A stretch of DNA of 64,000 bases from Saccharospirillum sp. (lineage in GTDB: Bacteria; Pseudomonadota; Gammaproteobacteria; Pseudomonadales; Natronospirillaceae): assembly GCA_022565595.1 (NCBI GenBank), contig JAIUML010000002.1, positions 62,001 through 126,000 of the forward strand. Reading direction: 5' to 3'. This document shows, one piece after another, positions 1 through 64,000 of the stretch (position 1 is its first letter; each line of letters begins with the position of its first letter). Made by a program: the position numbers and the translations under genes. The notes under the pieces were generated by a model. It was not told the origin of the DNA, did not search any database, and saw only the letters and a program-made list of their open reading frames with translations.

Positions 1-592
1 GTCGGCGATGAGTGAGGTCCAGGCGAAGTGGTTGCGCATAGCGTCCCTCTTGCTCATCGGTCCAGCCAATATTGCCCTGCCAGTAGCGCAAGTTATCTGG
101 CCTCGACTGATCGAAAACCAGCGGAAGTTGCGTTTGCAAACGCCACTCGTCCACAGCCAGTCTACTCAAATGCAAGGCTTCTCGGCCACCCAGTAAAACG
201 ACCGACACCACCAGAACACTCCACAAAGGCACTGGCCGCCAACGCGCTCGGGGCCATAACACCAGCGCCAACCAGGCTCCGGTGAGGTTCAGCAAAACAT
301 CGTGCCAATCGAAGACTCGGCCAACCTTGCTTTGCACGACTTCAATACTCACCCCTACCACAGCCACCGCCATGGTAATCACCAACCAGGCTTGCCAACC
401 TTGCCAACGGTCGGTCAGTAAAATGGTCAAGGCAAAACAGAAAAAAAAGAAACCGTGGCCACTGTTCCATAAGGCGCGCTCAAGAGGGCTGGCAGTCCAG
501 TCGAGGCCACCAATAAAAAAGAAGGGCGCCATCACCAGCAGAATCAGACACAACGTCCAGAAGACCGCCTGTCTCAAAGGGGTGGATAACAC
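1..592 (-). CDS. VanZ-like membrane protein (C-terminus cut by window edge)
   Basis: A reading frame opens at a GTG (592-590) with GGAG 11 bases upstream and runs off the window start, giving about 197 residues. The first ~125 residues are very hydrophobic and carry the VanZ-family pattern: a Glu-x-x-Gln followed by FDWHDVLLNLTGA in a membrane segment. VanZ proteins are small membrane proteins, some linked to teicoplanin resistance, mostly of unknown function. The part after ~residue 135 is polar and probably outside the membrane. It is divergent from the GNAT gene. No ATG lies upstream in frame; an internal ATG (LLVMAPFF) is the alternative start. The family is fairly sure, the role unknown. 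Confidence 0.7.
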   Translation of the reverse strand, partial: MLSTPLRQAVFWTLCLILLVMAPFFFIGGLDWTASPLERALWNSGHGFFFFCFALTILLTDRWQGWQAWLVITMAVAVVGVSIEVVQSKVGRVFDWHDVLLNLTGAWLALVLWPRARWRPVPLWSVLVVSVVLLGGREALHLSRLAVDEWRLQTQLPLVFDQSRPDNLRYWQGNIGWTDEQEGRYAQPLRLDLTHRR

Positions 593-687
593 TGAGTCGC
601 TTCTCCCATTAAAATTCTCACCAGAGTAAGATCCCTTGCTCGAAAAATCGCTATACTTGACGGCCTTTTTACCGGGGACTGTCGACC

Positions 688-1182
688 ATGACCGATGAAA
701 ATTTGATCGTACGCCCTGCCGTGCCAGCCGATCTCGACGACATCAATGCCATCATCGCACGAGCCATTCAGGGCTGGGATCTTCCTGAGCGGGTCAAACG
801 GTTGACGCTGCCAAGCCTGCAATACAGCGTCACTGATTTCGGCTTTCAGAGTCTGTGGGTAGCCGAGAACGACAGCATTCCTGTCGGTATGGCCGCCTGG
901 CAAGAAGCAAGCCCGATCGACCGAATTAACACTTCCCCGTCTCTGCTGTTACACGGTATTTATGTCAATCCGGATGCTCAAGGCTACGGCGTCGGCCGTC
1001 GGCTCTTTGCGCAGTCAGAGGAGGCCGCTCGTGCCAGGGGAATGGCCGGTATTGTCGTCAAGGCACAGAAAGGCAGCGAAGCCTTTTACCAGGCCATGGG
1101 TATGACACCCATGCCGGTTACCGATGCTGTGCGACAGTTCGAAAACCGCTTGATGAAAGTGCTTGAAGTGCCGAGTCAGTAG
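688..1182 (+). CDS. GNAT-family N-acetyltransferase
   Basis: 164 aa, a single GNAT domain that should transfer an acetyl group from acetyl-CoA to an amine; the substrate cannot be read from sequence. The acetyl-CoA-binding motif A is clear (GIYVNPDAQGYGVGRRLF, about residues 90-107), followed by helix EEAARARG and the C-terminal AFYQAMGM beta-bulge typical of the fold. It is convergent with mazG and their 3' ends overlap by 7 bases, so the two stop codons share sequence. It stands alone as a transcription unit. Confidence 0.8.
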   Translation: MTDENLIVRPAVPADLDDINAIIARAIQGWDLPERVKRLTLPSLQYSVTDFGFQSLWVAENDSIPVGMAAWQEASPIDRINTSPSLLLHGIYVNPDAQGYGVGRRLFAQSEEAARARGMAGIVVKAQKGSEAFYQAMGMTPMPVTDAVRQFENRLMKVLEVPSQ

Positions 1183-2000
1183 CGCTTTTCCTGTTTGGCC
1201 AGATTCCAGAACGCATCCAGTTCCTCCAGTGTGAAATCATCCCAGGGGCGGCCAACCTCTTGCACTGAACGCTCAATGTGGCTGAATCTGTACTCAAACT
1301 TGCGGGCAGCCTCTCGCAACGCCTGCTCCGGATCGATTTTCAGATGACGAGACAGGTTGGCCAATACAAAGAGAAGATCGCCTAGTTCTTCCTGCGCATG
1401 GGCCTGATCACCGCTGGCGACCGCTTCTTTCAACTCCAGCAGTTCTTCATCAATCTTGTCAAAGACGGCCGTCTTTTCTGGCCAGTCGAAGCCAACACTG
1501 GCGGCTTTTTTCTGCAGCTTTTTGGCTCTCAATAAACCGGGCATGGCGGCCGGCACATCGTCGAGGATCGAGGCAGTTACATTCTTGCTGACTTTCTCTT
1601 CAGCCTTGAGTGCATCCCATTGCCGATTAACAGCCTCTGGGTCAGGCCGGTTTTCAGGATCGATACGGCTTTCCAGGGTGCCTTCCGGAAAGACATGAGG
1701 ATGGCGGTAAAGCAACTTGGCCACCAGACCGTGCACGATATCATCCAGAGTGAAGCGCTCTTCCTCGGCGGCAATCTGAGCATAAAACACCACCTGAAAC
1801 ACCAGATCGCCAAGCTCTTCCTGGAGGTGGTCATAGTCCTGCCGCTCAATGGTGTCGATGACTTCGTACACCTCTTCCAGGGTGTGCGGCACAATGGACG
1901 CGTAATCCTGTTTCAGATCCCAGGGGCAACCGGTTTGTGGGTCGCGCAAGCGTTGCATCAGTGTTTTCAGATCGTCGTAGCCGTAGCGTCTTTGTGTCAC
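1176..2000 (-). CDS. mazG: Nucleoside triphosphate pyrophosphohydrolase MazG
   Basis: 274 aa, the usual length of two-domain MazG. It hydrolyses (d)NTPs to NMP and pyrophosphate and in E. coli counters RelA-driven ppGpp build-up. Two tandem MazG repeats are visible: GCPWDLKQDYASIVPHTLEEVYEVIDTI with EELGDLVFQVVFYAQIA (residues ~24-78), and FDKIDEELLELKEAV with EELGDLLFVLANLSRHLKID (~180-224). The EExxE/ExxD metal-binding residues are present in both. It starts 17 bases after the relA stop, in the same orientation, so the two are probably co-transcribed as in many gammaproteobacteria. Confidence 0.95.
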   Translation of the reverse strand: MTQRRYGYDDLKTLMQRLRDPQTGCPWDLKQDYASIVPHTLEEVYEVIDTIERQDYDHLQEELGDLVFQVVFYAQIAAEEERFTLDDIVHGLVAKLLYRHPHVFPEGTLESRIDPENRPDPEAVNRQWDALKAEEKVSKNVTASILDDVPAAMPGLLRAKKLQKKAASVGFDWPEKTAVFDKIDEELLELKEAVASGDQAHAQEELGDLLFVLANLSRHLKIDPEQALREAARKFEYRFSHIERSVQEVGRPWDDFTLEELDAFWNLAKQEKRY

Positions 2001-2017
2001 GTTTTCCTGCCTGGTTT

Positions 2018-4264
2018 TTAATGAGTCCGCTGAAACACTCGCCGCACATCGGCCACGTTGGAGATTTTTGACATCTGCGCCATGATTTTACCGAGCGCAT
2101 CGATGTCTTCGATTTCAATGGTCAGTCTCATATCCGCCTGGCTTTCATCCTTGTTGGATAGGGTGTTGACCGAGGTGACGTTGATGTTGTTGTTGGCCAT
2201 CACCATCATGATGTCGCGCAACAGGCCGGTGCGGTCGTATGCCAATATATTGAGTTCCACCGGGTAGGTGCGTCTGGTCTGGCCGCCCCAACTGACTTCG
2301 ATGACTCGTTCCGGTTCGCGGCTCTTCAGCTGCAACAGATTGACGCAGTCCTGGCGGTGAATGGAGACGCCGCGGCCGAGGGTAATGAAGCCTACCACCG
2401 GGTCGCCCGGTACGGGTTTACAGCATTTGGCGATGCTGGTCATCATGTTGCCAACGCCGTGGATGACCAGATCGCCGCTGGGTTGGTCGGTATCCGATGC
2501 CGGACCCACCTTGATTTCGTCCTGCTGTTGCGGGTTGACCAGGTTCTCGATGCTGTGCACGACCTGCATCAGGCGAATATCGCCCGCGCCGATGGCCGCA
2601 TAGAGGTCGTCTGCCTCAGTGAAGTTGACCTGACGTGCTACCTCGTTCATGTCGACTCTGGGCAGGTTGAAGCGCTGCAGTTCGCGCATCAACATCGACT
2701 TGCCAGCGCTGATGTTCTCGCCCCGGTCGAGGGATTTGAACCATTGACGAATTTTAGCGCGGGCGCGGGAGCTGTTGACGTAGTTCAGATCCGGGTTCAA
2801 CCAGTCGCGGCTCGGGCTGGCTTCTTTGCCGGTGAGAATGGACACCTGGTCGCCGATCTTCAAGCGATGCGTCAGCGGCACAATGCGACCGTTGACCTTG
2901 GCACCGCGGCAGCGATGCCCGATGTCGGTGTGAATCTTGTAGGCGAAATCGAGCGGGGTAGCGCCCTTGCTCAAATCCACTACATGGCCTTCGGGGGTCA
3001 ACACATAGATGCGGTCGGAGGTGACGTCGACACCCATTTCCTCGACCATTTCCTGGATGTCACCCAGTTCGTCATGCCATTCCAGCACCTGGCGCAGCCA
3101 GTTGACCTTGTCTTCATAGCCACGCGAGTGTGCCTTGCTTTTGGCGTCGGTCCCTTTATAAACCCAGTGAGCGCAGACACCCAGTTCAGCATCGTCGTGC
3201 ATATCGTGGGTTCGAATCTGGACTTCGACTACCTTGCCTTCTGGCCCAATTACAGCCGTGTGCAAGGAGCGGTAACCGTTCGGCTTGGGCGAGGCGATGT
3301 AATCATCGAATTCACGGGGGATGTGTCGCCACAAGGAGTGCACGATGCCGAGTACGGTGTAGCAATCGCGCACGTCCGGTACCAACACACGAAAGGCGCG
3401 AATGTCGTAGACCTGGCTGAAGCCGATGTTCTTGCGTTTCATTTTCCGCCAGATGGAGTAGATGTGCTTGGCGCGGCCTTGAATCTCGGCCTGGATGCCA
3501 GCCGCAGTTACTTCGTCCTGCAGAATGTTTTGCACGTTCTCAATGTAGTGCTGCCGGTCGAGGCGCTTTTCGTCCAGCAGTTTGGCAATCTTTTTGTAAT
3601 CCTGAGGCTCGATGTAGCGAAAGGAGAGGTCCTCCAGTTCCCATTTAAGCTGGCCCACGCCGAGACGGTGTGCCAGCGGCGCGTAGATGTCGAACACCTC
3701 TCGGGCGACCTTGTAGCGGCGGGCTGCAGGCGCATTCTTAACTGCTCGAATGGCACAGGTTCGTTCTGCCAGCTTGATCAGGGCGACGCGAACATCGTCG
3801 ATCATTGAAACCAGCATTTTGCGCACCGCTTCGCCCTGGGTTTCGCTTGACCCCAACACCGACGCGCGAGTGGATTTGTGTTTGGTGTGGATGGCGGCCA
3901 TGCGCAGCACGCCCTCGATCAGGCTGGCCACCCTGGGGCCAAACTGATCGCGTACTGTGTCGAGCGGCAATTCTTCTTCACGCACGGTACGGTAAAGAAT
4001 GGCGGCCACCAGGGCATCCTGGTCAAGCTTCAGGTCGGCCAGGATTTCCGTCATTTCCAGACCGGTTCTATAGGCCGACTGACCTTCACCCCAGTGATTC
4101 TGGCGTTCACCCGCTTCCTGCTCCGCAACGCGAGCAATGCGGCAGGCACGGACCAGTTCATCTTGATCTACAAGGGGAACTTTGTCTTCGATGCGCGCCA
4201 GCCAGGCCTCAAGATCGACGGTGCCGTCACGAAATACTGGCTGGTCTTCCCGAACCTTTACCAT
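2018..4264 (-). CDS. relA: GTP pyrophosphokinase RelA ((p)ppGpp synthetase I)
   Basis: 748 aa, matching E. coli RelA (744). It makes pppGpp/ppGpp from ATP and GTP or GDP on ribosomes stalled by uncharged tRNA. Order of domains: inactive hydrolase (the HD signature is replaced, AAILYRTVREE), synthetase (YDIRAFRVLV, then PKPNGYRSLHTAVIGPEGKVVEVQIRT), TGS (DRIYVLTPEGHVVDLSKG), Zn-finger/helical part with CC (IAKCCKPVPGDPVVGF) and C-terminal ACT (RTYPVELNILAYDRTGLL). The missing HD pair separates it from the bifunctional SpoT. It lies directly between cysM and mazG; rlmD, which sits between relA and cysM in Pseudomonas, is absent here. Confidence 0.97.
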   Translation of the reverse strand: MVKVREDQPVFRDGTVDLEAWLARIEDKVPLVDQDELVRACRIARVAEQEAGERQNHWGEGQSAYRTGLEMTEILADLKLDQDALVAAILYRTVREEELPLDTVRDQFGPRVASLIEGVLRMAAIHTKHKSTRASVLGSSETQGEAVRKMLVSMIDDVRVALIKLAERTCAIRAVKNAPAARRYKVAREVFDIYAPLAHRLGVGQLKWELEDLSFRYIEPQDYKKIAKLLDEKRLDRQHYIENVQNILQDEVTAAGIQAEIQGRAKHIYSIWRKMKRKNIGFSQVYDIRAFRVLVPDVRDCYTVLGIVHSLWRHIPREFDDYIASPKPNGYRSLHTAVIGPEGKVVEVQIRTHDMHDDAELGVCAHWVYKGTDAKSKAHSRGYEDKVNWLRQVLEWHDELGDIQEMVEEMGVDVTSDRIYVLTPEGHVVDLSKGATPLDFAYKIHTDIGHRCRGAKVNGRIVPLTHRLKIGDQVSILTGKEASPSRDWLNPDLNYVNSSRARAKIRQWFKSLDRGENISAGKSMLMRELQRFNLPRVDMNEVARQVNFTEADDLYAAIGAGDIRLMQVVHSIENLVNPQQQDEIKVGPASDTDQPSGDLVIHGVGNMMTSIAKCCKPVPGDPVVGFITLGRGVSIHRQDCVNLLQLKSREPERVIEVSWGGQTRRTYPVELNILAYDRTGLLRDIMMVMANNNINVTSVNTLSNKDESQADMRLTIEIEDIDALGKIMAQMSKISNVADVRRVFQRTH

Positions 4265-4320
4265 CTGTGTCTCTGCATCCAGGCAACAACCTCATCGGTT
4301 GAAGCCGGTTAATTGTTCGT

Positions 4321-5211
4321 CTACCGGTAGACGCCGGTCGACAGGTAACGGTCGCCCCGGTCGCAAACAATAGCGACGATGACGGCATTTTCAAGTTCCT
4401 TGCTGAGCCGAAGAGCACCGGCAACCGAGCCACCTGATGATACACCGGCAAAGATCCCTTCTTCTGCTGCGAGCCGACGCATGGTTTCTTCGGCTTCCTG
4501 CTGGCTGATATCGAGTGTTCTGTCGACACGGCTGGCATCGAAAATTTTTGGCAAATAGGCCTCTGGCCAACGCCGTATGCCTGGGATATGCGAGCCTTCC
4601 GAGGGCTGCAGGCCAACGATCTGTACAGCCGGGTTCTGCTCCTTGAGGTAGCGTGAAACGCCCATAATGGTGCCTGTTGTGCCCATGGATGACACAAAAT
4701 GAGTCACCTCACCCTTGGTGTCGCGCCAGATCTCCGGGCCTGTACTTTCGTAGTGCGCCAGGGGGTTATCCTGGTTGGCAAACTGGTCCAGCACCTTGCC
4801 TTTACCCTCTGCTTGCATTTGCAGTGCCAGGTCTCGCGCATATTCCATACCTTGCTCCTGGGTGACGCTGATGATCTCCGCCCCATAGGCACGCATACTG
4901 GCGCGGCGCTCTTCGCTGAGGTTGGCTGGCATGATCAGAATCATATTGTAACCCTTGATGGCCGCTGCCATTGCCAGGGCGATACCGGTATTACCACTGG
5001 TCGCCTCAATCAGGGTATCACCCGGGTGAATATCGCCCCGCTGCTCGGCATGAGCAATCATGCTGACTGCTGGTCGGTCCTTGACCGAGCCCGCCGGGTT
5101 ATTGCCCTCGAGTTTCAATAAAATGGTATTGCTTGTTTCCCCGGCCATGCGCTGCAGACGCACCAGGGGCGTATTGCCAACAAAGTCTTCAATCGTAGGG
5201 TAGGACGGCAT
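4321..5211 (-). CDS. cysM: Cysteine synthase B (O-acetylserine sulfhydrylase, CysM)
   Basis: 296 aa PLP enzyme forming cysteine from O-acetylserine and sulfide or thiosulfate. The PLP lysine is K44 in NPAGSVKDRPA; the phosphate/substrate loop TSGNTGIALAMAA and the glycine-rich GVSSGGSVAGAL follow. The short active-site region and the RRWPEAYLPKIFD stretch favour CysM over CysK. I start at the ATG 5211-5209, preceded by AGGAGAGGC, rather than at the in-frame codon 30 bases upstream, because the protein then begins as family members do (MPSYPTIEDFVGNTPLVRLQ). It lies 56 bases upstream of relA, same strand. Confidence 0.93.
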   Translation of the reverse strand: MPSYPTIEDFVGNTPLVRLQRMAGETSNTILLKLEGNNPAGSVKDRPAVSMIAHAEQRGDIHPGDTLIEATSGNTGIALAMAAAIKGYNMILIMPANLSEERRASMRAYGAEIISVTQEQGMEYARDLALQMQAEGKGKVLDQFANQDNPLAHYESTGPEIWRDTKGEVTHFVSSMGTTGTIMGVSRYLKEQNPAVQIVGLQPSEGSHIPGIRRWPEAYLPKIFDASRVDRTLDISQQEAEETMRRLAAEEGIFAGVSSGGSVAGALRLSKELENAVIVAIVCDRGDRYLSTGVYR

Positions 5212-5426
5212 CTGCCTCTCCTGAAACGGGTAATACCCCATGAAATTCTGTACGTGAACGCGACAGAATGGACAAGAGGCTTACTTTTAATAAACCGATC
5301 ACCAAACCAACATTGTATCAAACCCGGACCCAATTGGCGTAATCTACTGCGCTGGGGCCTGTCGGACTAATTGACCCGGCCGGTACGGCCGATTACAGTG
5401 CTTTTACATCGATCAGGTTACGCATC

Positions 5427-8294
5427 ATGAGCACTACTGGCCTACAAAACCGAATACTGTTCATCGCTCTCGCCCCCGTTTTCATTTTCGGCATTGCGCT
5501 GACGATCTGGTTCACTCGTAACGACGTCGTGCAGCAGCGCGATGCCTTCAGCGCTCGTACCGAAACAGCGGTGCAAAGGCTCTCTGATGCCCTGTCCATG
5601 CCGCTGCAACATGGCGATGTCGAACTGGTTCAGGCCCTGTTGCGACGCGCTCTGGGCGAGCGAGATGCGCGCTCGGTGCGACTGTTCGACCCCTTTGGCA
5701 GTGAATGGTTGCAATCCGGGCCCAGCATGGTTGGGCCAGCCTACCCCCAGGCGATCACCGATACCAATCGCCTGACTCAGGTGCGCAGCTTTGAGACCTA
5801 TCGCTACCTGACTCCCATCAGCCCTCCGTCTGACTTGCGGCTACGCCTGAATACCTCGACGCCGGTCGGCTGGCTCGAAGTCGAATTTGACTATGCCAAT
5901 ACGCGCGTCGCCCATTACCGGTCTGTGTTAATCAACTTGCTCATTCTGCTGTGCGGTTTGCTCGCCGTGTCTGGCCTGGCATTCTGGTTGAGCCGAGAGA
6001 TCAGCCGCCCGGTGCGCAATATGATTAGAACGGTAGAGGCGATCCGCGAAGGCAATCTGGATGTGCGAGTCAATCCCAGTGCCAATGGCGAATTGCGCGA
6101 CCTGGAATCCGGCATCAATTCGATGGCTGAAACGCTGAAAGAAGCCTACGAAGACATGCAAATCAGTGTCGACCAGGCCACTCAGGATTTACGCGAGACG
6201 CTCGAAACCATCGAGATCCAGAACATTGAACTGGACATGGCGCGGCGCGAGGCACAACAGGCCAACCAGGTGAAAACCGAGTTTCTGGCCAACATGAGCC
6301 ATGAGATATGCACCCCGCTGAATGGCATCATCGGCTTTGCCCGCCTGCTGGCAAAATCCAACTTGACGCGCAAGCAGGAAGACTACATCAGCACCATCAT
6401 GTCCTCCTCCCAAGGCCTGCTGACCATTATCAATGACGTGCTCGATTTTTGTAAAATCGAGGCGGGCAAATTGATGCTCGACAATCGCAGCATGAACCTG
6501 CGCGAGACCATTGAAGATGTTCTGGTCATGCTCGCACCAGCCTCTCAATCCAAGAATCTGGAGGTCGTATCACTCTATTACAGCGATGTGCCAGAGCAAC
6601 TGATTACCGACCCTCTCAGACTGAAACAGGTGCTGACCAACCTGGTCAACAATGCCATCAAATTTACCCCCGAGGGCAGCATCGTCATTCGCACCATGAT
6701 AGAGCAGGCTCAAGGCAACAAGGTGATGGTGCGCATCAGTGTCACCGACACCGGCATCGGCCTGACCAAGGCGGAGCAGAAAGCCCTCTTCCATGCCTTT
6801 TCTCAGGCTGACTCATCAACCGCCCGTGAGTTCGGCGGTACTGGACTGGGTCTGGTGATCTCCAAACGTCTGGTCGAGCAGATGGGTGGCGATATTGGCC
6901 TGGACAGCGTCAAGGGCGAGGGATCCACCTTCTGGTTCAACATCAAGGCCGAAGTCGCGCCGGCCGTACAACAGCCGCCGAAACGTACCGAGTTGAATAA
7001 CTTCCACCTCGCCATTGTCGAACAGCGTGAGATGTCGCGCCTGGCCTTGCGCCATCAGGCTGAGGAATGGGGCATGAGAGTGACTGAGCTGTCCAGCCTG
7101 GATGCCCTGCTGCAACGCCTGGCTACCGACCAGGAAGCCCGCCCTGATGTCGCCCTGATCGATGTCAGCGGCTTTGCAGATACCGAACAACTGTACCGCC
7201 AGATACTCAAGTTGGAACGAGAGCTGAACTGCCCGACGCTTGTGGTGGCAACCGCCAATGAAGATGACATCAGTTATCGTCTGCTGGAGCAAGGCGCCCA
7301 ACACTACCTGTCCAAACCGGTACGAACTCAGCAAATGTTTCATTCCCTGCTGCAAATTCTTCATCCGGAAGCCGCCGAGAAACTGCCGTTGTCTGAACCA
7401 CTGGTGCTCGGTTCGGTGCGCAGTGCCGTGCGGGTTCTGGCAGTGGATGACAACAGTGCCAACCTGAAGCTGATTATAACCCTGTTGGAAAACATGGGTC
7501 TGGTGGTCGATGGCGCGCACAATGGTGAGGCAGCACTGGAGGCTGTGCAGACCACCCACTACGACCTGATCTTCATGGACATTCAAATGCCGGTAATGGA
7601 CGGTATAGAAGCCACACGTCGCATCCGGCAATTGGAGCCCGCTCAGGTGCGAGTCCCGATAATCGCTCTGACGGCTCATGCCCTGGCAGAAGAACGGCAA
7701 AACATGCTCGACAGCGGCATGGACGATTACCTGACCAAACCGGTTGATGAAGACCAATTGCAACGCACCCTGTTCAAGTGGACCGGCGCTTCCCTTCAAG
7801 AAAACCCTGCAACTCGCAGCGATCGCCATGAAGAAGAGCCACCAGCTCCCCTGGATCTGGAGCAATTGCACAGCCTTGCTGTGGTTGACCTGGTGTCAGG
7901 CCTGGAAAAAGCCAGTGGCAAACTCGGCCTCGCCCGGGATATGTTTCATATGCTGATGGACACCCTCGACAACGACCAGGCGCACATCAACGACCTTTAC
8001 CAACAGGGTGACTACAAGGCGTTGCTGGAACAGGTCCATCGACTGCACGGCGCTACCCACTACTGCGGCGTACCGCGTATCCAGCAAACCGCCATGTACA
8101 CCGAGAGCCTGCTCAAACAGGGCCACTATGCATTGATTGAAGATGCCTTGTTCATGCTGAACGAAGAGATTAACGAAGTGTTGCGTTGGGATCAGGACAA
8201 CGATCGTGAGAAGTCATTCGAGCAAGCGTTGAAAGTCTACGCCTATCAGGTTCAACAGAAGTCGAGCAAGCGCAAGAGTACGGTGAGTAGATAG
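5427..8294 (+). CDS. gacS: Hybrid sensor histidine kinase GacS/BarA
   Basis: 955 aa, the layout and length of GacS/BarA, which phosphorylates GacA/UvrY and so controls the RsmA/CsrA small-RNA switch. Order: TM1 (9-30), periplasmic sensor (~31-167), TM2 (168-188), HAMP (189-240), DHp with H292, HATPase ([37 protein letters not shown]), a degenerate receiver-like part (~525-655), a true receiver with D718 ([11 protein letters not shown]) and a C-terminal HPt domain with H871 ([12 protein letters not shown]). Oddity: the H-box reads [10 protein letters not shown], with Cys at 295 where nearly all such kinases have Arg. It is divergent from cysM and convergent with acpS. Confidence 0.93.
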
Positions 8295-8296
8295 CC

Positions 8297-8686
8297 TCAC
8301 TGTATAAGGGCAAAAGCTACAACGGCCTGCTTTTCATCCGACAGACTCAGCAACACCTCGGTCGCCTGGAGTCGCGCCAGATGCTCGGCGGCGCAACCAC
8401 TGATTGCAACGCCAGGCGCCCCGTTGGCGTCCGGTAAAATTTCGATATCCTGAAACGTCACCCCCTGAGCGATACCGGTACCAAGCGCCTTGGCGATGGC
8501 TTCCTTGCCGGCAAAGCGGTTTGCCAGGAATCGAACAGACTGCTTTCTGCGCTGGTACTCCGCCTGCTCAGCGGCAGTCAGAATGCGCCTCAGGAAGCGT
8601 TCGCCTTGTCGTTCAAGCACTTGAGCGATGCGCTCAATATCAACAATGTCTGTGCCTATACCTCGAACCAAGGGCCCGCTCTCCAT
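8297..8686 (-). CDS. acpS: Holo-[acyl-carrier-protein] synthase
   Basis: 129 aa. It transfers the 4'-phosphopantetheine arm of CoA onto apo-ACP. The AcpS signatures are present: GIGTDIVDIERI (Mg-binding Asp) near the start and RFLANRFAGKEAIAKALGTGI (the FxxKEAxxKAxG motif). Its ATG overlaps the stop of the upstream diguanylate cyclase by one base (TAATG), so translation of the two is probably coupled. In related genomes acpS follows pdxJ; here pdxJ is absent. Confidence 0.95.
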   Translation of the reverse strand: MESGPLVRGIGTDIVDIERIAQVLERQGERFLRRILTAAEQAEYQRRKQSVRFLANRFAGKEAIAKALGTGIAQGVTFQDIEILPDANGAPGVAISGCAAEHLARLQATEVLLSLSDEKQAVVAFALIQ

Positions 8687-9756
8687 TAATCACTATAAAC
8701 AATGCAGTTCCGGCCCTGAGCCTTGGCCTGAAACAGTGCCTGATCGGCACGACCAAACACATGCTCAAACAGAGCCGAAGCACTGTACAGGGTTTTGGTA
8801 GCGCGCATCTCTGCAATACCAAAACTCGCTGTCAAGGTGATCTGATGATCCCGCCAGGGCACGGCAGACTCATTCAAGCTTTGACGCAATTGCTCGGCAA
8901 TATAGCGGGCCTTGGGGCCATTGGCAGGTAACCAGAGTGCAAATTCTTCACCACCAAAGCGCGCCAGCAAGGCCTCCTCTGGCAACTGGGACTGCAGGCG
9001 CTGGCTGAAACTTTTCAATACCTCATCACCCGCCTGGTGCCCATAGGCATCATTGACCTGTTTGAACCAGTCGATATCGATGATAACCAGAGACCCTTGC
9101 TCAGGAGTCTCAACCAGTTGCTGCTCAATGCGCTCGATCAGCGCACGACGATTCAGCAAGCCGGTCAGATGATCGTGATGCACTTCCCATTGCAATCGCT
9201 CTCTCAAAATCGCATTGGTAATGAGTACCGCTGCAATTTCCAGGGCAGCAACGTAGCTTTCCGGGTAGGTACGTGACCGCGCACAGTCATCGAAACCGAG
9301 AATTCCCCACCATTCGCCTTCGACCATGATCGGGATGGTCAACATGGACTCGATGCCTTGATAATCGAATTCGCGTTTCAGGTGGCCCGTCACCTCACTG
9401 CGCTGGTGTTTCAACACCTGCCCTTGCAATCGGGCCTGGTAAAAAACGCGCAGTTCCGGCTCACGGATCTCGACGCGATGCTCAACATAGCGCTGATCAG
9501 CAATGTTCGAGTACTGGGGAGACGATGACCATTCATGAAGGTAATGGGTGACATAATGATCCGGGCCCTGTTCAAGGACTTCAAACACCCAGACTCGATT
9601 CGTATCCGTATGCTCACCCAGTACGCGCAGGAAATCGCCCAGGCCGTCACGCCAGCTTTGTTGATTGATCAGATGCTGGGCCGCTCTTGAAACGGCGATG
9701 AACAATTCGATATCACCGCCGTCGGTTGTCATCGGTTTGGTATCTGATTGAATCAC
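8686..9756 (-). CDS. GAF-GGDEF diguanylate cyclase
   Basis: 356 aa, no membrane segment. Residues ~15-185 form a GAF sensor domain and ~190-353 a GGDEF domain that should make c-di-GMP from two GTP. The active site is intact: DHLTGLLNRRAL, DIDWFKQVNDAYGHQAGDEVL and GGEEF at 268-272. The inhibitory RxxD site is absent (QLPEEALLARF precedes the motif), so product inhibition is unlikely. It occupies the position between recO and acpS that holds pdxJ in Pseudomonas and Escherichia, and overlaps the acpS start by one base. The GAF ligand is unknown. Confidence 0.88.
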   Translation of the reverse strand: MIQSDTKPMTTDGGDIELFIAVSRAAQHLINQQSWRDGLGDFLRVLGEHTDTNRVWVFEVLEQGPDHYVTHYLHEWSSSPQYSNIADQRYVEHRVEIREPELRVFYQARLQGQVLKHQRSEVTGHLKREFDYQGIESMLTIPIMVEGEWWGILGFDDCARSRTYPESYVAALEIAAVLITNAILRERLQWEVHHDHLTGLLNRRALIERIEQQLVETPEQGSLVIIDIDWFKQVNDAYGHQAGDEVLKSFSQRLQSQLPEEALLARFGGEEFALWLPANGPKARYIAEQLRQSLNESAVPWRDHQITLTASFGIAEMRATKTLYSASALFEHVFGRADQALFQAKAQGRNCIVYSD

Positions 9757-9806
9757 TGTCTCTCCGCCGATGAAAGGTTAGTCTCGCTGGCCGGGGATAA
9801 GGTCGA

Positions 9807-10490
9807 TCAGGACTGGCTCAATTGAGCCAACCATTGTCGAGTGTAACAGGGACGGCCTTCCAGTAAATGCTCGATTCTCTGCCAGTGAACCTGCTGCCCC
9901 CAGTACTGCGCCTCGGCATCCAGCCAATCATTCCGGCTCATGGGCGCCATTGCTGCCCCGGGTATCTGCCGTTGCTGGCCCCACTCACAAAGACCCAGCG
10001 CCGGGTCAAAGCGGTACAAGGCGTCACCACGAATCCATTGACCCGAATCGAGCGCTCGACGGTAGTCGATACCAAAGCCAAGCAGTTCCAGCAAACGGCG
10101 TTCAAAAAATCGTAAAGCTGCCTGTGCACCCATACCACCCAGGGGCAACTGTACCAAAGTACTGGCATAGGTTCCGAAAAAGCTTGCGTCTGCCTGGAAA
10201 CGCGGCAACAAGCGAATGCACAATTCGTTCAAATGCATGGCCTCCAGCAACGGCCGCCCTTCATGCAGGAGAGCAGGCTCGGCATAGGACCAATCACTGA
10301 GCTGTTTCAGTTCCCGCTGCCCTGTAAGACGCACGCGCAACTGACGAAACAACTCAGGTCGCCCTCCTTTATAAACGGCCGACAATCGGCCCTGTTCGGC
10401 GGTCAGTAATTCAAGAATAAAATGCTGTTCCCGGTAGGGCCGAGCATGCAATACAAAGGCAGCCTGATTCGGGGCCCGCCGCTGTTTCAT
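9807..10490 (-). CDS. recO: DNA repair protein RecO
   Basis: 227 aa. It works with RecF and RecR to load RecA onto SSB-coated single-stranded DNA. An OB-fold N-terminus is visible ([34 protein letters not shown]), followed by a helical domain with [13 protein letters not shown] and [18 protein letters not shown], typical of proteobacterial RecO without the zinc cysteines. I place the start at ATG 10490-10488, which overlaps the era stop as ATGA and has AAGG upstream, instead of a longer in-frame extension. Confidence 0.92.
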
Positions 10491-11395
10491 GAGCCTTCGG
10501 AATACCCCAAACTCTTGAGGGCGCGTTCGTCGTCTGCCCAACCACCCTTGACTTTTACCCAGAGGTTAAGCATTACACGACAGTCGAACAGTTTTTCCAT
10601 ATCCAGGCGCGCATCCTGACCCACCTTCTTGATGCGAGCACCCTTGTCACCGATGACAATCTTTTTCTGGCCTTGACGCTCCACCAGAATCAACCCATGG
10701 ATGTGCAGTATCCCCTGCTCTGCCTTGAATTGTTCAATTTCTACGGCCATGGAATAGGGCAGCTCGGCACCCAGTTGGCGCATCAGTTTTTCCCGAATCA
10801 ATTCGGCCGCCATAAAACGCTCGGTTCGGTCGGTAATCTGATCTTCAGGAAAATGGAATGGCCCCTCGGGCATGCGCTGCCTCAGGCACTCAACCAGCGC
10901 ATCCAGGTTCTGGCCACGCAAGGCCGATAGTGGAATGACTTCAGCAAAGGTAAAGTGTCCCGCCACCCGTTCTATATGAGGCAACAGGAGCCCCTTGTCG
11001 TCAACCTGATCAATCTTGTTAATGGCCAGTATCACCGGTGCCTGGCAGCGCTTGAGCTTGTCCAGCACCCATTGATCTTCCTCGGTCCAGGTGACACCAT
11101 CGACCACAAAAACAATGGCATCGACATCCGCCAGAGCCGAGTCGGCAGCCCGGTTCATGTGCCGGTTGATGGCGCGTTCTTCCTGGCGGTGCATGCCGGG
11201 CGTATCCACAAACACCAGTTGATCTGAGCCTTCTGTATGAATACCCAGCACCTGATGCCTGGTTGTTTGAGGTTTGCGCGACGTTATGGAAATTTTCTGA
11301 CCCAGGAGGTGGTTCATCAATGTCGACTTGCCCACATTTGGGCGGCCTACGATGGCGACAAAACCACAGCGAGTCGGGGTACTAGTGTCGTTCAC
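10487..11395 (-). CDS. era: GTPase Era
   Basis: 302 aa from GTG 11395-11393 (E. coli Era 301). It binds the 3' end of 16S rRNA and checks 30S assembly. G-domain motifs: G1 [10 protein letters not shown]3 DTPGMH, G4 NKID, G5 SAL; the C-terminal KH domain has [21 protein letters not shown]. The chosen GTG overlaps the end of rnc and has GGAG 11 bases upstream; the protein then starts [20 protein letters not shown], like other Era proteins. A TTG/ATG-type start 33 bases further up is possible. Confidence 0.95.
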
Positions 11396-12074
11396 GGGTT
11401 GTTTCTCCAAGCGCTTTGAGCGCAGCACGGGCAGCTTCCTGCTCGGCGATTCGGCGGCTGTTGCCCTGACCCTGGGTGGGTTGATCCAGGCCTTCTACTT
11501 CGCAGTCGACGACAAAAGTCTGATCGTGCGCCTCCCCGCTAACCAGACTGACATGATAGCTGGGCAGCGGCGCTTTTCTGGCCTGCAGAAACTCCTGCAG
11601 ACGGGTTTTCGAATCCTTGATGTTGTCGCGCAGATTCAACTCGGACAAGCGTTCTTCATACCAACCGACGACCACTTGCTGCGCCGTGAGCAGATCGCTG
11701 TCGAGGCTGATTGCACCAATAATGGCCTCGACTGCGTCTGCGAGGATACTGTCACGCCGAAACCCGCCGCTTTTTAATTCACCACTGCCCAGCTTCAGGC
11801 AATCGCCCAACTCAAAGGCTCTACCCAGCTCGGCCAGTGTTTCGCCTTTGACCAGGTGAGCACGTAGCCTGGATAACTGACCTTCTCGGGCATTGGGAAA
11901 GCGTTGATACAGCTGTTGAGCAATGGTGCAATTGAGAATGGCATCGCCCAGAAATTCCAGGCGTTCATTATTTTTTCTGGCGTGACTGCGATGAGTCAAG
12001 GCCTGGGAAAGCAACTCAGCCTGGTTGAACTGGTAGCCCAACCTTTTGCTGAGACGATCTAGTGCTAGAGTCAC
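11382..12074 (-). CDS. rnc: Ribonuclease III
   Basis: 230 aa. It cuts double-stranded RNA, including the 30S rRNA precursor. The signature [12 protein letters not shown] with the catalytic acidic residues lies at ~37-48, a second catalytic region at [16 protein letters not shown], and the C-terminal double-stranded RNA binding domain at ~157-225 ([14 protein letters not shown] ... [21 protein letters not shown]). It is in the lepB-DUF4845-rnc-era-recO run and overlaps the era start. Confidence 0.96.
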
Positions 12075-12077
12075 TGT

Positions 12078-12443
12078 TTAAAACTCGTATTCTTCATAAA
12101 AGGTGAGGACCACATCAACATTGCCGAACAGATGGATTCGCTCTTCGTAATCCAGTATCAGCTTTGGTGGGTTTGAACGACGATCAAAGGTTAACGCCCG
12201 GTTAACGTCGACTTGAATGTTATTGATATTCACATTTCGCCGCACTCGATCACGAAAATCGGATTCGGAGAAGGTGCCTCTCGCGCTATCCTCCACCATG
12301 CGCGTCAACATCGCATTCAAGGTGAACTGGTCGTAATAAGGGCCAGACAACTTCACCACCAGGGTGCCGAAAAATACCACCAGAAAGACCAGCAGCAGCA
12401 CTCCCCAAATGGACAAACCCCGTTCTTTGCCGGGTGTTCTCAT
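12078..12443 (-). CDS. DUF4845 small membrane protein
   Basis: 121 aa. One N-terminal membrane anchor (SIWGVLLLVFLVVFFGTLVVKL, residues ~11-32) and a small soluble C-terminal part with DYEERIHLFGNVDVVLTF. This matches the DUF4845 family, which sits between lepB and rnc in pseudomonads and has no known function. The stop lies 3 bases before the rnc start, so it is co-expressed with rnc. The 214 bases between its start and lepB hold no convincing gene. Confidence 0.85.
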   Translation of the reverse strand: MRTPGKERGLSIWGVLLLVFLVVFFGTLVVKLSGPYYDQFTLNAMLTRMVEDSARGTFSESDFRDRVRRNVNINNIQVDVNRALTFDRRSNPPKLILDYEERIHLFGNVDVVLTFYEEYEF

Positions 12444-12657
12444 GGTGTAATCCTCATTGTTATTGCAGCGGTAGCGGGCTGGGGATTCCCCCGTACAGTG
12501 GCCGCCAGGCAGGATAGCCGAGCGAATATGCCACCAAACGACTCACCAGAATCGTGCAATGCCCATTCAAGGTCTCGACTTTAGGCCATTGTTGAAGGCT
12601 GGACAAGCTTTCACCGGGGCCAGCGCCAAGGCCACACCCGGTGAACGGCATCAGATA

Positions 12658-13761
12658 TCAGTCTATCCCACCAAAACGAGCAAAACTTGGGTACCAGCCC
12701 TTCCATTGCATCCAGATGGCAATGGCTTCACCAAGAATGGCGTTTTCATCAACGAAGCCCCAGGCATTGTCGCCAGAGTTGTTGAAATCACGCTGGTCCA
12801 TACGGCGCTGGCCTTCCCAATAGCGAGAGTCATGGCTGGCGTCACGGTTATCGCCCATCACAAAGTATTGCCCCTCGGGCACCACGACGCCCGCGGTGGG
12901 CACCCATTCGTGCGGAGTCCGGGTCGGACCTCTGTCATTCAGATAGATGGAATGAGGTGTCTCGCCGAGTGACTCTTCTCTGAGTTCATAGCGACCTTCG
13001 CCATCCGCTGCTGCACTAACCAGAGTGTTAGGGATCAAGTCTCCATTGATGCGCAATTCGCGGCGCACATAGTCGTACTGGATCAGATCGCCAGGCACAC
13101 CAACAACGCGCTTGATAAAGTTTTTGTCCGGCTCATGCGGTGGTCGGAAGACGATCACTTCGCCGCGCTCGGGCATGCGCACCGGTATTATCACCTGGTT
13201 AGTGACCGGCATACGAATGCCATAAGTGAAACGGTTCACCAGAATGAAATCACCAATTTCCAGAGTCGGTTTCATTGAGCCAGAAGGAATCTGAAAGGGC
13301 TCAAACAGAAAGCTGCGCAGTACAAACACCACCAGCAGGACCGGAAAGAACGACCGGCTGTTCTCGATCAGCCCGGGCTCTACATCCAACTCCGCCTGTT
13401 TGACGTCCAGGTCTTCCACCTGTTCGGCGGCAGACTGCAACAATGCACGACGGTGCGGACGCAACCAGTACCAATCGACCGCGAACACCACTCCTGTCGC
13501 CAGAGTCGCCACCACCAGCAAGAGCGCGAAATCGAAACTCTGCCGGATGGTCTGCCAGACCAGTATGACGAGGGCGGCCAGCAAAGCATAGCCCAGCGCT
13601 TTTTCCATGGGACTGGCAGAAAACTGCTGTTGCAATTTTTCGGCGGTCCAACTGTTTTCGTCCGCATTGGCAAGCAACAACTGATGATGACGCTTGAAAA
13701 TCAGTACTGCCAGAAGGGCGAAAACGGCCAAACACAACCAAAATAGGTAGATTACCGGCAT
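12658..13761 (-). CDS. lepB: Signal peptidase I (LepB), long form
   Basis: 367 aa, longer than E. coli LepB (324). It removes signal peptides of Sec and Tat substrates on the outer face of the inner membrane. The catalytic Ser is S162 (IPSGSMKPTLEIGDFILV) and the general-base Lys K217 (FIKRVVGVPGD); the GDNRDASHDSRYWG-type box E is near the C-terminus (MGDNRDASHDSRYW). Membrane segments are seen at ~3-22, ~54-72, ~78-98 and ~138-152, so the N-terminal membrane region is longer than in E. coli. It lies downstream of lepA in the same operon. Confidence 0.95.
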   Translation of the reverse strand: MPVIYLFWLCLAVFALLAVLIFKRHHQLLLANADENSWTAEKLQQQFSASPMEKALGYALLAALVILVWQTIRQSFDFALLLVVATLATGVVFAVDWYWLRPHRRALLQSAAEQVEDLDVKQAELDVEPGLIENSRSFFPVLLVVFVLRSFLFEPFQIPSGSMKPTLEIGDFILVNRFTYGIRMPVTNQVIIPVRMPERGEVIVFRPPHEPDKNFIKRVVGVPGDLIQYDYVRRELRINGDLIPNTLVSAAADGEGRYELREESLGETPHSIYLNDRGPTRTPHEWVPTAGVVVPEGQYFVMGDNRDASHDSRYWEGQRRMDQRDFNNSGDNAWGFVDENAILGEAIAIWMQWKGWYPSFARFGGID

Positions 13762-13775
13762 CCGTCTTGAGTCCT

Positions 13776-15578
13776 TTAGCTATCCACTTTGAGTATTGCC
13801 AAAAAGGCATCCTGGGGAATCGAAACCGATCCCACCTGTTTCATGCGCTTCTTGCCTTCTTTCTGGCGCTGCAGCAGTTTCTTCTTGCGGCTGACATCGC
13901 CACCATAACATTTGGCGGTCACATTCTTGCGCAGTGCTTTCACTGTGGCTCGCGCTACAACCTGATTCCCAACAGCCGCCTGTACGGCAACATCAAACAT
14001 CTGACGAGGAATCAACTCTTTCATTTTTTCACACAACAAACGACCGCGACGCTGGATATGGTCCCGGTGCATAATAACGGCCAGAGCATCAACACGATCC
14101 CCGTTGACCAGAATATCCAGGCGCGTCAGATGGGCCGCCTCGAAGCGATCGAAAGAGAAATCCAGAGAGGCAAAGCCACGGCTGACGGATTTCAGTCGAT
14201 CGAAAAAGTCCATGACGATCTCGGCCATGGGCAGATCGTAAACCAGTGAGACCTGGCCACCCATGAACTGCATGTCTTTCTGTACACCACGCTTTTCAAT
14301 ACAGAGTGTGATGACATTGCCCACATGCTCCTGAGGAACCAGGATACTGGCGCGAACGATGGGCTCGCGAAACTCTTCGATATTGTTTACGGCCGGTAAC
14401 CTTGAGGGGTTATCGACATAAAGCACCGTGCCGTCCGTTTTAACGATCTCATAGACCACCGTCGGCGCTGTGGTGATCAGGTCCAGATCGTATTCGCGCT
14501 CCAACCTCTCCTGGATGATCTCCATGTGGAGCATGCCAAGGAAGCCACAACGAAACCCAAAGCCCAGCGCATCTGAGCTTTCTGGCTCATAGAACAGGGA
14601 GGCATCGTTCAGACTGAGCTTCTCAAGTGCCACCCGAAAATCTTCGTAGTCTTCTGCCGATACTGGAAACAGCCCGGCATAAACCTGCGGCTTCACCTTC
14701 TTGAACCCGGGTACAACTTCAACGTCTGGCGTGTTGTACAGGGTGATGGTATCGCCAACCGGTGCACCACGAATTTCCTTGATGGACGCACAGATAAAGC
14801 CAACCTCGCCAGCTTTCAGCTCCTTTTGCTCGGTCATTTTGGGGGTGAAGATGCCCAACTTATCGACCACATGCTGGCGGCCGGTACTCTTGAGCAATAT
14901 CTTGTCACCTTTGCGCAACCGACCGTGACGAACCCGTACCAGGGATACAACACCCAGATAATTGTCGAACCAGGAATCGATGATCAGCGCCTGGAGATTG
15001 CCTTCGATGTTGCCCTCGGGCGGTGGAATGCGCTCAATCAGTTGCTCCAGCACATCTTCGATGCCAAGCCCACTCTTGGCGGAGGCTCTGACCGCATCGT
15101 GCGCATCAATACCGATAATCTCTTCGATTTCCTGAGCCACGCGCTCCGGCTCTGCCTGAGGCAAGTCCATCTTGTTCAGTACAGGCACCACTTCCAGCCC
15201 CTGCTCAATGGCGGTGTAGCAGTTGGCGACCGACTGAGCTTCCACGCCCTGGCCAGCATCAACCACCAACAGGGCGCCTTCACAGGCAAAGAGCGAGCGG
15301 GAAACCTCATAGGCAAAGTCGACATGCCCTGGGGTGTCGATGAAGTTCAGCTGATAAACCTTACCACTGCGGGCCTTGTAGTTCAGAGTCACACTCTGGG
15401 CCTTGATGGTAATACCTCGCTCACGCTCGAGGTCCATTGAATCCAGCACCTGCTCGGCCATGTCTCGATCACTCAGACCACCACACACCTGAATAAAACG
15501 GTCCGCAAGGGTGGACTTGCCGTGATCAATATGGGCGATGATGGAAAAGTTGCGAATATGGGAAAGATCGCTACTCAC
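13776..15578 (-). CDS. lepA: Elongation factor 4 (LepA)
   Basis: 600 aa, the standard length. A ribosomal GTPase that back-translocates or helps 30S biogenesis. G1 AHIDHGKST (residues ~15-23), switch [11 protein letters not shown]4 NKMD and the C-terminal LepA-specific domain ([21 protein letters not shown] ... [22 protein letters not shown]) are all clear. It is followed 14 bases on by lepB; the lepA-lepB pair is conserved. Confidence 0.97.
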
Positions 15579-15652
15579 TTAGGCTGATACTCGGCTAAAA
15601 AATGGGTCGCGAGTTTAAACCATTTGCACTCGGAAGACCATTCAAGGAGGGC

Positions 15653-15688
15653 TGATCCCCCCGGCAATTGCTTCGATCAGGGGGATCA
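15653..15688. terminator. GC-rich inverted repeat between degP and lepA
   Basis: Perfect 9-bp arms, TGATCCCCC (15653-15661) and GGGGGATCA (15680-15688), with an 18-base spacer, in the 141-base gap between the protease gene and lepA. It could form a hairpin in the transcript on either strand and attenuate or stop read-through from the protease gene. No T-run follows on either side, so it is not a classical intrinsic terminator. Confidence 0.35.
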
Positions 15689-15719
15689 AGTTACCGCGCT
15701 CTGTCGCGCTGTTCAGTTA

Positions 15720-17096
15720 CTAACCGGTCGGAATGGCCAGATAGATGATGTTGGTACCACGAAGGATACGCACAGCTACAGCGCCATTTTCCGGCAACTG
15801 GCGCATCAGGCGGTCAAAATCCTCCTTGCTGCGAACAAACTCACCCGCGAGCATGGTAATGACATCACCGCTGCGCAAACCGGCTTCTTCGGCAGGGCCG
15901 GGCATCACCCGCTCAACCAGCACACCATCGCGATTCTCGACATCGACCACAATAATGTTCAGGCTGTTGTCAGCGCTGGGGGTTTCAGGCTCCGGTGCCT
16001 GTGCCGTCGCTGCGTCTTCCAGAGTGCCTATGGTCACATCCAGGGTCACGCGCTCGCCACCACGCATGACTTCCACATCGACCGTCCTGCCCGGCCGAAC
16101 CTGGCCCACCAGAGGCGGCAAATCCGAGTAACGACGCACGGTTTCGCCATTAAAGGTCAGAATAATGTCATCCATGCGAATACCACCCTCAGCTGCGGGG
16201 CTGCCATCGAACACTCGAGCGATCAAGGCGCCCTCGGCTCTGTCGAGGCCCATGGAACGCGCCAACTCCGGGTTATCGTTGAATGGGGGGTACATTTCCA
16301 CACCGAGCCAGCCACGAGCAACGGCACCGGTTTCACGCAGTTGGTCAGCAATATCCATGGCGATGTCGATGGGAATGGCAAAGGAAACACCCATGAAGCC
16401 ACCAGAACGGGTGTAGATCTGGGCGTTGACGCCGACGACTTCACCATCGAGGTTAAACAAGGGCCCGCCGGAGTTGCCCGGGTTGATGGCAACATCGGTT
16501 TGTATAAAGGGCACATAGCGGTCAGCACCTCCCAGGGCTCGGCCCTTGGCACTGACAATACCGGCAGTCACCGAGTATTCGAAATTGAACGGTGAGCCGA
16601 TGGCCAGTACCCATTCACCGACTCTCAGATCAGCGCTGCTACCGATCCGAACGGCGTGCATCTGGTGTCCATCAACCTTGAGCAAGGCCACATCGGTTTG
16701 TGGGTCTGTACCTACGATCTCGGCCTGGTACTCGGTGCCATCGGTCAGCGTGACGTTCACCCTATCGGCACCATCGACGACGTGATTGTTGGTAAGGATG
16801 TAACCGTCATCAGAAATGATAAAGCCGGATCCCAGACCTTCTCTGGGGCGGGGAGTCGGTTGCTGCTGCTCGAACTGTTCCGGCAATTGGTCACCGAAGA
16901 AGTACCGGAATATCTCAGGCACCTGCTGTTGTCGACTGCCCCTGGTAGCGGCCGTGGTGGTGGTTGTGATCTTCACAACGGAGGGGGAATTATCTTCAAC
17001 CAATTGGGTGAAATCTGGCAGCCCTTGAGCAACCGCTTGAGCCACCAGCAGACACATTGCCGTTAGCGCTGTGTACAGAGTAGACCACTTCAACAT
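15720..17096 (-). CDS. mucD: DegP/DegQ-type periplasmic serine protease (MucD-like)
   Basis: 458 aa. Periplasmic HtrA protease and chaperone. Signal peptide ~1-24 (cleavage after AVAQ), trypsin-like domain with catalytic triad H105 (TNNHVVDGA), D135 (TDVALLK) and S209 (NPGNSGGPLF), then two PDZ domains (~265-355 and ~370-455). The order rseC-mucD-lepA matches the Pseudomonas mucC-mucD-lepA arrangement, which is why I use the mucD symbol. The upstream algU-mucA-mucB genes of that locus are missing here, so sigma-E control from the same operon is not available. Confidence 0.9.
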   Translation of the reverse strand: MLKWSTLYTALTAMCLLVAQAVAQGLPDFTQLVEDNSPSVVKITTTTTAATRGSRQQQVPEIFRYFFGDQLPEQFEQQQPTPRPREGLGSGFIISDDGYILTNNHVVDGADRVNVTLTDGTEYQAEIVGTDPQTDVALLKVDGHQMHAVRIGSSADLRVGEWVLAIGSPFNFEYSVTAGIVSAKGRALGGADRYVPFIQTDVAINPGNSGGPLFNLDGEVVGVNAQIYTRSGGFMGVSFAIPIDIAMDIADQLRETGAVARGWLGVEMYPPFNDNPELARSMGLDRAEGALIARVFDGSPAAEGGIRMDDIILTFNGETVRRYSDLPPLVGQVRPGRTVDVEVMRGGERVTLDVTIGTLEDAATAQAPEPETPSADNSLNIIVVDVENRDGVLVERVMPGPAEEAGLRSGDVITMLAGEFVRSKEDFDRLMRQLPENGAVAVRILRGTNIIYLAIPTG

Positions 17097-17196
17097 AACG
17101 AACTCACTCCCGATATCTCAATTAATAGCGCATATTAGGTCACAACTTACGCAACCAAATGCTCCGCCGATACCGTTTTACACCGCTTTTACAGCA

Positions 17197-17697
17197 CTAC
17201 AGAATGTCCTGGCGAGAATTATTCTGGTCCAATGGTACGCCAACGCTGGCTGGATCCGGTGTGTTGCTGACGTCGACAATCTGCGGTACCCAGTGCTGCG
17301 CTGCCGACTTGAACCGGTAACGAGTCAGCGCTAAAGCCACGGCCCCGCCCAACAGCGCCATCGCCAACTGCACTGGTTCTGCAAGCGACATTAGATGGCC
17401 TGACAGCAAGGCCAAAAAACCAGACAACAAGGGCAGCAGGTATAACCAGAGGGCGGCACGGGTCAATCGATCCTCCTCAATCGCCAAGCGCACCCAATTA
17501 CCGGGTCTGACTTCGCCAGCGTAAGGAATCGCGAAATGGTTCTTGGCTTCCTGACGGGAGCCATCAGTCACCTGGCTGAGCACCGCCTGCCCACAACCAT
17601 GGCGCGCCTTGCAACTCTGGCAGGCGCTGCTTTGAACCACGGCCACAGTGACCTGCCCCGGCTCTGTCGCAATCACCTGACCGTTTTCATAGACCAC
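17197..17697 (-). CDS. rseC: RseC/MucC-family membrane protein
   Basis: 166 aa. N-terminal cysteine cluster ACQSCKARHGCG (residues ~24-35) followed by two membrane helices (LWLYLLPLLSGFLALLSGHLM and VQLAMALLGGAVALALT), the RseC/MucC layout. In E. coli RseC modulates sigma-E signalling and takes part in the SoxR-reducing system. It is the first gene of the rseC-mucD unit and is divergent from nadB; only 158 bases separate it from the nadB start. With no algU, mucA or mucB present, a redox role is as likely as an envelope-stress one (inference). Confidence 0.85.
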   Translation of the reverse strand: MVYENGQVIATEPGQVTVAVVQSSACQSCKARHGCGQAVLSQVTDGSRQEAKNHFAIPYAGEVRPGNWVRLAIEEDRLTRAALWLYLLPLLSGFLALLSGHLMSLAEPVQLAMALLGGAVALALTRYRFKSAAQHWVPQIVDVSNTPDPASVGVPLDQNNSRQDIL

Positions 17698-17855
17698 TGT
17701 TGCCGATCCACCCTTTGCCTACCGAAGCCGCCATTGTACAGCCTCATGACTGGCCAACCAAAGGCAGACGATGAGAGAAAGCCTTAAGAACCTTGCTTTT
17801 CGTGGAATTTATCACGACGATTAACGACAGCCTTCCAACTGGAGAGTCCCCCTTC

Positions 17856-19460
17856 ATGGCATCCCGCTTGAGCGCAGATGTACTGGTCGTAGGCACCGGA
17901 GCCGCCGGTTTGACCCTGGCCCTGAGCCTGCCACGCGAAACCAATGTCTACCTGATCTGCAAAGGCACCCTGGGCACTGGCGCCACCGCCTGGGCGCAGG
18001 GTGGCGTAGCGGGTGTACTGGATGAAACCGATTCGGTTGAAGACCATGTTCAGGATACGCTTGGGGCCGGCGCTGGATTGTGCGAGCCCAAAGCTGTGCG
18101 ACATACCGTCGAGCATTCAACCGAGGCCATTCAATGGCTGGTAGATCAAGGCGTACCCTTTACGTTCGCCGATGGCTCGACACTGAACTACCACCTGACC
18201 CAGGAGGGTGGCCACAGTCACCGTCGCATTATTCATGCAGCCGATGCCACCGGCCTGGCCATTTCAGACACCCTGATCAATGCAGTCAGACAACGTGCCA
18301 ACATCCATATATTGGAACACCACGTTGCGGTTGATCTGATCACACGCCATAAACTGCGCGGTGCTCGTGACGGCGACGATCAATGCCTGGGTGCCTATGT
18401 GCTCGATACCCGCAATGACCGAGTCATGACCATTGGCAGCAGAGCAACGGTGCTGGCTACAGGCGGCGCCAGCAAGGTTTACCTCTTTACCAGCAACCCT
18501 GACGGAGCCACTGGCGATGGCATCGCCATGGCCTGGCGCGCCGGCTGCCGCGTCGCAAACATGGAATTCAACCAGTTCCACCCGACCTGCCTGTACCACC
18601 CCAGGGCCAAGTCTTTTCTGATCTCGGAGGCCGTCCGGGGTGAGGGCGGCTTGCTGAAACTGCCCAACGGCGACCGTTTCATGCCACAGTTCGATGAGCG
18701 CGCCGAGTTGGCACCACGCGACATCGTTGCCCGTGCCATCGACCACGAGATGAAGCGCCTGGGCGCAGACCACCTGTACCTGGACATCAGCCACCGCCCG
18801 GCCGAATTCATTCTCAGTCACTTCCCCACCATCCACAAACGCTGTCTGGAATTCGGCTACGACATGACTCGAGAGCCCTTGCCGGTCGTCCCTGCCGCGC
18901 ACTATACCTGTGGTGGGATTCGCACCAATACCTCCGCCAGGACCGACCTCAAAGCGCTCTATGCAGCAGGTGAATGCGCCTACACCGGCCTGCACGGCGC
19001 TAACCGCCTGGCCTCCAATTCGTTGCTGGAGTGCATCGTCTACGCCCGTGCTGCTGCTGCCGATATTGCCCAGCAGCCAGCATCAAATTTTGATCCAGAC
19101 AGCCTGCCATTATGGGACGAATCGCGCGTCTCGGATTCTGATGAGAAAGTGGTGATCAGCCACAACTGGGATGAATTGCGGCGATTCATGTGGGATTACG
19201 TAGGCATTGTGCGCACCGACAAGCGCCTGCAGCGAGCCAGACGCCGGGTGCAACTGCTGCAAAAGGAAATACACGACTACTATTCACATTTCCGAATTTC
19301 ATCGGATTTGCTGGAACTGCGCAATCTGGTGGTGGTCGCAGAGTTGATCATCGAATCCGCACTGTCCAGAAAGGAAAGCCGGGGCCTGCACTTCACTCTG
19401 ACTTACCCTGAGACTCAACCGACGCCGGAAATCACTGTGCTGACACCGGATCTGCCCTGA
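17856..19460 (+). CDS. nadB: L-aspartate oxidase NadB
   Basis: 534 aa FAD enzyme, first step of NAD synthesis: aspartate to iminoaspartate. FAD-binding DVLVVGTGAAGLTLAL at ~8-23, GGASKVYLFTSNPDGATGDGIAMAWRAG, the substrate region EFNQFHPT, and GLHGANRLASNSLLE near the C-terminus. The start is ATG 17856 with GGAGAG 9 bases upstream; an upstream in-frame extension of 21 residues is not conserved-looking. It is divergent from rseC and convergent with ygfX. Family relative of SdhA, and a neighbour of the flavinylation factor gene sdhE. Confidence 0.95.
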   Translation: MASRLSADVLVVGTGAAGLTLALSLPRETNVYLICKGTLGTGATAWAQGGVAGVLDETDSVEDHVQDTLGAGAGLCEPKAVRHTVEHSTEAIQWLVDQGVPFTFADGSTLNYHLTQEGGHSHRRIIHAADATGLAISDTLINAVRQRANIHILEHHVAVDLITRHKLRGARDGDDQCLGAYVLDTRNDRVMTIGSRATVLATGGASKVYLFTSNPDGATGDGIAMAWRAGCRVANMEFNQFHPTCLYHPRAKSFLISEAVRGEGGLLKLPNGDRFMPQFDERAELAPRDIVARAIDHEMKRLGADHLYLDISHRPAEFILSHFPTIHKRCLEFGYDMTREPLPVVPAAHYTCGGIRTNTSARTDLKALYAAGECAYTGLHGANRLASNSLLECIVYARAAAADIAQQPASNFDPDSLPLWDESRVSDSDEKVVISHNWDELRRFMWDYVGIVRTDKRLQRARRRVQLLQKEIHDYYSHFRISSDLLELRNLVVVAELIIESALSRKESRGLHFTLTYPETQPTPEITVLTPDLP

Positions 19461-19461
19461 A

Positions 19462-19893
19462 TCATCGCGGCCGTGCTGCCTGACGCACGGCAATGGCCTG
19501 AATGCGAAAGGCGGCGTGCAAGGCACGCCAACTGGCATCCGATACAGAGTCACGCCAGATCACCAGCCGGTGCGAACCGTTTTCGCCGCTCAGATCAAAG
19601 CGGATGGACATCGGCCGACATCGGCCTTTGCCACGCCAGATAAAGACGTCTCCGGTGTCGTCGTCAGCGGTGTATAGCGTCATCTGCTCACCCTGCCAAC
19701 GCAGCCGGGTATAGCGCGGCTGGGACCTTTCCAGCCCATAAGCAGCAACGGCGGCGGCCAGGCCTCCCAACAGCACCCAGAACAACGCCACCCCGGCCAG
19801 CGCAGCAAAGGCCATGAGAATGGGTATCACGCTATAATGCGTTAACTGAGCCCAGCGCGAAGGGCCAAGTTGGCACTCAATCAGGTTGGACAC
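19462..19893 (-). CDS. YgfX/CptA-like membrane protein
   Basis: 143 aa from GTG 19893, overlapping the sdhE stop by 17 bases. Two adjacent hydrophobic helices ([35 protein letters not shown]) and a soluble C-terminal half with [13 protein letters not shown] and [17 protein letters not shown]. This is the YgfX layout; ygfX partners sdhE (ygfY) in E. coli, where the pair was once called the CptAB toxin-antitoxin. A start at 19932 inside sdhE is possible. Family by shape and neighbourhood; sequence identity is weak. Confidence 0.7.
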
Positions 19894-20143
19894 GGTCAAG
19901 GATCTTGCGCACCATATAAACCAGCTCGGCATCGTCAGGTGCCGACTTTTCCATAAACCAGTTGAACAGGTCCTGGTCTTCGTTATCGATCAGCTTCTTG
20001 TAGATACGTTGATCGTCTTCACTTAAAGTCGGGTAGGCATCTTCGGTGAAGGGCACCAGCAGTACGTCGAGCTCCAACATGCCTCTTCGTGAGTGCCACC
20101 AGAGGCGACGGTGCTCCAGCGCTTGCTGTTCGGTCATTGCCAC
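19877..20143 (-). CDS. sdhE: FAD assembly factor SdhE
   Basis: 88 aa, usual size. It helps attach FAD covalently to SdhA (and FrdA). The conserved RGxxE motif is present as RRGMLELD (residues ~19-26), followed by the DED-type acidic stretch [14 protein letters not shown] that recurs in the family. It is transcribed divergently from ygfZ and overlaps ygfX downstream. Confidence 0.93.
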
Positions 20144-20238
20144 GTTTAAAAATCCTGCGTTGGCCCAATAAAAGGTGATACTGTAGTGTACTGATTTTTA
20201 ACGAATTCTAACAGTTCAAGAGCAACAAGCCGATACCC

Positions 20239-21141
20239 ATGAAAGACCTTCTGATATACCCACTGGAACACCTCGCCATTACGGGGTTTTCTGGCACTGA
20301 TACCCTGAACTTTTTGCAAGGTCAGGGCACCCAGGATTATCTGCAGATGGGTGAGCGCCCTGCCCTGCCTGGTGCCTTCTGCAATGCCAAGGGCCGTGTC
20401 GTCACCAATGTCTGGAATCTGTTGTTGCAACAGGATCCGGCCGATATCAAGCTGATCTGTCATGCCAGCAGCGCCCCTCTGTTGCAAGCCCATCTAAAAA
20501 AATATCTGCCCTTCTTTCGTGGTTCCCGAATGCAGGATGAGCGACTGGTCTTCCACGGCCTCGGCCTCAGCGGACCCGCCGTTACTGACTGGCTGAATGC
20601 GTCCTTGGGCCAGGCCAGCAAAGGCGTCTGGCAAAAACAAGGGCATTTCGCTTTTGTGCTGCCCGATGGCCGAGCTCAGTATTGGCTGAATGCAACGGCG
20701 GAAGACTACGAAGACCGCCTGGCGGCCATCGAACAGGAAACAGTTTGCCCCGGCGAAGTCTGGCAGCGCCTGGACATCGAAGCAGGGTACCCCTGGGTAG
20801 AAGCCCATCAACATTTGAGCTTTATTCCACAAATGCTGAACCTGGACACCCTGGAAGGGGTTTCCTTTAAAAAAGGCTGTTACACAGGCCAGGAAGTTGT
20901 GGCAAGGTTACACTATAAAGGGCAAAGCAAGCGCACCCTTGGTAGTCTGACCTGGAGCGGTGATGCCGTGCCTGACAGCCTCAACCTCTATAATGAAACA
21001 GGGCCAGCGGGCGAATGGGTCAACTGGGTCAAGCCGGATGATTTTGGAGCCGGGCTTGCTGTACTTAAATCAAGCGACCGCGATCAACCACTGTTTCTGG
21101 ACGAAGGCCGACGCTGCCCGTTGAAACTGCTACAATCGTAG
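20239..21141 (+). CDS. ygfZ: tRNA-modifying/Fe-S repair protein YgfZ
   Basis: 300 aa. Folate-binding YgfZ supports assembly or repair of some Fe-S enzymes such as MiaB. The signature KGCYTGQEVVARLHYKG is present at ~212-228 (the conserved Cys in KGCYxGQE). The C-terminal part is a short GcvT-like barrel. It is 42 bases upstream of the HDOD gene, same strand, and divergent from sdhE, a common gammaproteobacterial arrangement. Confidence 0.93.
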   Translation: MKDLLIYPLEHLAITGFSGTDTLNFLQGQGTQDYLQMGERPALPGAFCNAKGRVVTNVWNLLLQQDPADIKLICHASSAPLLQAHLKKYLPFFRGSRMQDERLVFHGLGLSGPAVTDWLNASLGQASKGVWQKQGHFAFVLPDGRAQYWLNATAEDYEDRLAAIEQETVCPGEVWQRLDIEAGYPWVEAHQHLSFIPQMLNLDTLEGVSFKKGCYTGQEVVARLHYKGQSKRTLGSLTWSGDAVPDSLNLYNETGPAGEWVNWVKPDDFGAGLAVLKSSDRDQPLFLDEGRRCPLKLLQS

Positions 21142-21183
21142 CAGTTGCCTGTCGGGTTAATTACATCAGGGAAACCTTTATTT

Positions 21184-22020
21184 ATGAGCACCTTGGTCGA
21201 AACCGTTAAACAAGACATCATCGATGCATTGAATAACGACCAATTGGTCATGCCCAGCCTGCCTGAAGTGGCGCTGAAAGTTCGGGACACGGCCGAAAAC
21301 CCCGACTCCACGGTAAAAGATCTGGTCAATATTATCAGTCAGGATGGAGCGCTCAGTGCGCGCATTATTCGAGTGGTCAATAGCCCGCTATTACGCGCTC
21401 CCCTTGAAGTAAGAGATCTGGGCATGGCCGTCAGCCGGCTCGGCATGAATTACACCTCCAACCTGGCCGTTGGCCTGGCCATGGAGCAGATGTTCCAGGC
21501 CACCAGCGACATGATCGACAAACGCATGCGGCAACTGTGGCGCCTGACCGGACAGGTTGCTGCCATGTCGTCGGTGCTGGCCAAGCACAGTGATGTATCT
21601 ACACCCGATCAAGCCATCATGGCGGCTCTGGTGCACCGCCTGGGTGCGCTGCCGATCCTCACTTACGCGGAAGAGCACGATGAACTGATTCAGAACAACA
21701 TTTCGCTAGGCCAGGTCATCGATCAGTTGCACGGCAAACTCGGTGCTTTGATTCTGGAGCGCTGGTACTTCCCGGCCAACCTTTGCCTGGTACCCAAGGA
21801 ATACCGCAAACTCGACCGAGAACGTGACCATGCCGACATGACAGACCTGGTCATGGTTGCCAATCTGTTGGTAATGCGAGATGGAAAAAGCGGCTGGGCC
21901 AAAAGAGACTGGGCAGAAATCAGTGCCTTTCACAGGCTGAAGCTTCCGGCCGACCGCGATGACCCGATCTACAAGGAACTGGATTCCCAGGCCGAAGCAG
22001 CTCAGGCGGCCTTTCTTTGA
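21184..22020 (+). CDS. HDOD-domain signalling protein
   Basis: 278 aa from ATG 21184. Almost the whole length is an HDOD domain (MPSLPEVALKVRD ... ISQDGALSARIIRVVNSP ... AVSRLGMNYTSNLAVGLAMEQMF ... LAKHSDVSTPDQAIMAALVHRLGALPILTYAEE), a relative of HD phosphohydrolases that usually lacks the metal residues; here the second half of the HD motif reads VHRLG, so it is likely a non-catalytic signalling module. The partner is unknown. A longer form starting at 21145 is possible but has no ribosome site. Confidence 0.85.
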   Translation: MSTLVETVKQDIIDALNNDQLVMPSLPEVALKVRDTAENPDSTVKDLVNIISQDGALSARIIRVVNSPLLRAPLEVRDLGMAVSRLGMNYTSNLAVGLAMEQMFQATSDMIDKRMRQLWRLTGQVAAMSSVLAKHSDVSTPDQAIMAALVHRLGALPILTYAEEHDELIQNNISLGQVIDQLHGKLGALILERWYFPANLCLVPKEYRKLDRERDHADMTDLVMVANLLVMRDGKSGWAKRDWAEISAFHRLKLPADRDDPIYKELDSQAEAAQAAFL

Positions 22021-22030
22021 CGAGAGGCTG

Positions 22031-22300
22031 TCACCGGCTGCTTGTCTCAGGTGCAGACCATTGCTCAAGGTCGGTGATGATGCGCAAAGCCTCTTGCCGA
22101 TTCTGGCCGCAAATGGACTCCTCGGCCTGAAACTCGGCACAAACGGCAGGCCGTTCTGGTCTGCCAAAAAGCGCACAGCGAAAATCTGCCAGCAGATGAA
22201 CACAGCGAACCCCCGCAGGCTTGCCGCTGGGCATGCCAAAAAATGGCCGGTTGATGGACGGTGCAATACAGCAGGCACCACAGTTGCTACGACATTGCAT
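22031..22300 (-). CDS. YkgJ-family cysteine-cluster protein
   Basis: 89 aa from the ATG at 22300 (a second ATG 12 bases upstream is equally possible). It begins MQCRSNCGACCIAPSI and has later cysteines in GVRCVHLL, RCALFG and AVCAEFQ, giving the CxxxCGxCC...C...C pattern of YkgJ (UPF0153) proteins that bind zinc or iron. The GMPSGKPAGVRC and GRPERPAVCAEFQ stretches are strongly conserved in pseudomonad members. Function unknown. It is convergent with the HDOD gene. Confidence 0.85.
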   Translation of the reverse strand: MQCRSNCGACCIAPSINRPFFGMPSGKPAGVRCVHLLADFRCALFGRPERPAVCAEFQAEESICGQNRQEALRIITDLEQWSAPETSSR

Positions 22301-22330
22301 AAATACTGGCATTCCAGTTTGAGGTAATAA

Positions 22331-23098
22331 ATGACTCTACACAGCGAGAGCCTGGGCCAGGGCCCGGATATAATCATACTACACGGCCTCTTTGGTAGCG
22401 GCGACAACTGGCGCAGCATCGCCAAAGGGCTCGAAGCCAACTACAGGGTGCACCTGCTCGACCTCCCCAACCACGGCCGCTCCCCCTGGACAGAGCAACA
22501 GAGCTACTCGAGTTTCGCCCAGGCCGTCCTCGACTGGGCCGACCAGGCAGACATCAAGCGCTTCCACCTGATGGGCCATTCCATGGGAGGCAAGGTGGCC
22601 ATGCAGATGGCGCTGAACGACAGCAACAAGCGCATCGACAAGCTGATCATCGTCGACATAGCCCCCCGCCCCTATCCACCGCACCACCAGGACATTTTCA
22701 AGGCGCTACGCAGTGCAGACCTGAGTCAACACAAGGACCGCCGCAGCGTAGACAAGGCCCTGACCGACGGCATAGAAACCGCCGGCATTCGCCAATTCAT
22801 CCTGAAAAGCCTCTACCGCAACGACGCCGGAGACCTGGCCTGGCGCTTCAACCTGGACGCCCTAGAGCACCAATACGAAGACATCGCCCAGGAGCCAGAA
22901 TTCACCCACCCCTTCGACCATCCCACCCTCTTCATCAAGGGCATGAACAGCCAGTACATCACCGACAAGGACAGAGACCCCATCCGCGAGCGATTCCCCA
23001 AAGCCGAAGCCAAACTGATAGAAGGCGCCGGCCACTGGCCACACGCCGAAAAACCACGCGCTTTCTTGCGGCTGGTTGAGCAGTTTCTCGCGGCTTAG
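22331..23098 (+). CDS. YbfF-like alpha/beta hydrolase (esterase)
   Basis: 255 aa alpha/beta-hydrolase. Oxyanion loop ILHGLFGSGDNW (residues ~26-37), nucleophile elbow GHSMGG with S84, and a C-terminal catalytic His in GAGHWPHAEKP (~236). DIAPRPYPPHHQDIF is typical of YbfF, an esterase active on acyl-CoA and malonyl-CoA esters in vitro. No signal peptide, so cytoplasmic. It is divergent from the YkgJ-type gene (30 bases between starts). Followed by the repeat region at 23.1 kb. Confidence 0.85.
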   Translation: MTLHSESLGQGPDIIILHGLFGSGDNWRSIAKGLEANYRVHLLDLPNHGRSPWTEQQSYSSFAQAVLDWADQADIKRFHLMGHSMGGKVAMQMALNDSNKRIDKLIIVDIAPRPYPPHHQDIFKALRSADLSQHKDRRSVDKALTDGIETAGIRQFILKSLYRNDAGDLAWRFNLDALEHQYEDIAQEPEFTHPFDHPTLFIKGMNSQYITDKDRDPIRERFPKAEAKLIEGAGHWPHAEKPRAFLRLVEQFLAA

Positions 23099-23143
23099 GT
23101 TACTCGGCCCGGTTTACTATTCGACAGTGGCCCGCACTCGCCA

Positions 23144-23239
23144 CTGGGTAGGCCCTTCCGAGGGACGCTGCAAGTACGGCCGTGTAAGCTCGGCGACAGC
23201 CATCCATGGCTGTCGACGCCCTCGGAAGGGCCTACCCAG
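23144..23239. repeat. Palindromic element 1 (21-bp perfect inverted repeat)
   Basis: Left arm 23144-23164 and right arm 23219-23239 are perfect reverse complements over 21 bases, beginning CTGGGTAGGCCC. Inside is a second hairpin, CGACAGCCAT (23194-23203) and ATGGCTGTCG (23206-23215), separated by CC. The whole can fold into a long two-stage hairpin. It looks like a dispersed non-coding repeat of the REP/MITE kind; the core GCCATCCATGGC is shared with element 2, 200 bases away. Confidence 0.8.
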
Positions 23240-23439
23240 CACCGAGCGCTATCATTGTGAATCACATCAAATGTACCAACTGAATACCTGAGCGGAAATA
23301 CATTTCCAGTGAGCAGTACTGATAAATTCATTATCGGAACAAGCTAATATTTCCATTATGGTAATAACTTACTCGACTGGAATACGCGGTATCGTTTCAA
23401 AGGTTTTTTTGAATGGGCTGGAAATGCAAGCGGCCGGAG

Positions 23440-23584
23440 TTGGGTGCACCTTTTGGAGGACGTCGGCAGCCATGGCCGACTTTTTGCTCCTGCAAAGTCG
23501 GCACTACGCCATCCATGGCGGTCGGATGGCTGCCGCCGAGCCTACAGGGACGTACTTGTGGCGACCTCCAAAAGGCGTACCCAA
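23440..23584. repeat. Palindromic element 2 (20-bp inverted repeat, three inner hairpins)
   Basis: Outer arms 23440-23459 and 23565-23584 match at 18 of 20 positions (TTGGGTnCnCCTTTTGGAGG). Inside: CGGCAGCCAT (23464-23473) pairs with ATGGCTGCCG (23526-23535); GCCGACTTT (23475-23483) pairs with AAAGTCGGC (23494-23502); CGCCAT (23507-23512) pairs with ATGGCG (23515-23520) around CC. The fold is branched, clover-like. It shares the core GCCATCCATGGC and the overall plan with element 1 but is longer. Confidence 0.8.
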
Positions 23585-23637
23585 TAACGGCTGCGGACCA
23601 CTGCTACAATGCCAACCCAGCCTACATGGCAAAGAAG

Positions 23638-23991
23638 TCAAAAAGTCCGAGAACCACTGTTTTCCAGTTCAGCCAGAAGGTGCCGCAAACGGATGTGGCC
23701 GGCTTCGTTCAGGCGCGCCTTTTCGTGGCGGGCGCGCAGTCCGCATTCCTCGTTCAGCTTGGCGCATTTCAGGCGCAGGGCTTCGAGTTTCTCGTCGTGT
23801 CGAATGGGCATTTCCAGGAAAAAGGACCACTCCTGGACTGAGGCTTCCCCCTCGGACATCTGGGTCAGCAGCTTCTCGATCGACTCCTCGGTTGGCTGGT
23901 AAACCGGCGACTTGCCGAACAGCATGGCCAGAGCCACGCCGCCGACTACCAGCAGTGAGACGACGAAAACGACCAGAAACTCGGCAAACAT
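23638..23991 (-). CDS. Small membrane-anchored protein coupled to purL
   Basis: 117 aa, not recognised. One N-terminal membrane helix (FLVVFVVSLLVVGGVALAMLFG, ~5-26), then a charged, mainly helical cytoplasmic or periplasmic part with VQEWSFFLEMPIRHDEKLEALRLKCAKLNEE. The ATG overlaps the purL stop (TGATG), so translation is coupled to purL. The region ends at the boundary of the repeat area. Codon use looks like the neighbours, supporting a real gene. Its function is unknown; a link with purine synthesis is only positional. Confidence 0.7.
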   Translation of the reverse strand: MFAEFLVVFVVSLLVVGGVALAMLFGKSPVYQPTEESIEKLLTQMSEGEASVQEWSFFLEMPIRHDEKLEALRLKCAKLNEECGLRARHEKARLNEAGHIRLRHLLAELENSGSRTF

Positions 23992-26900
23992 CAGCCTACC
24001 CAGACTCGGGCATTGCGGAACATTCTTAACCAGGCACCGTCTTCCAGCCAGTGATCCGGGTACCAGGAGTTGGTGACCGCCCGGAATACCCGCTCAGGGT
24101 GCGGCATCATCACCGTGATGCGGCCGTCTGTATTGGTGAAACCGGTAACACCCTGGGGTGAACCGTTCGGGTTGAACGGGTAGCTCTCGGTGATGTTTGC
24201 ATGGTTATCAATGTAGCGCATGGCGACCAGGCCGCTGCTCAGGGCAGCATCGCGATGGGCATCGTCTCGGAATTCTGCCCGACCTTCGCCGTGAGCTACG
24301 GCGATAGGTAGACGTGAGCCTGCCATGCCGCTCAAGAAAATGGAGGGAGATTCTGGCACTTCCACCATCACCGTGCGCGCCTCGAACTGCTCCGAAGCAT
24401 TGCGCACAAAATGCGGCCAGTGCTCGGCACCCGGAATCAGGTCGCGCAGGTTGGACAGCATCTGGCAGCCATTGCAGACACCCAGAGCAAAGGTTTTCGG
24501 ATCGTGGAAGAAGGTGCGGAAGGCTTCGCGGATCTGTTCGTTGAAGCGGATGGTCTTGGCCCAACCTTCACCGGCGCCGAGAACATCGCCGTAGGAGAAA
24601 CCACCGCAGGCCACCAGGCCAGTAAAGTCGGCTAACTGCACGCGGCCGCTGAGCAGGTCGCTCATGTGTACGTCTACAGCGTCGAAACCGGCTCGATCGA
24701 AAGCAGCAGCCATTTCTACCTGACCGTTAACGCCCTGCTCGCGCAGAACCGCCACCTTCGGTTTATGGGCAGAAACTGCCAGATCGGCAGTGACGTCTCG
24801 CGTTTCATCAAAACTCAGGTCAACGTGCAAGCCCGGGTCGTTGGCATCCAGCCAACGGTCGTATTCCTGTTTGGCGCAAGCTTCATTGTCGCGCAGCGCC
24901 TGAATTCTGTAACTGGTTTCGTTCCAGATGCGCAGCAAGTCGGTACGCGGCTTGACCAGCACTTCGTCATTATCGGACAACAGACGAATGTAATCGTCAT
25001 CGTTGCACTCACCGATAACCATGCTGCAATCGCCGAGGCCGGCGGCGGTTAACTGCTGCAGAACCTGCTCGGTTTCAATGCGACGGACCTGGATGACCGC
25101 ACCCAGTTCTTCGGCAAAAAGTGCCGCCAGCAAGTCCTTATCGGCAAAGCGCTCCAGACGCACATCGATGCCGGTGCGTCCGGCAAAGGCCATTTCACAG
25201 AGCGTGGTGAAGAGGCCACCATCGGACCGGTCGTGGTACGCCAGCAGCTTGTCGTCGGCGAGCAGGCCTTGTATCACTGCCCAGAAGGCTTTCAGGTCTT
25301 CGCTGTCGTCCAGATCCGCAGGCATATCGCCTACCTTGCGGTATACCTGTGCCAGGGCTGAGCCACCCAGACGATTCTGGCCCCGACCCAGGTCAATCAG
25401 GATCAGGTCGGTGTCGTCCTTGTCGGTGCGTAACTGAGGGGTAATGGTTTTGCGTACGTCCGTGACCGGAGCTACGCCGGTAACGATCAAACTCAAGGGC
25501 GCGGTAACGGCTTTGCTCTTGCCCTTTTCTTCCCAGGTCGTGCGCATGGACATGGAGTCCTTGCCCACTGGTATGGTCAGGCCGAGTTCCGGGCACAATT
25601 CCAGGCCAACGGCTTTGACAGTATCGAACAGTGCCTGGTCTTCACCGGGGTGACCCGCGGCAGCCATCCAGTTGGCCGAGAGGCGGATTTTAGGGAGTTC
25701 ACCAATAGCAACACTGGCCAGGTTGGTGACGACTTCGGCAACGGCCAGTCGGCCGGAAGCGGGAGCATTCAATAGTGCCACAGGAGTGCGCTCACCCATG
25801 GCCATGGCTTCGCCGGTGTAGCCTTCAAAACCGGTGGTGGTCACGGCGGCATTGGCTACAGGGATCTGCCAGGGGCCAACCATCTGATCACGGGCCACCA
25901 TACCGGTGATGGACCGGTCGCCAATGGTGATCAGGAAGCTCTTGCTGGCGACGGCGGGCAAGCGCAACACTCGCTCGGCGGCCTCAGTGAGGTCCAGACC
26001 TTTGGTCGAGAAAGCTTCGGGGGTGTAGCTCTGACGCTCGAAGCTGCGCTCCATGCGAGGCGCCTTACCGAGCAGCACATCCAGCGGCATATTGATCGGC
26101 TGATTGTCGAAATGGCGATCGCTCAGTACCAATTGCTTGTCTTCGGTTGCCTCGCCTATAACCGCATAAGGACAGCGCTCACGCTGACAGATGGCTTCAA
26201 AACGGGCCAGATTGTCTGCGGTGACCGCCAACACATAACGCTCCTGGCTTTCATTGCTCCACACCGCCAGTGGCGACATGCCGGGTTCATCGTTGGGAAT
26301 ATCACGCAGTTCAAATCGGCCACCACGACCACCGTCATTGACCAGTTCCGGAAAAGCGTTGGACAAGCCACCCGCACCGACATCGTGAATAAAGGCGATG
26401 GGGTTATCGGCACCCAGTTGCCAGCAACGGTCGATGACTTCCTGACAGCGTCGCTCCATTTCCGGGTTGCCACGCTGAACCGAGGCGAAATCCAGGTCTT
26501 CGTTACCCTCGGTGCTGTCCATTGAGGAAGCCGCGCCACCACCCAGGCCAATCTGCATGGCCGGACCACCCAGAACAATCAGCCGGGCGCCATTGGGCAG
26601 GCTGTCCCAGGCTTTTTCGACATGATCTTCGCGAATGTTGCCATAGCCACCGGCGATCATGATCGGCTTGTGATAGCCACGCACTTCGGTGCCATTGACG
26701 CCAGGGGCCGAAAGCTCAAAGGTGCGGAAGTAACCAACCAGATTGGGGCGGCCAAACTCGTTGTTGAAGGCTGCGGCACCCAGAGGGCCGTCGATCATGA
26801 TATCCAGCGCCGAGACAATGCGACCGGGCTTGCCATAACGACTTTCCCAGGGCTGCTGATAGCCGGGAATATTGAGATCCGAGACGGTAAAACCGGAAAG

Positions 26901-27899
26901 GCCAGCTTTCGGCTTGCCCCCCATCCCTGTCGCGCCCTCGTCACGAATCTCACCACCAGCTCCAGTAGCCGCCCCGGCAAAGGGGGCAATGGCAGTCGGG
27001 TGGTTATGGGTTTCTACCTTGAAGAGTATGTGAACCGGCTCGCCATGGTAACGGTAGTGCTGGTCCGCATCCGGGTAAAAGCGGCCGGTGGTAAAGCCCT
27101 CGATGACCGAGGCGTTGTCCTTGTATGCAGAAAGCACACCCAGGCTATTGTTGGCATAGGTGTTCTTGATCATCTTGAACAGCGACCACTCCTGCGGCTC
27201 GCCATCGATTACCCAACTGGCATTGAAGATCTTGTGCCGACAATGTTCCGAGTTTGCCTGGGCAAACATCATCAGTTCGACGTCGGTCGGATCCCGCTCC
27301 AGTTTCTGATAAGCAGCGACCAGGTAATCCATCTCATCGTCAGCCAGCGCCAGGCCAAGTTCACGATTGGCTCGCTCAAGGGCGGCTCGACCGCCGCTGA
27401 GCACAGGCACACGGGTCAGTTCAGCGGGTGCCGACTGGGCAAAGAGTTGCCCCTGGGCTGGCTCATCGAACAACGCTGTCTCGGTCATCCGATCATGGAC
27501 TACGCCCGCCAGAGTCGATAACCGGGTATCATTCAGGGGTTGTTCAGTGCGAATACGGTAAAGTATTCCTCGTTCCAGACGACGAACCTTCGCCAGGCCG
27601 GTATTAAGGGCGATGTCCGTTGCCTTGGAGCTCCAGGGTGAAATGGTGCCCAGACGGGGAATCACGTAAATAGCGACGCCGCTGGCGTCCTCTGCCGGTA
27701 CAGCCGGCCCATAGTGCAACAATTGCTCAAGAACACCCTGTTCATCACTGGACAATGGCTCGAACAGATCGACGAAATGCACGAATTCGGCGTAAATATC
27801 CTCAATGCGGGAAACGTCACCGAGGCAAGTCTGAGCCTCCTTGAGCAAACGTTGGCGGGCAAAGGGCGATAGAGCGGGGTTTCCACGAAGTGTCAGCAT
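23991..27899 (-). CDS. purL: Phosphoribosylformylglycinamidine synthase (PurL)
   Basis: 1302 aa, the large single-chain PurL of gammaproteobacteria. It converts FGAR, ATP and glutamine to FGAM in purine synthesis. N-terminal domain, two AIRS-type ATP-binding halves ([33 protein letters not shown]; SVGxDSMSM-like [10 protein letters not shown]) and a C-terminal glutamine amidotransferase with Cys in [10 protein letters not shown] and His-Glu in MPHPERVF. It is divergent from mltF as in Pseudomonas and its stop overlaps the next gene. Confidence 0.98.
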
Positions 27900-28045
27900 G
27901 ACTGAACGGGCCTGTTCTTGAGAGCGGATAAAATCGGCGCGTATGGTAGCGGAAAAGGCAGTAAAATGGCACTGTCTTGCCGGTCAGATATTCACCCTCA
28001 GCAGACCGGTTGCAAGAACACCAACAAGAGAGTCAAGGAGACAAT

Positions 28046-29491
28046 TTGGTTCTGCTCCATCGATACAGCTGGCGCACCTCAGTGCAAGGGGTCATCGCCT
28101 TGATCGTCTTCGGCTTGATCGTCACAGGTCTTGCTCGAGGCCTGACGTGGCACAACCACTGGGAGCAAACCGAGCGAAGTGGCGTACTGACGGTGGGCAT
28201 TCGAGCCGCAGAGGGTGTGTTCTGGCCGGGGGATCAAGGCTTCACTGGCCTTGAGCACGATCTGGCTCAACTCATTGCACAACGCCTGGGGCTCAGAGTT
28301 CAACTGGTTGCAGTGCCTGAGCCGGCAGACCTCTATCGTGCACTGAATAGCGGTGCCGTTGATATGGTCTTGACAGGTATCAGTCAGAATCTTAGCCACA
28401 CCGACTTCAAACTGGGCCAGCCTTACCTGATGACGGAGCTGGGTTTGACCCGACCCATGGCCCGCCGCGCCCCCGAGCTTCTGGATCAGCGCATTGGCGT
28501 ACTGGATCCTGGCAGCCAAAGCGATGTCAGCTCCGAACTGCAGAAACAATACCCCTTGTTGAACTTGCGCACTTCACACTATCAAAGCACAACCGAGTTG
28601 ATGACTCGAATTGAGCTGGAAGAACTGGATATGGCTCTGGTCGATCAACGAGAGTTTCAAACACAGCGAGCATTCTTCCCCGACCAACGCTTCGACAGCC
28701 TCAGTACTCACCAGCGGCCCATAGCACCGCTATTCCGTATCCAGCCAGATGACAGCCTGATAAAACGGGTGAACGACGTTTTGAAGGCCTTGACCGAGGA
28801 GGGGATGCTGGCTCGCCTGACAGACCAGTATCTGGGCCATACTCAGGAGTTCGACTATGTTGGCGTGTTGACCTTCGAGCAACATCTGCTGAGCCGACTG
28901 CCTGAGTATCGGGAGGAATTTGAAGCTCAGGCAGAAGAAACCGGCATGGACTGGCGATTACTGGCCGCCCTTGCCTATCAGGAAAGCCACTGGCGTGCCA
29001 ATGCCGTCTCACCCACCGGGGTACGTGGCATCATGATGGTGACCCAGCGTACCGCGCGTGAAATGGGCATCACCAACCGCCTTGACCCAAAACAGTCGAT
29101 TGCTGCCGGCAGCCGCTACCTGAGCCAACTTCATCGACGGATTCCTGAGCGCATTCCTGAGCCGGACCGAACCTGGTTTGCCATGGCAGCTTACAACGTC
29201 GGCATGGGCCATCTGGAAGATGCACGCATCATCACGGAGCGTCTGGGAGACGACCCGGACAGCTGGTTGTCCGTGCGTAACCACTTGCCCAAGCTCGCTC
29301 TCAATGAGTGGTACCCGCAAACTCGTTACGGGTACGCCCGAGGCCACGAACCGGTTATCTATGTCGCCAACATCCGGCGCTACTACACGACCTTGCAGCG
29401 AGCCTTCCCGCAATTGGATGAGTCTGCGACCAACAACGATCGAGTCGATAACCTGCCCCTGCCGGCTCCACCACCCGTCTCACCTTTCTGA
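28046..29491 (+). CDS. mltF: Membrane-bound lytic murein transglycosylase F (MltF)
   Basis: 481 aa. It cleaves peptidoglycan glycan strands with formation of 1,6-anhydro-MurNAc. An N-terminal membrane segment (VIALIVFGLIVTGLARGL) is followed by a periplasmic solute-binding-like domain (~45-265) and a lysozyme-like SLT domain (~275-445) with catalytic Glu in ALAYQESHWRANAVSPTGVRGIMM and AAYNVGMGHLEDAR. I choose the TTG at 28046, five bases after AAGGAG, rather than the ATG 69 bases upstream, which has no ribosome site. Confidence 0.92.
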   Translation: MVLLHRYSWRTSVQGVIALIVFGLIVTGLARGLTWHNHWEQTERSGVLTVGIRAAEGVFWPGDQGFTGLEHDLAQLIAQRLGLRVQLVAVPEPADLYRALNSGAVDMVLTGISQNLSHTDFKLGQPYLMTELGLTRPMARRAPELLDQRIGVLDPGSQSDVSSELQKQYPLLNLRTSHYQSTTELMTRIELEELDMALVDQREFQTQRAFFPDQRFDSLSTHQRPIAPLFRIQPDDSLIKRVNDVLKALTEEGMLARLTDQYLGHTQEFDYVGVLTFEQHLLSRLPEYREEFEAQAEETGMDWRLLAALAYQESHWRANAVSPTGVRGIMMVTQRTAREMGITNRLDPKQSIAAGSRYLSQLHRRIPERIPEPDRTWFAMAAYNVGMGHLEDARIITERLGDDPDSWLSVRNHLPKLALNEWYPQTRYGYARGHEPVIYVANIRRYYTTLQRAFPQLDESATNNDRVDNLPLPAPPPVSPF

Positions 29492-29519
29492 CCATGCCTC
29501 AGCGAAGGTCTCAAGTGAA

Positions 29520-30401
29520 TCAGAAGCTGAGCCGGAAACCCGTCTGAAACAACCAGAGCCCATCTTCAGACTGCCAGCGCGCTTCCGAATAATGGCGCAA
29601 TGAAGGACTGAAACGTTGATCAAAGCCGAGTGACCAGGTACCGACATCGGTCACTGCATCGCGGCTGTACATTAACTTGCTGACCACAGAACCGGCCTGA
29701 TAGGTGGCAGCGACATCCCAGGCGACCGTGTCGGACTGATAGAGGTGACTGTATGCCAACAAAAAACCATCCTGAAACCAGTTGACGCTGAACCCCCAGA
29801 GGCCATCATCGTCCTCGACTTCAGTACTCCGGTAGCTCAATACCAGCTGCCCTTCGGGTGTATCCAGCCCGCCAGCAAGCGCCCACTGATCAATAGTGGC
29901 CTCTTCTCCGGGAGCTCCCAGGCCCAGCTCCAATGAAGCAAAGGCAAAGTCACCGTCGCTGACTTCCAGTTGAAAAGCCCGAGGTGCAAAAGCATTGACG
30001 TAAGCACCGGAGGCACTGCCGCCGCCCGCCTGACCGTTCAACATCGACACCGGCCTGACAACATAGAGGCTCTCCAGCGTCTCCACACGACCGGCCCTTA
30101 CCTGATAGAGCGGCAACTGCCACTCCAGATACATTTGACGGGTGCGCGCCTCCGGCTCCTCCGCCAGGCCATCCAACTCGAACTGCCAGACGCCATTGAA
30201 GCGACTGCCTGGCAAGCCTTCGCTCACACTGACCCCCAACCAGCTGTTCGGGGTTTCGACCAACCAACGCTCGGATTCATCACTGGAATCGGCACCATAG
30301 GCGCCCTGCACCTGCAGGTTGCCACTGAGTTGGCTCTCTACTGCAAATGCAGTCAGGGGAGCAACAGCAACAGCCAGCGCCAGAGTTGTCTGCTTGATCA
30401 T
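29520..30401 (-). CDS. Predicted outer-membrane beta-barrel (porin-like) protein
   Basis: 293 aa from ATG 30401. Signal peptide (MIKQTTLALAVAVAPLTAFA) then alternating hydrophobic/polar beta strands through the length, closing with FQTGFRLSF, i.e. a C-terminal Phe as in outer-membrane barrels. The size fits a 14-16 strand porin-like protein, but no family is certain. Its start overlaps the purU stop as TGATG, an unusual pairing of a porin with a formyltetrahydrofolate enzyme. It is convergent with mltF (28 bases between stops). Confidence 0.7.
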   Translation of the reverse strand: MIKQTTLALAVAVAPLTAFAVESQLSGNLQVQGAYGADSSDESERWLVETPNSWLGVSVSEGLPGSRFNGVWQFELDGLAEEPEARTRQMYLEWQLPLYQVRAGRVETLESLYVVRPVSMLNGQAGGGSASGAYVNAFAPRAFQLEVSDGDFAFASLELGLGAPGEEATIDQWALAGGLDTPEGQLVLSYRSTEVEDDDGLWGFSVNWFQDGFLLAYSHLYQSDTVAWDVAATYQAGSVVSKLMYSRDAVTDVGTWSLGFDQRFSPSLRHYSEARWQSEDGLWLFQTGFRLSF

Positions 30402-31255
30402 CAATTGAATACCACCGTTTTATTGCCGTGAACCAGCACCCTGTCTTCAAGATGCCAGCGCAGCCCCCGGGCGAGAACGGTGCGTTCGCAATCTTTACCC
30501 AAACGTACCATGTCATCGACTCTATCCCGATGCGAAACCCGTATCACATCCTGATCAATGATCGGCCCGGCATCGAGGTCGGCGGTAACGTAGTGACAGG
30601 TCGCACCGATCAACTTGACGCCACGCTCGTGGGCCTGGTGGTAAGGCCTGGCGCCAATAAACGAAGGTAAAAAGCTGTGATGAATATTGATGATGCGATA
30701 AGCATACTGTTGACATAGACCTTCCGGCAGAATTTGCATGTAGCGCGCCAGAACAATGGTATCTGCCTGGTGTTCATCCACCAGCCGCATCACTTCGGCA
30801 AAGTGAGGCGCCTTGTCAGCCGGATCGACCGGCACGTGGAAGAAGGGGATGCCATGCCACTCGACCAGACGACGCAGATCCTCATGATTGGAAATAACAC
30901 AGGGAATGTCGCAATGCAGATCGCCACTGTGCCAGCGGTTAAGAATGTCCGCCAGGCAATGGCTATCCCGGCTGGCCATCAGCACCACTCGCGGTCTGGC
31001 GGCGGTATCGGTAATGCGCCATTCCATATTCAAATCGCTGGCGATGGGTGCAAACACCTCAGACAGCGTCTCGACACCAAAAGGCAAGGAACTGGCCTTG
31101 ATCTCGTTACGCATAAAAAACCACCCCTGTTCGAGGTCAGCGTGATGGTTCGCCTCCAGGATACTGCCATTATACTGGGCCAGAAAACTGCTGACCCGAG
31201 CGACAATACCAACTCGATCCGGGCAAGACATCACCAAACGATAGACACGCTCCAT
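30401..31255 (-). CDS. purU: Formyltetrahydrofolate deformylase PurU
   Basis: 284 aa from ATG 31255 with GGAG seven bases before it. It hydrolyses 10-formyl-THF to THF and formate, balancing one-carbon units. N-terminal ACT domain (RLVMSCPDRVGIVARVSSFLAQYNGSI) and C-terminal formyltransferase-like domain with the catalytic set: Asn/His in RIINIHHSFLPSFIGA and Asp in YVTADLDAGPIIDQD. It is divergent from dksA. A longer form from 31288 is less likely. Confidence 0.94.
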   Translation of the reverse strand: MERVYRLVMSCPDRVGIVARVSSFLAQYNGSILEANHHADLEQGWFFMRNEIKASSLPFGVETLSEVFAPIASDLNMEWRITDTAARPRVVLMASRDSHCLADILNRWHSGDLHCDIPCVISNHEDLRRLVEWHGIPFFHVPVDPADKAPHFAEVMRLVDEHQADTIVLARYMQILPEGLCQQYAYRIINIHHSFLPSFIGARPYHQAHERGVKLIGATCHYVTADLDAGPIIDQDVIRVSHRDRVDDMVRLGKDCERTVLARGLRWHLEDRVLVHGNKTVVFN

Positions 31256-31439
31256 TCTTGGACTCCAAGGGCTTGAATTTGCAGACAAAAAGCTATTTTA
31301 ACCGGGGGGGTGATGATATATGATGTCCCCCCTTTTGACGACAGTGGTCGCAACATCCCCGACAACGGTGCCTTATGGCCCAGTCAGGGCGGCCGAATCC
31401 CCGGTCCGGGGCGACCTTATAGAGTACAGGAATCGCACT

Positions 31440-31847
31440 ATGCTGACTAAAGAACAGCTGTTAGCAGCTCCAGAATCGGAGTACATGAATGAAGCTCAAC
31501 TGGCGTTCTTTCGGAGCTTACTGCAGGAACAGGCAGATGAAGTTCGCGCGTCCCTGAAGGAAGCACGTGAAACCTTGACCAAGTTCGAAAACGAGCCGGA
31601 CGAACTGGACAAAGCCAGCATCGAAGAAGAAAGACGCATGAACTTGCGCTTTCTGGACCGTCAAACCAAGTTGCTGCCCAAAATTGATGACGCCATCAAG
31701 CGCATCGATTCCGGCGATTTTGGGTACTGTGCGGTCACGGGAGAGCCCATTGGCGTTCAGCGCCTGCTGCTGCGTCCCACCGCCACACTCTGTGCTGAAG
31801 AAAAACAACGTCAGGAACGTCAGGAACGCAACTTCCGCGACGCCTGA
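31440..31847 (+). CDS. dksA: DksA/TraR-family transcription factor with incomplete zinc finger
   Basis: 135 aa. DksA binds the RNA polymerase secondary channel and acts with ppGpp. The coiled-coil tip DxxDxA is kept (D54, D57, A59 in PDELDKAS). The zinc finger is degenerate: only C97 and C118 remain of the usual four, the others being T100 (CAVT) and E121 (CAEE). This is the state seen in zinc-independent DksA2 of P. aeruginosa and in alphaproteobacterial DksA. Start ATG 31440 with AGGA 10 bases upstream; an upstream in-frame extension lacks support. It is followed by a strong terminator. Confidence 0.92.
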   Translation: MLTKEQLLAAPESEYMNEAQLAFFRSLLQEQADEVRASLKEARETLTKFENEPDELDKASIEEERRMNLRFLDRQTKLLPKIDDAIKRIDSGDFGYCAVTGEPIGVQRLLLRPTATLCAEEKQRQERQERNFRDA

Positions 31848-31866
31848 GCTCCAATTTCAGCGATAG

Positions 31867-31892
31867 AAAAAAGCGCCTTCTGGCGCTTTTTT
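31867..31892 (+). terminator. Intrinsic terminator after dksA
   Basis: AAAAAAGCGCC (31867-31877), loop TTCT, GGCGCTTTTTT (31882-31892). A GC stem flanked by A- and T-runs, 20 bases after the dksA stop; the A-run means it could also work on the opposite strand. Confidence 0.92.
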
Positions 31893-31989
31893 GCTTTTGC
31901 TGAGCCTGGCAGCATGTACACCAACCGGCAAATTGAGAACAGGAACGGCTTTTGCAGTGTTCGTCTATCGACAACGAACAGGCAAGACC

Positions 31990-32448
31990 ATGACCTTACT
32001 CAGCACCGGCATCGATCGCTATCAGGCCCATCAGACCTTCGCTCATACCGACACCAGCAAGGCCAAAGAGACGGCAGCCACACAGCCTGATGCTTCTCAA
32101 CAAGCCGAACTGGAAGACCAGGTATCGTTCAGTGATCGCATCGCTGTGATCGAATGGCTTGCCGATCAATCGCCAGAGCTTTCAACAGAGCACCCCCTGC
32201 AACCGGCAAACCTTCGCCAACTGACGGACAACCTCCTCCGCTACCAGCTCATCGGATTGCCCGAAGCCGGCAAACTGCTAGGACTCGCTCAGCCGGACCA
32301 GGACATTGAACAACTGCCACTGCCTACTGCCCTACAACAACGGGAAGCGGCCAGCAGCAGCCATTCCGAAAAGCAACAGTATCAGCACCTCCACCGGCTG
32401 GTGGAAACCCTGACAGCGGCCCAGTTACACCAGGAAGCTGTCAATTAA
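31990..32448 (+). CDS. Hypothetical protein, unrecognised
   Basis: 152 aa from ATG 31990, with AGGC ten bases upstream. Hydrophilic, no signal peptide or membrane segment, rich in Gln, Leu, Ala and His. A central part (FSDRIAVIEWLADQSPELSTEHPLQPANLRQLTDNLLRYQLIGLPEAGKLLGLA) looks helical. Not recognised. Its 3' end overlaps that of the convergent PilH-like gene by 24 bases. An in-frame extension back to 31891 falls on the dksA terminator and is rejected. Confidence 0.6.
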   Translation: MTLLSTGIDRYQAHQTFAHTDTSKAKETAATQPDASQQAELEDQVSFSDRIAVIEWLADQSPELSTEHPLQPANLRQLTDNLLRYQLIGLPEAGKLLGLAQPDQDIEQLPLPTALQQREAASSSHSEKQQYQHLHRLVETLTAAQLHQEAVN

Positions 32449-32787
32449 CTGCACCAGTTCGGCTTCTTTAACCGGTTTGGCCAGATAGCCCTTGGCACCC
32501 TGACGCTCGCCCCAGACCTTGTCTGTTGGCTGGTCCTTGGTGGTCACCATGATGATGGGAATGTGGGCCGTTTCCGGGTCGTTACTCAGCTTGCGGGTAG
32601 CCTGAAAGCCATTCAATTCAGGCATGACGACGTCCATCAGGATCAGCTCCGGGTTGTGCTCTTTGGCCTTTGCGATGCCGGATGCGCCATCTTCGGCGAT
32701 CAGCAATTCATGCCCATGTTTTTCCAGCATCTGCTTGTAGAGCGTAATTTGACTCGGTGAATCATCAATAACCAACAACTTTGCCAT
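32425..32787 (-). CDS. PilH-like single-domain response regulator
   Basis: 120 aa, one receiver domain. Phospho-acceptor D52 (ELILMDVVMPELNGFQATRKL), acidic pair DD at 8-9, Thr in IIMVTTKDQ and Lys in YLAKPVKE. The VTTKDQPTDKVWGERQGAKGYLAKPV stretch is close to PilH, the receiver that limits twitching motility through the Pil-Chp pathway. Here it stands alone without pilG, pilI, pilJ or a kinase next to it, so the partner is unknown. Confidence 0.82.
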   Translation of the reverse strand: MAKLLVIDDSPSQITLYKQMLEKHGHELLIAEDGASGIAKAKEHNPELILMDVVMPELNGFQATRKLSNDPETAHIPIIMVTTKDQPTDKVWGERQGAKGYLAKPVKEAELVQLIDSFLV

Positions 32788-33015
32788 TATCCGGGCTCCT
32801 CCTGGCAGGGTGTTAAAGGGGCGCTAGTGTACCTCTATCTGCCCTCCGCATTAAGCATCAGCAGCACTTATTGTTTCAACGAGGCGTCACTCTTACCGAT
32901 CACTATAGGACAAAAGGCGCCAGTTCGAGTTACAAATCAACACGAACGGCACTTAGCGACATTGCTCAACCACTGCTAAATTTTAAAACGGTGTTTACCG
33001 GAGTGTGAGCAAGCC

Positions 33016-33417
33016 ATGATTAAAAAAGAACATATATTGGATTCAGCACGTAAAGTGCTGTCCGAACAAGGCATCAGCAAACTGTCGCTGAGAAAGATCG
33101 CCGCCGAAACTGGCTGTGCAGCGCCGTCCATTTATTACTATTTCCGAAACAAACAGGAAATTGTCGCAAGCCTGTGGGAGGACATTGCCGATGGACTGCT
33201 GACACAACTGAAACAGCGAGACGACAAGGAGGCGGCATACCGCGAATTCTGGCTGTCCAGACCGGATGATTTCAAGCTCTTTATCACCCAGCCGGACTAC
33301 TACCCCTACGTCGTAGACAGCGACGCCTACCATTCTGTGGAAACGATGATGGGGGAACGGTTACCTGGCATGAACGGCCAGTTAATGGACAAGATCTTTC
33401 GTGGGACTCTGCATTGA
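33016..33417 (+). CDS. Short TetR-family regulator
   Basis: 133 aa, short for TetR (about 190-210). The N-terminal helix-turn-helix is complete: DSARKVLSEQGISKLSLRKIAAETGCAAPSIYYYFRNKQEIVASLWEDI (residues ~8-56). After that only ~75 residues remain, so the ligand-binding domain is reduced or truncated. No frameshift that would restore a longer protein is apparent just downstream. A sensing role is doubtful. It is convergent with lipA and the target is unknown. Confidence 0.75.
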   Translation: MIKKEHILDSARKVLSEQGISKLSLRKIAAETGCAAPSIYYYFRNKQEIVASLWEDIADGLLTQLKQRDDKEAAYREFWLSRPDDFKLFITQPDYYPYVVDSDAYHSVETMMGERLPGMNGQLMDKIFRGTLH

Positions 33418-33441
33418 GGCTGCAGCCCCGGTGAATCTGCC

Positions 33442-33462
33442 CCCGGCCAGACAAGGGCCGGG
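33442..33462. terminator. Hairpin between convergent tetR and lipA
   Basis: CCCGGCC (33442-33448), loop of 7, GGCCGGG (33456-33462) in the 69-base gap between the two stop codons. It could act for both directions. No T-run follows. Confidence 0.4.
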
Positions 33463-33486
33463 ATGGCTTGCTGAATGGTTAAAACC

Positions 33487-34479
33487 TTAACCCAGACCCA
33501 CGTTATTCTTCTGCAATACCTGCTCTGCTCGATAGCTCGAACGAACAAAGGCACCCGAAACCACTTCCAGAAAGCCTTTTGCCAAGCCAATATCGCGATA
33601 ACGCTGAAACTCTTCCGGAGTAATGTAACGCTCAACCGGTAAATGGTTGATGGACGGCTGAAGGTATTGACCAAAAGTCAGTATATCGACCTGAGCCGCG
33701 CGCAAGTCATCCATGGCTTCCAGCACTTCCTCTTCGGTTTCACCCAGACCCAGCATGATGGATGTCTTGGTCAAGACATCCGGGCGATAGTGTTTGGCAT
33801 GAGCGAGCACCTCGAGCGTTTGCTCATAACTGGCTCTCGGGTCGCGCACCGGGTGCGTCAGACGACGGACCGTTTCGACGTTTTGCGCAAAGACTTCAAC
33901 ACCCGAATCGACCACCACTTCAACATCGCTGAGCTTGCCCTGAAAGTCTGGTGTCAAGGCCTCAACCGCTGTTTCAGGGTTGACTTCCTTGACCCGACGC
34001 ACCGTTGCGGCATAGTGTCCGGCACCACCGTCAGGAATATCATCCCGGTTCACGGAGGTCAGCACGACGTAATTCAGTTTCATCAATTGCACCGAACGAG
34101 CCGTGTTTTCAGGCTCCTGTTCATCGAGCCACCCTTTGGGGTTGCCGGTATTCACCGCACAAAAACGGCAGGCCCTGGTGCAGACATCACCCATTAGCAT
34201 GATGGTGGCGGTACCGGCGCTCCAGCACTCTCCAATATTTGGGCACATGGCCTCTTCACAGACAGTGCTCAACCGATGCTCATGCACGATGCCCTTGACC
34301 TTTTCATATTCCGGCCCGGTCGACAGCTTGATTCGCAGCCACTCCGGCTTGCGCTCGGTATTACGGCGTGCCTCTTTGTGACGCTTGATGCCGTTCTTGA
34401 TGGCAGTCACACCCTTGTCGTTTACAAACTTGGTGCCACTGTCCACCTGGACGACAGGAATGCGTTCGATATCGGTCAT
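33487..34479 (-). CDS. lipA: Lipoyl synthase LipA
   Basis: 330 aa from ATG 34479. Radical SAM enzyme that inserts two sulfurs into the octanoyl chain on E2 or H proteins. Auxiliary cluster [12 protein letters not shown] and SAM cluster CTRACRFC (CxxxCxxC) are both present, together with the C-terminal RSSYRAEQ serine that ligates the auxiliary cluster. A frame extension to 34524 uses TTG and lacks a ribosome site. It follows lipB on the same strand. Confidence 0.97.
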
Positions 34480-34545
34480 GGGGGCGGGGGCCTCGGTGCT
34501 TGAAAGGGATGCAAATGATAGCAATTTGATAGAAAAGGTGCGAAC

Positions 34546-35190
34546 TCAGTCGACGGTTTGTAGGGTTTTCCACTGAGGCTTCAGCGCGAGTTGCCGGCAA
34601 AATGCCGCCACCCAGCGCTGCTGGACTTCCTGCAGTGGCGGTCTCTGACCAAAATCGGCCAGTTGAACCATTTTCAAGCCTTGATAGCCGCAGGGGTTGA
34701 TGCGCTGAAAAGGCTCCATGTCCATATCAAGGTTCAAGGCGAGGCCATGGTAGCTGCAGCCACGTTTGATGCGCAGGCCTAGTGAGCAGATCTTGTCGTC
34801 GCCGACGTAGACGCCGGGCGCATCGGGGCGGGGCCTGGCGGTGACCGAGTAACTGGCCAACAGGTCGACGACGCTTTGCTCAAGAGCGGTGACCAGCTTG
34901 CGTACATCGGATTTCAGGCGGCGGATGTCGAGCAGGACGTAGGCAACAAACTGTCCCGGGCCGTGATAGGTGACTTGCCCGCCACGATCAACCTGGACGA
35001 CAGGAATAGAACCGGGGTTCAGCAGATGCTCTGCCTTGCCTGCCTGACCCTGGGTAAAGACAGGTGGATGCTCTACCAACCAGATCTGGTCGGGTGAATC
35101 GCTTTCACGTTCGAGACTGTACTGCTGCATGGCTTGCCAGGTCGGCTCGTAGTCGACCCGACCCAGATCGAGTATCTCGACGTCCGTCAT
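34546..35190 (-). CDS. lipB: Octanoyl-[ACP]:protein octanoyltransferase LipB
   Basis: 214 aa. It moves the octanoyl group from ACP to lipoyl domains, the step before LipA. The signature [20 protein letters not shown] is at ~69-88; the catalytic Lys ([15 protein letters not shown]) and Cys ([14 protein letters not shown]) of the LipB dyad are present. The ATG overlaps the ybeD stop by one base, and 66 bases separate it from lipA. Confidence 0.96.
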
Positions 35191-35462
35191 TACAGGACCA
35201 TACGGACCCTGGTGTCCGCTTTCAGCAACTCGAACAGTTCCGTCAGATGACTTTCCCGTTCAATGCGCATACGCACCGTCAAGCTCTCAAAACGCCCGTT
35301 ACGGCTGACATTAATAGAGAATGAGGCTTCCGTCAGACGGCCATCAAACTGCACCAGTACGGAATGCACGAACTGGCGAAAGGTCTCATCCGTATCGCCA
35401 ACGACCTTGATCAGGTAGTCGTCGCAGGGAAAAGTAATTTTAGGGGCCTCTGTATCTGTCAT
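35190..35462 (-). CDS. ybeD: UPF0250/DUF493 protein YbeD
   Basis: 90 aa. A small ACT-like fold of unknown function that nearly always lies between the PBP5-type carboxypeptidase gene and lip[21 protein letters not shown] and the [16 protein letters not shown] stretch are family-typical. The start is ATG 35462 (an 18-residue extension at 35516 overlaps dacA and is rejected). It starts 5 bases after the dacA stop. Confidence 0.9.
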
Positions 35463-35467
35463 GGAGT

Positions 35468-36643
35468 TCAACTTCCGCCAAACAGACCGTAGAAAAACAG
35501 CAGAATGCTGTCCCAAAGGCGTGACATAAAACCTGAGGGCTGCACTGCTTCCAGCGCCAACAAGGGGCGGCGTACCAATTCCTGGTCACCATCACGCACC
35601 ACCAATTCACCCAGCACCTGGCCAACTTCAATGGGCGCCTTGATGACCGGATCAATGTTCAACACCGTGCGCAGGCTGCGCTCGGCACCCCGCGCTATCG
35701 TCAACTTGAGGTCTTCTTCCAGCCCCAATGCGAGCTCGGTTTCCGTACCACCCCAGACGCGCGCGCTGTACAAGGAAGCCCCGGCATCGTGAACCTGAGC
35801 TGTCTGAAAATAGCGAAAGCCGTAGGTCAGCAGTTTCTGCGTCTCCTGAGAGCGGGCCTCATCCGAGCTCGTTCCCATGACCACCGTAATCAAGCGCATA
35901 CCATCCTGTATCGCAGAGGCAACCAGGCAATAGCCTGCCTCGGAAGTGTGCCCGGTTTTCAGGCCATCCACTGCCGGGTTTCGGCCAAGCAGCGTATTTC
36001 GATTGGCCTGGGTAATATTGTTATAGGTGAAGCTACGCTCAGCATAAAGCGGGTAAAAACGAGCGTTGTCGTAAATGATATGCCGGCTGAGTATCGCCAT
36101 ATCTGCCGCAGACGAATACTGATCAGGATCTGGCAAACCGGTCGAGTTGGTAAAATTGGTGTTGGTCAAACCCATGCGCTCGGCGTACATGTTCATCATC
36201 TGTGCGAACATGTCTTCACTGCCGGCAATATGCTCTGCCATGGCAACCGAAGCATCGTTCCCGGACTGAATGATGATGCCCCGTAGCAAGTCTTCGATAC
36301 TGACGTTACGGCCTTCCTGAATGAACATTCGCGAGCCGCCCGTACGCCAGGCATTGACGCTGATCAGCGATTCATCATCCAGATCCATGCGCCCTTCTAT
36401 GATTTCCCGCTCAGCAATATAGCTGGTCATCAATTTGGTCAGGCTGGCAGGCGGCAAACGCTCATCCGCATTGTGACTGACGAGAATATGGCCGGTTTCA
36501 GCATCCATCATGATATAAGATGAAGCGGCCAACTGGGGGGGTGATGGAATTATGGGTTCAGCCAAAACAGCGGATACTGATAATACGACAGCCGTGGTAA
36601 AACCAACGCGGATGATCGATGACAAACGTTGTAGAGTCAGCAT
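35468..36643 (-). CDS. dacA: D-alanyl-D-alanine carboxypeptidase (PBP5/6 type)
   Basis: 391 aa. It trims the terminal D-Ala from peptidoglycan pentapeptides. Signal peptide ~1-28 (SVSAVLA), active-site SxxK in PPASLTKLMT, SGN in IIQSGNDASVAMAEH, KTG in DGLKTGHTSEAGYC. A beta-rich C-terminal domain and an amphipathic terminal helix (GFMSRLWDSILLFFYGLFGG) that anchors it to the inner membrane. It lies downstream of rlpA with a 222-base gap, so it may have its own promoter there. Confidence 0.95.
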   Translation of the reverse strand: MLTLQRLSSIIRVGFTTAVVLSVSAVLAEPIIPSPPQLAASSYIMMDAETGHILVSHNADERLPPASLTKLMTSYIAEREIIEGRMDLDDESLISVNAWRTGGSRMFIQEGRNVSIEDLLRGIIIQSGNDASVAMAEHIAGSEDMFAQMMNMYAERMGLTNTNFTNSTGLPDPDQYSSAADMAILSRHIIYDNARFYPLYAERSFTYNNITQANRNTLLGRNPAVDGLKTGHTSEAGYCLVASAIQDGMRLITVVMGTSSDEARSQETQKLLTYGFRYFQTAQVHDAGASLYSARVWGGTETELALGLEEDLKLTIARGAERSLRTVLNIDPVIKAPIEVGQVLGELVVRDGDQELVRRPLLALEAVQPSGFMSRLWDSILLFFYGLFGGS

Positions 36644-36865
36644 TTACACACCTGTTTCCTTGATTATATGACAGCCTGGTATTGGCAAGAACCACTCTGG
36701 CTCTGCAGGCAACACAGGGCACAAGCTATCAAACTGCGATTTGGCGGGCCATTGTAGCAGGGCGCTACAAAATATCATCCAGCTTGCCGTTTATATACAT
36801 TCAGTGATGCAGATTTTTTTTAGCACACAGGCTTGGCAAAAAGACAGTCACTTTGGCCCTTGCCA

Positions 36866-37672
36866 CTAGTTGGCAATCACCAACATGGGTTTACCGAGTT
36901 CCTGATCTGTCAAATGCTGCTGCAATTCCAGAGCCCGCTCATAACGCACTGGTCCGACCCGAACCCGATAAAAATCGCCCTGGTCGATCTGAACCCGCTC
37001 GCTGACTTCGTTGCTGACGCGTTGTTGCAGCGTTTCGGCTCCCTGGCGCTGACTGAAAGCACCCAACTGCACGAAGTAAGCGGGTTGATCCAGCTCGGCT
37101 CCCTGCAGCGTTTCAACACGAACACGGGCCGTGCCCTTGTGGACAAAATCCAGCTTTACGGCGGCGGCATAGGACATATCGATAATTCGGCCAGGATGGA
37201 AAGGCCCACGGTCATTGACACGAGCTACTATGCTGATGCCATTTTCCAGGTTGGTGACTCGAACCCAGGTCGGAAGCGGTAAGGACTTATGCGCGGCACT
37301 GATCTCGTACATATCGAACACTTCACCATTGGAAGTGGTGTGGCCGTGGAACTTGGCACCATACCAGGACGCCAGGCCCTCTTCCCGGTAACCAGCAGCG
37401 CTCGCCATGACCTGGTACTGTTGACCATTGACCGTGTAGCTACTGGGGTTGCCATGTCGACTCAGCGGCTCCATTCTCGGTGATACTTCGCGTATCTGAT
37501 CGGCGGTCAGGGTACGAGTCGGCGCCCTGTCCTGATCCATCGAATAACGGCCCGCGTTAGCGACCTGAGGAGTTTGCGTGTCGTGGGCGACGTATTGGCT
37601 CGAACAGGCAGCGAGCCACAAGAGGGTTGAAGACAAACAGAACCATTGAATAAAAGGGCGGGTCAACGTCAT
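36866..37672 (-). CDS. rlpA: RlpA, septal ring lytic transglycosylase lipoprotein
   Basis: 268 aa. Lipobox LWLAACSS with C23 as the lipidated residue, a double-psi beta-barrel (GLASWYGAKFHGHTTSNGEVFDMYEISAAHKSLPLPTWVRVTNLENG ... VNDRGPFHPGRIIDMSYAAA, ~80-175) and a C-terminal SPOR domain (YFVQLGAFSQRQGAETLQQRV ..., ~188-265) that binds denuded glycan at the septum. It cleaves naked glycan strands in P. aeruginosa. Its ATG overlaps the mltB stop (ATGA). Confidence 0.95.
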   Translation of the reverse strand: MTLTRPFIQWFCLSSTLLWLAACSSQYVAHDTQTPQVANAGRYSMDQDRAPTRTLTADQIREVSPRMEPLSRHGNPSSYTVNGQQYQVMASAAGYREEGLASWYGAKFHGHTTSNGEVFDMYEISAAHKSLPLPTWVRVTNLENGISIVARVNDRGPFHPGRIIDMSYAAAVKLDFVHKGTARVRVETLQGAELDQPAYFVQLGAFSQRQGAETLQQRVSNEVSERVQIDQGDFYRVRVGPVRYERALELQQHLTDQELGKPMLVIAN

Positions 37673-38655
37673 CCGGCATTTTCTCGTGCAAGTCTGAGTT
37701 CTTCGGCCAATTGAAACACGGCCATGCTGTATAGAATGGAGCGATTATAGCGGGAAATCACCCAAAAGTTCTGATATCCCAGCCAATATTCCGGGCCATC
37801 ATCGCCGTCCAGTCGCAACGGATGAGCCTGAGCCTGGTCGTCCAGAGCATTTTCTGGCTCCCAGCCGCTGGCCTTCGCATCCGCCAGAGTCTGGTCTCGT
37901 TCCAGGCTGTTCACCTTGAGGTTCTGGTATTCACCATTAACCGTCACGGACGTTGCTACATACTCCCCTGTTTTCCAACCATGCTCAGCCAGATAATTGG
38001 CCACCGAGCCAATGGCATCCGCTGGGTTATTCCAGATATCAATCGTGCCATCGCCGTTGTGGTCGATAGCGTAGGCGTTGTAACTGGTCGGCATGAACTG
38101 TGGGTAACCCATGGCGCCAGCATAGGAGCCGACGACCGACAATGGCTCGAATTCCATGTCGCGCATTATCAGCATGAATTGAACAAACTCACGTTGAAAA
38201 TACTCCGCCCGCCGACCTTCGGTCACGGCCAAAGTAGCCAGGGCATCAAAGGTTCGGTGCTGTCCGAGAAAATTCCCGAAACTGGTTTCGATGCCAATAA
38301 TGGCTGCCACTATTTCAGCTGGAACACCCAGTTCAGTTTCGGCTTTATCCAGCCATTGCTGATGCTTCTCCATAAACGCCAAACCGCTGTTTACCATTTG
38401 CGGTGAAATAAACCTGGGGCGGTATTGACGGAAGGTTTCTGTGCGCTCAGCCGGTTGAGCCAGGTTTTCAACGTTACGCGCAATGTACCGACCATCCTTG
38501 AAGAGCTGTTCGACATAGTCACGCTCGAACTCGTGCTCGGCAACCAGGGTATCAATCAAGTGTTTGGAAAGCGGAAACTCCGTCAGATCCTGAGCGAGTG
38601 CTCCGGCAGCGGTAACGAACAATGATGCACTCAACCAAAGGATTGATTGTCGCAT
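37669..38655 (-). CDS. mltB: Lytic murein transglycosylase B (MltB)
   Basis: 328 aa from ATG 38655 (GGAG five bases upstream). Cleavable signal (SASLFVTAAGALAQ) rather than a lipobox, so a soluble periplasmic form, like SltB1 of Pseudomonas. Catalytic Glu in IIGIETSFGNFLGQHRTFDALATLA; peptidoglycan-contact motif YAGAMGYPQFMPTSYNAYAIDHNGDGTIDIWNN with an EF-hand-like DHNGDGTID. It overlaps the rlpA start. Confidence 0.95.
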   Translation of the reverse strand: MRQSILWLSASLFVTAAGALAQDLTEFPLSKHLIDTLVAEHEFERDYVEQLFKDGRYIARNVENLAQPAERTETFRQYRPRFISPQMVNSGLAFMEKHQQWLDKAETELGVPAEIVAAIIGIETSFGNFLGQHRTFDALATLAVTEGRRAEYFQREFVQFMLIMRDMEFEPLSVVGSYAGAMGYPQFMPTSYNAYAIDHNGDGTIDIWNNPADAIGSVANYLAEHGWKTGEYVATSVTVNGEYQNLKVNSLERDQTLADAKASGWEPENALDDQAQAHPLRLDGDDGPEYWLGYQNFWVISRYNRSILYSMAVFQLAEELRLARENAG

Positions 38656-38667
38656 GGGCACTCCATT

Positions 38668-39801
38668 TCAAGCTCGATGGTGGGTACTGATGGACATGAG
38701 CATGCCAAAACCAGCCAGCAAGGTAACGATGGACGTTCCACCGTAACTCACCAACGGCAAGGGTACACCGACCACTGGTAAAATGCCGCTGACCATGCCG
38801 ATATTTACAAAAACATAGATAAAGAAGGTCAAGGTCAAACTACCTGCCAACAAGCGACAGAAATTATCTCGGCCACGTATAGCGATAATCATGCCGCGAA
38901 TAATGATAAACGCATAAAGAGCGATTAATGCCATGGCGCCTACAAAGCCGAATTCCTCACCCAGCACAGCAATAATAAAATCGGTATGGCTTTCCGGCAA
39001 AAAATCCAGTTGAGATTGAGTTCCCAACATGTAGCCTTTGCCATTAAATCCGCCAGAACCAATGGCCGTCATCGACTGAATAATATTCCAGCCCGCTCCA
39101 AGCGGGTCGGACGTTGGATCGAACAGCGTCAGTATTCTCTGTTTCTGGTATTCCCGCAGCACAAACAGCCAGAGCACCGGGAACATCGATAAGGCGAGAA
39201 AAATGCCCGTGAAGATCAACTTCCAACTGAGCCCTGCCAGAAAAACAACAAAAATACCTGATGCTGCAATCAACAATGCTGTGCCCAAATCCGGTTGCTG
39301 AGCGACCAGCGCTACGGGAATTGCCAGCAGGAAAATAGAGAGGAAGAGGTGGCGATACTTGGGCGGAACACCGTAACGGGAAAGGTACCAGGCCAGCATG
39401 ACAGGCATGGCGATTTTCATAATTTCCGACGGCTGAAAACGGATCAAACCGGGAATGTCCAGCCAGCGTTGAGCTCCCTTGGCGCCAGTACCGAAAAAAA
39501 GCACCAGCACCAACAGCATGACACCCAGAATATAGACTGTACCACCCCACATCTGATACCAACGAGGATCAAATTGGGCAACAAAGACCATCACCACAAA
39601 GCCAATACCAAAACGTATACCCTGCCGATAGACCGATACCATATCACCGCCAGCGGCACTGTATAGTACGACCATTCCGCCGCACGCCAGAACCACCAGC
39701 GCAAGCAACAAATAGGGGTCAATGTGTAATCGATGCCAGAAGCTGGTCTGCCGGGTCAGATTGCCATCCGGTAAATGTCTGACGTATTCAGACAGATTCA
39801 T
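38668..39801 (-). CDS. rodA: Peptidoglycan glycosyltransferase RodA
   Basis: 377 aa SEDS-family polymerase of the rod-shape elongation machine, with ~10 membrane segments. The SEDS signatures are present: AQRWLDIPGLIRFQPSEIMKIAMPV, QPDLGTALLIAA and GILPVVGVPLPLVSYGGTS near the end. The ATG overlaps the mrdA stop (TGATG), so the PBP2 and RodA pair is coupled in translation. Thirteen bases separate it from mltB. Confidence 0.97.
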   Translation of the reverse strand: MNLSEYVRHLPDGNLTRQTSFWHRLHIDPYLLLALVVLACGGMVVLYSAAGGDMVSVYRQGIRFGIGFVVMVFVAQFDPRWYQMWGGTVYILGVMLLVLVLFFGTGAKGAQRWLDIPGLIRFQPSEIMKIAMPVMLAWYLSRYGVPPKYRHLFLSIFLLAIPVALVAQQPDLGTALLIAASGIFVVFLAGLSWKLIFTGIFLALSMFPVLWLFVLREYQKQRILTLFDPTSDPLGAGWNIIQSMTAIGSGGFNGKGYMLGTQSQLDFLPESHTDFIIAVLGEEFGFVGAMALIALYAFIIIRGMIIAIRGRDNFCRLLAGSLTLTFFIYVFVNIGMVSGILPVVGVPLPLVSYGGTSIVTLLAGFGMLMSISTHHRA

Positions 39802-41645
39802 CAGATGTCCCTCCGAAGCAGGAAGTAGTCCATCAATTCACGCGCAATTGGAGCCGCGACGCGAGCCCCTCCACCACCGTTTTCAACCAGAACAGTCACC
39901 GCAATTTTAGGGTCTTCGGCCGGAGCAAAGCCCATAAACCAGGCATGATCGTTGAAGTGGTCAGGAACATCGCCGATGGGCACACCCTCGGCATCGCGCT
40001 GAATCCGAATGACCTGAGCAGTACCGGTCTTCCCGGCAATTCGATAAGGGGCATCGAAACCAATACCCCGAGCAGTACCCTTGGCGCCGTGTACCACTTC
40101 GACCATGGCACGATGCATGCGATCCCAGTCGGCTTCGTCCCTGAGCTGAACATCGGGGAGTGGAGGAGACATATTTTCCAGCAAAGAGGGATCCGAGCTG
40201 TCTTTCAACAGCCGCGGTGTTACCCACTTGCCTTTGTTCGCCATGACTGTTGTTGCGATGGCCACCTGCATGGGTGTCACCAGCATGTAGCCCTGGCCAA
40301 TGCTCAAATTGATGGTATCGCCCGCATACCAGGAGAATCCGTGACGTTCCCGCTTCCACTCTCTACTCGGATTGATGCCAGCCGCAGAGTTGAATACATC
40401 TGCGGTGGTAATTTTCCCAAAGCCAAATTGATTGTAGATGTCATGAATTCGATCGACCGTCATCTTGTAGCCGAGCTCATAAAAGTAAACATCGCTCGAC
40501 TCGGCCACCGCCGCGATCATGTTTACCAACCCATGACCACTGCGCCGCCAGTTGTAAAAAATATTGTCATCATTGGGCAACTGAAACCAACCCGGGTCAA
40601 GAATTCGATCGGTCCAGGTGATTGTTCCATCATTGATCGCCCCCAGTCCCATAATGGGCTTTAACGTCGAGGCTGGAGGATACAAACCTCGTACAGCTCG
40701 GTTCAAGAAAGGTTTATCTTCAGAATCGCGCATTTCATTGAACAACGAGGTAGGAAACCCGGAAACGTAAAGATTGGGATCGAAACCTGGCCGGCTTACC
40801 AGCGAAAGGATTCCCCCGGTTTCGGTGTCTATGGCGATGATGGCACCGCGCTGGTCTCCCAACAACTCCATCGCTTTTTCTTGCATGCGTCGATCAAGAA
40901 ATAAATGCAGATCGGCACCGGGTTGGGGAGCCTGTTTCTCTATGACTCGCAATATTCGTCCACGGGCATTGGTCTCTACGCGCTGAAAACCAGGTTTGCC
41001 CAACAGAGCCTGCTCATACTGTCTCTCAATCCCCTGTTTGCCGATAAAGCGAGTACCGGCATAGAGGCCGCGGTCCAGATCACGCAATTCCGCTTCATTG
41101 ATTCGACCTACGTATCCCAATGCATGTGAAAAAGCATCGGCATAGGGATACTGGCGAATCAATTCTGCCTCCACGTGAATGCCTTCCAGAAAGACCCGGT
41201 TGGCCGCCAGAACGGCGATTTCCTCTTCGTCCAAACGCAGCTTAAGAGGAATGGGTTCAAAGGGTCGACGCAACGCAGACAGGCGTTGATAGAAACGGCG
41301 GATGTGCTCATCGTTCAGTTCGATCATGCCCGACAAGCTGTCAAAGAGTGCATTCAGATCCGGCGTGCGCTCGACCACGACACTGAGGGTGTAGGTGGGC
41401 AGATTATGGGCCAGCAACTCGCCATTACGATCATAAATCAGCCCGCGAATCGGCGGAATGGGAAGCACTTCCAGCCTGTTGCGTTCCGATTGTGCTTCGT
41501 GACGGGCATTATCGACCAGTTGCAGAAAAGCCAGTCGGGTGATCAGCAGCAACACCAGAACCGCCAGAATCACAAAAGCAGCCGACATGCGGCGCATAAA
41601 CAGTCGACGTTCCTGCTCGCGGTTATTCAGCGAACCATTATTCAT
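39801..41645 (-). CDS. mrdA: Penicillin-binding protein 2 (elongation transpeptidase)
   Basis: 614 aa. Cross-links glycan made by RodA. N-terminal cytoplasmic tail and one membrane helix (AAFVILAVLVLLLITRLAFLQ, ~20-40), dimerisation/pedestal domain, and a transpeptidase domain with SxxK in YPPASTLKPI, SSD in AESSDVYFYE and KTG in AGKTGTAQ. It starts a mrdA-rodA-mltB-rlpA run. A 78-base gap separates it from rlmH upstream. Confidence 0.96.
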   Translation of the reverse strand: MNNGSLNNREQERRLFMRRMSAAFVILAVLVLLLITRLAFLQLVDNARHEAQSERNRLEVLPIPPIRGLIYDRNGELLAHNLPTYTLSVVVERTPDLNALFDSLSGMIELNDEHIRRFYQRLSALRRPFEPIPLKLRLDEEEIAVLAANRVFLEGIHVEAELIRQYPYADAFSHALGYVGRINEAELRDLDRGLYAGTRFIGKQGIERQYEQALLGKPGFQRVETNARGRILRVIEKQAPQPGADLHLFLDRRMQEKAMELLGDQRGAIIAIDTETGGILSLVSRPGFDPNLYVSGFPTSLFNEMRDSEDKPFLNRAVRGLYPPASTLKPIMGLGAINDGTITWTDRILDPGWFQLPNDDNIFYNWRRSGHGLVNMIAAVAESSDVYFYELGYKMTVDRIHDIYNQFGFGKITTADVFNSAAGINPSREWKRERHGFSWYAGDTINLSIGQGYMLVTPMQVAIATTVMANKGKWVTPRLLKDSSDPSLLENMSPPLPDVQLRDEADWDRMHRAMVEVVHGAKGTARGIGFDAPYRIAGKTGTAQVIRIQRDAEGVPIGDVPDHFNDHAWFMGFAPAEDPKIAVTVLVENGGGGARVAAPIARELMDYFLLRRDI

Positions 41646-41723
41646 AGTGCGGGCAACTTCATTCGATCAACTTCCGCCAGATACAGACACCTCACCAGGA
41701 GTGAGTCACCTGGATCATCATTC

Positions 41724-42191
41724 CTACTTATGGTATGGGTGATGCTGGGTGATCGTCCATGCTCTATACACTTGCTCTACAAGCAATACACGAACCAGTG
41801 GGTGTGGCAAGGTCAGGTTGGACAACGACCAGCGTTGATCTGCCCGTGACAGGCATCGCGGGTCGAGCCCATCAGGGCCACCGATCAGAATGGCCAGATC
41901 ACGCGCTTGAAGGCGCCATTGCTCCAGTTGCTCGGCCAGGTTTTCGGTCGACCAGGCCTTGCCACCAAGGTCCAGCGCCACCACCCAGTCGGTCTCCTTG
42001 ATGGTGGCAAGCATCGATTCACCTTCTTGCCGCATGGCCACCTCGGCCGAGGCATTGCGACCTCTATTACCAAGCGCTATGGGCTGCCACTCCAGCGGCA
42101 GATCTCGCGGCAAGCGTTTGCTGTATTCCGCCACCGCCTCATTGACCCAGGCAGGCATTTTTGGCCCAACGGCAATAATGCGCAGTTTCAT
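41724..42191 (-). CDS. rlmH: 23S rRNA pseudouridine-1915 N3-methyltransferase RlmH
   Basis: 155 aa, exactly the family length, from ATG 42191. A SPOUT methyltransferase acting on the 70S ribosome. The SAM-binding knot is visible: ALDLGGKAWSTENLAEQLEQW, LAILIGGPDGLDP and LSNLTLPHPLVRVLLVEQVYRAWTITQHHPYHK. An upstream extension to 42260 overlaps rsfS and is rejected. It follows rsfS by 7 bases. Confidence 0.96.
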   Translation of the reverse strand: MKLRIIAVGPKMPAWVNEAVAEYSKRLPRDLPLEWQPIALGNRGRNASAEVAMRQEGESMLATIKETDWVVALDLGGKAWSTENLAEQLEQWRLQARDLAILIGGPDGLDPRCLSRADQRWSLSNLTLPHPLVRVLLVEQVYRAWTITQHHPYHK

Positions 42192-42198
42192 GCCGAGC

Positions 42199-42576
42199 TC
42201 AATCGCCCTGAGCTTCTGCCTGATTGGGGCTGGCGCCTGACCAGAGCCGTTCAAGATCATAGTAGGCGCGCGTTTCCGGCATCATCACGTGCAGTACCAG
42301 ATCGGTGAAATCCAGCAGCACCCAATCGGAATCCGTACCGCCTTCCTGAGCCTGTGGCTGAAAACCCTGCTTCTTGAGATCTTCTGCGACACTGCTGATG
42401 ATGGCTGAAAGATGCCGTTTCGACGTGCCAGAGGCAACGACCAGAGTGTCCATCAGATTGGTCTTGTCGGTGACATCGATGACGTTGATGTCCTGTGCCT
42501 TGATGTTTTCCAGTGCTTCCACTACAGCCGTTATCAGGCCTTCGGGTTGTGCGTTCCGGGATGTTGTTTCAGTCAT
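42199..42576 (-). CDS. rsfS: Ribosome silencing factor RsfS
   Basis: 125 aa from ATG 42576. It binds L14 on the 50S subunit and blocks joining in stationary phase or starvation. ALENIKAQDINVIDVTDKTNLMDTLVVASGTSKRHLSAIISSVAEDLKKQG and DWVLLDFTDLVLHVMMPETRAYYDLERLW are the conserved parts. It lies 27 bases after the nadD stop and 7 before rlmH, the usual nadD-rsfS-rlmH order. Confidence 0.95.
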   Translation of the reverse strand: MTETTSRNAQPEGLITAVVEALENIKAQDINVIDVTDKTNLMDTLVVASGTSKRHLSAIISSVAEDLKKQGFQPQAQEGGTDSDWVLLDFTDLVLHVMMPETRAYYDLERLWSGASPNQAEAQGD

Positions 42577-42603
42577 TAAGGGTTCCAATACAAATGAATG
42601 AGC

Positions 42604-43248
42604 TCACGACTCCTGATAGAGGTGATGCTGCTGAATATAGTTGAAAATAGCTGTCGGTGTGTCTTCACGCCAATAGCCAGGGTTGACCCGCCGCAATTGG
42701 CTCGAGGCGAGGTCGGAATCACTGCTTGGGCCTGCCAACCAGAGGCCTGCGGATTGCTGTTGAAACTCACTGAGCGAGTCTACTGCCCGCAGCGGCAAGG
42801 CGGTGTCTTTAACCCGATCGTGGCCGCGCCCAAACACCCAGAAATGGGTCTGGGTCATCAGTTCCTGAGCCCCTTCCCAGCGCGGCAAAGAGGCGAAAGA
42901 GTCCGCGCCCATAACAAAAACAGGCTGCCACTGAGGGTACTCCAGACGCAGAGCCTTGAGTGTATCGACGGTGTAACTCGGCCCCGGGCGATCCAGCTCC
43001 TGGCGGTCCACTACCAGTCTATCGCCCTGATTCTGGTCGTCTATCCAGGCCTCGAGCATCGCCAAACGCTGCTCGGCACTGGCGCTGGCGGCCCCTTTCA
43101 GCGCCGGTATCTGGCAGGGCACGAGCCGAAGCTGATCCACTTCAGGTTCCGCCAGTACTGCTTGACACAATCTTTCATGAGCGCGGTGGAACGGATCAAA
43201 GGTGCCACCAAAGATCGCCATCAATGGCTTGTGGGTTGCTTTACTCAC
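42604..43248 (-). CDS. nadD: Nicotinate-nucleotide adenylyltransferase NadD
   Basis: 214 aa from GTG 43248, which overlaps the proA stop by 8 bases. It forms deamido-NAD from nicotinate mononucleotide and [17 protein letters not shown] (the nucleotidyltransferase GxFDPxHxxH motif) is followed by [21 protein letters not shown] and the SSQLRR (ISSTxxR-type) signature. A start at ATG 43221 is also possible and would leave a very short N-terminus. The neighbouring NAD gene nadB lies in another part of the window. Confidence 0.92.
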
Positions 43249-44494
43249 GAATATGACCGTCACCAAAAACTATGTACTTCTGAGAGGTCAGCCCTTCGAG
43301 CCCAACAGGCCCGCGCGCATGAATCTTGTCGGTCGAAATACCAATTTCCGCACCCAGACCATACTCGAAACCATCGGCAAAGCGCGTAGACGCATTGACA
43401 ATAACGGAAGCAGAGTCCACTGCGGTCAGAAAGCGCCGAGCTTTACTGTAATTTTCAGTGACAATGCTGTCGGTGTGATGACTGCCGTAACGGTTGATGT
43501 GCTCTATGGCTTCATCCATGTCATTGACAATACGAATGGACAGGACTGGCGCCAGATACTCGGTCTGCCAGTCATCGTCCGTCGCAAAGGTACATCCCAG
43601 CAGTGCTTGCGTCTGTTCACAGCCGCGCAATTCAACACCGATGTCCTGAAAAGCCTCCGCCAGGGGCAATAACAACTCGACCGCACGCGACTGCGCCACC
43701 AGGAGGGTTTCCATGGCATTACAGACGCCGTAGCGATGGGTTTTGGCATTGATGGCAATGGCTTGCGCCTTGACCGCATCGGCGTCGTCGTCGAGATAGA
43801 CGTGACAGATACCGTCCAGATGCTTGATCACGGGAATGCGAGACTCCCGGGAGATGCGTTCAATCAGCCCTTTGCCGCCGCGTGGCACGATGACATCCAC
43901 ATGCTCGGTTGCGGTAATCAGGGCACCGACAGCGGCACGATCGGCCGTTTCAACCACCTGCACCACGGTCTCGGGTAGCCCAGCTTTGCCGAGCCCTTCA
44001 CGAACACAAACCGCCAGTGCCTGATTGGAGCGTAACGCCTCACTGCCACCGCGCAGGATGACGGCATTCCCCGACTTGATGCACAGGCTGGCCGCCTCGA
44101 TGGTGACGTTAGGACGAGACTCGTAAATAATGCCAATAACGCCGAGTGGCACCCGCATTTTCCCGACCTGAATACCGGATGGGCGGTAGTTCATATCGGT
44201 GATGGCGCCGATGGGGTCTGGCAATGCCGCCACCTGATGTAAGCCTTCGATCATGGCATCTATGCGGGCATCAGTCAGTTCGAGGCGGTCCAGCATGGCC
44301 GGCTCCAGCCCTTTCTCACGGCCCGCTGAGAGATCTTCCGCATTGGCGGCTTGCAGCGCAGGGCGCGCCGCATTGATCGCTTCTGCAGTGGCAATCAGAG
44401 CCTGATTCTTGATGCCTGTACTGGCAACGCTCAACTGCGTTGCAGCTCTTCGAGCGGCCTCGCCCAGCTGCTGCATGTATTGGCTTACATCCAT
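43241..44494 (-). CDS. proA: Gamma-glutamyl phosphate reductase ProA
   Basis: 417 aa, the standard length. Second step of proline synthesis: reduces gamma-glutamyl phosphate to the semialdehyde with NADPH. The catalytic Cys lies in [30 protein letters not shown] and [18 protein letters not shown]-type cofactor regions are clear. It opens the minus-strand run that ends with lipA, and is divergent from the DedA-like gene. Confidence 0.96.
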
Positions 44495-44587
44495 CCGTTA
44501 TACTCATCTTGTATTGATCGGGGGCCGATTATAGCGGCTCAACCGGGTGGACACCAACGATTGACCGAAAGGAGTTGCGCTCAAACC

Positions 44588-45925
44588 ATGATCGAGGCAT
44601 TGGGCACTCAACCCTGGTGGATATTGACCGCCATTGCAGCTGTGGCTTTTCTGGAATCCTTTGCCCTCATTGGATTGCTGCTGCCCGGTGTGGTGATGCT
44701 GTTTACCCTGGCGGCCCTGGCCGGGAATCTGGATCTGTTTTTACCGGCAGTTCTGGTTGCTGCTGCCCTGGGTGCCTGCGCTGGCGACATCAGCAGCTAT
44801 TTCATCGGCCGCTGGCTACAACCAAGAATCGCTCATTGGCGCTGGTTTGAGCGCCATCAGACGGTGCTGGAGCAGGGCCACTGGTTTTTTGTCCGCTGGG
44901 GTTGGCTTGGGGTCGCCGTAGGGCGCTTTATCGGCCCTATCCGTCCGGTTATCCCCCTGGTGGCCGGGACGCTGGCCATGCCGGCCCGATTGTTTATCAG
45001 CGTCAGTCTGGTTTCGGTCATGGTCTGGGCGCCAGCCTATATTCTGCCTGGCTACCTGACCGGTGAAGTGGTCGGGCTACTGGAGCAACGCAGCCTATCC
45101 GACCGAACTCTGGCTGCAACAGCCCTGGCGGGCGGCCTGATTCTGTTGGCTGGACTGACCATATATCACCACATGCACCCTGATCATCCCAGAACGGCTC
45201 GGCTGTTGCCCTTTATTCGAACCTTTCCACCGGACTTCCCCTTTGCCTCCCTGGCGCTGGCGTTGCTGGCACTCATCGTTCTCCTCTGGCTGAGACTGGC
45301 TAGCCCCCTGGTATGGGATGGCCTGCTGCTGGAAGGTAGCTCACTCTGGCGCGACAGTGGCCTCACCCCCTGGGTCGAGCGGGTGCGACATTTGAGCGCC
45401 CCTGCCCTGTTGCTATTGATCACCTTGACCACTGCCCTTTGGCTGTGGCTGAGGGGACATCATATGGCCAGCCTGCATTGGCTACTTCTGCTTGGGCTCT
45501 TTAGCCTGGTGGCTGGCCTGCTGGATTCCGGCTCCTTGAGCGCCCTGGTTGATCAATCGTCGGCTCGGAACTCATTGACCCTTCTGGCGATGGCAGAAAC
45601 CACAACCTTTGTGCTGTGCCTCGGCTTGCTCAGCGCCTTTTTCAATGAAGGCCGCCCTGCCAACCGTCGTTGGCAGCTGTACTTGCCTGCCGGGGTGCTG
45701 ATGGTGTTGATGGGTTTGTCTGGCTTATGGCTCGGCCTATACCAACTCAGTGACGCCCTTGCGGCCATGAGTCTGGCTCTGCTGATCAGCGCCCTGACCC
45801 GTGTCAGCTACACCAGCCTCAGCCCAAAACGCCTCAACCTGGATCACAGTGCTGCTTTTATCACGCTGATTGGGGTAGTGGCTGTCAGCTTTCTTGTGCT
45901 GACGACTGGCCTGCCAACTCACTGA
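44588..45925 (+). CDS. DedA-family membrane protein with degenerate PAP2-like C-terminal half
   Basis: 445 aa from ATG 44588. The N-terminal ~200 residues are a DedA domain (FLESFALIGLLLPGVVMLFTLAALAG, GDISSYFIGRW, GRFIGPIRPVIPLVAGTLAMPARLF), a family of undecaprenyl-phosphate and lipid flippases. The C-terminal ~220 residues have five or six membrane helices laid out like a PAP2 phosphatase, including GLWLGLYQLSDALAAMSLALL, which mirrors the PAP2 GxHxxSDVxAG region. The catalytic KxxxxxxRP, PSGH and His residues are not there. A catalytically dead PAP2 half is my reading. It is divergent from proA and overlaps the LON gene 3' to 3' by 41 bases. Confidence 0.8.
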   Translation: MIEALGTQPWWILTAIAAVAFLESFALIGLLLPGVVMLFTLAALAGNLDLFLPAVLVAAALGACAGDISSYFIGRWLQPRIAHWRWFERHQTVLEQGHWFFVRWGWLGVAVGRFIGPIRPVIPLVAGTLAMPARLFISVSLVSVMVWAPAYILPGYLTGEVVGLLEQRSLSDRTLAATALAGGLILLAGLTIYHHMHPDHPRTARLLPFIRTFPPDFPFASLALALLALIVLLWLRLASPLVWDGLLLEGSSLWRDSGLTPWVERVRHLSAPALLLLITLTTALWLWLRGHHMASLHWLLLLGLFSLVAGLLDSGSLSALVDQSSARNSLTLLAMAETTTFVLCLGLLSAFFNEGRPANRRWQLYLPAGVLMVLMGLSGLWLGLYQLSDALAAMSLALLISALTRVSYTSLSPKRLNLDHSAAFITLIGVVAVSFLVLTTGLPTH

Positions 45926-46502
45926 GCATGGCATCCAGCAGCCGACAGCGTTGCAGAAAATTGTCTTCGGCCAACAGTGCCAACCGGGACCGACTCTCCA
46001 ACGGCAACCAGACCATCAGTTGATGCACAGCGGCCCTGGGCTCTTCTAGATCGGTTCCGGGCTGGCTGACAAGGTAGGGGTGTTGCAATAGGGCATCCAG
46101 AACGGGCTGATAATGCTCCAGCCAATCCTGTTCCTCCTCGATTTGAACAGGGCTTTCTTGCAAAACCTGGGGCCTGCCCCACCAGAGCCCGGTGTCGTCC
46201 TTGTTCAAATGGTTCACCTTCACCCTCTGCTCACCCAGCACCGTTATGCCCAACAGGCCATTCTCGAGGTGGCCGAAATCGATGATCCGGCCATAACAAC
46301 CATAAATATTGGTGCTGTCTTTCGGGTCCGTCAGGGTGACGACAAAGCCGCTCTCTTCTCGCGTACAACGTGACACCATCATCAGATAGCGCGGTTCAAA
46401 AATTTGCAAAGGCAACGTGGCAGAAGGCAATAACAAGGAACCCAGCGGAAACACCGGTACAGGTTCGGGAACTCCGGACGATGAAGCGTCGAGGTGTTTC
46501 AT
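45885..46502 (-). CDS. LON substrate-binding (PUA-like) domain protein
   Basis: 205 aa. Only the N-terminal domain of Lon: VPVFPLGSLLLPSATLPLQIFEPRYLMMVSRC (residues ~15-46), GCYGRIIDFGHLENGLLGITVLGEQRVKV. No ATPase or protease domain, so a substrate-binding or adaptor-type protein. The family is common in gammaproteobacteria and has no firm function. It runs into the DedA-like gene from the opposite strand with a 41-base overlap of coding ends. Confidence 0.85.
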   Translation of the reverse strand: MKHLDASSSGVPEPVPVFPLGSLLLPSATLPLQIFEPRYLMMVSRCTREESGFVVTLTDPKDSTNIYGCYGRIIDFGHLENGLLGITVLGEQRVKVNHLNKDDTGLWWGRPQVLQESPVQIEEEQDWLEHYQPVLDALLQHPYLVSQPGTDLEEPRAAVHQLMVWLPLESRSRLALLAEDNFLQRCRLLDAMLSELAGQSSAQES

Positions 46503-46581
46503 GGCAAAACTCCTGAAATCAACAACCCAGTCAGGACGAAAGTGCCCCCGGGTTCAATGACTTACAGTACGGGCCACCCGT

Positions 46582-46818
46582 TCAGGCGGTTTCATCCAGT
46601 ACCGCAAATGACATGAACACCAGCACAAAGAACCCACCCACCACCACTGGAGGGTATGGCACACAGAGCAAGATCAACCCGCCCAGGCACCATAATCGTC
46701 GCACGGCGGCAAGCCTGGCATGGTGCCGGGCCGTTGTCACCCGACGGGTAGCATCGGTCTCAGGCAAGCGCCAGAACAACCACCAGCGTAACAAACCCAA
46801 GCTCAAAATATAGGCCAT
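46582..46818 (-). CDS. Small membrane protein, unrecognised
   Basis: 78 aa from ATG 46818, with GGGAG 8 bases upstream. Hydrophobic segments at each end (AYILSLGLLRWWLFW and LWCLGGLILLCVPYPPVVVGGFFVLVFMSFAVL) joined by a basic stretch. Not recognised. It lies upstream of the LON gene on the same strand, 79 bases away. A start at 46860 is also open. Confidence 0.5.
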   Translation of the reverse strand: MAYILSLGLLRWWLFWRLPETDATRRVTTARHHARLAAVRRLWCLGGLILLCVPYPPVVVGGFFVLVFMSFAVLDETA

Positions 46819-46950
46819 GCTTTGCTCCCAAGAGGTTCCTGTTTTATAACTGTAGACCATGGAACCCAGAACAAAGTGAAGAACTGTAAAGCACTGAGAG
46901 AGGCCTGATATCGTAAGGGCGTGTGTTAAGTGGGTAGGAAACCGAGAGAA

Positions 46951-47319
46951 TCAGCGGGAGTGGTGACGGGACTGCAACTGCCAATTAGCCAGGGCTTCCG
47001 CCCCTATCGCCGCTGAGGCAATCCACTCAGTGACCGGCGCCTGGTTCAACGGCAACTCCTTTGGCAACAGATACCAGCGGTCATATACCCGCCCCTGAGA
47101 CACCCAGTGCCGATCGCCGCAGATGGCCTCCATCTCGGCCTGTAAATCGGTGTCCGTGGCACGGATGCCGACTGCGCCATCCTGGGTTACTACCAGGGAT
47201 TTCTGACCACGAACACGCACAACCAGTTCACCAAAATAATCCAGAATTTCGGGTTCTAGCGTGTTCGGGATGAACTGTAACAAGAAATGAACCAGACGTG
47301 ATCGATCAACATATTCCAT
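46951..47319 (-). CDS. Hypothetical soluble protein, unrecognised
   Basis: 122 aa with a good ribosome site (AAGGAAG before the ATG). No signal or membrane segment. It contains FIPNTLEPEILDYFGELVVRVRGQKSLVV and a WYLLPKELPLNQAPVTEW stretch. I do not recognise a family. It faces away from the ScfR-type gene, so the two share the 190-base upstream region. Confidence 0.6.
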   Translation of the reverse strand: MEYVDRSRLVHFLLQFIPNTLEPEILDYFGELVVRVRGQKSLVVTQDGAVGIRATDTDLQAEMEAICGDRHWVSQGRVYDRWYLLPKELPLNQAPVTEWIASAAIGAEALANWQLQSRHHSR

Positions 47320-47396
47320 GTCTACTTCCTTGTGTGGTCACGCCGACGGTTAATACTCTGAGAGTAAAACAGTATGGCAGCTACGATAGCAGAGCG

Positions 47397-47412
47397 CTTT
47401 GCGTTAGCAAAG
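47397..47412. promoter_or_regulatory. Inverted repeat CTTTGC-GTTA-GCAAAG upstream of the ScfR-type gene
   Basis: CTTTGC (47397-47402) and GCAAAG (47407-47412) with a 4-base spacer, about 100 bases before the regulator start and 77 bases before the divergent hypothetical gene. RamB/ScfR-family regulators are known to bind TTTGC/GCAAA-type palindromes, so this may be an autoregulatory operator (inference from family plus sequence). Confidence 0.45.
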
Positions 47413-47509
47413 AACCGGATGTCACCAGAGAGAAAAAAACGCCCGGATTGCGCCGGGAAGCGAGTCTCCCTAAAATGCCTCAATCAAATTTCGCTGCGGG
47501 CGAACCATC

Positions 47510-49003
47510 GTGAGTATCAATAGTGAAAGCCTGAGATTCATCCTGGGCATAAAAGTGAAGCAGTATCGGCAGCAGGCCGGCTTTTCACTGAAACAACTGG
47601 CGGAGCGTACCTCGCTGTCGATTTCCTATCTGAGTGAAATCGAAAAAGGCAAGAAATACCCCAAACCAGAGAAGATCATCGCCCTGGCCGAGGCATTGAG
47701 CGTCAGTTTTGACGAACTGGTCTCGTTGCAACTGGATGAAGAACTGAACCCCATCACGGCGCTGCTCAACTCGCCACTGTTCAAGGACTTGCCGCTGCAG
47801 CAGTTCGGTATTGGTCTGTCCGACCTGTTCGACCTGGTCAACGACTCACCCAGCAAGGCGGGCGCCTTTGTCAGAACCCTGCTGGAGATCAGCCGGGGTT
47901 ACGACATGCAGGTAGAACACTTTCTGTTCGCCTCATTGCGCTCCCTGCAAAAAATGCATTTGAACTACTTCGAAGAAATTGAAGGCGAAGTGCAGCGTTT
48001 TCGTGACCAATACCAACTGGATCTGCAACAACCGCTGAAGCTGGAGACTCTGACCAGCCTGCTGCGCAAGGAGTTTGGTTGTGAAATTGTCCACGACGAC
48101 TTCAGCACCGAACCCGACCTGAAATCCTTGCGTTCCATCTGCGTCTCGCCACGACGCTTTGTAGTCAACGCTCGTCTGGGGACACAGCAACAGAAATTCG
48201 TGCTCGCCAAGGAACTTGGCTACCGCTTTATGGCCTTGACTGAAAGAGCGCTGACCTCCTCCTGGATCAAGGTTGAATCCTTCGACCAGGTGTACAACAA
48301 CTTCAAGGCCTCCTATTTCGCCAGCGCCCTGTTGATTCCCGAATCACTCTTGCTCGATGACTTGAAGCAGTGGCTCGCTACGCCGGTATTTCAGGGCGAG
48401 CGGTTAAACGAACTGATCGACCGCTACGACGCAACGCCCGAAATGTTCCTGTACCGCATGTCGCAACTGATGCCACACCACTTCGGGCTGCACAAAATGC
48501 ATTACATGCGCCTGCACAACGACGTCGGTGTAGATACCTTTGAAATCGCCAAGGAACTCAACACCACCACCGTCTTTACCCCCCGCGGCATAGGCCCAAG
48601 TGAGCACCACTGTCGGCGCTGGGTATCGATCGCCTTATTGAAAGAAGCGTCCCAACGGCAGCAAGCTGGAGAGGCCGCTCATTCCGTGGTCGCCGCCCAG
48701 CGCAGCCTGTTCATTAGCCAACAAAAAACCTTCTTCAACTTCGCCGTTGTCCGCCCACGCTCACTCGGCCAAAACAGCAACACCGCCATGACCCTGGGAT
48801 TTCTGATCGACGACCGCTTTAAAGAGACCGCCGCCTTCTGGCAAGATCCCGCCGTGCCAGACATGGAAGTGCACGAAACCTGTGAACGCTGCCCGCTGAC
48901 CGACTGCAGCAGCCGAGCCGCTGAGCCCACCCTGCATCGCGCCCGGGAAACGCAAAAGAACCGAGAAATCGCATTGAACCACTACCTGGAAAGCCCGCAA
49001 TGA
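47510..49003 (+). CDS. XRE-family ScfR/RamB-type regulator with degenerate peptidase-like domain
   Basis: 497 aa, GTG start. N-terminal XRE helix-turn-helix (LGIKVKQYRQQAGFSLKQLAERTSLSISYLSEIEKGKKYPKPEKI, ~12-57), a central ImmA/IrrE-like domain whose HExxH is degenerate (AKELGY at 233-238), and a C-terminal short-chain fatty-acyl regulator domain ending in a cysteine motif (C458, C461, C466 in ETCERCPLTDCSSRAAEP). Relatives control acetate, propionate or methylcitrate genes and respond to acyl-CoA. The stop overlaps the minC ATG (ATGA), so it is coupled to minC, an unusual partner. Confidence 0.85.
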   Translation: MSINSESLRFILGIKVKQYRQQAGFSLKQLAERTSLSISYLSEIEKGKKYPKPEKIIALAEALSVSFDELVSLQLDEELNPITALLNSPLFKDLPLQQFGIGLSDLFDLVNDSPSKAGAFVRTLLEISRGYDMQVEHFLFASLRSLQKMHLNYFEEIEGEVQRFRDQYQLDLQQPLKLETLTSLLRKEFGCEIVHDDFSTEPDLKSLRSICVSPRRFVVNARLGTQQQKFVLAKELGYRFMALTERALTSSWIKVESFDQVYNNFKASYFASALLIPESLLLDDLKQWLATPVFQGERLNELIDRYDATPEMFLYRMSQLMPHHFGLHKMHYMRLHNDVGVDTFEIAKELNTTTVFTPRGIGPSEHHCRRWVSIALLKEASQRQQAGEAAHSVVAAQRSLFISQQKTFFNFAVVRPRSLGQNSNTAMTLGFLIDDRFKETAAFWQDPAVPDMEVHETCERCPLTDCSSRAAEPTLHRARETQKNREIALNHYLESPQ

Positions 49004-49677
49004 ATGCAACATCTCCATTGTCCGTCAAGGCGCGCATGCTGCCGGTACAACGGCTGATCATCGAAGACACCGACATCGAACAGGTAACCACTCGCCTGCA
49101 AGCCACCCTGGCCCAGGCACCCGCCCTGTTCCGCCAGGCACCCGTTGCACTCGACGTCGGCAAAGTAGCAACCGAACTCAACGAAGCCTGGTTGAAAGAC
49201 CTGCTCACTCTCGCCAAAGCCCAACAACTGATCGTCTTCGCCCTCGCCGGCCCTAAAGCCGAACTCGCCCCCTGGTGCGAACAGTTCCAACTTGCCTGGC
49301 TCGACGACAAGGACAGAGGCAGCCCGAGCAAATCACAAAAAGCCCACCGCCTCGACACCCAGGTCATCACCCAACCGGTGCGCTCCGGCCAGCAAATCTA
49401 CGCCCGCGGCGCCAACCTCCTGGTCATGAGCCAGGTCAGCTCTGGCGCAGAAATCATCGCCGACGGCAGCATTCACGTCTTCGGAGCCCTGCGCGGACGC
49501 GCCATGGCCGGCGTGCAAGGCCTCGACACCGCAGAAATCGTCTGCCAACAAATGGACGCCGACCTTGTCGCCATAGCCGGCACCTACCGAGTCCGCGACG
49601 ACATGCCGGAACAAACCTCCAGAGCCGCCCGAATCTACCTCAATGACGACCAGTTGGTGATTGATCACTATTCCTGA
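49000..49677 (+). CDS. minC: Septum-site-determining protein MinC
   Basis: 225 aa. FtsZ inhibitor, used with MinD to keep the division ring off the poles. N-terminal domain to ~residue 105, a linker, then the C-terminal beta-helix (RSGQQIYARGANLLVMSQVSSGAEIIADGSIHVFGALRGRAMAG) that binds MinD. It overlaps the stop of the upstream regulator and is separated from minD by a 266-base region carrying a palindromic element. Confidence 0.93.
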   Translation: MNATSPLSVKARMLPVQRLIIEDTDIEQVTTRLQATLAQAPALFRQAPVALDVGKVATELNEAWLKDLLTLAKAQQLIVFALAGPKAELAPWCEQFQLAWLDDKDRGSPSKSQKAHRLDTQVITQPVRSGQQIYARGANLLVMSQVSSGAEIIADGSIHVFGALRGRAMAGVQGLDTAEIVCQQMDADLVAIAGTYRVRDDMPEQTSRAARIYLNDDQLVIDHYS

Positions 49678-49729
49678 AACTGAAAGTAAAGTTCTGATGT
49701 AAATGTTGTCGCAATTAAAGCGACGGATG

Positions 49730-49810
49730 CTGGTAGTGCCTCTGCGGTCTAGTCTACATGGACGGATTGAGTGGGCGGCACCCCGCACGACCCCGCAGAG
49801 GGACTTCCAG
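49730..49810. repeat. Palindromic element 3, between minC and minD
   Basis: Left arm 49730-49747 and right arm 49793-49810, 18 bases each with 16 matching (CTGGnAGTnCCTCTGCGG). Between them lie a CTAGTCTACATGGACGGA stretch and a GGGCGG-rich part. Plan and size resemble elements 1 and 2 at 23.1-23.6 kb. It sits in a 266-base gap where minCDE genes are usually nearly adjacent, so it may be an insertion, a terminator or an mRNA processing site. Confidence 0.7.
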
Positions 49811-49943
49811 TAGCCGTTGCGGACCAGAGTCGTCATATCAAGATAAGGATAAAGCAGCTATCCACGGCGCTTAGATTGCACCGCCAACCGCAAACACGTC
49901 ATAATCGGCGCTTCGAGCCATCGGGTAAAGGAAGGACAGTCAC

Positions 49944-50753
49944 TTGGCAAAAATCATCGTTATTACATCCGGCAAAGGCGGCGTCGGCAAAACCACGTCC
50001 AGCGCAGCCATCAGTATGGGTCTGGCATTACGCGGCCATCGCACCGTCGTCATCGATTTTGATATCGGTTTGCGCAACCTCGACATCATCATGAACTGCG
50101 AACGTCGCGTCGTCTTCGACTTCGTCAACGTCATCCAGAAAGAAGCCTCCTTGAACCAGGCACTGATCAAGGACAAACGCTGCGAGAATCTTTACATCCT
50201 GCCGGCCTCCCAGACGCGAGACAAGGACGCCCTGACCAAAGAAGGCGTCAAAACCGTACTGGATGACCTGGCCGAACAGTTCGAATACATCGTTTGTGAC
50301 TCCCCGGCCGGCATTGAACAGGGTGCGCAAATGGCACTCTACTACGCCGACGAAGCCATCGTCGTCACCAACCCGGAAGTCTCCTCGGTACGCGATTCCG
50401 ACCGCATACTCGGCATACTGCACAGCAAGAGCCACCGTGCAGAAACCGGTCAGCCGCCGGTACGTGAGCACTTGCTCATCACCCGCTATGACCCGGCCAG
50501 GGTTGAGCGCGGCGACATGCTGAACATTTCGGACATCGAGGAAATCCTCGCCATTCCGCTGCTCGGCGTGATCCCGGAAAGCCAGGCCGTGCTGAATGCC
50601 TCCAACAAGGGTATTCCCGTTGTGCTGGACGAGAAGAGCGATGCCGGTCAGGCCTACATGGATGCGGTGGCGCGCTTTATGGGTGAAGACAAACCCCACC
50701 GTTTTCTGGAAGCGCAGCGCAAAGGCTTCCTGCAACGTGTCTTTGGAGGTTGA
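49944..50753 (+). CDS. minD: Septum-site-determining ATPase MinD
   Basis: 269 aa, TTG start (LAKIIVITSGKGGVGKTT), preceded by AAGGAAGG. Deviant Walker A GKGGVGKTT at ~11-19, VIDFDIGLRNLDIIM, and a C-terminal amphipathic membrane helix (HRFLEAQRKGFLQRVFGG). It recruits MinC to the membrane and oscillates with MinE. It starts the minD-minE pair: minE begins one base after the stop. Confidence 0.97.
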   Translation: MAKIIVITSGKGGVGKTTSSAAISMGLALRGHRTVVIDFDIGLRNLDIIMNCERRVVFDFVNVIQKEASLNQALIKDKRCENLYILPASQTRDKDALTKEGVKTVLDDLAEQFEYIVCDSPAGIEQGAQMALYYADEAIVVTNPEVSSVRDSDRILGILHSKSHRAETGQPPVREHLLITRYDPARVERGDMLNISDIEEILAIPLLGVIPESQAVLNASNKGIPVVLDEKSDAGQAYMDAVARFMGEDKPHRFLEAQRKGFLQRVFGG

Positions 50754-50754
50754 T

Positions 50755-51006
50755 ATGTCCTTTTTCGACCTGTTCAAAAGCAAGGAGACTGACCGCTCTG
50801 CCAGTATTGCCAAGGAGCGCTTGAAGGTCATCGTCGCGCACGAACGCAACCAGCGTAATGCCCCGGACTATTTGCCAGCGCTGCAACGCGACATCATGGA
50901 TGTGATTCGCAAATACGTCGACATCGACCAGGATCAACTCCAGGTCGACCTCAACGACGATGGCAACTGCTCTGTATTGGAAGTGAACGTTAACTTGCCC
51001 AAGTAA
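50755..51006 (+). CDS. minE: Cell division topological factor MinE
   Basis: 83 aa from ATG 50755, with GGAGGT seven bases upstream, inside the end of minD. N-terminal membrane-binding/MinD-contact part (MSFFDLFKSKE ... ASIAKERLKVIVAHERNQR) and the C-terminal topological-specificity domain (YLPALQRDIMDVIRKYVDIDQDQLQVDL). It stimulates MinD ATPase and drives pole-to-pole oscillation. Confidence 0.97.
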   Translation: MSFFDLFKSKETDRSASIAKERLKVIVAHERNQRNAPDYLPALQRDIMDVIRKYVDIDQDQLQVDLNDDGNCSVLEVNVNLPK

Positions 51007-51013
51007 AAAAATC

Positions 51014-51032
51014 GGGGCCAGCCCATGGCCCC
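51014..51032 (+). terminator. GC hairpin after minE
   Basis: GGGGCCA (51014-51020), loop GCCCA, TGGCCCC (51026-51032), seven bases after the minE stop. No clear T-run follows, but its place fits the end of the min operon. Confidence 0.5.
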
Positions 51033-51159
51033 CTCCTCAGGCGTCTGTCATGACGCGTGTCAACTCCTCGAATAACATAACCTGCTAATATTCAGGATTC
51101 GGCCCGCTGGCCGATATCAGTACCACCTTATTGGTAATCGGTGAAAGGACCTTCTATTC

Positions 51160-52872
51160 ATGACGCAACGCAGCACCTCAACAGAACACCTAAACAACAC
51201 CATTCAATTGCGTAAGGCGCACCCGCTCTATTCCATCAATAATCTGATGCTGGCCATGATTATGGTGTTTCTGATCGCTGCTTTGGTCATAACAGCACAA
51301 GCCTATCGAGGCTTGTCGCAACAACTGGATGCCTACCAGCTCAATTACAACAATCGAATGGTGCCACTGTCGGAAGTACAAAACATCGGCGGGTTGTTGG
51401 ACGTGATGCGCAGCGAGCTATTGCTGTCTCTGCAGCACGACAATGCCAACCCTTTTGCAGACCTGCACGACCATCCGACCTCATTGCATACGGACAGAGT
51501 CATGGCCAGCCTGACAGAGGTAGAGCAGCTGTGGCAATCCTTTGGAACAGCACCCAGAGGGCCTTTAGCCGCGCGCCTGGCCAATGACTTCGAACTGGCG
51601 CTGAATCAACTCGTAAATGACCAGATCCGGCCGATCGTAACCATGATCAACAACGATGAATTCCTGGCTGGCAACCGGCGCATCATTTTTGATATGAATC
51701 CCTTGTTTGCGCAAACTCGGCAAGCCCAGGAAGCATTGGTGAATCGACTGCTGGAAGGCGCCCGGGAATCTTATGAAGGCATGCAGCTTATATCCAGTAG
51801 ACTCACTCTGGTCCTGATCCTGTCCAGCGTGCTCGGTATTCTCATTCCGGTCATCCTCGCCATATTCATCCTTCGAAACCTGCGAGAAGGCATCGGCCGT
51901 GTAACCCGAATGGCCGCCAAAATGGCCAATGGCGACTTACGACCTTTCCATCAACAAACAGACGACAAAACCGAGCTGGGTGTTATCTATGCGGCCTTTA
52001 CCAGCGCACGAGATCGGCTGCGCGACACCATGGCCCAGCTGTTGACCACGACACAATCCTTGAGCGAATTGGCACAGGAAAGCACCCGTGCAGCGCAGAG
52101 TGCCAGTGAGTACGTTGACAACCAGAAACAGGAAACCGATATGGTTGCGACGGCCATGCACGAAATGAACGTTGCCGTACACGAAGTCGCACAAAACACC
52201 GAGATGGCCGCCAGCAATGCGTCTCAGGCAGACCAACAGGCCAAAGACGGCCAAGTCGTTGTTGCCGACAGTGTCCGCTCCATGGAGTCTCTTGCCAGCG
52301 ATGTGGAAAAAGCGGTCAAGGTCGTGGAACACCTGGTAGACGATGCCAATGCCATCGGCTCCATCGTCAATGTCATCAGTGGTATTGCAGAACAAACCAA
52401 TTTACTGGCGCTGAATGCGGCCATTGAAGCAGCCCGAGCCGGCGAGCAGGGCCGGGGTTTTGCAGTGGTGGCTGATGAAGTTCGACAACTGGCCAGCCGA
52501 ACACAAGAATCCACCCGACAGATCAACGAGATGATTTCCAGGCTTCAGGGGTCTGTTCAGAATGCCTCCGCTGTCATGAATGTCAGTCATGATCAGGCTC
52601 AGGAAGTCATGGAGAAAGCGGCTCGGGCTGACGAAGCGTTGAACGAAATCACCCGGTTAATTTCAGAAATCAACGACATGAACATGCAAATTGCCAGTAC
52701 AACCGAAGAACAGGGCAAGGTGACCGAAGAAATGAACCAGAACATCACCCGCATCAACCAGGCGGCGGATCAGACGGCACAAGCTTCATCACAATCCGCC
52801 CAGAGTAGCGAACAAACACTCACACTGATTCACCAACTGCAAGCCAACGCCCGATCGTTCAAGGTCGACTAA
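51160..52872 (+). CDS. Transmembrane methyl-accepting chemotaxis protein
   Basis: 570 aa. Short cytoplasmic start, TM1 ([21 protein letters not shown], ~27-47), periplasmic four-helix-like sensor (~48-215), TM2 ([20 protein letters not shown], ~218-238), HAMP (~240-293) and the methyl-accepting coiled coil with hairpin tip [35 protein letters not shown]. The tip sequence is that of receptors that talk to CheA-CheW. No che gene is near. The ligand is unknown. It is convergent with the racemase gene (4-base overlap). Confidence 0.92.
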
Positions 52873-53894
52873 GACCTGTGCAAGCTGCTGCCGGGAAAGC
52901 GCAAGGGGCAGCCCAGGTGACCCAACTGGTGATCCACCATACCGCGTGCCTTGAATTGGGGGTGTTGCAGCGCTTCGGCCAGTGTCAGCACCGGCTCAAC
53001 ACAGCAATCGCTCTCAAGCCGCGCCAGCCAGACGGCTCTCGTCTGGCTGGCAAACAATTCCGCCAGATCAAAGCGCAATGAGTGTTGTGATTCGGCGGAC
53101 ACATCCAAAAAGCGCGGTACCCACTCTGCCTTGCCCAGTCCCTGACAGAGCGCCTGAATAAACTTGGGCTCCAGACCACCGACGGCCAGCCAAAGATCAT
53201 CGGCACAGCGGTAGTAATCGTAAAAGAGCCCGCCGTTGAGCCAGCCGGATTGCGGCGTTGGGCCAGGTTTGCCCGCCAGTACCTGGGGGGCCTCCATGGC
53301 ATTGAGCGCCAGCATTGCATCGGCCATGGCGACATCCAGGTATTGGCCAAGGCCCGTCTGGTGCCGCTCGTTCAGCGCCGCAAGAATGGCGATGACCGCA
53401 TGCAATGAACCGCCGGCCAGGTCTGCTACTGGTGTTGCGGTCAATACCGGGTGTTCGCTGCCGCCGTAGGAGGCGACGCCGGTAAGCGCCTGATAGTTGA
53501 TGTCGTGCCCTGCCCGGTCTTTCAGCGGCCCAGTCTGGCCGTAGCCGGTCAGAGAGCAATAGATCAAGGCCGGGAAGTCGGCTTGCAGGTCGTCGTAGCC
53601 CAGGCCGAAACGGCCCATCACCCCCGGACGAAACTGCTCAAGCACAATATCGTAGTCCGCGAGCAGTTCGCGTACCTGACTGCTTACCTCGGGCTGCGTC
53701 AAATCCAGCAACAGGCGCTGTTTGCCGCCGTTCAGATAGTCATCAATGGCCGGAAACTGTTGCATCAGGTCCGGTCGACTGGGCGAAACGATGCGCAGTA
53801 CCTCAGCGCCCATTTCGCTGAGCAGGTGGGTCGCATAGGGCCCTGGCAACAGCGTGCTGAAGTCGAGAATCTTCAAACCCGTCAGCGGGCCCAT
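52869..53894 (-). CDS. CaiB/BaiF CoA-transferase family: alpha-methylacyl-CoA racemase-like
   Basis: 341 aa from ATG 53894, overlapping the acyl-CoA dehydrogenase stop (TGATG). The motif GHDINY (H130, D131) and D158 in VADLAGGSL match the His/Asp pair of alpha-methylacyl-CoA racemases such as MCR of Mycobacterium, which interconvert 2R- and 2S-methylacyl-CoA. [21 protein letters not shown] is the family N-terminus. The last gene of the beta-oxidation operon; it would let both epimers of branched acyl-CoA enter. Confidence 0.85.
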
Positions 53895-55048
53895 CAGCCA
53901 TCCTCCAGCAGTGAGCGGCCAATGATCAGTTTCATGATCTCGTTGGTACCGGCATAGATGCGTTGCACCCGAGCATCGGCCCAGGCACGGGCGACCGGGT
54001 ATTCCCACATATAGCCGTAACCGCCGTGCAGTTGCACGCAGTCGTCAGCCACCTTGCATTGCAGGTCGGTCGACAGGTATTTGGCTTTGGCCGCCATGAC
54101 GGCATCCAGTTGGCCATCGATGTGCCAGGCCAGGCACTGGTCGATAAAGACGCGCATCATGGTCAGTTCGCTGTCGAGTTCGGCCAGTTTAAACTGGGTG
54201 TTCTGAAAGGCCGCTATGGGCTTGCCAAAGGCCTGTCTTTCTCGGGTGTAATTCAGGGTTTCAGCCAGTACGGCCTCGGCATGAGCGACCGCATTGATGG
54301 CAACACTCAAGCGCTCCTGCGGCAGTTCCTGCATCAGGTATTTGAGCCCGGCACCGCGCTCACCGAGCAGTGCCTCGCCTGGCAAGTGGACCGAATCAAA
54401 GAACAGTTCGGAGGTATCCTGCGCCTTGAGCCCGACCTTTTTCAGGTTCTTGCCTTTGCTGAAACCGGCCGTACCCGCATCAAGCAGAAAGAGGCTGAAG
54501 CCTCTGGAGCCTGCATCCGGGTCGGTTTTGGCGACGACGATCACGAGATCAGCATTCTGGCCGTTGGTGATAAAGGTCTTGGCGCCGTTCAACAACCAGC
54601 CGTCGCCATCGGGCACGGCCGTGGTTTGAATGCCCTGGAGGTTGGAGCCGGTGCCGGGTTCGGTCATGGCGATGGCGGTAATGCATTCGCCGCGCACCAT
54701 GGCCGGCAGGTACTGCTCCTTTTGGGCATCGGAACCATAGTGCAGGATGTAGGGCGCAACGATGTCGGAATGCAGACCAAAACCGATGCCGGTGAGCCCC
54801 AGTCGCATAATGGCTTCATCCACCAGGGCGTTGTAGCGGAAGTCGGCGCCCACACCGCCATAAGCCTCGGGCACGTTCGGGCACAGCAGCCCCTGCTCGC
54901 CAGCCTTGAGCCAGAGGGCCCGGTCCACCACTCCGGCTTCTTCCCAGGCCTCGCGATGAGGCACCGCCTCGGCCTTTAAAAACTGCATGACGGCGTCGGC
55001 AAACAACTGCAGTTCTGCATCAAAGAGGGTGCGTTCGGGTCGGTTCAT
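53894..55048 (-). CDS. Acyl-CoA dehydrogenase
   Basis: 384 aa FAD enzyme, first step of beta-oxidation. AMTEPGTGSNLQGIQTTA is the FAD/substrate loop; the likely catalytic base is E245 (QERLSVAINAVAHAEAVL), the position used by long-chain and isovaleryl-type dehydrogenases, because the other common site near the end reads RIYAGTNEIM with Ala. QLHGGYGYMWEYPVARAWADARV is family-standard. It overlaps both neighbours (ATGA upstream, TGATG downstream). Confidence 0.93.
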   Translation of the reverse strand: MNRPERTLFDAELQLFADAVMQFLKAEAVPHREAWEEAGVVDRALWLKAGEQGLLCPNVPEAYGGVGADFRYNALVDEAIMRLGLTGIGFGLHSDIVAPYILHYGSDAQKEQYLPAMVRGECITAIAMTEPGTGSNLQGIQTTAVPDGDGWLLNGAKTFITNGQNADLVIVVAKTDPDAGSRGFSLFLLDAGTAGFSKGKNLKKVGLKAQDTSELFFDSVHLPGEALLGERGAGLKYLMQELPQERLSVAINAVAHAEAVLAETLNYTRERQAFGKPIAAFQNTQFKLAELDSELTMMRVFIDQCLAWHIDGQLDAVMAAKAKYLSTDLQCKVADDCVQLHGGYGYMWEYPVARAWADARVQRIYAGTNEIMKLIIGRSLLEDG

Positions 55049-57207
55049 GAGTTTGACTCCATGATGTTTTTATCTTTGAACGGCTCGCCGCTGGCTGCGC
55101 GTTTGATCAGGCTCGCCGGGGGTTCAAACCGGCTGCCGTAACGCTCGGCGAGTATCTGAGCGCGCGCGGCAAAGGCCGAGAGGCCGCTCTGGTTGATGAA
55201 TTGCAGTACCCCACCGGTCCAGGCGGGGTAGCCCAGACCAAAAATCGAGCCGATATCGGCCTCGGCGACGCTGTTGAGCACGCCTTCATCCAGAATGCGC
55301 ACTGTTTCCAGTGCCTGCACATAGAGCAGGCGGTCTTTCAGGTCAGCCAGGGGCGCCTCAACCGGTGCCTGTTCCAGCGCCTCTAAAAGGCCTGGCCAGA
55401 GTCGCTTTTTGGCTCCCTCGGGGTAATCGTAAAAACCGGCACCGGCGCTACGGCCAGTGCGCTGCAGCGCCAGCATTCGGTCAAGCACCCTATCACCCGG
55501 TCGCTCGACTACTTCCTGCCCCTCAGCCTGCTGGTCGGCCCTGGTCTGATCTCGTACCTGTTGCAGCAGCGTCAAGGAGACTTCATCCATCACCGCCAGT
55601 GGGCCGACCGGAAAGCCGGCCAGCCAGGCCGCGTTTTCGATCTTTGCCGGGGCAATGCCCTCGGCCAGCATGGCCAGGCCTTCATAGGTATAGGTGCCGA
55701 ATACCCGAGATGTAAAAAAGCCACGGCCGTCGTTGACGACGATGGGCGTTTTACCCAGGCGCTGCACCAGATCGTAGGCGCGCGCCAGTCCAGCCTCGTC
55801 ACTGTCTTTGCCGCGGATGATTTCCACCAGCGGCATCTTCTCGACCGGCGAGAAAAAATGCAGGCCGAAAAACCGGCTCGGCTCGGGTACGGCTTCGGCC
55901 AGTGAACTGATCGGCAAGGTTGAGGTATTGGAGGCCAACAGTGCACCGGGCTTGAGCACAGCCATCACCTTCTGACTGACCTCGGCCTTGAGCGCACGGT
56001 TTTCGAAAACGGCCTCGACGACCAGATCACAGTCCGCCAGAGCCTGATAGTCGTCCGTGGTGTGAATGCGCCCGAGTATCTCTTCGCCTTCAGCTTCACT
56101 GAGCCGCCCTTTGGCCATGCGCTGTTCGACCAGCCGAGTGGAATAGGCCTTGCCCTGCTCGGCGCGCTCCTGGCTGACATCCAGCAACACGACCTCAACG
56201 CCTTTGCTGGCACAGGCCCAGGCGATGCCGGCGCCCATCATGCCAGCCCCGACTATGCCCACCTTGTGAATCGGCTCTGCTTCGCCTTCTGGCCGGTTCA
56301 CACCGCTCTGGAGCGCGTTTTTCTGGAAAAACAGGCTATTGATCAGGTTTTTTGCTACGCCACCCTTTGCCAATGGCAGAAAATAGCGGTTTTCTATGCG
56401 AAACGACGCCTCGATGTCGACACTGGCGCCTTCTGCGGCTGCTGCCAGCACGGCAACAGGCGCGGGGAGGCAGCCATGGGTTTTCTGCCGGATCATCGCT
56501 GGCGCTACTGACAGCATGGGTGCCAGGCGCGGGCTGTTGGGCAAGCCGCCCGGCAGTTTGAAGCCTTTTTGATCCCAGGGGGCTAGCACTTCCGGATGCT
56601 CGGCAATCCAGGCGGTTGCCGCTCCCAACAGTTCGTCCTCCGAGGCAAAGCAGCCGTCCAGCAGCCCTTGTGCGTCGGCTGCTTTGGGAGTCAGCACTTT
56701 GCCTTCGGTCAGCAGTGGCAGAGCCGCCTCCAGCCCAAGCATCCGCACCAGGCGAGAAACACCGCCAGCGGCCGGTAACAAACCCAGGCTGACCTCAGGC
56801 AATCCAAAACGCAGGCTCTCATCTGCCAATGCAAAGCGGCGACTACAAGCCAATGCCAACTCAAAGCCGCCTCCTAGTGCGGTGCCGGTCAGGCAGGCCA
56901 CCACCGGTTTGTGTAAGTGTTCCAGCCGGCGCTGGCTGTGCTTGAACGAGGTCAGCAGGTCCAGCACGTCCTGCCCATTGGCATCGTTCACCTGGCTCAA
57001 CAGCTTCAGGTCGCCACCGGCCAGAAAGGTCTTTTTCGCGGAACGCAGCAGCACGCCTTGTAAATCAGGCATGGCTTCCAATTCATCGAGACAACGCGCC
57101 AGGTCCTCGGCAAAGGTCACATCAATCAGGTTATAGGCCTCATTCGGCCGGTCCAGTATCACCGATACGATGCCATGGCCCTGGGGTTCAATCCGCAGTG
57201 TTTTCAT
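55045..57207 (-). CDS. Bifunctional enoyl-CoA hydratase/3-hydroxyacyl-CoA dehydrogenase (FadB/FadJ-like)
   Basis: 720 aa. N-terminal hydratase (~1-190) with the two catalytic Glu, E116 (GGGFELALACS) and E138 (GLPEVSLGLLPAAGG), then a dehydrogenase with NAD-binding KVGIVGAGMMGAGIAWACAS (~318-337), HFFSPVEKMPLVEII and a C-terminal domain with GYPAWTGGVLQFI. It does the two middle steps of beta-oxidation. It starts 4 bases after the thiolase stop and overlaps the dehydrogenase gene. Confidence 0.92.
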   Translation of the reverse strand: MKTLRIEPQGHGIVSVILDRPNEAYNLIDVTFAEDLARCLDELEAMPDLQGVLLRSAKKTFLAGGDLKLLSQVNDANGQDVLDLLTSFKHSQRRLEHLHKPVVACLTGTALGGGFELALACSRRFALADESLRFGLPEVSLGLLPAAGGVSRLVRMLGLEAALPLLTEGKVLTPKAADAQGLLDGCFASEDELLGAATAWIAEHPEVLAPWDQKGFKLPGGLPNSPRLAPMLSVAPAMIRQKTHGCLPAPVAVLAAAAEGASVDIEASFRIENRYFLPLAKGGVAKNLINSLFFQKNALQSGVNRPEGEAEPIHKVGIVGAGMMGAGIAWACASKGVEVVLLDVSQERAEQGKAYSTRLVEQRMAKGRLSEAEGEEILGRIHTTDDYQALADCDLVVEAVFENRALKAEVSQKVMAVLKPGALLASNTSTLPISSLAEAVPEPSRFFGLHFFSPVEKMPLVEIIRGKDSDEAGLARAYDLVQRLGKTPIVVNDGRGFFTSRVFGTYTYEGLAMLAEGIAPAKIENAAWLAGFPVGPLAVMDEVSLTLLQQVRDQTRADQQAEGQEVVERPGDRVLDRMLALQRTGRSAGAGFYDYPEGAKKRLWPGLLEALEQAPVEAPLADLKDRLLYVQALETVRILDEGVLNSVAEADIGSIFGLGYPAWTGGVLQFINQSGLSAFAARAQILAERYGSRFEPPASLIKRAASGEPFKDKNIMESNS

Positions 57208-57211
57208 TGGC

Positions 57212-58426
57212 TTACCCCTCCAATCGTTCGATCAGTGTTGCGATACCCATGCCACCGCCCACACACATACAGACCAGCCCATAGCGTTGCTGCCGGGCTT
57301 CCAGTTCATCCAGCACGGTGCCGATCAGCATGGCACCGGTGGCCCCCAGCGGGTGCCCCATGGCAATGGCACCGCCGTTGACGTTAACGCGTGCGGGGTC
57401 GATATCCAGTTCCTGCTGACAACGCAACACCACCGAGGCAAAGGCTTCGTTGATTTCCCAGAGGTCGATGTCCTGGGCGTTTAAACCGGCTCGAGCCAGG
57501 GCTTTTCTGGCGGCAGGTGCCGGCCCGGTCAACATAATGGTGGGCTCACTACCCACCACAGCCGTGCTGACCACTCGCGCTCGAGGTTGCCAGCCCCAGC
57601 GTTTGGCCTGGGCCTCATTGCCAACCAACACCAGGGCCGCGCCATCGGCCAGGCCCGAGGAATTACCGGCATGATGGCAGTGCTCTATTTGCGCAACCTC
57701 AGGGTATTTGGCACGGGCGACATCGTTGAAGCCCATGCCACCCAGGTTAGCGAAAGAGGGCTTCAAACCAGCCAGGCCTGCAACGTCGGTGTCCGGCCGA
57801 ATAGTTTCATCCTGCGCCAGAATGGTCTGGCCGGTTGCATCCAGCACCGGCAACACTGACCGACCAAAGGCACCGCGCTGCCAGGCTGCTGCGGCCTTGT
57901 GATGGGAGGCTGCGGCATAGGCATCGAGCTCCTCGCGCGTGAAGCCCCCGAGAGTGGCGATCAGATCGGCGCCAATGCCCTGTGGCATAAAGCCGGTTCG
58001 ATCGTTGGTTTCCGGGTCCAACGCCCAGGGGCCACCATCACTGAGAATAGGCACACGAGACATGCATTCAAAGCCACCGGCCACGACCAGATCCTCCCAG
58101 CCGGAGCGTACTTTCATGGCCGCCAGATTCACCGCTTCCGCGCCCGAAGCACAAAACCGGTTCAGGGTGACACCGGCAACGTCGGTATCCCAGCCGGCGT
58201 AAAGGCTGGCGATTTTCGCGACATCGCCGCCCTGATCCCCAATGGCCGACACACAGCCCAGCACGACATCATCAATGGCGGCGGTATCCACCGGGTTGCG
58301 CTCGACCAGGGCTTGCATCAGCCCGGCCACCAGTTGAATGGGTTTGACTTCATGAAGAGCACCGCCGGGCTTACCGCGCCCACGTGGGGTGCGAACGGCG
58401 TCAAAGATCAGCGCATCCGGAGTCAT
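57212..58426 (-). CDS. Acetyl-CoA C-acyltransferase (thiolase)
   Basis: 404 aa. Last step of beta-oxidation. Nucleophile C92 ([15 protein letters not shown]), [15 protein letters not shown] with the base His and a second Cys in [13 protein letters not shown]. It is the first gene of the thiolase/hydratase-dehydrogenase/dehydrogenase/racemase operon, with no gene between it and the AraC regulator except 83 bases. Confidence 0.94.
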
Positions 58427-58509
58427 GACAGGCCTCTGTTAGTGATCGTTATTGTTGGTTGGGAAACAAGCCTAGTGGATGAAAGAATCGACGCCAATGA
58501 CCGATATGG

Positions 58510-59571
58510 TCACTTTTTTTGATATATTCGATCACCCGTTACTTGAATGCTCCTTTGCCGAACCGCACCGGGGTTTTCACCCGTCCAGCCTTGAAAGGCC
58601 CGGTGAAAGGCACTGGCCTCGGAAAAGCCCAGGGTTTGAGCGATGTGATGCAGTGAGGCATCCGTCGACTTCAGCAGATAAATGGCCCGTGTCTTGCGCC
58701 ATTGATCCTTCAAGCGCTGAAAGCCAGTGCCCTCCTCTCGCAAGCGGCGGCGCAACGTCGAGGCGCTCAGATTCAGCAATGTTGCGGCGGCAGTCTGGTC
58801 AAGGGCGGCAGGATGCTCATGGGTACTGAATAGATGGCGAAGCTGCTGGGCCAGTTGGTCGTGCCGCCGATAGTGCGTCAAGAGAAAAGCCGGCGCCTGG
58901 CTCAGGAATTCCGTCAGTTGTTCCACCGTGCGCTGAACCGGCAAATCCAGATAGGCAGCATTAAAATAAAAGGCACTGACGGTTTGCTCGCAAACCGGCT
59001 GACAACCATAAATCTGCGGGTACTCATCCCCATAAGGCGGTGCCACAAAGCCCAACTCAACCCGCTCCAGTTGCAGCGGAGTATCAACCAGCCAACTGAA
59101 CCAGCGCCACCAGATGATCAACAGCGAATCGATAAAGACGCGTCGGTCCAGTGATGATTGATCCGTCAAAGCGACTTCCAGTCTCGCCAGCCCATGGGTT
59201 TCGGTGAACTGGATGACCAATGCCTCCGACACCAGACCATAGAACTGCGCACTGCGTTGCAGCGCACGGCGCAAGGTACCTGCCCCCAGTATGGCGTGAT
59301 TGGCCATGGCAAAGGTGCCCGCCTTCATCCGCTGGGTGCTGAAACCGCCGGTTTCATCATCCATAGAGCGCCACTGCTCTCCCAGCCAGCGCCCAAAGCC
59401 CAGGCTATCGCTGCGCCCCTGCCCCGCCAAAATGGCCTCAGGCTGCAAACCGTACTCCAGCATCAAGGGTTCAACCGTCACGCCTTTGGACTGGGCCGCG
59501 AGCGCATGAGCCTGAATGATGGTGTTGGGTACAGTCGGCATGCTATTGTCCGAAATTAAAAAGGCGTCCAT
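58510..59571 (-). CDS. AraC-family transcriptional regulator
   Basis: 353 aa. N-terminal ligand-binding region (~15-205) of the kind found in OruR/ArgR-type AraC proteins, then two helix-turn-helix motifs at ~265-345 (TAAATLLNLSASTLRRRLREEGTGFQRLKDQWRKTRAIYLL and HHIAQTLGFSEASAFHRAFQGWTGENPGAVR). It lies just upstream of the thiolase gene in the same orientation, so it is the likely local regulator of that operon; the ligand may be a fatty-acid or branched acyl-CoA (inference). A start at ATG 59541 is an alternative. Confidence 0.85.
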   Translation of the reverse strand: MDAFLISDNSMPTVPNTIIQAHALAAQSKGVTVEPLMLEYGLQPEAILAGQGRSDSLGFGRWLGEQWRSMDDETGGFSTQRMKAGTFAMANHAILGAGTLRRALQRSAQFYGLVSEALVIQFTETHGLARLEVALTDQSSLDRRVFIDSLLIIWWRWFSWLVDTPLQLERVELGFVAPPYGDEYPQIYGCQPVCEQTVSAFYFNAAYLDLPVQRTVEQLTEFLSQAPAFLLTHYRRHDQLAQQLRHLFSTHEHPAALDQTAAATLLNLSASTLRRRLREEGTGFQRLKDQWRKTRAIYLLKSTDASLHHIAQTLGFSEASAFHRAFQGWTGENPGAVRQRSIQVTGDRIYQKK

Positions 59572-59708
59572 AGCCTATCACACAGCAACCTGCCAGAGCT
59601 CGACATCCAGGTCGCACTCCCCTGCGTAAAACCTCGACAAGTGCTATAGCCAATGCTTACCGACATCTGCGCCGGACGTATCTCTCTGGTCGCTCGAGGA
59701 AAAACCTG

Positions 59709-61448
59709 ATGTTCCAGACCAAATCAAAAATTGCCGAGAAATCGATTCAACAAAGCACCATTGCGGTGGTGACCATTGACGACCAGAACCGCGTCATTTC
59801 GTACAACTCGGCAGCAGAAACCTTGTGGGGCTACCAGGAAACAGAGGTATTGGGCCAAAACGTCAAGATGCTGGTGCCCTCACAACACCGCAAAAACCAC
59901 GACCAGTACGTCAATCGCCACCGATCAGAAGGCGACGACCGCATTGTAGGCTCCGCTGTCGAACTCGAAATTGAACGCAAGGACGGCAGCACCACCTGGA
60001 TCAACATTACCTTGTCTCAGGTGAAGATTGGCAGCCGAAAATTTTACACCGCTTTCGCGCGCGACTGCTCCAAAGAGCGCGAAGAACGTTTCGCTGTGGA
60101 GCAGGTACTGGCCCAGGCCAACGACGCCGTAGTCACGATCAACGAAGAGAATCACATCATTTTCTGCAACCAGGCGGCTGTCGATCTCTGGGGCTACAGC
60201 GAGCAGGAAATGCTCGGCCAGAACGTGCGCATGCTGGTCAGTGACGAGCACAAGAGCAATCACGATGGCTACGTCAATCGTAATCGTGAAACCGGCATCA
60301 ACCGCATCATCGGCAAGCCCGTTGAGTTACCTGTTCATTGCAAGAATGGTCAGCTCAAATGGGGCTTGTTTACCCTGGCGCGGGTGGTGACAGGGAAGCG
60401 TGTCTTATTCACCGCCTTCGTCAAAGATGTTACCGAAGAAGTCGAACGCCGCGATGAAATGGCCATGCTGTCTCTGGTTGCTAACGAAACCAGTAACGCG
60501 GTAGTGATCACCAACGCACAAGGCGAAATTGTCTACGTCAACAACGGCTTCACTCAAATGACCGGTTATCATCCCGACGAGGTCAAAGGGCGTATTCCAG
60601 GCAGCTTTCTGCAAGGCCCCGATACCGACCCAGAAACGGTCAAGCGCATCAGCGAAAAGCTGGCGCAGCGGGAATCCTTTTACGAGGAGATTCTTAACTA
60701 CGACAACCACGACAAACCCTACTGGATTGCACTGTCCATCAACCCGGTCTTTGATGATCAGGGTAAAGTCACTCAATATGTCTCCGTTCAGGCGGACATC
60801 ACCGCAACCAAACAACAGGCCAAGGACTCTTTTGACCGCCTCGGCTTGATGGACGAAGCCTTGATGGTCATAGAATGGGATGCCCAGGGTAAGCTTGCCC
60901 ATTACAATGAACTGTTTGAATCACGCGCCGGCAAAAAAGACGCTGTCGCAAAAGCCAGCGCCCACATCTGGTCACAAATCGAAACGCATCGCCAACACAC
61001 CAAAACTGGGCAAAGCAAACTCATCGTTAGCTTCACTGACCATCAGGGCGTAGAGCGCGCCTTCGATGCCCGCCTGAGCCAGCTGAATGACTTCGAGGGA
61101 AATGTCACCCGCTACGTGATGTTCGGAGTCGACATCACTGATCGCCAGGCCGCTGTACGTGAAACCAATCAGGCCATGCAAGAGTTGAAAACCGTCGGTG
61201 AGGAAATCGGCAACATCATCGGCAGTATTTCCGGCATTGCTGCTCAGACCAACCTGCTCGCCTTGAACGCGGCCATTGAAGCCGCCCGAGCGGGTGATGC
61301 AGGCCGTGGTTTTGCTGTGGTCGCATCGGAAGTGCGCACCCTGGCGGCCAACTCCTCTGACGCCGCCGACAAGATTTCTGGCCTGGTGGGGGTCACACGG
61401 GAGCGTATTGATCAGCTAGCAGACTCCTTGCGCAAGATAAACGATTAA
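59709..61448 (+). CDS. Soluble PAS-type chemoreceptor
   Basis: 579 aa without membrane segments. Four PAS domains in a row, ~10-120 ([26 protein letters not shown]), ~130-250 ([27 protein letters not shown]), ~255-375 ([21 protein letters not shown]) and a weaker one ~385-490, then a short MCP signalling hairpin ([37 protein letters not shown], ~505-560). The PAS pairs are nearly repeats of each other. It resembles BdlA-type soluble receptors that sense redox or internal signals. It opens the signalling cluster. Confidence 0.88.
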
Positions 61449-61613
61449 ACGCTTCATCGATAAGGCGTGGTCGGAGTTCACTGGCAGGGTACAAAAGGGC
61501 TCCATTTCTGTTGAGCAAACGCTCTCTAGACTCGATTCGAACTGGAGGACTTTTTCTGTTATTTGCTACATACTATGCTAATTTAAATATCAGCACGGAA
61601 AAGAGGACAAATC

Positions 61614-62003
61614 ATGAATACTCTGGAGAAGGTGTTGTACGTTGAGGACGATCCGGATATTCGTGAAATCGCAACACTGGCACTGGGTGATATTGGTGGG
61701 TTAACGGTCAAGGTCTGCGAATCCGGCAAACAAGCCCTAAAAGAAGTGGATGCCTTTGGCCCGCAGTTGATCCTGCTGGATGTGATGATGCCAGATATGA
61801 ACGGCCCAGAAACCTTACAGGCTCTACACCACCAAAATTCGGTGAGAGCATCGACCGTCGTAGCCTTTATGACGGCGAAAGTTCACTCTGATGACCTTAT
61901 CAAGTATCGGGAAATGGGGGTAAATGACGTTATCGCCAAGCCATTCGATCCAATGACCCTGGCAGACGAATTGCGCAGTCTCTGGAGGCGCTTTAATGGC
62001 TAA
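61614..62003 (+). CDS. Single-domain response regulator
   Basis: 129 aa, only a receiver: acidic EDD at 11-13, phospho-acceptor D56 (QLILLDVMMPDMNGPETLQAL), Thr in FMTAKVHSD and Lys in VIAKPFDP. It overlaps the next gene by 8 bases and is preceded by GAGGACAAATC, a good ribosome site. No kinase is visible between this gene and the window end, so the donor is probably the protein starting at 63789 or a distant one. Confidence 0.88.
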   Translation: MNTLEKVLYVEDDPDIREIATLALGDIGGLTVKVCESGKQALKEVDAFGPQLILLDVMMPDMNGPETLQALHHQNSVRASTVVAFMTAKVHSDDLIKYREMGVNDVIAKPFDPMTLADELRSLWRRFNG

Positions 62004-63660
62004 AGCCTCTGCAGACACCATGCTTTTAGCGAGACTCACTGATCTAAAGGCAGCTTATCGAAAACGATTGCTGTTTGACCTTGAACAGATTAATCAGCTT
62101 GTAAAGGCTTGCACTCAACCACCGCACACACCAGATATGCAAGCCTTACACGCGGCCTTACACAAGCTCGCTGGCTCAGCGGGTACCTTTGGTTTCGCCG
62201 AATTGGGTCAACAAGCCCGACGGCTTGAACAAGTCGTGTCAAACGCTATCGAGGCGAGTACTCCCCCAGACAAACCCCTCGAGGTATCCGGTTGGACTAA
62301 ACAACTCCAAAATGCCCTCAAGGCCGACGAAAACAGAAACGCAACACGCGGCGTTGAATCCAGCGAATTAAAAAAAGATCACAGCAAGCATCGGGTATGG
62401 CTGGTGGAGCGCGACACCATACTCGCCGACTATATTCGACAACAACTGAACACCTTTGGTTTTCAGGTAGAATACTTTATCGATTCAGAAGAGCTACTGG
62501 CTTGCGCCAAAGCACCTCCTGACCTGCTGTTGGTCGATCACCGTGCTGGCCGACGATCAGAAATACTGAAGGACCCGGAACGATACTGGCAGGATCGACT
62601 GGCAAACTTGAATTGCCCCATCGTGTTCACTGGTGCCGAAGAAGGTTTCAAGGCCAGACTCCAGGCGGTGCGCAATGGTGGCAGTGGTTATTTTGCCAAG
62701 CCTTTGGATGTGCCTCAATTGGCGGCCTATGTAGCCTCCTTGTTGCAGGAAACCCGCCTTGAACCCGAGCGGGTACTGATCGTTGAAGACGATGACGAGT
62801 TAGCCCAATACTGCCAAACTGCCCTGGTACAGGCTGGCATGGTGGTCAAATGCCTAAGCCACCCCAAAGACCTGATTCAAACAGCCAGTGACTTTGGGCC
62901 AGAGCTGGTGCTGATGGACCTCTGGTTACCTGAGGCTACAGGCGCAGAAATGGCCATGATGCTCTCGCAGACTGACCGCTGGGCACAACTGCCCATCGTC
63001 TACTTATCGGCGGAGCAAAATGCCGAGTTGCGGTCACATGCGCTATCGATGGGGGGCGATGCTTTTCTGGATAAACCCATCGACCCAGCACTGCTGGTCA
63101 AGGTATGCCGAAGCCGAGTGCGGCGTCTACGTAACCTGCAACAAGCCATGAACCGTGATGGCTTGACCGGGCTGGTTAAGCACGCAAGTTTTAAAGAAGC
63201 ACTACTCAAGGAGTGGGCCTATACGCAGCGCCACCCCAGAGCCTACAGTGTGGTGATGCTAGATATTGATCATTTTAAGTCCGTCAATGATACATATGGT
63301 CACGCGGTGGGCGATCTGGTGATTGCGGCTGTCGGGACCTTACTGCGCCAGCATTTTCGCACTACTGATACCCTTGCTCGCTACGGCGGCGAGGAATTTG
63401 CTCTGATATTACCGGACTGCACCTCAAGCAAGGCAGCAGAACTGGTCAATGGCCTGCGCACCGCGTTTCAGGCCATTCAGTTCCTGGATGGCGACACCTC
63501 CTTTTCCTGCACCCTATCTGCAGGCGTCGCAGATAATCTGAGATTTCCTGATGAACCGGCCGAGGGGCTGCTCGAACAGGCTGACCAGGCTCTGTATCAG
63601 GCCAAAAATGACGGCAGGAATCGCGTTTGCTTAAGTGCAAATGAATCCGTTTTGAAGTAA
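61996..63660 (+). CDS. Hpt-REC-REC-GGDEF diguanylate cyclase
   Basis: 554 aa. Order: Hpt domain with H56 (LHKLAGSAGTFGF), receiver 1 with D181 (DLLLVDHRAG, weaker), receiver 2 with D308 (ELVLMDLWLP; RVLIVEDDDE at its start), then GGDEF: DGLTGLVKHASF, DIDHFKSVNDTYGHAVGD, GGEEF at 464-468. An I-site RTTD (455-458) sits five residues before it, so product inhibition is likely. It should make c-di-GMP under phosphorelay control. It is coupled to the receiver gene upstream. Confidence 0.9.
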   Translation: MAKASADTMLLARLTDLKAAYRKRLLFDLEQINQLVKACTQPPHTPDMQALHAALHKLAGSAGTFGFAELGQQARRLEQVVSNAIEASTPPDKPLEVSGWTKQLQNALKADENRNATRGVESSELKKDHSKHRVWLVERDTILADYIRQQLNTFGFQVEYFIDSEELLACAKAPPDLLLVDHRAGRRSEILKDPERYWQDRLANLNCPIVFTGAEEGFKARLQAVRNGGSGYFAKPLDVPQLAAYVASLLQETRLEPERVLIVEDDDELAQYCQTALVQAGMVVKCLSHPKDLIQTASDFGPELVLMDLWLPEATGAEMAMMLSQTDRWAQLPIVYLSAEQNAELRSHALSMGGDAFLDKPIDPALLVKVCRSRVRRLRNLQQAMNRDGLTGLVKHASFKEALLKEWAYTQRHPRAYSVVMLDIDHFKSVNDTYGHAVGDLVIAAVGTLLRQHFRTTDTLARYGGEEFALILPDCTSSKAAELVNGLRTAFQAIQFLDGDTSFSCTLSAGVADNLRFPDEPAEGLLEQADQALYQAKNDGRNRVCLSANESVLK

Positions 63661-63788
63661 GGCGATCATCATGAAAATACTGCCAATACCCGAGGGACAT
63701 GCCAGCAACAGGATGGACCTGTAAATTGCAGTAGCGCCAACAGTGACAGTGGCGAGTTTTTTATTCTACTACCCAAGGAATCTGTTGA

Positions 63789-64000
63789 ATGAATATGCCA
63801 TTGAGCCTAAGAGTAATACTACTCGTGCTCCTTTCCATCGGCACATTAATCGGTGGCATACTGCTGACCGTCTATCAATTGGAAATAGCCAATTACGAGG
63901 AAGTGGTCACAGACCGCAATGTCGCAGAGCTAAATCGACTCTCCACTGAACTTGAACTCACCCAACAGCAACGGGTGCTGGGATTGGAAGCTTTTGCGTC
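63789..64000 (+). CDS. N-terminus of a membrane signalling protein (cut by window edge)
   Basis: 70 residues are visible. One membrane helix (LRVILLVLLSIGTLIGGILLTVYQL, ~7-31), then a charged periplasmic start (EIANYEEVVTDRNVAELNRLS...). AAGGA lies 13 bases upstream. The position, 128 bases after the GGDEF gene, and the layout suggest a membrane sensor (kinase, cyclase or chemoreceptor) for this cluster; the family cannot be seen. Confidence 0.6.
   Translation, partial: MNMPLSLRVILLVLLSIGTLIGGILLTVYQLEIANYEEVVTDRNVAELNRLSTELELTQQQRVLGLEAFA

Follow-up and report, generated by a model that had tools for sequence, protein, structure and literature searches.

The window analysed here is a stretch of 64,000 nucleotides (C2:62001-126000 of the source genome, G000). 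The assembly is a draft of 66 contigs with a total of 4.77 Mb and a completeness of 99.94%. The features of interest are given in Table 1. Between nadB and rseC-mucD-lepA the genes algU, mucA and mucB are missing, as had been claimed in the preliminary description of this DNA; both the gene calls and tblastn bear this out. The distance of 158 bases between nadB and rseC is also correct, but these genes do not face each other as described there: they are divergent and lie back to back.

Table 1. Features at the nadB/rseC junction and the separate set on contig C26. Positions refer to the window except where a contig is given.
Feature	Position	Strand	Remarks
lepA	13776..15578	-	conserved, downstream of mucD; 92% identity to G109 and G112
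mucD (DegP-type)	15720..17096	-	trypsin domain and two PDZ domains; TIGR02037 472 bits
rseC/mucC, retained	17197..17697	-	GTG start; Pfam PF04246 (RseC_MucC) 78 bits, cut-off 24.4
Scar in the spacer between rseC and nadB (divergent)	17698..17855		158 bases; site of algU-mucA-mucB in relatives
Weak candidate sigma-70 promoter for rseC-mucD	17733..17761	-	AACCAA 17756-17761, ATTGTA 17733-17738; on the minus strand TTGGTT-17-TACAAT
nadB (L-aspartate oxidase), retained flank	17856..19460	+	ATG start; NF006567 922 bits, above cut-off
rpoE-rseA-rseB set	C26:30315-32496		without rseC and without mucD

The retained RseC is a member of its Pfam family and conserves the C-x2-C...C motif of the family alignment; its score with NF008115 lies under the equivalog cut-off of that model. 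A tblastn search of the gap between rseC and nadB gave no remnant of AlgU, MucA or MucB. Judged from its sequence, the gap is the scar left by a clean loss of the three genes. An assembly gap at this point was rejected: the window contains 0 N and two other members of the genus, G109 and G112, have the same junction.

The separation of these genes is rare in the order. In a sample of 96 genomes, 73 have matches to both RseA and RseC, and in 68 of the 73 the two lie no more than 4 kb apart. In three of the five unlinked genomes (G092, G071 and G022) the assembly is a fragmented draft, and the two matches fall on separate contigs. A clear separation is found only in G000 and G005. Within the family the picture is more varied. 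The comparison of relatives suggested in the preliminary description shows that three genus mates (G049, G110 and G111) have nadB, algU-mucA-mucB, rseC, mucD and lepA all in place; in three other members of the genus (G000, G109 and G112) the nadB-rseC site is empty. The same empty site is present in G096, G102, G108, G113 and G005, which gives 8 of the 22 family genomes. Parsimony requires about six changes over the family tree in order to explain this distribution.

Only two of the eight empty-site genomes, G000 and G005, have an rpoE set elsewhere; in the other six an RpoE-type sigma factor is missing altogether. G102 gives no RpoE-type match at E 1e-8 or better. In G109, G112, G096, G108 and G113 no RseA or RseB is found beside the best other ECF sigma factors, several of which adjoin ChrR-like cupin proteins. 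An RseC query gave no match among the named genomes, and a search with the RseB-type alignment gave matches in two Natronospirillum genomes only. We have also observed, in a conserved place of the genus, an ECF sigma factor with a ChrR-like cupin anti-sigma gene after it: the pair is found in G112 (L094, G112:C5:19000-25000, at 2439-3709) and in G109 (L095, G109:C2:19500-25500, at 2416-3683). Its counterpart in G000 has the sigma match at C2:21719-22204, outside the window. Another ECF sigma factor of G000 (L010, G000:C1:88000-96000, at 3509-5854) has downstream a small, anti-sigma-like protein rich in Cys as well as a methyltransferase-like gene; an ECF sigma factor on G112:C7 is likewise upstream of a methyltransferase-like gene.

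A second gene of the pathway has disappeared. A DegS-like protease besides MucD is found in all family genomes that carry the canonical set, counting as algW-bearing G098, in which the single match is algW-type and lies away from its rseC. The gene algW is absent in ten family genomes: the eight with an empty site and also G099 and G100, which have a divergent set in place. In G049, G110 and G111 algW is found in a single syntenic block; the protein of G111 has a trypsin domain and one PDZ domain. G000, G109 and G112 keep the block, from which algW has gone cleanly with no remnant found. In G000 this locus is about 70 kb from the nadB-rseC locus. An alpha-amylase-like gene occupies the algW stretch there (L083, G000:C2:1-20000, at 6732-8591); G110 has both genes, G049 and G111 have only algW. 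No protease with trypsin and one PDZ domain is found in G000, and its only TIGR02038 match at E 1e-25 or better is MucD; no other strong match to the HtrA/DegS family occurs in this genome. Within the family the co-loss of algW has no exceptions; after correction for ancestry there are three clean independent pairs, with a p value of 0.25 which is not significant. Outside the family AlgW and RseA track each other imperfectly: in G019, G061 and G094 RseA is linked, yet there is a single DegS/DegP-like match.

A search of the whole genome for rpoE/algU, rseA and rseB, as had been proposed, located a set on C26. RseA and RseB each have a single match in G000, and the two genes stand directly downstream of an RpoE-like sigma factor. 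The scores are over the cut-off for RseA_N (28.6-29.6 bits) and for MucB_RseB (67-68.6 bits). The sigma factor has TIGR02939 (the RpoE/AlgU equivalog) as its best family match, but since its 179 bits are below the curated cut-off of 236 we call it RpoE-like and not a certified equivalog. It is 38-40% identical to the AlgU of G049, G110 and G111, 47% to the relocated sigma factor of G005 and 46% to the in-place sigma factor of G100. A complete set accompanied by a copy of rseC would have indicated a simple relocation: this is not what is found, as the only RseC match in the genome is the copy in the window. The set is flanked (L009, G000:C26:22001-42000) by an HD-domain signalling protein at 5419-8289 and a cytochrome P460-type gene at 10670-11188; around the set of G005 the neighbours differ, being genes for an AidB-type acyl-CoA dehydrogenase and for a TPR protein. 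We also considered a shortening of the periplasmic tail of RseA as a cause and dropped it: the tail has about 50 residues and that of the genus mates about 60, a difference which is too small.

Promoters were searched with a sigma-E weight matrix built from 21 algU upstream regions; all p values come from single-base shuffles and are uncorrected for the number of regions tested. Before the C26 rpoE there is a sigma-E-like site, GGAACTATTAAGCGATGTCTGCGTCCTA (p 0.0075), which fits the autoregulatory consensus GAACTT...TCNNA. A sigma-E-like site is also found before rpoE in G005 (p 0.0025). The same search, foreseen in the preliminary description for rseC-mucD, found no such site before rseC in any of the eight empty-site genomes (p 0.23-0.99), nor before mucD in G000 (p 0.36). 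The candidate sigma-70 promoter of G000 has a p value of 0.27 against shuffles, no better than chance when taken alone, and is absent in a stricter scan; a similar site in G109 has a p value of 0.017. The earlier suggestion that RseC and the DegP-type protease must be controlled in some other way is thus favoured by the absence of a sigma-E-like promoter and is otherwise conjectural. We infer that rseC-mucD is probably uncoupled from sigma-E.

The origin of the C26 set can be approached from the trees. In the species tree (NadB, MucD and LepA) G000 lies within its genus (support 99) and G005 is sister to G099 and G100 (100), which are Natronospirillum. These two genomes have the divergent type of rpoE in its canonical place, with nadB and rseC on either side. 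In the trees of the set itself G000 is grouped with G005, with a support of 98/95 for RpoE, 99/92 for RseB and 100/99 for both joined. The two species fall inside a divergent clade of four members together with Natronospirillum, with a support of 100/99 or better. The AU test rejects a tree in which G000 joins its genus mates, with p values of 0.031 for RpoE, 7e-10 for RseB and 3e-73 for both joined, and the rejection stands when G005 is left out (p 5e-9). The idea that the sigma genes have moved is therefore only half right: a set exists on C26, but it is of another, divergent lineage and is not the native one. Such a placement is better accounted for by a transfer from the Natronospirillum/G005 side than by a relocation. 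The native algU-mucA-mucB was lost together with algW; we consider it probable that the C26 set was acquired from that side, with rseC-mucD kept outside sigma-E control. The argument for horizontal transfer is drawn from the trees, in which G000 has a long branch, since the flanks of the sets on C26 and in G005 show no common orthologs or shared transferred block, the base composition of the set is ordinary for the genome and no tRNA is found in the 20 kb that contain it. With its nearest relative the sigma factor shares only 47% identity, so that the transfer would be old or the donor unsampled.

Other origins can be considered. The ancestor of the family might have had two rpoE-rseA-rseB sets, of which G000 kept the divergent one and its genus mates the canonical one, with no transfer involved. 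The high divergence of the sequences would agree with such old paralogs, as would the position of the G000 set, at a different place and with different neighbours than in G005. However, both types are found together in none of the 22 family genomes, and in G099 and G100 the divergent type is at the canonical site, as expected for the native gene of that branch. We think this history unlikely. It is more improbable still that the native genes were simply relocated to C26, where they evolved rapidly. The three genes are the same and in the same order, and fast evolution could draw the G000 set towards other long branches. Nevertheless the grouping with genus mates is rejected for RpoE, for RseB and for both joined, also without G005, and the -10 sequence GTCCTA and its spacing are common to G000 and G005. 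Finally, an artefact of assembly or binning at the junction, or a contaminant origin of C26, might be suspected in a draft of many contigs with C26 genes which look foreign in the phylogeny, but it has hardly any likelihood: the window is free of N, G109 and G112 are independent genomes with the same junction, the contamination estimate is 0.33%, and the C26 region resembles the rest of the genome in GC and third-position GC. The best reading is a recurrent loss of the AlgU/AlgW module in the family, together with a xenologous AlgW-less substitute in G000.

A whole signalling module, algU-mucA-mucB and algW (the DegS-type site-1 protease), has been lost in this lineage while rseC-mucD stayed. 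If the above reading is correct, any sigma-E signalling would run from the set on C26. Its sigma factor may drive its own operon from the GGAACT...GTCCTA promoter and would be held by RseA with RseB. The release would take place without AlgW: the first cut might be made by MucD, the sole remaining strong HtrA-type protease, or by another protease. An ordinary promoter within the 158 bases would serve for transcription of the pair rseC-mucD, outside sigma-E control. MucD usually brakes the sigma-E pathway. A first cut of RseA by MucD is plausible by analogy because in E. coli the growth defect seen on depletion of degS was suppressed by overexpressed DegP, although degS could still not be deleted (PMC3386227). 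That a sigma-E system works in this way, without DegS/AlgW, with MucD or some other protease as trigger and with rseC-mucD out of the sigma-E regulon, is a tentative proposal about which we have considerable doubts.

In E. coli the essential role of degS is to provide sigma-E activity (Alba et al. 2001, as cited in PMC3386227). Repeated losses of the trigger module and one distant replacement within a single family are a natural experiment on the dispensability of sigma-E. This experiment bears as well on the role of RseC and MucD without sigma-E, and on the release of RseA without a DegS-type protease. No published account of the loss of algU-mucA-mucB or algW was found in the literature searched, which covers few of the subscription journals.

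In the known pathway RseA/MucA is cut by DegS/AlgW and then by RseP (review PMC10202637). G000 likewise has RseA- and RseB-type proteins and an autoregulatory-looking promoter, but no protease of the AlgW/DegS type was found in it. The Pseudomonas-type operon has the order AlgU-MucA-MucB-MucC-MucD (RpoE-RseA-RseB-RseC in E. coli). G000 keeps nadB, rseC/mucC, mucD and lepA in order, whereas the canonical position between nadB and mucC-mucD lacks the three regulatory genes. It still has a set of sigma factor, anti-sigma factor and RseB, but this set is elsewhere, comes from a divergent lineage and has neither rseC nor mucD. The sets of Natronospirillum (G099 and G100) and G005 form one clade with that of G000 for RpoE and RseB, and these species also lack AlgW: in Natronospirillum the divergent set is in situ, whereas in G000 and G005 it is found elsewhere in the genome.
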